Below, one piece after another: positions 1 to 26,925 of a stretch of DNA of 26,925 nt (positions within the stretch are counted from its first letter, which is position 1; each line of letters begins with the position of its first letter). Position numbers and translations under genes: made by a program. Below the pieces are notes generated by a model that was given only the letters and a program-made list of their open reading frames with translations, was not told the DNA's origin and did no database searches. This DNA is from Planctomycetaceae bacterium (lineage in GTDB: Bacteria > Planctomycetota > UBA1135 > GCA-002686595). Location of the stretch: NCBI GenBank assembly GCA_013360535.1, contig JABWBL010000001.1, positions 1 to 26,925 on the forward strand, read 5' to 3'.

Positions 1-2080
1 CCCGCTGCGGCCTGGCGAGCAACGCGACGAGCGCGTCGACGACATCGAGCTTGCCCCGCTCGACGAGCCGCCGCTGCGCGTGCAGGCGCCACAGCATGTT
101 GTCCGCACGCAGCGTCGCCACGAGCTCCTCCGGGCTCGCCTGCGCGAGATCGCGCCGCACCGGCGCGCGGAAACCCTTCGGCTGCACACGCCACACGCGT
201 CCGTGCGTCTTGTCGCGCAGCGGCGTGACGTACGCATTTCCCGGCCCGTTCTCGAAGCCCGGCGGTGTCGGGTTGTGCTGGACGATGTAGTTGTACCAGT
301 CGAGCACCCACACGGCCCCGTCGGGCCCGACCTCGGCGGCGATCGGCGCCGTCCACTCGTCGTCGCTCGCGAGGAGGTTCCAGCCCTCGCGCGCGACGAA
401 ACCCGCTCCGCTCGGCTCGAGGAAGAAGCGCGCGACGACGTGCCCTGTCGGCTCGGTCACGAACGCGACGCGGTTCCAGTACTCCCGCGGGAAGGCGCGC
501 GCGGTGTAGAGCGCGTGCCCCGCCGCTGCGGTGAAGAGCCCATGCCAGTCGACTTGCCGCACGCCGCGCGTGATCGGATGGATGCGCAGGCTGTCGGCGA
601 TCGTCGGCAGGACGCCGGGATTCGCGCCTTCGACGGCCTCGTAGTAGCGATGCGGAATCGCGAGGTGCACGCTCGGGTTGCCGTTGGCGGTCGAGCCGAA
701 CACCGCGCCATCCTCGGAGAATCCGAGGCCCCACGTGTTGTTCGAGGTCGAGCCCATCACCTCGAGCTCGCTTCCATCGGCACGGAAACGGAACAGCGCA
801 TCGTTGAAAGCGTGCTCCTCGCCACCGACCTTGCCGCGGAAGCCCGAGTAGCCGACGGTGCCCCAGATCCAGCCGTCGGGCGCGTAACGCAGGTTGCTGC
901 CGGTCGCGTGCGTGTCGCCGGTGCCGAAGCCGGAGAACAGCGTGCGCCGCTCGTCGGCGCGACCGTCGCCGTCGGTGTCCTTCAGGAACAGCACGTCGGG
1001 CGGGCAGAGCGCGATCACTCCGCCGTTCGAGCTGCACAGGCTCGTCGGAATGCTCAGGTTCCCGGCGAACAGCGTGAACGAATCGCACTCGCCGTCGCCA
1101 TCGCGATCCTCGAGCACGCGGATCACGTCGCGCTTGGCGCCAAGTTCGTTGGGATAGTCCGTCGACTCGCCCACGAACATGCGCCCGCGCTCGTCGAAGG
1201 CCATGCACAGCGGCTTGGAGAGGAACGGCTCGTTCGCGAAGAGCTTCAGCTCGAGCTCCGGCGGCACGACGGCGCGCGCGAGCGAGTCGCGCGGCGCGAG
1301 CGGATCCTGCATCTTGCCGAGCGCGTCGGCGGGGCCACCGGGCTCGTAGTTCGGCACGCGCGCGGGGCTGAACGTGAACGGCGCGACCGGCCTCGGCCGC
1401 GCGAGCGCCTCGTCGCCGATCGACCAGCGCACGCCGCGCTCGAGCAGGTCGACGAACTCCGGCTTCGACCAAGTGCGCTGGTCGTGCCCCCACGCCGTGT
1501 AGAACACGCGGCCCTGGCCCTGGCGGCGCAGCCACGTGTAGGGCTCGGCTCCGCCGGAATGTTCGCGCACGGCGAGGATCTCGCGGTCGCTCGCGTGGCG
1601 ATGGTGAACGTAGGTCTCGTCCCAGCTCGCGATCGGCTGCAGCGGTGCGAGCAACGCGTGCGCGGGCGCGACGAACGTCTCGCGGAAGACCTCGGCGCCG
1701 TGCGACTGGAACTGCGCACCGACGAGCGCGATCCACTCGGGTGACTCGATGAAGCAGTACGACGCGCAGTGCAGCGCGACGAGTGCGCCGCCTCGTTCGA
1801 CGTAGTCGACGATCGCCTTCACGTGCCGCGCCTCACCGCGGTCGTGGTTGGCGTACACGAGCAGCGCGTCGTACTTCGCGAGGTTCTGCGGCGTGAGCGC
1901 CTCGAGCGATTCGTCGTAGAACAGGTCGATGCCGCGCGTGCGAAGCTCCGGCAGCACCTGTTGCGCGCGTGCCGCGGGCTCGTGGTGACCACGGTCGCCG
2001 AGGAACAGCACCTCGATGCGTTGCGGCGGCGGAAGTTCGGACTGGAGCGCGAGGGCGAGAAACACGGGCAGGATCGGCAT
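1..2080 (-). CDS. ThuA-domain / PVC-type dehydrogenase-like propeller protein, 3' end outside window
   Basis: I translated this by hand from the ATG at 2080; the frame stays open for 693 codons to the window edge. It starts with a short hydrophobic export-like segment (MPILPVFLALALQS). A ThuA-like (trehalose-utilisation, glutamine-amidotransferase-like) domain follows at about residues 20-235, with VLFLGDRGHHEPA, YVERGGALVALHCAS and GQGRVFYTAWGHD. From about residue 275 comes a beta-propeller of the planctomycete membrane-bound dehydrogenase type, with MAFDERGRMFVGE, DTDGDGRADERRTLF, RYAPDGWIWGTVGYSG and EVGPDGAVWVLDWYNYIVQHN. After DKTHGRVWRV a helical HEAT-like region begins. In this family a haem-binding CxxCH domain often lies at the C-terminus, which would be beyond the window. 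The substrate is unknown. It is divergent from the gene at 2211, with a 130-base spacer. Confidence 0.9.
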   Translation of the reverse strand, partial: MPILPVFLALALQSELPPPQRIEVLFLGDRGHHEPAARAQQVLPELRTRGIDLFYDESLEALTPQNLAKYDALLVYANHDRGEARHVKAIVDYVERGGALVALHCASYCFIESPEWIALVGAQFQSHGAEVFRETFVAPAHALLAPLQPIASWDETYVHHRHASDREILAVREHSGGAEPYTWLRRQGQGRVFYTAWGHDQRTWSKPEFVDLLERGVRWSIGDEALARPRPVAPFTFSPARVPNYEPGGPADALGKMQDPLAPRDSLARAVVPPELELKLFANEPFLSKPLCMAFDERGRMFVGESTDYPNELGAKRDVIRVLEDRDGDGECDSFTLFAGNLSIPTSLCSSNGGVIALCPPDVLFLKDTDGDGRADERRTLFSGFGTGDTHATGSNLRYAPDGWIWGTVGYSGFRGKVGGEEHAFNDALFRFRADGSELEVMGSTSNNTWGLGFSEDGAVFGSTANGNPSVHLAIPHRYYEAVEGANPGVLPTIADSLRIHPITRGVRQVDWHGLFTAAAGHALYTARAFPREYWNRVAFVTEPTGHVVARFFLEPSGAGFVAREGWNLLASDDEWTAPIAAEVGPDGAVWVLDWYNYIVQHNPTPPGFENGPGNAYVTPLRDKTHGRVWRVQPKGFRAPVRRDLAQASPEELVATLRADNMLWRLHAQRRLVERGKLDVVDALVALLARPQR

Positions 2081-2210
2081 GGAGGGGCTCGGTGGCGACC
2101 GCGTGAGGGTATCGAGACACCGCCGATGCGGCACGCGGCCCGGGTTTCGCCCGAATCGGCGCGCAGGCGGCCATGGACCCCACGCCTCGCGCTTCTCACA
2201 ATGGGCCGCC

Positions 2211-2555
2211 ATGGACCCGCTCATCTATTCCGTGCTGCACGTCGCGGCTGCGTTCGTTCTCGTCGGCATGACCTTCTCCGCCTTCGCGAATCCGGCGCCC
2301 GAGCGCCGCGGCTTCGTGATGATGGTCGGCGGCATCGCGAGCCTCGTGATGGTGATCGCGGGCTTCGGCCTGCACGCCAAGCTCGGCATCGACGGCTTCC
2401 CGGGCTGGCTGATCGTGAAGGTCGTGGCGTGGCTCGCGCTCTCGGCCGTGTCGGGCATCGCGTTCCGCAAGCCGACGATGATCGGCCTGCTCGCGGTGAT
2501 CTCGATGGTCGCGGTGGTCGCCGCCGTGTACTGCGTCTACTTCAAGCCGTTCTGA
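2211..2555 (+). CDS. Small four-helix membrane protein, function unknown
   Basis: A 114-residue protein made almost entirely of four hydrophobic helices, at about residues 5-27, 37-59, 65-85 and 89-111, joined by short polar loops. The start is the ATG of MDPLIYSVLHVAAAF. An ATG at 2201 is in another frame, and the longer upstream extension reads into the divergent spacer with no sensible protein. The size and layout recall SirB2-like and other small 4-TM proteins, but I cannot assign it to a family. It stops 8 bases before the CotH gene and is therefore probably the first gene of a three-gene operon. Confidence 0.8.
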   Translation: MDPLIYSVLHVAAAFVLVGMTFSAFANPAPERRGFVMMVGGIASLVMVIAGFGLHAKLGIDGFPGWLIVKVVAWLALSAVSGIAFRKPTMIGLLAVISMVAVVAAVYCVYFKPF

Positions 2556-2563
2556 GCCGATTC

Positions 2564-4153
2564 GTGCGGTTTTCCGCGCCGATTCGCCGGCTCGCGGTCG
2601 CGCTCGCGATCGTCGTGCCGGCGTCGGCGCTGGCGCAGAAGCCGGCCAAGGACGAGGCCGAGCCGTTCTTCGACAAGGGCCCGATCCACGAGCTGCGGCT
2701 CGTCGTGCCGCTCGAGAGCGAGAGCGCGCTGCGTTCGGCGCCGCGCGAGTACGCGCAGTTCGAGCTGTGGGTCGACGGCAAGAAGCTCGGCACCGGGGGC
2801 GTGAAGCTCAAGGGCGCCGCGGGCAGCTTCCGCGAGTACGACGACCTGCCGGCCTTCACCGTGCGCCTCGACAAGTTCGACGGCAAGGAACGGCTGCACG
2901 GACTGGAGAAGTTCCACCTGAACAACTCCGTGCAGGATGAATCGCGCCTGTGCGAGTGGCTCGGTTCCGAGGTGTTCCGCTCGGCCGGCGATCCGGCGCC
3001 GCGGGTCGGGCACGCGCTCGTGAAGCTCAACGACCGCAAGCTCGGCCTGTACGTGCTGAAGGAAGGTGTGGACGAGCGCTTCCTCGCGCGCTGGTTCGGT
3101 GGCACCAAGGGCAACCTGTACGACGGCGGTTTCTGTCAGGACGTCGACGCGGAGCTCGAGCGCGACGTCAGCGGCGGCCCGAAGGACAGGAGCGACCTTG
3201 CGGCGCTGCGCGAGGCCTGCCACGAGGCCGACATGACCGTGCGCTGGGCAAAGCTCGAGCCGCTGGTCGAGCTCGCGCCGTTCGTGCGCTTCATGGCGCT
3301 CGAGGAGCTGCTCGGCCACTGGGACGGCTACACGATCAACGCCAACAACTACCGCCTGTTCGTTCCGCGCGGCGGAAAGGCGCGCTTCCTGCCGCACGGC
3401 ATGGACCAGCTGTTCGGCGATCCGGCGGCGAGCGTGCTCGACATGCCGTTCCCGTTGCTGTCGTCGTCGGTGATGAAGCGCCCCGAGTGGCGCAAGCTCT
3501 ACCGGCGCGAGCTCAAGGAGCAGCTGCCGCGCATCGATCCCAAGGCGCTCGCGCGCAAGCTCGAGCCGGTGCAGGCGCGCCTCCAGTCGGCCTTCGCGAA
3601 GTGGGACAAGGAAGCCGCGCGCGTCCAGGAAGAGCGCTACCGCGAGCTGCTGCAGCGCATCGCCGAGCGCCACACGTTCCTCGAGAGCGAGATCGCGGCG
3701 CCCGAGCCCAAGCCGCTCGTGCTCAAGCCCGGCGTCGCGGTCGAGATCAAGAACTGGCGTGCGCACTCGGAAGTCGACGATGCGCGCGTCGAGCGCGAGC
3801 CCGACGACGGTCACGAATGGCTGATCGTCGGGTGCGGCGCGAGCGCGCGCTGCGTCGCGGGGTTCCGGCGTGGGCTCCTGCTCGACCGCGGCCGCTACCG
3901 CCTGCAGGCGAACGCGCACTTCGCGAACGTCGAGGCGCTCGACGAGGAAGGCCAGCCGAAGGGCGGCGTCTCGCTGCGCATCTCGGGCGCGATCGCCGAC
4001 GAGGCGCACTCCGGCAGCGGGCGCCGCGACCTGACGTTCGAGTTCGAGATCGAGCACGAGACCGCGGACGTCGAGCTCGTGCTCGAGCTGCGCGCCAAGG
4101 CCGGCTCGCTCCGCGTTCCCGCCGATTCCCTGCGACTCACGCGACTGCGCTGA
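2564..4153 (+). CDS. Exported CotH-family protein (spore-coat CotH kinase-like fold)
   Basis: The GTG at 2564 is chosen because it starts a textbook signal peptide (RFSAPIRRLAVALAIVVPAS, cleavage near ALA-Q25), giving 529 residues. CotH-type features follow: HLNNSVQDESRLCEWLG (about 118-134), KLNDRKLGLYVLKEGVDERFL (about 154-174), GNLYDGGF (183-190), and a catalytic-like stretch HWDGYTINANNYRLF (252-266) then LPHGMDQLFGD (276-286). The last motif sits where classic CotH proteins have PWDxD, so the metal-binding Asp may be D281. CotH proteins are atypical protein kinases; in environmental bacteria they occur in extracellular proteins of mostly unknown substrate. The C-terminal part after about residue 385 is beta-rich and unassigned. 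It is 8 bases after the small membrane gene and 3 bases before the DUF4956 gene. Confidence 0.85.
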   Translation: MRFSAPIRRLAVALAIVVPASALAQKPAKDEAEPFFDKGPIHELRLVVPLESESALRSAPREYAQFELWVDGKKLGTGGVKLKGAAGSFREYDDLPAFTVRLDKFDGKERLHGLEKFHLNNSVQDESRLCEWLGSEVFRSAGDPAPRVGHALVKLNDRKLGLYVLKEGVDERFLARWFGGTKGNLYDGGFCQDVDAELERDVSGGPKDRSDLAALREACHEADMTVRWAKLEPLVELAPFVRFMALEELLGHWDGYTINANNYRLFVPRGGKARFLPHGMDQLFGDPAASVLDMPFPLLSSSVMKRPEWRKLYRRELKEQLPRIDPKALARKLEPVQARLQSAFAKWDKEAARVQEERYRELLQRIAERHTFLESEIAAPEPKPLVLKPGVAVEIKNWRAHSEVDDARVEREPDDGHEWLIVGCGASARCVAGFRRGLLLDRGRYRLQANAHFANVEALDEEGQPKGGVSLRISGAIADEAHSGSGRRDLTFEFEIEHETADVELVLELRAKAGSLRVPADSLRLTRLR

Positions 4154-4156
4154 ACC

Positions 4157-4804
4157 ATGCTCGACACCTTCGGGACCGCCTTCGACAGCGACACGCAACT
4201 CGACCTCGCGACCGTCTTCCTGCGGCTCGTGCTCGCGCTCGCGCTCGGCATCATCGTCGCGCTCGTGCACCGCCTGACGCGCGAGCGCATCGGTCGCCAG
4301 CCCGATGGCGCGCTCGCCGGCACGCTCGTGATGCTGTGCGTGCTGCTCGCGCTGACCACGATGGTCGTCGGCGACAACGTCGCGCGCGCCTTCAGCATCG
4401 TCGGCGCGCTCTCGATCGTCCGCTTCCGCACCGTCGTCGAGGACACGCGCGACACGGCCTTCGTCGTGTTCGCCGTCGCCATCGGCCTCGCGGTCGGCGC
4501 CGGATACCTGTGGTTGCCGCTGCTCGCGATCCCGGTCGTCGCGGTCGCGGCGATGCACTCGACCGCCAGCGCGCACCGCATCACCGTGCGCACCGGAAGC
4601 GCTTTCCAGGGCTGGAAGGATGTCGAGCGCGCCTTCACGACCCGCACGCGGCGCTTCCAGTGCACGGGCGCCGGGGCGCGCCGCGGCGGGATCGAGCAGG
4701 ACCGGCACTACGACGTCGTGCTGGCCTCCGAGCGCGACCTCGCGCCGCTCCTGGACGAACTTTCCTCCTGCGCGGGCGTGCTCACGGTCGACATCGACCG
4801 CTGA
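4157..4804 (+). CDS. DUF4956-family membrane protein
   Basis: 215 residues. Hydrophobic helices lie at about residues 18-37, 52-74 and 97-130. The diagnostic stretch is FSIVGALSIVRFRTVVEDT followed by RDTAFVVFAVAIGLAVGAG, the hallmark of DUF4956 proteins. The C-terminal about 75 residues are soluble. From general knowledge of the family, DUF4956 genes commonly lie beside CotH genes and VTC-type polyphosphate polymerase genes. The CotH partner is present here, ending 3 bases upstream, but no VTC gene is in the window. The biochemical role is unknown; a membrane partner for the exported CotH protein is the simplest inference. Confidence 0.85.
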   Translation: MLDTFGTAFDSDTQLDLATVFLRLVLALALGIIVALVHRLTRERIGRQPDGALAGTLVMLCVLLALTTMVVGDNVARAFSIVGALSIVRFRTVVEDTRDTAFVVFAVAIGLAVGAGYLWLPLLAIPVVAVAAMHSTASAHRITVRTGSAFQGWKDVERAFTTRTRRFQCTGAGARRGGIEQDRHYDVVLASERDLAPLLDELSSCAGVLTVDIDR

Positions 4805-4838
4805 AACGGGCCGTATGGACGCTGCGAAAGCGCACGCC

Positions 4839-4844
4839 TAGGCT
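4839..4844 (+). promoter_or_regulatory. Candidate -10 element TAGGCT
   Basis: TAGGCT lies in the context ACGCCTAGGCTCG, 59 bases before the ATG at 4904. TGGACG lies 17 bases upstream and matches four of six positions of the -35 consensus. Very similar CTANSYT elements precede several other genes in the window (see findings). This is inference from sequence resemblance only. Confidence 0.35.
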
Positions 4845-4903
4845 CGCGCTCCTACCTCCCCGCCCCCCTTCGCCACGCCCGCAACCCTCGCGGGCGAACG
4901 ACC

Positions 4904-6919
4904 ATGCGCCGACTCCTCGTCGCGCTCGCGTTGCTCGCGAGCTTCCTGCCCACGTCCCGCGCCCAGACCTCCCCGGAGTTCAAGGCCGTGATCGAGCGCT
5001 CGATCGACTCGGTCTACATGGTCGGCGTCGTGCGCCGCAACGGCACGGGACCCGAGGTGTTCCAGTTCGTCGGCACCGCGTGGGTGATCGCCGAGGGCAA
5101 GCTCGCGACGAACGCCCACGTGGCCGAGTCGCTGCTCGAGGCCTCGATCGGCAACCGCATCGTCGCGCGGCGCTCCTGGAGCGATCGCGACGAGCTCGCG
5201 CTCAGCCCCGGCTCGATCCGCATCCACCCCGCGTACGTGCCGTGGAACGCGCGGCTCAAGCGCGTGATCGTGCGCCACGACTCCGACCCGACCGCCGCGC
5301 GCTCGATGAACTTCATCCCGATCGCCGACGTCGCGACGGTCGAGGTCGCAGCGGGCGAGACCGCGCCGCCGCTCGTGCTCTCCGATCCCTCGAAGTCGCA
5401 GCCGGGGCTTTCCGAGTCCGTCGTGTACCTCGGCTTCCCGTACGAGAACATCTCGGGCTTCCCGACGCTGCACGCGGTGCCCGGCTACATCACCGCGAAG
5501 ACCGACTTCTTCTTCCAGCGCGTGCCGTGGAAGGACAGCTACCTGATCCACTACTGCGGCCCGGTCGTCGGCGGTGCGAGCGGCAGCCCGATCCTCAATG
5601 CGGCGGGCGAGGTGATCGGCCTGATTTCCGCGGCGGAAAACAACCTTTCGGTCAATGGCGAGCGCACGAGCTTCGGCTTTGCCTACGGCCAGCGCGTCGA
5701 CCTCGCGCGCGAGCTGCTGCAGGACGACTTCGCGGCCGTGCAGGCGGCGCGCGACGCCGTGTGGTGCGAGCGGCTCGCGGGGCTGCTCCTGCCGCCGGAC
5801 GAGCTGCTCGAGCAGATGGCCTCGGCGCAGGCGCAGCAGGATGGCATCGCCCACCTCGAGCCCGGCCAGCGCGTGCTGCGCAAGGAAGTGACGGTCGCGC
5901 AGCGCGAGCCGACACGCATCCCCGTGACGGTCGAGGCCGGCCAGCGCTACGGTTTCCTCGCGGCCGCGCACGACGGCTCGAACATCGACACGCAGGTGAC
6001 GATCAAGGCCGATGGCTCGGTGCTCGGCTCCGACGTCGCGCCGGACTACTTCCCCGTGATCTGGCTCGGCCCCTACGACACGAAGCAGACCGTGCAGCTC
6101 GAGATCCACGCCTCCGAGGTGTTGCTGCGCGACACGCAGTGCAGCGTGCACGTGTACCGCTACGAGCCGCAGCTCATCACCGGAACCCTGCAGGACGAGT
6201 CGGGGCCGTTCTTCACGCGTTCGATCTCGTGGACGGGAGAGACCGGCCAGACGCTGTCGTGGCGCTTCGCGGCGAGCCCGGAGTCGTCGGTGATGTTCTC
6301 GGCGACGTCGACCGACGGCTACGACATCGACCTCGCGGTGTTCCTCGACGGCGAGATCCTCGGCTCCGACGAGACGCCCGACAACGTGCCGATCGTGATC
6401 GTGACGGCGCCGCATGCGGGAGTGCTCGAGCTGCAGCTGCGCGTTCCCGCGGGCACTCCTGAAGGTGCGGCGATCGAGGTCAACGCGCTGCACTTCTCGG
6501 GCCCCAAGCCGGCGCTGTTGCGCGAGGGCGAGGACGTCGGTGCCGAGCATTCCGCCGCGGAACTCTCCGCGATGCTCGACGAGGCGCTAGCCGCAGTGTG
6601 GAACACCGCCGGAGTCACGGGCACGACAGTGCTCGAGGACGTCGTCGCGCTCACCGACGGGATCGAGTTCCAGATCGACGTTCCCGCCGGCCACCTGCCG
6701 GTGCTCGCCGCGGTCGCTCCCAACGGCGAGGACATCGACATGGCACTCGTGCTCGACGGCGAGGTGATCGCGATCGACCAGGAGGAGGACGCGCGGCCGC
6801 TGTGCGCCACCGACCCGGCCGACGTGCCGCGCAAGCTGACGGTGCGAGTCATGTACGCGGCGCCGGACGTGACGATCCCGCAGGTCGCGATCCGCTACTG
6901 CACCGTCAAGGTGAAGTGA
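4904..6919 (+). CDS. Exported trypsin-like serine peptidase with three C-terminal beta-sandwich repeats
   Basis: 671 residues with a signal peptide at 1-20 (cleavage SRA-Q21). The trypsin-like domain covers about 30-270: GTAWVIAEGKLATNAHV puts the catalytic His at H72, and VVGGASGSPILN puts the nucleophile at S226, followed by GEVIGLISA. The catalytic Asp is not clear; the position normally occupied by DxAvL reads PIADVATVEVA, making D142 the candidate. After a helical linker (270-315) come three related segments: NIDTQVTIKADGSVLGSD (360-377), DIDLAVFLDGEILGSDE (474-490) and DIDMALVLDGEVIAIDQ (610-626). Each is followed by a similar strand pattern, resembling pre-peptidase C-terminal (PPC) beta-sandwiches. 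The ATG was chosen because it begins the signal peptide. It may be an extracytoplasmic protease, or a degenerate protease scaffold if the triad is incomplete. Confidence 0.85.
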   Translation: MRRLLVALALLASFLPTSRAQTSPEFKAVIERSIDSVYMVGVVRRNGTGPEVFQFVGTAWVIAEGKLATNAHVAESLLEASIGNRIVARRSWSDRDELALSPGSIRIHPAYVPWNARLKRVIVRHDSDPTAARSMNFIPIADVATVEVAAGETAPPLVLSDPSKSQPGLSESVVYLGFPYENISGFPTLHAVPGYITAKTDFFFQRVPWKDSYLIHYCGPVVGGASGSPILNAAGEVIGLISAAENNLSVNGERTSFGFAYGQRVDLARELLQDDFAAVQAARDAVWCERLAGLLLPPDELLEQMASAQAQQDGIAHLEPGQRVLRKEVTVAQREPTRIPVTVEAGQRYGFLAAAHDGSNIDTQVTIKADGSVLGSDVAPDYFPVIWLGPYDTKQTVQLEIHASEVLLRDTQCSVHVYRYEPQLITGTLQDESGPFFTRSISWTGETGQTLSWRFAASPESSVMFSATSTDGYDIDLAVFLDGEILGSDETPDNVPIVIVTAPHAGVLELQLRVPAGTPEGAAIEVNALHFSGPKPALLREGEDVGAEHSAAELSAMLDEALAAVWNTAGVTGTTVLEDVVALTDGIEFQIDVPAGHLPVLAAVAPNGEDIDMALVLDGEVIAIDQEEDARPLCATDPADVPRKLTVRVMYAAPDVTIPQVAIRYCTVKVK

Positions 6920-6994
6920 GCGATCCGGGAAGCCGCGGGAGCCCGCCGCGCGGACCTTCCCGCCCCCAAGTCGCTGCCCGGGTCGCCCCGACGG

Positions 6995-7040
6995 CGTTCC
7001 GCAGGCGCTTGTTCCTACGCACTGAGCCCAATGCGGAACG
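6995..7040. repeat. Inverted repeat CGTTCCGCA / TGCGGAACG upstream of the exported-protein gene
   Basis: A perfect 9-base inverted repeat, arms 6995-7003 and 7032-7040, spacer 28. The right arm contains the ATG at 7031-7033. The same nine bases TGCGGAACG recur at 20138-20146 upstream of the kelch-like gene, which carries a related C-terminal module. Confidence 0.5.
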
Positions 7041-8173
7041 GAACTGGGTCGCCTAGGTTGGGAGCGCTCGCCCTCCGCCGCTCCCCCGCAACTTCATTGC
7101 AATTCCAACGACTTCTCGCGCCCTTCCTCACCCTCGCCCTCGCCGCCTCCGCCCACGCGCAGGCTTGGTTCTACGACCGGCCGCTCAGCCCGAACGGCGG
7201 CACCTTGCGCCAGTCGCAGCTGTGGATCGACCCGACAGGCCAGAACGATTCGGACAACGACTCGATCGCGTGGGAGGACTTCACGCTCCCGCAAAGTCAG
7301 GTGATCACGCACGTGCGCTGGATCGGCGAAGCGGCGCCGCCGCTGGGCTTCCAGATCTCGTTCTTCCATCAGGATCCCGGCACGATCGCCGTGCAGCCCG
7401 ACATCGTCGCCGCGGGCAGCGGACCGATCAGTGAGGAGCTCGTGACGGGCTTCACGACCACTCCGGTCGGCAGCCTGTTCCGCTTCGAGGCGCAGCTCGC
7501 GACTCCCGTCTTCGTCGCCGCGAACACGCGCTACTTCCTGTCGGTTGTCGGCCGCACGCCCTACTCGTACGCGAGCTGGCGCTGGGCGCAGGGCACCAAC
7601 GGCACCTCGGGCACGTTCTGGTGGCAGCGCGGCATGCACATGTACTTCATGCTCGCCGACAACCGCGCGATGTCGCTCGGCACGTCGTACCCCGCGTTCG
7701 TCGGCACGGCGACCTGCTCCGGCGACGGCTCGACCGGCACCTGCCCGTGCGGCAACGCGCGCGGTCCCGTCGTCGGCTGCCGCAACTCGACGCGCGAAGG
7801 CGCGGTGCTCGTCGCCACCGGCAGTGCGAGCATCTCCGCCGACGATCTGCTGCTCACCACGCTCGCGATGCCGCGCAACCAGAGCTGCCTGATGTTCGTG
7901 AGCCCCAACGTCATCAACGGCGTGCCCTTCGGCGACGGCCTGCGCTGCCTCACAGGACCGCTCTCGCGCTTTCCGATTCGCAACAGCGGTGCGACGGGCG
8001 TGCTGACCGAAGGCCCGGGGCTCGCGAACTGGTCGCTCACGCACCTCGCCTCGCCCAACCAGTTTCTCGCCGGTCGCACGCTCGGCTTCCAGACCTGGTA
8101 CCGCGACACCAACGGCCCCTGCGGGCAACTCACCAACGTCTCGAGCGCACGCGTCGTGACGTTCGCGCCCTGA
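7031..8173 (+). CDS. Exported protein with the shared CPCG...WYRDT C-terminal module
   Basis: 380 residues counted from the only upstream ATG. A TTG at 7097 would instead give MQFQRLLAPFLTLALAASAHA, a textbook 21-residue signal peptide. Because the ATG overlaps an inverted repeat and a candidate -10 element (TAGGTT, 7054-7059) lies between the two, TTG 7097 may be the true start. Residues 45-225 are a beta-rich domain with no family I recognise. Residues 229-380 form a C-terminal module: CSGDGSTGTCPCGN, GCRNSTREGAVL, PFGDGLRCLTGPLSRFPIR and LGFQTWYRDTNGPCG. Weaker relatives of this module end the proteins at 20226 and 24806. Such modules recur in exported planctomycete proteins; the function is unknown. 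It is convergent with the M28 peptidase gene, 9 bases apart. Confidence 0.8.
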   Translation: MRNGTGSPRLGALALRRSPATSLQFQRLLAPFLTLALAASAHAQAWFYDRPLSPNGGTLRQSQLWIDPTGQNDSDNDSIAWEDFTLPQSQVITHVRWIGEAAPPLGFQISFFHQDPGTIAVQPDIVAAGSGPISEELVTGFTTTPVGSLFRFEAQLATPVFVAANTRYFLSVVGRTPYSYASWRWAQGTNGTSGTFWWQRGMHMYFMLADNRAMSLGTSYPAFVGTATCSGDGSTGTCPCGNARGPVVGCRNSTREGAVLVATGSASISADDLLLTTLAMPRNQSCLMFVSPNVINGVPFGDGLRCLTGPLSRFPIRNSGATGVLTEGPGLANWSLTHLASPNQFLAGRTLGFQTWYRDTNGPCGQLTNVSSARVVTFAP

Positions 8174-8182
8174 AACCCGCGT

Positions 8183-9604
8183 TCAGCGCTTGCCGGGCTG
8201 CGGCTTCGACGGGTCGCCGCCGGGCTTCCATTCCGGCGTGAGCTTGCCGCTGGCGAGCGCGTTCACCGCGGGCAGCGAGGCGCGCACGGCCTGCGCCATG
8301 TGGTCGAGGTCGAGCTTCTCGAGCTCGTCGTCGACGCCGTGGTAGTCCTTGTGGACCTCGGGCTCGTAGGTCGAGAGCGTCTGCGCGACGACGCCGCGGC
8401 GCGCGAAGGCGTAGTTGTCGGAACGCTCGAAGAAGCGCTGCCCGAGGCGCGGGTCGGCGACGACCGGCACACCCAGCGCGCGAAATTCCTCGCCGAGGTT
8501 CGAGCGCTCGTCGCCCGTCAGCCACAGCTTGCCGGCACCGCCGACCATCGAGTCGGGGCGTCCGATCATCTCGTAGTTGAGGTTGCAGACCGTCTTCTCG
8601 AGCGGCACGAGCGGGTGCGCGATGTACCACTCGGTGCCGACGAGCCCGATCTCCTCGCCCGTCGCGAGCAGGAACACGAGCGTGCGCACGGGCTTTTCCG
8701 CCGCCGCGAGCGCCTCCGCGAGCTCGACCACCGCCGCACAGCCCGACGCGTCGTCGTCCGCACCGTTGAACACGCGATCGCCCGCCACGGCCCGTGCCTC
8801 GCTGGCCATTCCGATGTGGTCGTAGTGCGCGCTGAACACGATCGCCTCGTCGGCGAGCGCAGGAATCTCTTTCGTTCCGACGCCACGGAGGACGCCGACG
8901 ACGTTGAACGCCGGCACCTCGACGCGCTCGACGCTGCAATGCACGCGCACGGCCTTGATCTCGCCAGCGCGCAGGAGCTTGAGCACCTCGCCGTGCACGC
9001 GCAGCTGCCCCGCAGGCTGTTCTTCGGGCTTGCCCGAACGCCGCTCTTCACGCGGCGGTTGGTCGACGACCTTGGTTCCCGGCTTCTCGTTGCCGGGCGC
9101 GATCACGAGCCCGAACCCGACGCCTCCCGTCGGATTGAGCCAGCGCCGCCGGTCCGTCATCGTGCCGTCGAGGAACAGCGCGACCTCGTCGTCCTTGAAG
9201 CCGAGCATCTCCTCGTCCTTCGTCACGACGCGCGCGCGCAAGCGCTTGGTGCTCGGCGCGCCGCCCATCCAGTCGAAGTCGACGCCGGCGACGCACTCGC
9301 GCTCTTTCCCGTCGGCAGTCCACACGCTGAGCCGCGGCACCTCGCGGAACGTCGTGCGCGTCATCGGCATCTTCTGCAGGAAGGTCCCGTCGTCACCGCC
9401 CGGCTTCACACCCGCCTTGGAGAGCGCGTCGGCGAGGAACTTGCCGGCCTTCTCTGCGCCGGGGCTTCCGGTCGCGCGCCCCTCGAGCTCGTCGGAAGCG
9501 AGGAACGCGATCGTGCGCTCGATGTCGGCGCGAGTGATTTCGGGATCCGCCTTGGACTTGTCGTTGGACGGAAGGACAGCGATCAGGAGGGCGGCGAGGA
9601 GCAT
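8183..9604 (-). CDS. Exported M28-family zinc metallopeptidase (aminopeptidase-like)
   Basis: 473 residues, starting MLLAALLIAVLPSND, which looks like a short export signal. The M28 zinc-site motifs occur in order: SAHYDHIG (H260, D262), NGADDDASGCA (bridging Asp among 283-285), ATGEEIGLVGT (E317/E318), NLNYEMIGR (E345, where many members have Asp) and DYHGVDDELEKLD (H422). Residues 95-240 are an insert before the catalytic domain, PA-like in position. The family typically removes N-terminal residues from peptides. The ATG at 9604 is kept because the signal-like segment begins there. A candidate -10 TAGCCT lies only 8 bases upstream (9613-9618), which would give an almost leaderless mRNA. Confidence 0.9.
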   Translation of the reverse strand: MLLAALLIAVLPSNDKSKADPEITRADIERTIAFLASDELEGRATGSPGAEKAGKFLADALSKAGVKPGGDDGTFLQKMPMTRTTFREVPRLSVWTADGKERECVAGVDFDWMGGAPSTKRLRARVVTKDEEMLGFKDDEVALFLDGTMTDRRRWLNPTGGVGFGLVIAPGNEKPGTKVVDQPPREERRSGKPEEQPAGQLRVHGEVLKLLRAGEIKAVRVHCSVERVEVPAFNVVGVLRGVGTKEIPALADEAIVFSAHYDHIGMASEARAVAGDRVFNGADDDASGCAAVVELAEALAAAEKPVRTLVFLLATGEEIGLVGTEWYIAHPLVPLEKTVCNLNYEMIGRPDSMVGGAGKLWLTGDERSNLGEEFRALGVPVVADPRLGQRFFERSDNYAFARRGVVAQTLSTYEPEVHKDYHGVDDELEKLDLDHMAQAVRASLPAVNALASGKLTPEWKPGGDPSKPQPGKR

Positions 9605-9641
9605 GGCGCCAAAGGCTAGCGCCTCGCCCGACAGTCCGCGA

Positions 9642-10100
9642 TCACAGCGGCTTCGCCGACGTCAGGAGCACGAGCGCGAGCGGCAGGCGGGCGGTCCAGG
9701 CGAGCGTGCGGATCCAGTTCGTCGCCACGAGCTTGCGCAACGCGGTTTCGTCGCGTCCGGCGCCGAGGCGTGAATGCAACGGAACCTGCAGGAACGCGGT
9801 GCTCGCCCAGATGAGCCCAAGCAACGCGAGGTTCGCCCACGCGGTCCACGGAACTTCGTCCCACCAGATGCCCGGCACGCACAGAGCGGCGGCCGACACG
9901 AGCTCGACCCCCATCGCGGGCCCGACGATCGCCGTGATGCGATTGCAGTGCGCGATCTCGTAGGCGCCCCAGCTTCGCTCGCTCACCAGCGCGAGTAGCG
10001 GATAGTGCACGAGCTGGCAGAACCAGATCACGCCGACCATCATGCCCGTCGCCGCGACGTGCGCGTACGGGAGCAGCTCGACCGCTTCCACGGAGCTCAC
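9642..10100 (-). CDS. Four-helix membrane protein, function unknown (operon end)
   Basis: 152 residues from the GTG at 10100, chosen because it overlaps the TGA of the SOUL gene as GTGA, the same arrangement as the other junctions of this operon. The longer ATG start at 10139 would overlap the SOUL gene by 43 bases. Hydrophobic helices lie at about 13-40, 56-76, 84-108 and 132-148. Three histidines and a proline sit in or next to the helices (H14, HYP at 32-34, H51), together with a PAMGVEL motif (61-67). Haem or metal binding is conceivable beside a SOUL protein, but this is speculation. I do not recognise the family with certainty. Confidence 0.75.
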   Translation of the reverse strand: MSSVEAVELLPYAHVAATGMMVGVIWFCQLVHYPLLALVSERSWGAYEIAHCNRITAIVGPAMGVELVSAAALCVPGIWWDEVPWTAWANLALLGLIWASTAFLQVPLHSRLGAGRDETALRKLVATNWIRTLAWTARLPLALVLLTSAKPL

Positions 10101-10855
10101 TTCGTGCGGCGACGCACGGGCACCTGGATCTCGGACCACTTGTCGTCATTCGACTGGTCCGGGCCGTTGTAGAAGAGGCCACGCGGCGCACCGGCGGCTT
10201 CCCACGTGTCGTTCGTCGCGAGCCACGCCGCGAGCTCGCGCGCGGTCTCGTCGGCGCGCTCGAACAGGTACGGGCCCTTGCAGCCCTTCGAGAGCACGGT
10301 GACGGGCTCACGGTCCTCGACCGCGACGTCGCCGTCCTTGCCGATGCTGCCCATCGACGGCTCGCGATAGAGGAACGACATCGTCCAGCCGACGGTCGAG
10401 AGCCGCCCGCGGTTGTCGAAGCCGTCGTAGTCCATCTCGACCGGCGAGGTCATCGCGATCTCGTTGCGCTTGATGTGCTGGAAGAGCGGCCAGAAGCCGA
10501 AGAACATGCCGAAATTCGGGTTCGAGTCGCCGGTGACCTCGGCACGTCGCGCGCGCGGGTAGCGCTTGATCTCGAACGCGCCCGGGGGTGTCGGCGGCGG
10601 ATAATCCTGCGGCAGCGCGGTCGTCACGCTGCACGGCCCGAAGCGGTAGACGTCGGCGCCGTCGACGCCGCGGCCGGCGAGCAGCTCGACACGCGCCTCG
10701 AGGTCGCCGCCGACGCGCTCGACACCGACCGCCAGAGGAGCGAGTGGAGCGCCGGCATCCGAGTTCGTCTCGGCGTCCTCGATCGCGTGGTTCGTCGAGC
10801 TGCAGGCCGTGGCGACAAGCCACAGGCCGTAGACAGGCAGGTGCAGGAGCTTCAT
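10097..10855 (-). CDS. SOUL-family haem-binding lipoprotein
   Basis: 252 residues starting MKLLHLPVYGLWLVATAC, a lipoprotein signal with the likely lipidated Cys at C18. A low-complexity linker is followed by a SOUL domain at about 92-250: GAFEIKRYPRARRAEV (92-107), PLFQHIKRNEIAMTSPVEM (123-141, the most diagnostic SOUL stretch), GWTMSFLYREPSM and LFYNGP. SOUL/HBP proteins bind haem or other tetrapyrroles; the exact role in bacteria is not settled. Its ATG overlaps the TGA of the selenoprotein gene (ATGA), and its own TGA overlaps the GTG of the next gene, so translation is probably coupled. It is predicted to be membrane-anchored outside the cytoplasm. Confidence 0.88.
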   Translation of the reverse strand: MKLLHLPVYGLWLVATACSSTNHAIEDAETNSDAGAPLAPLAVGVERVGGDLEARVELLAGRGVDGADVYRFGPCSVTTALPQDYPPPTPPGAFEIKRYPRARRAEVTGDSNPNFGMFFGFWPLFQHIKRNEIAMTSPVEMDYDGFDNRGRLSTVGWTMSFLYREPSMGSIGKDGDVAVEDREPVTVLSKGCKGPYLFERADETARELAAWLATNDTWEAAGAPRGLFYNGPDQSNDDKWSEIQVPVRRRTK

Positions 10856-11409
10856 CGGGTGTCTTGGGAGCCCGCGCAGGCGCCGCGGGCGAGAGTGCAG
10901 TAGTCGGGACGGTCCGCGACGTCGCGGTGGCGGTGCTCGCGCACGATGCGACCGCGGTGGATCACGAAGGTGCCGGGCATCTGGAGCGGATCTCCCTGCG
11001 GCCGTCCCACGCCCAGCCCAGCGCCGCCGAGCCAGCGAGGCGCGCCCGCAAGGAATCCCCGCAACCAGACGCGGGGGCCGAAGAGAGTTCGCAACGTGCC
11101 GCGCGGCAGATTCAACGCGCCGTACAGACGTTTCTCGGGGTCGGAGATGCGCGGCAGGTCCGCGAGGCCGTGAGCACCGAGGAACTCGGTGGCCTCGGGC
11201 TCGCTCGCGAGGTGCACGAGCACGATGCCCACCCCGGCGGCCTCGATTTCCTTGCGCCTCGCACGGAGGTCGCTCACCGCCTCGCGGCAGAACGTTCAGC
11301 CGAAATGCCGCAGCAGCACGACGAGCCGCGGCTGGGCGTCGCTCAGCGCCGCCAGCGTCTCGCCCGACTGCGTACGGGCCTCCTCGAGCGCCTGGCGCAG
11401 CTCCGTCAC
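10852..11409 (-). CDS. Peroxiredoxin-like (AhpC/TSA, PRXL2/SelL-type) selenoprotein with UxxC motif, TGA at 11298-11296 read as Sec
   Basis: Read through one in-frame TGA, this is a 185-residue thioredoxin-fold protein. The N-terminal part is [19 protein letters not shown], then LVVLLRHFG-U38-TFC41-REAVSDLR, then GIVLVHLASEPEATEFLGAH, LPRISDPEKRLYGAL, LFGPRVWLRGFL, QMPGTFVIHRGRIVREHRHR and DRPDYCTLA. This matches the AhpC/TSA-like family whose Cys-version motif is RHFGCxFCRE, so the TGA stands exactly at the first active-site cysteine. The start is the GTG at 11409, which overlaps the TGA of the upstream gene; the stop overlaps the SOUL ATG. Both junctions are intact, which argues against a pseudogene. 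Starting at the GTG at 11277 would remove the active site. A SECIS-like hairpin follows at 11283-11266. The likely role is thiol/selenol peroxide or disulfide chemistry; the true substrate is unknown. Confidence 0.85.
11266..11283 (-). promoter_or_regulatory. Candidate bacterial SECIS hairpin of the peroxiredoxin-like gene
   Basis: Counting bases after the UGA, GAGG (13-16) pairs with CCUC (27-30). Above it CG (17-18) pairs with CG (24-25), leaving a single bulged A (26) on the 3' side and the apical loop GUGAG (19-23). The loop starts 18 bases after the UGA with a G. That fits the loose bacterial SECIS rule as I recall it: apical loop 16-37 bases downstream with a G in its first two positions. 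An alternative CCGC/GCGG hairpin also exists. Confidence 0.55.
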
Positions 11410-11813
11410 GACTGTCGCTCCCGCGCGGCCCGGCGCGCATCGAACAGGATCCACCCGAACGGGATCCACCACACGAGGTCGTTGGTGAGGAGCGTCTTGC
11501 CCATCGAGAGCGGCAGCAGGTCTTGCGACAGCGCGAGCGCGAAGCCGATCGGACCGAAGACCTTGCCGAGCAGTCCGACGAGCACGATCGGCCAGTGGCG
11601 CAGCGGATCACGCGCGGCGGCGAGGTAGCCGATGCCCCACACGAGCACGAACATTCCGATGCAGCCCCAGAGCTGCTCCTCGAGCGTCGTCGTCACCGCG
11701 AGACCGAGCCACTCGAGCGTCGCCCGCGGCGCGAACACCACGAGCGCACCCCATGCGAGGTTGTAGAGCCCCGCGAGGACGAGCGTCGTGCGTTGCCAGC
11801 CGCGTGAGTTCAC
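11406..11813 (-). CDS. Small membrane protein of the folE/selenoprotein operon
   Basis: 135 residues from a GTG at 11813. Four hydrophobic helices lie at about 9-31, 45-66, 73-95 and 108-125. Recognisable stretches are [37 protein letters not shown] and [20 protein letters not shown] do not recognise a named family. It begins 9 bases after the folE stop codon, and its TGA overlaps the GTG of the peroxiredoxin-like selenoprotein (GTGA), so it probably belongs to the same transcript. A membrane partner for the redox protein is a reasonable guess and nothing more. Confidence 0.75.
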
Positions 11814-11822
11814 GGGGAGACG

Positions 11823-12488
11823 TTAGGTCCTCGAACGACCGCCGAGAAGGAGCTGCACGACTTCCGCGCGGGCGGAGCGGTCGGTCTCGTACAGGCCGCG
11901 GAAGGCGGTCGTGAGCATGTCGGACTCACTCTTCGAGGCGCCGCGCATGCGCATGCACATGTGCTCACCCTCGAGGATCACGGCGACGCCGAGCGGATCG
12001 AGGTGCTCGACGATGGCGTCGGCGATCTGCGAGGTGAGGCGTTCCTGCATCTGCAGGCGGCGCGCGAAGACGTCGACCGTGCGCGCGACCTTCGAGAGCC
12101 CGCACACACGATCCTTCGCCGGCAGGTACGCGACGTGCGCGCGCCCGAAGAACGGCAGCAGGTGGTGCTCGCACAGGCTGTGAAACTCGACGTCGCGCAC
12201 GGCGACGAGGTCGTGGCCGCCGGTCGTGCGGTGCTCGAACTGCTTGCCGAGGTGGCGCTCGGCGGTGTCGCGCGCACCCGCAGTCAGGTCGCGCCAGGCC
12301 CGCGCCGCGCGCTGCGGCGTCTCGCGCAGGCCCTCGCGATCGGGGTCCTCTCCGATGGCGACGAGGATCTCGCGCACCGCGCGTTCGATGCGCTCCTGAT
12401 CGACGCCGGTGGCGAGCTCGAGTTCACTCGCGGGCTCGGCATCAAAGACGGGCAGGCGGCGAGCGAGGTGAGGGAGGTGGGCGGACAA
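11823..12488 (-). CDS. folE: GTP cyclohydrolase I (FolE)
   Basis: GTP cyclohydrolase I converts GTP to 7,8-dihydroneopterin triphosphate, the first step towards folates and pterins. The conserved core is complete: [20 protein letters not shown] (34-53), [18 protein letters not shown] (98-115) with zinc ligands C106 and H109, [20 protein letters not shown] (132-151) and [13 protein letters not shown] (171-183) with the third ligand C178. No ATG or GTG lies near the expected start. The TTG at 12488 gives 221 residues, within the usual range, and is the best candidate; the longer open frame runs antisense through the FAS1 gene and is not coding. It is the first gene of an operon whose later members are a membrane protein, a peroxiredoxin-like selenoprotein, a SOUL lipoprotein and another membrane protein. 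Confidence 0.92.
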
Positions 12489-12797
12489 GCGAGGACTCCG
12501 AGGATCGAGGTTCAGTTGGACGATGGGTCTACGCAGGCCGGGAACAAGCGGATTCAGAGGATGCGGCGCGCCGTCGTCGCGGAAATCGACCGACTCGGCG
12601 CGGACGGGCCCGAACCGCGCACGGTCGATTCGGACGACGAAAACAGCGGGAAAATCGCTGCATCCGCTTGCGCGCGCGGCGCGGACCGATCCGCGCCAGC
12701 CCGCCGCGGAAGAGTCCGTTGCCGCAATCGCGGCACTCCGGGGCGCGCGGCCAAGTTCAGTTGCGTCCGCACTCGCGGACGCGGAAACGAACGCTCC
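12489..12797. other. Divergent spacer between folE and the FAS1 gene, with three perfect inverted repeats
   Basis: No gene is visible in this spacer. It must hold both promoters. It contains three perfect inverted repeats with 4-base centres on the FAS1 side, and CGCTTGTTCC on the minus strand at 12550-12541, 52 bases before the folE start. CGCTTGYTCC also occurs upstream of the genes at 7031 and 20226. No obvious sigma-70 box was found. Confidence 0.6.
12678..12780. repeat. Three inverted repeats (arms 8, 6 and 6 bases, each with a 4-base centre) before the FAS1 gene
   Basis: GGCGCGGA-CCGA-TCCGCGCC at 12678-12697, TGCCGC-AATC-GCGGCA at 12720-12735 and GTCCGC-ACTC-GCGGAC at 12765-12780. Their centres are 40 and 45 bases apart, and all arms contain CCGC/GCGG. 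They could be repeated operators or hairpins in the FAS1 leader. In such GC-rich DNA short palindromes arise easily, but equal centre length and regular spacing are notable. Confidence 0.45.
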
Positions 12798-13736
12798 ATG
12801 AAGTTCCTCGTTGCCTCCTCGCTCGTCGCGCTCTCCGCCCTCATTCCCGCTTCGGCACTCGCCGGCGACACGTGCTCGACGCAAACGCTCGCCGCGACCC
12901 ACGGTCAGAAGCAGGACATCGTCGCCACCGCCATCGGCGCGGGCTCGTTCCAGACGCTCGTCGCCGCTGTGCAGGCTGCGGGCCTCGTCGACACGCTCAA
13001 GGGCAAGGGCCCGTTCACGGTCTTCGCGCCCAGCGACGAAGCCTTCGCGAAGCTGCCGAAGGGCACGCTCGAGAGCCTGCTCAAGCCCGAGAACCGCCAA
13101 CAGCTCGTCGACATCCTCACCTACCACGTGGTGCCCGCCGAGGTCACGAGCGCCGCGGCGATGAAGGTCGATTTCGCGCAGACGGTGCTCGGTCAGGCCC
13201 TGCGCGTCGAGAAGCTCGACATCGCCGACGGCAAGACGGTGCTGCGCATCGATGGCGCGACCGTGACGGCCGCGGACATCGCCTGCTCGAACGGCGTGAT
13301 CCACGTGATCGACACGGTGCTGCTGCCCCGCAAGAACCTCGTCGAGACCGCGAAGGCCGCCGGCACGTTCAAGACGCTGCTCGCCGCCGCGCAGGCCGCC
13401 GGCCTCGTCGATGCGCTCTCCGGCAAGGAGCCGCTGACCGTGTTCGCGCCGTCCGACGAGGCCTTCGCCAAGCTGCCCGCGGGCACGGTCGAGAGCCTGC
13501 TCAAGCCCGAGAACAAGGAGAAGCTCGCGGCGGTGCTCAAGTACCACGTCGTCGCGGGCCGCCACCTCGCCAAGGACGTCGTCACGCTGAAGGAAGTCGC
13601 GACGCTCAACGGCAAGCATGCCGCGATCCGCGTCGACGGCTCCGGCGCGCACATCGCCGACGCGAAGATCGTCGCGACCGACGTGCTCGCCGCCAATGGC
13701 GTCATTCACGTGATCGACACGGTGATGCTGCCCTGA
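12798..13736 (+). CDS. Exported protein with two tandem fasciclin (FAS1) domains
   Basis: 312 residues with a signal peptide ([20 protein letters not shown], cleavage near ALA-G23). FAS1 domain 1 covers about 40-177 and domain 2 about 181-312. Each contains [28 protein letters not shown], a YHVV motif and [19 protein letters not shown]1 domains mediate adhesion or protein contacts on the cell surface. The two domains are very similar even at DNA level: 24 identical bases occur at 13071-13094 and 13491-13514, exactly 140 codons apart, which suggests recent duplication or gene conversion. It is divergent from folE and ends 1 base before the convergent photolyase stop codon. Confidence 0.93.
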
Positions 13737-13737
13737 G

Positions 13738-15294
13738 CTAGGCCGGTTCGATGGCGCGCCCCGACGCGAGGGTCGAGCTCACCCGCTCGAACACCTCGGC
13801 GTCGCGGGCGCGCTGCGCTTCCGTGCGCTTCGCGACCGACCGCAACGGCATGTCCATGCGCGCGCTTTGTTCGAGTTTCGCCGCATTTCGCGCCAGAAAG
13901 GCCCAGTACAGCGGCGTGATCGGGCACGTGCTCGCGGGGTCAAAGCGGCAACCCTTGCAGTAGTCGCTCATGCGCGCGAGGTAGGCGGCGCCGGACACGT
14001 AGGGTTTGGTCGTCATCAGTCCGCCGACGCCGTACGTGCCCATCGCGAGCACGTTCGGTTCGACGACCCAGTCGAAGGCGTCGATGTACGCGACCCAGAA
14101 CCAGTCGGTGATCTCGCGTGGCTCGATGTCGAGCAGCGTGGCGAGGTTGGAGAGCACCATCAGGCGCGTGATGTGGTGCGTCCAGCCCTCGCGCCACACG
14201 TCGGCGACGACGGTGTCGAGGCAGTGCAGGCCAGAACGCGTGCCCCAGAATGCGGGAGGCAGCGCTCGATGGGCGCCGAGCACGCTCGGACGCGCGTCGC
14301 GCTCGAGCGTGCGAAATCCGTCGGTTTCGCTGTGCACGTGCCGCACGAATTCACGCCAGCCCAAGAGCTGGCGCACGAAGCCTTCCTGGCTCGCGAGGTC
14401 GATCGGCGCGCGCAAGGCCGCATCGAGCACCTCGCGCGGCAGCAGCCGACGCAGGTTGATCAGCGGCGAGAGGCGCGTGTGGAACAGGCCGCTCGAGCGC
14501 ACGCTCATCGCGTCCTCGAATGGCCCGAAGTGAGGCAGCGCGTGTTCGACGGCCCACGCAAGCAACGCTTGCGCGTCCTCGCGCGTCGCAGGCAACGCCG
14601 CGAGGTCGAGCGTGCCTGGGTGCGATGGGAAACGGCTCTCGATCAGCTCCCCCACCTCGCGTGTGACCGCATCGGGCTCGAAACGCGGCGGCGGCGGCGC
14701 GGGAGGATCGCCCTTCCACGGCTTGCGGTTCTCCGTGTCGAAGCTCCACTTGCCGCCGACCGGCTTGCCACGCTCCATCAGGATGCCGCTCGTGCGCCGG
14801 ACGTGCCGGTAGAACGCGTCCATGCGCCACGGCGCGCTTGCGCCCGCTCCGGCGAGGAAATCGTCCCGCGTCGTGAGCCAGCCTTCGTGCGGGACGACGC
14901 GCAACTTTCCGCTCTCGACAAGCGGCCGCAGATCCTCGCGCAGCTCGCGTTCGGCCGGTTCCATCACGTCGAGCGTCCCGAGCTCGCTCGCGAGCTGCTC
15001 GAGCGCCTCGTGGTACGGCCCGTCTCGCACGACGTAGCGCACCACGACGCCGCGCGCGGCCTGCTCGAGCGCGAAGTGCCGCTGGTTCGCGAGGATCAGC
15101 GCGAGCTTCTGGCGGTGGTACGGCCGCCGCGCCGCCTTCCACGGGCTTTCGACGAGCACGAGGCCGAGTTCGCTCGGTGCCGCGCGCGCGAGCGGCCCCG
15201 CACGATCGCTCAGCTGGTCATAGGGCACGTAGACCCAGCGACGCTCACCACGCGCCGGACCGAACGACCTCAGGCGGCGGAGAAACTCTCGCAT
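13738..15294 (-). CDS. FeS-containing cryptochrome/photolyase-family protein (PhrB-like, probable (6-4) photolyase)
   Basis: 518 residues. The N-terminal Rossmann domain starts [19 protein letters not shown] (19-37), and the C-terminal FAD-binding helical domain includes [16 protein letters not shown] (271-286), [13 protein letters not shown] (309-321), [18 protein letters not shown] (373-390), [18 protein letters not shown] (405-422) and [19 protein letters not shown] (428-446). Four cysteines, C358, C446, C449 and C457, match the [4Fe-4S] ligand spacing of the FeS bacterial cryptochrome/photolyase class. Members such as PhrB repair (6-4) photoproducts with blue light. The ATG at 15294 gives the expected length. 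It is convergent with FAS1 with one base between the stops and probably shares regulation with the nearby folE/SOUL operon, though that is inference. Confidence 0.92.
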
Positions 15295-15339
15295 GAGCCG
15301 ACGACGACTACGCCGTAATCCTGGCTCCGGATGCAGCGT

Positions 15340-17451
15340 TCACGGCAGGTGCGAGAACACGCCCTCCGGAAGCGGCGCGGGCGACTTGCCGACGGGCGAC
15401 ATGCGCAGCGAGAGCTCGGCGCCGCCGGTCTTGTTGATCCACTCGACACGCAGCGCGTGGGCGCCGGCAGCCAGCGCGATCGTTCCTCGCTTCTCGACCG
15501 TGCCGTGCAGGCCATCGTTGTCGACGACGAGCTCGCCATCGATCCACAGGCGACTACCGTCGTCGCTCGCGAGCGCAAACACGTACAGCTCGTCCGTGGG
15601 CACCGTGAGCAGTCCGGAGTAGCGCACGCCGACGTGTTCCTCGCGCGGCGCGGGCCCGACGGAGCTCGCGATGCCCGTCTCGCGCGGCTCCAGCGTCGCG
15701 AAATCCGGCAGCGCGTCCCAGTTGCCGACGTAAGTCTGCTTGCGCAGGCCCGCCTGTGCGCCCGTCGCATCGACCGCGGGTCGCGGCGTGACGCGCGTGA
15801 ACGTGCGCTCGACGGCGCTCGTCACGCCGCGCCCCTGGTGGAAGCCGCGCACACGCAGCGTGGTCGTCGTCTCGAGCTCAAGCGGGCCGCTCCAGGGCGT
15901 CGAAGCCGGACCGGGTTCACTTCCGTCGAGTGTGTAGCGCAGCTCGAGTCCGTTCGAGGCGCTCTTGAGTCCGACCGCGAGCTTCGTGACGAATTCGCCG
16001 GCTTCCGCAGTGATTTCCGGCGCGCGGTACACGACCGGCGCGCCCGCGACACGCAACGTCACGACGGTGCAGTCGACGTCCGGCAGGTTTGCCGGCAACT
16101 CGACCGCGAGGTCCGCGCCCTTGCGGCGCACGCCGAGCAGCTGGCGCGGCCCCGCAAGAAAACCCGCCGCAAGCGGGTCATTGCCCAGTCCCGGAAGCAC
16201 GATCTCGCCCGACTTCGGGCGCTCGAACACGTGCAGGAAGAGCACGGTGTCGTCACCCTCGCGCTTGAACGTCACGCGGCCCCACTCGAGCGCCTCGAAC
16301 GGGCTCGCGCTCGTGCCGTGGATCGCGCTCGCGTGCTTCTTCATCCACGCACCGATCGCCGCCAGCCGTTCGATCGCTTCCGGCGGGAACGTGCCATCCG
16401 CGCGCGGCCCGACGTTGAGCAGGTAGTTGCCACCCTTCGACGCGACGTCGACGAGCATGCGGATGCAGTCGCGCGAGCTCTTCCAGTTCGTGTCCGCGGC
16501 GTTGAACCCCCAGTGGTCGTTCATCGTCATGCAGGTTTCCCAGTCGACGCCGGCCATGCCGGTCGCCGGGATCTCCTGCTCGGGCGTGCCGAAGTCGCCG
16601 ACGGCCTCGTCCGACTGCGAAAAACCCGCCATTCCGCCGCGATGCACGTCGACGCGGTTGTTGACGAGCATCCACGGGTCGAGCTCTCGGCAGAGCTTGA
16701 AGAGCTCGACCCCGTACTCGTGCGACCACGTGCTCTCCCACTCGCCGTCGAACCACATCACCGCGGGTTTGTAGCGCCGCGTGATCTCGCTCACTTGGGC
16801 CTTCAGGTACTCACGGAAGCGCTCGAAATCCGCGCCGTCGGTCGAGCGCGTCTCCCACCCGCGTCGCGGCAGGTAGTCGGGATGGTGCCAGTCCATGATC
16901 GAGTGGTAGGTCGCGAAGCGCACGCCATGGCGATCACAGGCGGCCTTGAGCTCGCCCAGGATGTCGCGCCCGAACGGCGTCGCGCCGACGTCCCAGTCGC
17001 TCAACGCTGAGTCGTACAACGCGAAGCCATCGTGGTGCTTGCTCGTGATGACGAGGTACTTCATCCCCGCATCCGCGGCCATGCGCGCCCACGCGTCGGC
17101 GTCGAACAGCACCGGATTGAACTGCGGCAGGAAACGCTCGTACTCCTCGAGCGGAATGTGCGCCGTCTCGCGGATCCACTCGCCATGGCCCGTGCGATCC
17201 CCCCATTTTCCAGCAGGAATCGCGTACAGGCCCCAGTGGATGAACATGCCGAAGCGCGCCTCGCGCCACCACGCCATGCGCTCGTCCTGACTCGCCGGCG
17301 GCGCGGATTTCGGGCTCGCGCCACTCTTTTCCACGCTGCTTCCCGGCGGCACGACCGCTTCCGGCCCGCGGTACGTGCCCTCGGGCTCGCTCCTGCACGC
17401 CACCAACCCCGCCGCCGCCACCCACACCACCCACCGCCGCTCGCTCGCCAT
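15340..17451 (-). CDS. GH29 alpha-L-fucosidase-like lipoprotein with CHB-type and PA14 domains
   Basis: 703 residues from the ATG at 17451. The lipobox LVAC puts the lipidated residue at C19. The GH29 barrel covers about 55-400: WWREARFGMFIHWGLYAIP (61-79), VITSKHHDGFALYDS (134-148), YKPAVMWFDGEWEST (227-241) with D235 as the predicted nucleophile, then WGFNAADTNWKSS and KGGNYLLNVGPRADGTFP. After a C-terminal sandwich comes a chitobiase-like segment (LRYTLDGSEPGPASTPWSG, 504-522) and a PA14-like domain at about 565-685 (FALASDDGSRLWIDGELVVD). GH29 enzymes release alpha-linked L-fucose, consistent with polysaccharide use by planctomycetes. The longer start at 17535 would place 28 residues before the lipoprotein signal. 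A candidate -10 TACGCT lies at 17480-17485. Confidence 0.92.
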   Translation of the reverse strand: MASERRWVVWVAAAGLVACRSEPEGTYRGPEAVVPPGSSVEKSGASPKSAPPASQDERMAWWREARFGMFIHWGLYAIPAGKWGDRTGHGEWIRETAHIPLEEYERFLPQFNPVLFDADAWARMAADAGMKYLVITSKHHDGFALYDSALSDWDVGATPFGRDILGELKAACDRHGVRFATYHSIMDWHHPDYLPRRGWETRSTDGADFERFREYLKAQVSEITRRYKPAVMWFDGEWESTWSHEYGVELFKLCRELDPWMLVNNRVDVHRGGMAGFSQSDEAVGDFGTPEQEIPATGMAGVDWETCMTMNDHWGFNAADTNWKSSRDCIRMLVDVASKGGNYLLNVGPRADGTFPPEAIERLAAIGAWMKKHASAIHGTSASPFEALEWGRVTFKREGDDTVLFLHVFERPKSGEIVLPGLGNDPLAAGFLAGPRQLLGVRRKGADLAVELPANLPDVDCTVVTLRVAGAPVVYRAPEITAEAGEFVTKLAVGLKSASNGLELRYTLDGSEPGPASTPWSGPLELETTTTLRVRGFHQGRGVTSAVERTFTRVTPRPAVDATGAQAGLRKQTYVGNWDALPDFATLEPRETGIASSVGPAPREEHVGVRYSGLLTVPTDELYVFALASDDGSRLWIDGELVVDNDGLHGTVEKRGTIALAAGAHALRVEWINKTGGAELSLRMSPVGKSPAPLPEGVFSHLP

Positions 17452-17519
17452 AGGTTCGTTCCCTCTCGTTCTCGCCGCGAGCGTAGCGTCCCCGCACTTG
17501 GGGTGGCGAGAGGCTGTGC

Positions 17520-18737
17520 TCAGGCCTGCAGCCACTCGTTCACTGGCCGCGCGAGGAACTCGCCGACGGGAATCCCATCTCCACCGACCAGCAGGGTGAG
17601 CTTGGGTCGGAACTCCTCGCGGAACCGGGCAAGTCCCGAGTGCGCGAGCGAAGCCCGTCCGCTCTTCACCTCGATCGCGACCACGGTGCGACCGCGCTTC
17701 AGGACGAAATCGACTTCGGCGTCACCTTCGCGCCAGTACGTGAGCTCGCACTCACCGGCAAGGGCCGCGTTCGCAAGGTGCGCTCCAATCGCGGACTCCG
17801 TCAGTCGCCCCCAATGATCACGGTCCGCGTGCGCCTCGGGCATCGTCAGTCCCGCTTGGGAGCTCATGAAGGCCGTGTTGAGCACCTGCAATTTCGGGAT
17901 GGACGCCCGGGAGCGAACGACGGAGCCGGAGAATTTCTGCAGACCCGTGAGCATTCCCGATGCGGTCAGCAGCTCGAGATAGTGCGCGAGAGTCGTGGTG
18001 TTGCCCGCATCGTGGAGCTGGCCGAGCATCTTCGTGTAGGAGAGGATCTGGCCCGAATATCGGCATCCAAGCTCGAACAGCCGCCGCAACAGCGCGGGCT
18101 TGTCGACTCGCGTCAGGAGCAGGATGTCGCGCGAGACTGTCGTTTCCACGAGCGAGTCGAGGATGTAGCTGCGCCATCGGCCGTGCTCCGCGATGAGCGC
18201 AGCACCACCTGGGTAACCACCGAAGAAGAGGTATTGATCGAGCGAGAAGCCGAACGCGGATTTCATCTCGGTCCACGACCAATGCGGGAGGTGCAGGATC
18301 TCGAAGCGCCCGGCGAGGCTCTCCGAGAGCCCACGCTGCAGCAGCAGCGGAGCCGAGCCCAAGAGCACCACGCGCAGGGGAATGCGGCGTCGAGTGTCCT
18401 CGTCCCACAACCGCTTGACGGTTTCGGACCACTGAGGGAGCTTCTGAATCTCGTCCAGCGCGAGCACCGCGCCCGACTTGCCGGCCTCCTTGGCCAACAG
18501 GCGCGAACGCTCCCAGTTCGTCTCGAGCCACGCTTGCCCATGCGACTCGGGCTCGTCAGCGGAAGCGTACAAGTGCGGGGCATCTCCCCTCGCGAGCACC
18601 TGCTGCACGAGGGTCGTCTTGCCGACTTGCCTTGGACCCGCGACCACCTGCAGGAACCTGCGCCGCTCCTGCAGCCGACCCGCGAGCACTCCAGCCTGCG
18701 CCCGCTCGAACGCGGTGTCTTCGGATTCACTCAGCAT
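17520..18737 (-). CDS. AAA-type ATPase with C-terminal DUF4143 (PD-(D/E)xK-like) domain
   Basis: 405 residues. Walker A GPRQVGKTT at 34-42, Walker B VLALDEIQ with D95/E96, and sensor-like LLGSAP at 125-130. The C-terminal DUF4143 part has TESAIGAHL (313-321), YWREGDAEVDFVLKRG (334-349) and VVAIEVKSG (352-360). This is a nuclease-fold pattern with E315, D343, E356 and K358. Such ATPases are common, often scattered by transfer, and their function is not established. The ATG at 18737 directly follows a palindromic AT-rich operator, giving a near-leaderless mRNA. The operator's base composition is very unlike its surroundings and may mark foreign origin. Confidence 0.9.
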   Translation of the reverse strand: MLSESEDTAFERAQAGVLAGRLQERRRFLQVVAGPRQVGKTTLVQQVLARGDAPHLYASADEPESHGQAWLETNWERSRLLAKEAGKSGAVLALDEIQKLPQWSETVKRLWDEDTRRRIPLRVVLLGSAPLLLQRGLSESLAGRFEILHLPHWSWTEMKSAFGFSLDQYLFFGGYPGGAALIAEHGRWRSYILDSLVETTVSRDILLLTRVDKPALLRRLFELGCRYSGQILSYTKMLGQLHDAGNTTTLAHYLELLTASGMLTGLQKFSGSVVRSRASIPKLQVLNTAFMSSQAGLTMPEAHADRDHWGRLTESAIGAHLANAALAGECELTYWREGDAEVDFVLKRGRTVVAIEVKSGRASLAHSGLARFREEFRPKLTLLVGGDGIPVGEFLARPVNEWLQA

Positions 18738-18738
18738 G

Positions 18739-18773
18739 TTGAGTAATTTTACTCAATACACTGAGTAATTCAA
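18739..18773 (-). promoter_or_regulatory. Promoter and palindromic operator of the AAA/DUF4143 gene
   Basis: On the minus strand TTGAAT (18773-18768) and TAAAAT (18751-18746), spaced 16 bases, form a good -35/-10 pair. Transcription would start almost at the ATG at 18737. TTGAGTAA-TT-TTACTCAA (18739-18756, plus strand) is an inverted repeat with 8-base arms over the -10. TGAGTAAT recurs at 18762-18769 over the -35, exactly 22 bases (two helical turns) from the first copy. This layout suits a repressor that blocks RNA polymerase. Confidence 0.65.
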
Positions 18774-18943
18774 TCCACTGCGCTTCCGCCTTGGAAAACG
18801 CTCGCCCTGAGGAGGCAGAACGGCGTCCGGGCCCCACTCGTCCGGCAGCAGGTCCTGCAAGTACCTGGACCCCGAGCAGGTTCAGCCGCGTCCCTCCGAC
18901 AGGGTCGGTCTTCCAGAAGTCCCCCCCCGCCGCCGCGCGCGAG

Positions 18944-20029
18944 TCACTCGAGCGGAATGCCCGTGCGGTTCGCGATGTCGCGCAGGTCCTCGACGACCGG
19001 GAGGACGAGCGGGATGCCGTGGGCGGAGCGCTCGCGTTCGGCGTCGCGCTCGGGGTCGCCGGGGATCAGCGGGCCGTGGGTGCCGGGAGCGGGCTTGGTC
19101 GCGCGGAAGGTGCGGATCAGGTCGTCGATCTGGCGCTTGAACTCGGTGGGATCGATGAAACCCGCGATCTGCATCGCGCCGAAGAAGTGGCCGATGCCCT
19201 TGCCGACGGAGCGCGCGGGGACTTCCTGGCGCAGCGCGAAGGGCGGCGTGAAGGGGCCCCAGTTGGCGCCGGAGAGCACGGCGACGAGCACGTCGACCAT
19301 AAGCCCAAGCGCATAACCCTTGTGGCCGCCGTGCTCGCGATCGGAGCCGAGCGGCAGCAGCGCTCCGCCGTCGATCATGCCCTGCGGATCGGTGGTGATG
19401 CGGCCCTCGCGGTCGATGGCCCAGCCCTCGGGGACACGCTCGCCCTTGCGCTTGGCGATCTCGATCTTGCCGTAGGCGACGGCGGGTGTCGCGAGGTCGA
19501 TCACGATCGGCGGCTCCTCGAGGCCGGGGAACGCGATCGCGATCGGGTTGGTGCCGAGCATGCGCTCCGCGCCCCACAAGGGCGCCACGAGCTTGGTCGA
19601 GTTCGTCATCGACCAGCCGATCAGGTCGCGCTCGAGCGCCTTGAGCGGGTAGTAGCCGGCGATGCCGTAATGGTTGGTGTTGCAAACACTCACCCAGCCC
19701 GAGCCGACGGCCGCAGCCTTCTCCATCGCGAGCTCGTTGGCCCACGGACCGACGACGAGCCCGAGGCCGTTGTCGCCGTCGACCGTCGCGGTGCTCGCCG
19801 TCTGTCGCACGATGCTCGGCTTCGGCCGCGGGTTGATGCGTCCGAGCTCGAGCATGTCGAAGTACGTGTGCAGCCGCGCGACACCGTGCGAGTCGATGCC
19901 GCGCAGGTCGGCGGCGGAGAGCACCTCGGCCGCGAGCTCGGCCTCGTGCTTGGGCACGCCGAAGTGCTGGAAGACGCGCGAGCTGAACTCGCGCAGGCGC
20001 TGGGGAGCGAAGAGGAGCGTCTCGACCAT
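18944..20029 (-). CDS. LDH2/MDH2-family NAD(P)-dependent oxidoreductase (malate/L-lactate/ureidoglycolate dehydrogenase type)
   Basis: 361 residues. Family motifs: ADLRGIDSHGVARLHTYFDM (40-59, with H49), DGDNGLGLVVGP (84-95), VCNTNHYGIAGYYPLKA (115-131, with H120), MLGTNPIAIAFPG (157-169), VIDLATPAVAYGKIE (176-190) and a later GGHKGYALGLMVDVL. These enzymes oxidise 2-hydroxyacids with NAD(P); the substrate cannot be fixed from sequence. The ATG at 20029 is chosen because MVETLLFAPQRLREF starts the conserved fold. The longer frame to 20242 crosses the divergent spacer and the hairpin there. About 206 bases without a gene separate it from the ATPase gene, holding the operator above, an 8-base run of C and nothing else recognisable. 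Confidence 0.9.
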   Translation of the reverse strand: MVETLLFAPQRLREFSSRVFQHFGVPKHEAELAAEVLSAADLRGIDSHGVARLHTYFDMLELGRINPRPKPSIVRQTASTATVDGDNGLGLVVGPWANELAMEKAAAVGSGWVSVCNTNHYGIAGYYPLKALERDLIGWSMTNSTKLVAPLWGAERMLGTNPIAIAFPGLEEPPIVIDLATPAVAYGKIEIAKRKGERVPEGWAIDREGRITTDPQGMIDGGALLPLGSDREHGGHKGYALGLMVDVLVAVLSGANWGPFTPPFALRQEVPARSVGKGIGHFFGAMQIAGFIDPTEFKRQIDDLIRTFRATKPAPGTHGPLIPGDPERDAERERSAHGIPLVLPVVEDLRDIANRTGIPLE

Positions 20030-20160
20030 GTTGGGCAGCGGGCCAGATCCGGCCCGTCCCCGCACGATACGGCCACGTTCCCGAGTCGACGATTCCGTTC
20101 GGCCCAGCAGGAGTCCCGCCGTGGAAATGCGCGCTCCTGCGGAACGCGAGCCAGCTTTCG

Positions 20161-20181
20161 GCGCTTGCTCCGAGCAAGCGC
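20161..20181. repeat. Perfect 10-base inverted repeat upstream of the kelch-like gene
   Basis: GCGCTTGCTC (20161-20170), one central C, then GAGCAAGCGC (20172-20181), centred 55 bases before the ATG at 20226. It could be an operator or a leader hairpin. CGCTTGYTCC, half of it, also lies upstream of the genes at 7031 and 12488. Confidence 0.6.
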
Positions 20182-20225
20182 GGGAGCCTCCGCGCCTCCC
20201 TCTCACCCTTGCAGAGCTCGTCCCC

Positions 20226-21704
20226 ATGAATTTCACGCTCAAGGCCGCGTCGCTCGCGGCCCTCGTCCTCGGACTGGCCAGCTCGGCGACCGCTCAGGTC
20301 GCCCCCTGGACCCAGCTCACCCTCACCGTCAACCCCGCCACGCGCGAACGCCCCGCCACCGCGACCGATGGCAACGTGCTCTACCTGTACGGTGGTCAGA
20401 ACGGCACCACGACCTCGACCTACGCGAACCTGATGGCTTTCGACGGCACCAGCTGGACGACGGTCAGCGCCACGGGCACCGCCTGCGGACCGCGCGCCGG
20501 CGCCGTGATGGCCTGGGACTCCGCGCGCGGCAAGCTCGTCGTGTTCAGCGGTCAGGGCGCCGCCGGCGTGTGGGGCACTTACGACACGACGACGTGGGAG
20601 TGGGACTCGGTCGGCGGCTGGGTGCAGAAGTTCCCCGCGACCGTGCCCGACAGCCGCTGGCTCGTCGGTGGCGCCGCCTACGTTCCCGGCGTCGGCGTCG
20701 TGTTCCACGGCGGCAACGCCAAGACCGTTCCGAGCGGGAGCACCACGTACCTCTCCAACGAGACGTGGGCCTGGGACGGCACGAACTGGAACCTGCTCAC
20801 CAACACTGGCCCCGCAGTCCAGAACGGCGCGCTCGTGTACCGCTCGGCGAACCACGACCTGATCTACTTCGGCGGCACGGCCGTCGCCGGTGGCCCGTCG
20901 GTCGCGACCACGTACCGCTACGACGTCGCGAGCAACGTCTGGTCGTCGATCGCGACGGCCACGCTGCCGACGAGCGATGTCGCGGGCACGACCGCTCCCG
21001 GCCTGAGCGCCCCGAGCGCCTACTACCACCCGATCACGGGCAAGGTCGTGATCCACGGCGGTCAGGGCAACCACGGCACTTCGCTCGCGAGCAAGAAGAC
21101 GTGGGAGTTCAACGGCGTCGACTGGACCGACGTGTCCGACGCGGCGAGCCCCAACATTCGCAACTCGTCGGCCCAGTGGGTCGCCGCGCTCGGCAAGGCC
21201 TTCAGCGCGACTGGCAACAGCACCAACTCCGCCCGCAACTGGACGCTCCAGCACGACGTGCCGATCACGACGGTCGTCTACTGCACCGCGGGCACCTCGA
21301 CCAACGGCTGCGTGCCGTCGATCAGCGCGCTCGGAACGCCGAGCCTCGCCGCGAGCTCCGGCTTCACCGTCTCCGTCGGCTCCGTCGAAGGCCAGAAGCA
21401 GGGCCTGATCTTCTACGGCATCTCCGGCCGCAGCGCCGCGGCCTGGGGCGTCGGCGGCACGAGCTTCCTGTGCGTGAAGTCTCCGACGCAGCGCACGCCG
21501 ACCCAGGCCTCGGGCGGCACGGCCGGCGCCTGCGACGGCACGCTCGCCGTCGACTGGCTGAGCTTCATCTCCTCCAACCCCGGCGCGCTCGGCAACCCCT
21601 TCTCGGTCGGTCAGGTCGTCAACGCGCAGGGTTGGTTCAGAGACCCGCCGGCCGTGAAGACCACGAACCTCTCGGCGGGCCTGGAGTTCACCGTGCTCCC
21701 CTGA
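20226..21704 (+). CDS. Exported kelch-like beta-propeller protein with the shared C-terminal module
   Basis: 492 residues with a signal peptide (MNFTLKAASLAALVLGLASS, cleavage near ATA-Q24). Residues 40-345 carry kelch/galactose-oxidase-like blades: LYLYGGQNG, FDGTSWTTVSA, KLVVFSGQG, TWEWDSVGGW, GVVFHGGNA, TWAWDGTNWNLL, DLIYFGGTA, YRYDVASNVWSSI, KVVIHGGQG and TWEFNGVDWTDV. Residues 351-492 form the C-terminal module: YCTAGTSTNGCVPSIS, QKQGLIFYG, SFLCVKSPTQRTPTQ, CDGTLAVDW and AQGWFRDP, ending in GLEFTVLP. It is most like the module at the end of the metallopeptidase encoded at 24806-21795. The ATG is fixed by the signal peptide. The role of the propeller is unknown; surface binding is likely. 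Confidence 0.88.
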   Translation: MNFTLKAASLAALVLGLASSATAQVAPWTQLTLTVNPATRERPATATDGNVLYLYGGQNGTTTSTYANLMAFDGTSWTTVSATGTACGPRAGAVMAWDSARGKLVVFSGQGAAGVWGTYDTTTWEWDSVGGWVQKFPATVPDSRWLVGGAAYVPGVGVVFHGGNAKTVPSGSTTYLSNETWAWDGTNWNLLTNTGPAVQNGALVYRSANHDLIYFGGTAVAGGPSVATTYRYDVASNVWSSIATATLPTSDVAGTTAPGLSAPSAYYHPITGKVVIHGGQGNHGTSLASKKTWEFNGVDWTDVSDAASPNIRNSSAQWVAALGKAFSATGNSTNSARNWTLQHDVPITTVVYCTAGTSTNGCVPSISALGTPSLAASSGFTVSVGSVEGQKQGLIFYGISGRSAAAWGVGGTSFLCVKSPTQRTPTQASGGTAGACDGTLAVDWLSFISSNPGALGNPFSVGQVVNAQGWFRDPPAVKTTNLSAGLEFTVLP

Positions 21705-21724
21705 CGCGCAACGCGCCATCGAAC

Positions 21725-21757
21725 GGGGCCGGTCGCCTTCGAGAGACGGCCGGCCCC
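21725..21757. terminator. Likely bidirectional terminator hairpin between convergent genes
   Basis: GGGGCCGG (21725-21732) pairs with CCGGCCCC (21750-21757), with partial extra pairing inside, in the 90-base gap between two convergent genes. There is no T-run, so factor-independent termination is not certain. Confidence 0.5.
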
Positions 21758-21794
21758 GGCTGTTGGTGGAGCTCGTCGGCGGGCGTGCGCGCGC

Positions 21795-24700
21795 TTACGG
21801 ACAGATCGTGAAGTGCACGCCGTTGGAGAGACCGAGTCCGAACGGGTCGGCGGGGTCGCGGTAGTAGTACTGCGCGGCGACCGTGCGGCCCGCGAAGAGC
21901 CCGGCGTCAGCGCCCGAGCGGATGTAGGCGTTGAAGTCGAAGCTCAGCGAGCCCGTGCAGCCAGCGCCGGCGCTGGTGAGCTGCGTCGGCGTGCGGCGCA
22001 GCGGCGGCTGGGCGCACAACGCTCCACCTTGCCAAGGGGCCGTGAACGTCCCGAAACCGTAGAAGAGCAGGCCCGTGCGGCTGGGCGACGCGCTCGTCAG
22101 CGTGATCGGGAACGGCGCCGTGCCCGTCGCCCGCGCGTAGCCCGAGTAGCCGATGCGCGGCACGCAGAACGCGGCGTCGATCTTGCTCGCGCAGTAGACG
22201 ATGGGTTGCGCGCAGCCGTTCGGCGCGAGCGTCGCGATGCAGACGTCGTCGATGGCCGCTTCGGTGATCGAGTTGTTCGGGGCGTCCGACACGCTGAAGC
22301 GCACGTAGACCGTGGGACCGAGCGCGAGGAACGACGTGATGTCCGCGCGAGCCTCGCGCCACGAGGAGCTCGACGTCGCGTGGGTCTTGATCGTGGTCCA
22401 GCTCGTCCCGTTGCTCGAGGCCTGCACCAGCAGCCGGTCGTCCCCGTCATCGTTGAAGAACCAGTACGAGTAGCGCACCTCCGCGTTGCCGAAGGCGAGC
22501 GCGACCGGCGGCGAGGTCAGCAGGTACGCGCCGCCGTCGACGTCGGCCTCCTCGGGCGAGTTCGGGTTCGTCCCCTGTCCGGTGAAGTAGCACTGCGTGC
22601 CCGCACCGGGCGTGAAGTCGAACTCGGGCTGCGCCTGCGCGGCGCCGGCGAGGGTTCCCAGCGGATCCGCACGCTGCCAGCGGCCGGAGAAGGTCGAGCC
22701 CGGACCCGAATCCCACTGGCCCGCGCTCTCGAAGTCGTCGCACAGGAGCGTCTGCACGTTGCCGACCGAGAAGAACTGCGGGTCGCTCGCGCCTCCCGCC
22801 GGGAAGCTCTGCACGTTCGCGGCGTGGTCGGTGGCGCGCGCGTAGTAGAAGACCTTCTGGCCGGAGGAGACGCCGGGGAGCGAGGCCGTCCACAGGTTGC
22901 CACCCGCCGGAGCCATCGCGAGCTGCGCGAACGCGCCCGCGTAGCCGACGCGGTAGAAGAGCTCGACCCCGACGATGCTGCCGCCGCTCAGGATCGAGCT
23001 GACCGAGGCCTGCACGGCATAAGGACCGCTCTCGTTCGTCGTGTCGGCGACCTGCGTCAGCGAGTTGAACTGGATCGGCACGAACGGAACGCCGGGGAAA
23101 CCCTGCTCGACGAAACCGGCGTCGATGTCGAAGTAGTGCGGCGTGCCGTTGTTCAGGTTGCCGTCGTCGTCGTCGAGCGTCAGCCACTGCGCCTCGATGA
23201 CGCTCTTGATCTCGGTCTGGTTGTAGGCGTTCATCCAGTCGAGGAAGAGGTTGTTCGCGACGGCGTCACCGGCCGCGTTGCCGAGCGTGTTGTTCAGGTT
23301 GCGGCGCAGCTTCCACGCCGCGCCCATCCAGACCTCGCCGTCGTTGTGCAGCCCGCCGTAGCACGGGCCGCAGCAGTCGCCGCAGAACTGCCGCGTGTTG
23401 AGGCCGTCGCGGATCGGCGAGCCCAGCCCGAAGAAGTCCTGCGCCACGATGTTCGTGTCGTACAGGTACTGCGCGAAGATGTCGGCGTTGCCTTCGCCCA
23501 TGCCGTCGAAGCCGTTGCCCGTTCCGTACAGCACGTTGAGCCAGTGCCCGGTCTCGTGCGCGATGACGGTCGAGTAGCAGGTGTTGGGGCAGCCGCCGGA
23601 GTCGATGAAGTAGTTGGTCGAGTTGCCGTTGAAGTACGCGTTGCAGGACGACGCGATGTTGCAGTTCGACAGGTTGACGAAGTCCGCCATGGCGTCGGTC
23701 GGGTTGACCGAGCGGATCCAGTCGCGGATCGCGTTGTTCTGCACGAAGGCGTTGGCCTGCGCGGTCACGTGCTCGGTCGGAGCGGGGTTGAGCACGACCG
23801 TGTTGCCCGTTCCGGTGAGCGGGATCGTCGTGGAGTAGGCCGGTCCGGCCTGGTTCGTGACGTCGTTGAACGTCCCGACGTACGTGAACGTGCAGCTGAG
23901 CGGCCCGGTGACGCCGGGGAAGTTGAAGTTGCCGTTCGCGTCGGTCGTGACGGTGCCGGCGGGGCTCTGCACGCGCGCGTAGCGCGCGATCTGGTCGGTC
24001 TCGGGGTTCGAAGGGCGATCGGGCGCGACGCCGGGCGTGGCCTTGGTGAACACCGTGCCGCCGACGTCGAAGTAGTGGATCGACTCGTCGCGGCGCAGGA
24101 TCGCCCCGCCGTGCGCATCGACGAAGTACAGCCCGCCTTCGGGCGCGACACCGTCCATGTGCCACTGCACGTCGACCTTGTAGGCGAGGCGCGGCACGCG
24201 GCTCTCTTCCAGCTCGAGCTGCGCGATGACGAGCTCCGGCCCGCTCACCACGCTGCCGCGCACGCCGGACTGGGCGACGAAGGCCTGCAGCGCGCGCTCG
24301 ACCGCAGCTTCCGGCGACAGGCTCGGAAGCGTGGCGAGGTGCGCGACGTTCGGCAGCGCTCGCGTCTGCACGGAGAGCAGGCGCCCGCCGAGATCGAACA
24401 GCACGTTGACCGCGCCGCCGTCGACCGGCACTCCGTTCACGACCTGCCGGAAGCGCACGGTCTGCTTGTCGCTCGAGCCGACGGTGCCGAGCGGCAGGAA
24501 CACGGTGCGCTGCTCGACCAGCGTCTGCGGCTCGATGCCGTGCAGGTCCGCCGTCTCGAGCAGCGCCTGACGCGCGGCGACGAACCACTGCTCGTCGCTC
24601 GAAGGCCGGAACTCGCTCGGCAGCGAGGCGCCGTAGAGAAACTCGGCGTGACCGGTGCCCTCGTCGACGTCAATGCGCCAGCCGGCGCCGTGGAGCTCGC

Positions 24701-24806
24701 GCCACGCCTCGAGGCGCTCCGGCAGCGTGCGCGCGTCACTCGACTGCGCGTGGGTCGCCGTGGCGGCGAGAACGAGGCACAGCGGGAAGAGAACAGGGTG
24801 GGCCAT
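21795..24806 (-). CDS. Exported gluzincin metallopeptidase (M36/fungalysin-like) with the shared C-terminal module
   Basis: 1003 residues with a signal peptide (MAHPVLFPLCLVLAATATHA). Residues 70-250 look like a fungalysin/thermolysin propeptide (VRFRQVVNGVPVDGGAVNV, LAYKVDVQWHMDG, GLYFVDAHGGAILRRD). The catalytic domain has VIAHETGHWLN (H417, E418, H421) and DGMGEGNADIFAQYL with E438 as the likely third zinc ligand. A cysteine-rich loop, RQFCGDCCGPCYGGLHNDG (472-490), follows. Residues 688-858 resemble a MAM/jelly-roll binding domain (LLCDDFES to DDVCI). Residues 871-1003 are the C-terminal module (YC...FCVPRI, LLFYGFG, LRRTPTQ, AQYYYRDP, GLSNGVHFTICP). The propeptide implies secretion as a zymogen. 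A candidate -10 TAAGCT lies at 24899-24904. Confidence 0.9.
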   Translation of the reverse strand: MAHPVLFPLCLVLAATATHAQSSDARTLPERLEAWRELHGAGWRIDVDEGTGHAEFLYGASLPSEFRPSSDEQWFVAARQALLETADLHGIEPQTLVEQRTVFLPLGTVGSSDKQTVRFRQVVNGVPVDGGAVNVLFDLGGRLLSVQTRALPNVAHLATLPSLSPEAAVERALQAFVAQSGVRGSVVSGPELVIAQLELEESRVPRLAYKVDVQWHMDGVAPEGGLYFVDAHGGAILRRDESIHYFDVGGTVFTKATPGVAPDRPSNPETDQIARYARVQSPAGTVTTDANGNFNFPGVTGPLSCTFTYVGTFNDVTNQAGPAYSTTIPLTGTGNTVVLNPAPTEHVTAQANAFVQNNAIRDWIRSVNPTDAMADFVNLSNCNIASSCNAYFNGNSTNYFIDSGGCPNTCYSTVIAHETGHWLNVLYGTGNGFDGMGEGNADIFAQYLYDTNIVAQDFFGLGSPIRDGLNTRQFCGDCCGPCYGGLHNDGEVWMGAAWKLRRNLNNTLGNAAGDAVANNLFLDWMNAYNQTEIKSVIEAQWLTLDDDDGNLNNGTPHYFDIDAGFVEQGFPGVPFVPIQFNSLTQVADTTNESGPYAVQASVSSILSGGSIVGVELFYRVGYAGAFAQLAMAPAGGNLWTASLPGVSSGQKVFYYARATDHAANVQSFPAGGASDPQFFSVGNVQTLLCDDFESAGQWDSGPGSTFSGRWQRADPLGTLAGAAQAQPEFDFTPGAGTQCYFTGQGTNPNSPEEADVDGGAYLLTSPPVALAFGNAEVRYSYWFFNDDGDDRLLVQASSNGTSWTTIKTHATSSSSWREARADITSFLALGPTVYVRFSVSDAPNNSITEAAIDDVCIATLAPNGCAQPIVYCASKIDAAFCVPRIGYSGYARATGTAPFPITLTSASPSRTGLLFYGFGTFTAPWQGGALCAQPPLRRTPTQLTSAGAGCTGSLSFDFNAYIRSGADAGLFAGRTVAAQYYYRDPADPFGLGLSNGVHFTICP

Positions 24807-24987
24807 GTGCGGGAGACCTTCCGAAGCGGGGAGAAGAGTCCGTGCGCCGCGGGCTTCCCGTCGAACGTGCTGGGGGCTGGGGAGCGCGGGCGCGATCCAG
24901 CTTAGGCGCAGGGGCGCAAGTGCGACAGCCGATCGAAGCGTCCGAATCCGCGCGTGCGGGGGGCCATCCAGAGCTCGGACGGCGCGC

Positions 24988-26202
24988 TCAGAGCAGCGGC
25001 TGCGCGTGCGTGGCGATGTGCTCGGCGATGGCGAGCGAGGCGGTGGCGGCAGGCGAAGGAGCGTTGAGCACGTGCACGACACGGCCCTCGCGCTGGATCA
25101 GGAAGTCGTCGACGAGCGCACCATCGGGCGCGAGCGCCTGCGCGCGCACGCCGGCCTCGGCGGGGACGAGCTGCTCCTCCCGGATCTCCGGCACGAGCCG
25201 CTGCAGCGCCTTGGTGAACGCGCGCTTGGAGAGCGAGCGCCACATCTCCCCCATGCCGGCCTTCCAGTGGCGCTTCGCCAGCTTCCAGAAACCGTTGTAG
25301 CCGAGCGCGTCGGCGAGCTCGCCGAGGCGAATGTCGTCCCAGTGGTAGCCCTCGCGCGACAGCGCCAGCACCGCATTGGGCCCGCACTCGACGCCGCCGA
25401 GCGCCATGCGCGTGAAGTGCACGCCGAGGAACGGGAAGCTCGGATCCGGCACCGGGTAGATCAGGTTGCGCACGAGGTGCCACGCGGACGGCACGAGCTC
25501 GAAGTATTCGCCGCGGAACGGCACGATCCGGGCCGGACGGCGCACGCGGGAGAGCTGCAGCACGCGGTCGGAATGCAGGCCGGCGCAGTTGATCGCGACG
25601 GGCGTCTCGAACTCGCCGGCGCTGCTCTCGACGACGACGGACGAGGAGCGCGGCTCGAGGCCGGTCACCTTGGCGCCGAAGACGAGCTCGCCCCCGGAGA
25701 GGCGAATGTCGGCCGCGAGCGCGCGGCACATGCTCAGGAGCTCCTCGAAGCGCGCCATCTGGACGTCCTTCCCGCGCTTGAACATCGCCCAGGGATCGCC
25801 GTGATCGGCGGCGCAGACCGCGATGGACCGGAAGTTGTCGATCTTGTCCGCCAGCGAGATCGCCTGCGCCTCCCAGGGCTTCCCGGGGAACGCGGCGAGG
25901 TACCGCCGCTTGCGCTCCTCCCAGGGCTGGGATTTGTCGTGCTCGGTGACGTGCCAGACGAGCCCGGCCACGCGCGCCCCGAACCGCCCCGCGAGCTCCT
26001 CACGCGTCACGCCCTGGTCCTCGATCACGTCGTGCAGCGCCCCCGCCGCGACGACCTCGTCGTCGAACCCGTGGCGGGCGAGCGTGACCGCGACGCCGGC
26101 GAGGTGGCTCATGTACGGCACGTCCGCGTTCGGGTACTTCCGCTTCTGCGCCCGGTGCCACACCGCAGCCTGATCGAGCGCGCGCTTGAGGAGGAGGCCC
26201 AT
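24988..26202 (-). CDS. In-frame fusion: HD hydrolase domain (MESH1/SpoT-like) plus C-terminal half of an L-2-hydroxyglutarate oxidase-like protein
   Basis: 404 residues from the ATG at 26202. Residues 1-160 are an HD domain: YMSHLAGVAV (H33), GALHDVIEDQGV (H57, D58, E61, D62), SLADKIDNFRS (D119) and GDPWAMFKRGKDVQMARFEE. That is the ppGpp-hydrolase-like HD pattern. Residues 161-404 match the C-terminal half of LhgO-type FAD oxidases: ADIRLSGGELVFGAKVTGLE, VAINCAGLHSDRVLQL, VPFRGEYFELVPSAWHLVRN, LIYPVPDPSFPFLGVHFTRM, GPNAVLALSREGY, PAEAGVRAQALAPDGALVDD and VHVLNAPSPAATASLAIAEHI. The N-terminal GxGxxG FAD-binding half is absent. The switch lies at about base 25,720 within RALAADI. It is either a genuine fusion or a chimeric join; the oxidase part cannot be a complete enzyme by itself. 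Confidence 0.8.
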   Translation of the reverse strand: MGLLLKRALDQAAVWHRAQKRKYPNADVPYMSHLAGVAVTLARHGFDDEVVAAGALHDVIEDQGVTREELAGRFGARVAGLVWHVTEHDKSQPWEERKRRYLAAFPGKPWEAQAISLADKIDNFRSIAVCAADHGDPWAMFKRGKDVQMARFEELLSMCRALAADIRLSGGELVFGAKVTGLEPRSSSVVVESSAGEFETPVAINCAGLHSDRVLQLSRVRRPARIVPFRGEYFELVPSAWHLVRNLIYPVPDPSFPFLGVHFTRMALGGVECGPNAVLALSREGYHWDDIRLGELADALGYNGFWKLAKRHWKAGMGEMWRSLSKRAFTKALQRLVPEIREEQLVPAEAGVRAQALAPDGALVDDFLIQREGRVVHVLNAPSPAATASLAIAEHIATHAQPLL

Positions 26203-26529
26203 GGCCCGCACCTTAGCCGCACTCGCGCCGCCGCGCCGCGCAGACTGATGGCCCCGCCGCGCCGAGCAGACCGATGGCCCCGCCCGCGCAATCCAGGGTG
26301 CGCCTCCTGACCTGACCCGCTGCCGCGGAGCGCGGAGCTCGATGGCCGTGTGCAGCATCACGCCACGGCGCGATTGCAGCGCGCGGCGGGTGCGCGCGCC
26401 GAATGCCCCCGTGGCCGCCTCGGCTCATGGACGTTCCGGACGGCCGTCCGATGAATCTGATCGGGCCTGCGGCGCGGCGCTTGACCGGAGGCGGTGAATG
26501 ATCTCTTCTGCGCTTTCACGGAGGCAGCG
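26203..26529. other. Gene-poor divergent spacer with a 26-base direct repeat and a palindrome
   Basis: No recognisable gene in 327 bases. Contents: a near-perfect direct repeat GCAGAC(T/C)GATGGCCCCGCC at 26240-26258 and 26266-26284 (period 26); the perfect palindrome CGGACGGCCGTCCG at 26437-26450; a candidate -10 TAAGGT on the minus strand (26215-26210) 7 bases before the HD gene; and two Shine-Dalgarno-like GGAGG boxes at 26487-26491 and 26520-26524. The first box precedes an 11-codon open frame (ATG 26498, [11 protein letters not shown]) whose TGA overlaps the ATG of the selenoprotein gene. Confidence 0.6.
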
Positions 26530-26823
26530 ATGACCGTCAAGGCTGACTGGTACTATCACCGCAAGGGGTGAACGAGCTGTGGAAGAGCGCAGGAGTTCCT
26601 TGCGCAAGAGCGTGTGGAGATCACCGAGACGACCGACGCGAAGAAGGTGCGGCTCGGCGCGGCGGAGGCGCTGGCGATGGCGCGGCGGGCCACCGACGTG
26701 TACGTGGTGAAGGGCAAGCGGGTGGTCCATTTCGACATGCGCGGCGGCGGGCCGGACGATGACGAGCTGCTCGCGCACCTGCTCGGCCCGACGGGCAATC
26801 TCCGGGCGCCGGTCGTGCGCCGG
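26530..26823 (+). CDS. ArsC-family selenoprotein with UxxC motif (TGA 26569-26571 read as Sec), 3' end lost at a sequence junction
   Basis: The ATG at 26530 has a strong ribosome site, GGAGG at 26520-26524. Reading through one TGA gives [14 protein letters not shown]14-TSC17-GRAQEFLAQ, then [34 protein letters not shown] and [20 protein letters not shown]. This is the small ArsC/Spx-like thioredoxin-fold family in which the Cys version reads YYHRKGCTTCKRAQEFL, so the TGA again replaces the first cysteine of CxxC. Proteins of this family are not proven arsenate reductases; a general redox role is safer. After about base 26,823 the frame remains open to the window edge but no longer resembles the family, because the DNA there is the antisense of an ABC ATPase gene. 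The true C-terminus, roughly 10-25 residues, is missing. Confidence 0.82.
26587..26605 (+). promoter_or_regulatory. Candidate bacterial SECIS hairpin of the ArsC-family gene
   Basis: Counting after the UGA, GCGCA (16-20) pairs with UGCGC (30-34) and GG (21-22) with CC (27-28). A single bulged U (29) sits on the 3' side and the apical loop is AGUU (23-26). The loop begins 22 bases after the UGA with G in second position. The shape, a 2-bp top stem with one bulged base on the 3' side, is the same as in the hairpin of the peroxiredoxin-like gene. Confidence 0.65.
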
Positions 26824-26925
26824 GATGCCGGCGTAGATCAGCGGCAACTCGACGTTGGCCAGCGAGGTGGAGCGCGGCAGGAGATTGAAGGTCTGGAAGA
26901 CGAAGCCGATCTCGCGGTTGCGGAT
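26806..26925 (-). CDS. Fragment of an ABC transporter ATPase (LolD/MacB-type), truncated at both ends
   Basis: The last 120 bases read on the minus strand as [16 protein letters not shown] then [20 protein letters not shown] and HDRR. The Q-loop (GFVFQ) and the following [13 protein letters not shown] segment are typical of LolD/MacB-like export ATPases. The 5' part, including Walker A, lies outside the window. The 3' part (signature motif, Walker B) is missing: from about 26,806 leftwards the minus strand is simply the antisense of the ArsC-family selenoprotein gene. Confidence 0.8.

Follow-up and report, generated by a model that had tools for sequence, protein, structure and literature searches.

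A putative NF041106 selenoprotein gene, cut short at the end of a planctomycete contig and most likely foreign to it

The closest described family to the gene reported here is NCBIfam NF041106, "ArsC family (seleno)protein" (ArsC_rel_Se_1). A literature search for the accession led to a 2026 review (PMC13188914), whose Table 1 carries it as "Arsenate reductase-like protein, UxxC". A protein with the same motif, "Arsenate reductase 2" (cd03032), is given with 42 sequences in the Global Ocean Sampling survey (PMC2398784), and it resembles the present gene in being a UxxC ArsC-like selenoprotein. That it is the same family as NF041106 rests on the review's citation of that survey (number 61, going by the order of the reference list) and not on the sequences. 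In the Sargasso Sea survey (PMC1088965) there is also an arsenate reductase which, like our gene, belongs to the ArsC superfamily and has Sec at the first redox position; its motif, however, is UxxS whereas that of the window gene is UxxC. For the bacterial SECIS element a figure legend of the review specifies a loop of 3–9 nt, an upper stem of 4–16 bp and a spacing of 16–37 nt, to which it adds a G in the first two loop positions and an MFE of ≤ −7.5.

The stretch of DNA which we analyzed (the window) coincides with the entire contig C118 (26,925 bp) of assembly G000; this assembly comprises 4.05 Mb in 728 contigs and is 78.2% complete. Near the right-hand end of the window, on the forward strand, profile and homologue comparison identified the 5′ 98 codons of an NF041106 gene (26530..26823), the 3′ end of which is missing. 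Its ATG at 26530 is preceded by a ribosome-binding site (GGAGG, 26520..26524, forward strand) at a distance of 5 nt. Codon 14 is TGA (26569..26571), which, on the basis of the translation and of the relatives, we read as selenocysteine, and codon 17 is TGT (26578..26580), the second (resolving) Cys of a UxxC motif. Past the TGA the family sequence continues in frame up to GPTGNLRAP. The first-pass annotation, made from the letters of the window, had proposed a strong ribosome site, a TGA at the first Cys of the CxxC, a frame open through GPTGNLRAP and, overall, an ArsC-family selenoprotein with UxxC. All of this is borne out: the gene scores 115.3 bits against NF041106 (cut-off 85) and 108.5 bits in the genome-wide search with the same profile, U14 and C17 are in place, and its relatives carry Sec or Cys at that site. 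With Pfam the window gene gave a sub-threshold glutaredoxin match only, and Rfam and ARAGORN, run over the whole 26,925 bp, returned nothing relevant.

The NF041106 profile is matched to 93–95 of 107 in the window gene, which is cut at 26823. This copy lacks the last ~25 residues and with them the complete C-terminus of the family (G..L.VGF); we attribute the difference to truncation at a junction and not to divergence, the defining score still being reached. Where the window gene turns to unrelated sequence its homologue P0004 runs on as GGALLVGFDAAVYARVLGEEGKEAR. Judged from this comparison, position 26823, taken in the first-pass annotation for the end of the feature, is a junction and not the end of the gene. 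The same annotation held that ordinary annotation would miss the gene, for want of a proper start after the TGA. It is indeed missed or truncated, but a start does exist there: gene callers begin at GTG 26614 and produce a 104-aa ORF, which is public protein P0005, and the sister record P0004 starts at the same residue. The window gene is a new, truncated member of the already described UxxC family NF041106, and one that is probably mis-attributed.

Among 392 genomes of Planctomycetota, 112 contained some match to NF041106 and 80 a match over the cut-off. The 82 over-cut-off matches in these 80 genomes, a count which takes in both copies of G000 (the window gene and one on contig C122), have one internal TGA in 71 cases and none in 11; together with the profile score, this speaks against a chance match. 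The phylum follows from loci in these genomes that share a 50-residue stretch with named records, L034 and L064 (Planctomycetota bacterium OFTM77) or L022 and L111 being examples. At the Sec position, for which homologues with Sec or Cys had been asked, the 129 loci that we compared carry TGA (112), TGC (15) or TGT (2). These proportions do not represent population frequencies, since one set of loci was confined to the 80 best among 575 relatives retrieved with a TGA query and profile A1 was built from chosen matches; moreover, related sequences among the loci are not independent. The 129 are what remains of 138 parsed loci after nine were dropped from the hairpin counts, L126 because its motif was misparsed and the others (L147, L130, L131, L111, L064, L084, L088 and L107) because they repeat listed loci exactly or nearly so. 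The fold-energy set listed L126 too (113 TGA); 112 TGA loci were scored.

The own NF041106 gene of G000, on contig C122 (L002, 1495–1836), reads MKTPQVDWYLHRRN-U-TGC..., possesses an intact C-terminus and has TGA at the Sec position, while its closest relative, in the same-genus genome G268, has TGC there. Going by the codons, Sec and Cys are exchanged between close relatives at exactly the Sec position. Public protein records seldom display this site: of 108 public family matches, ten contain CxxC within the first 45 residues and three have Trp at the Sec position, and most of the remainder start downstream of it, so that public records of the family usually appear without the Sec region. The three Trp-containing members, P0027 (WKTC), P0028 (WNTC) and P0039 (WTTC), may be cases in which a gene caller using code 4 translated the TGA as Trp.

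Folding and comparison of relatives point to a bacterial SECIS hairpin at 26587..26605 (forward strand), consisting of a 7-bp stem and the 5-nt loop AGUUC (26594–26598), which starts 22 nt past the UGA. Its sequence is GCGCAGG-AGUUC-CUUGCGC, with G at loop position 2. As a 22-nt piece it folds at −11.3 kcal/mol, and measured on that piece it falls within the bacterial SECIS criteria quoted above from PMC13188914. The longer stretch folds otherwise: unconstrained folding of the 50–57 nt after the UGA of the window gave other structures, no SECIS-like hairpin was called, and the fold energy was not below that of synonymous shuffles (z +0.15). In the window the hairpin appears in the 22-nt piece only.

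The hairpin register was found in a set of ten Polyangiaceae-type sequences, one of them that of the window; 70/70 of their cells pair, and an A-U to G-C double change occurs. We compared pairing with that in 200 synonymous shuffles, which leave the protein unchanged and keep third-position GC on average. Across the 112 TGA loci 75.4% of cells pair versus 53.2% (sd 1.0) in the shuffles, of which 0/200 reach the observed value; when those ten sequences are set aside, the other 102 TGA loci still show 73.0% versus 51.9% (sd 1.0), again with 0/200. The 17 Cys loci behave quite differently in the same register (37.8% versus 36.6%, a value which 63/200 shuffles reach), and this gives a clear "no" to the question, raised in the first-pass annotation, of whether Cys relatives keep a similar hairpin. 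A G at loop position 2 is present in 98/112 TGA loci versus 3/17 Cys loci, and the mean z of fold energy relative to synonymous shuffles is −1.39 (TGA, n=112) versus −0.64 (Cys, n=17). In free folding a SECIS-like hairpin was called in 71% of TGA loci versus 49% of their shuffles, and in 35% of Cys loci versus 45%. The register is not universal among TGA copies, 5 or fewer of the 7 positions pairing in 42/112 of them.

The two residues over the SECIS loop, 8 and 9 after Sec, are EF in 62/112 and GF in 25/112 of the TGA copies; the Cys copies have AF in 7/17, EF in 2/17 and GF in 2/17. It is as if the loop G constrained the protein and the constraint were released after a Sec-to-Cys change, in counts which treat related loci separately.

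Sec decoding of 26569–26571 is well supported by these comparisons. The presence of the SECIS in Sec copies and its absence from Cys copies, with a control at the level of synonymous codons, would amount to a family-wide confirmation of Sec decoding.

The setting of the gene differs from that assumed in the first-pass annotation. Positions 25711–26823 apparently constitute a segment of about 1.1 kb of Polyangiaceae type, cut mid-gene at both ends. Its left part comprises, on the minus strand, the first 164 codons of a gene for an HD_4 phosphohydrolase (25711..26202): the ORF beginning at 26202 is identical to P0113 over 164/164 residues and then passes in frame into an L-2-hydroxyglutarate oxidase (24988..25710, minus strand; 324.2 bits). 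Of the latter only the C-terminal part is present (profile 147–388 of 389), positions 1–146 of the profile being absent. Protein comparison and profiles place this left junction, an in-frame fusion, at 25711..25725. On the right the ArsC gene shares 69/70 residues with P0004 (IT372_01920, from a Polyangiaceae bacterium), the sole difference being the start residue, and the match ends at residue 98. It gives way to an antisense ABC transporter ATP-binding fragment of the DarD/YbbA/MacB/LolD kind (26818..26925, minus strand; profile ~80–117 of 218–228). This fragment gave NCBIfam E values of 1e-6 to 3e-5 over ~35–36 aa, far below the cut-offs because it is only 36 aa long, and no match in Pfam. 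At the DNA level, position 26822 is where the longest ArsC match from Polyangiaceae stops, and numerous ABC matches start at 26802–26807; the right junction lies at 26806..26824, where the two kinds of match overlap by about 15–20 bases.

The longest contig is 103,680 bp for P0004 and for P0113 alike, and for the next relatives, P0006 (78%) and P0119 (80%), the corresponding figure is 178,268 bp each. In Polyangiaceae the HD_4 and ArsC genes thus very probably lie next to each other, the shared contigs being deduced from the lengths. Named HD_4 relatives at 77–80% belong to Sorangium and Chondromyces. In a tree of 139 rows (130 of the 138 loci plus 9 database proteins), built on few columns, with rough support values and a bootstrap that had not settled, the window gene groups with P0004, P0018, P0006 and P0012 (99/89), apart from the family of G000, and the C122 copy groups with same-genus G268 (100/96). 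The source of the segment was sought among genomes of the same family (108) and order (183) as that of L089; the best of them gave 71–75% DNA identity over parts of the gene, and the source species is consequently not among these genomes. Within G000, and apart from the window itself, searches with the segment and the ABC piece gave a single match, 82 bases long at 76%, in C728, so that the other half of the join did not turn up. By tetranucleotide make-up the segment does not stand out, 12 of 120 pieces of the contig body being as far or farther, and the designation "planctomycete" for that body rests on the kinship of the assembly.

Fragments of four genes are brought together at the end of a contig, and both joins fall within genes, an arrangement such as a misassembly produces. 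We regard it as very probable that the feature represents the 5′ portion of an authentic NF041106 Sec gene, situated on a Polyangiaceae-type segment in what is most likely an assembly chimera, and the window gene is most likely foreign to the contig. The position of the TGA, the homology, the conservation of the hairpin, the junctions and the foreign affinity are observed; the assembly, as opposed to biological, origin of the join we infer. One might instead envisage a real and recent transfer, in which the 1.1-kb Polyangiaceae segment, with its truncated HD and selenoprotein genes, was inserted into a planctomycete chromosome. The segment does lie on one contig, its foreign affinity is clear, and NF041106 members of several phyla are intermixed in the tree. 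We nevertheless consider this improbable, given that both ends of the segment cut genes mid-way and fuse them to the middles of other genes, that protein identity to Polyangiaceae-type records is essentially complete, that the segment lies right at one end of its contig in a 728-contig assembly, and that neither of the two same-genus genomes examined has a relative grouping with the window gene. A very recent acquisition from a myxobacterium, by which a selenoprotein gene and its SECIS entered a Sec-decoding host of another phylum, is likewise quite improbable. If the contig end is a chimera, as we prefer, the locus illustrates how an authentic Sec gene can come to be assigned to an organism that does not own it.

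The first-pass annotation had counted this gene as the second selenoprotein of one genome within 27 kb, and had used the two independent UxxC cases as an argument against sequencing error. The first statement is not supported, the ArsC gene being part of a Polyangiaceae-like segment that breaks off mid-gene on both sides, and the argument from two cases fails because the gene most likely comes from another organism. Better evidence takes its place, namely a TGA and a SECIS conserved across phyla, and the case for Sec decoding is independent of the earlier argument. That a Cys codon had been turned into TGA by a sequencing error might be entertained for a gene at the contig end of a doubtful assembly, yet the same TGA is found in the Polyangiaceae relatives L054 (Minicystis rosea, a complete genome) and L089, the DNA of which is very similar (86% mean column identity over 60 nt). 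The record for P0004 begins past the Sec position, as would be expected from a stop in its contig. We assign this explanation a negligible probability. A TGA acting as a real stop in a pseudogene or decayed gene is scarcely more credible; the window copy is indeed cut at its 3′ end and the full hairpin in the same register is missing from the 42 TGA relatives mentioned above, but the single TGA in 71 of 82 over-cut-off matches of the phylum, its recurrence at the Sec position in 112 parsed loci and the restriction of the hairpin to TGA copies speak against decay.

As to the product, we infer Sec insertion and a redox function. The UGA at 26569 would be decoded as selenocysteine by SelB and tRNA-Sec, steered by the intragenic hairpin at 26587–26605, and the protein would be a thioredoxin-fold member of the ArsC/Spx superfamily whose redox pair is UxxC, with Sec attacking and the second Cys resolving. 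Its role is most likely that of a small selenol/thiol oxidoreductase with this fold. Profile A1 aligns for most of its length with chains of Spx, YffB and ArsC-like proteins; in the comparison with Spx and YffB the family profile aligns over positions 9–115 of 116, with the CxxC of Spx under the family UxxC and the LRRP of Spx under the family LRAP. The window family differs from them in having Sec instead of Cys. A true selenium-dependent arsenate reductase, which the family name and the superfamily relation to ArsC might lead one to expect, and which would accord with the precomputed Pfam ArsC (PF03960) assignment on 14/108 relatives, appears unlikely. PF03960 has no match to P0001 or P0002, two intact relatives reach 20.5 and 19.1 against its gathering cut-off of 24, and the best solved relatives are Spx regulators. 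In addition, within the ~350 bases of downstream sequence read in L054 and L089, the next frame resembles an amino-acid permease and not an arsenic gene. Biologically, the window gene is one more member of a selenoprotein family already on record.

Elsewhere in the window, in the body of the contig, a SelL-related redox protein with an in-frame TGA in FG-U-TFC is encoded at 10855–11403 (minus strand). It scores 141.6 bits against NF040769 (cut-off 120) and is presumably the "first" selenoprotein of the first-pass annotation.

Sec machinery, the presence of which had been proposed as a check, was sought in G000 and its taxonomic family. Assembly G000 has SelB (contig C400, 305.5 bits) and SelD (contig C386, L019), the latter with a TGA of its own in CAG-U-AGK, and hence a probable Sec-containing selenophosphate synthetase as judged from its sequence; the review (PMC13188914) gives UxxK for Sec-SelD. 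In G000, SelA was not found by Pfam, and TIGR00474 detected a 62-bit N-terminal piece, below the cut-off, at the end of C79; a tRNA-Sec over the cut-off was likewise not found there. As the assembly is 78% complete, these absences are weak as counter-evidence. Among 61 genomes of the same taxonomic family, SelA is over the cut-off in 55 and tRNA-Sec also in 55, and both genus-mates of G000 possess the two.

Contig C62 (L003) of G000 encodes, at 1498–1593 on the minus strand, a tRNA of 94–96 nt with a GCA anticodon and an apparently long variable arm. It scores 45.8 bits against tRNA-Sec (gathering 47), and ARAGORN classed it as tRNA-Cys. It bears a tentative likeness to the selC*-type tRNA-Cys of PMC7609411, for which an extended acceptor is typical.
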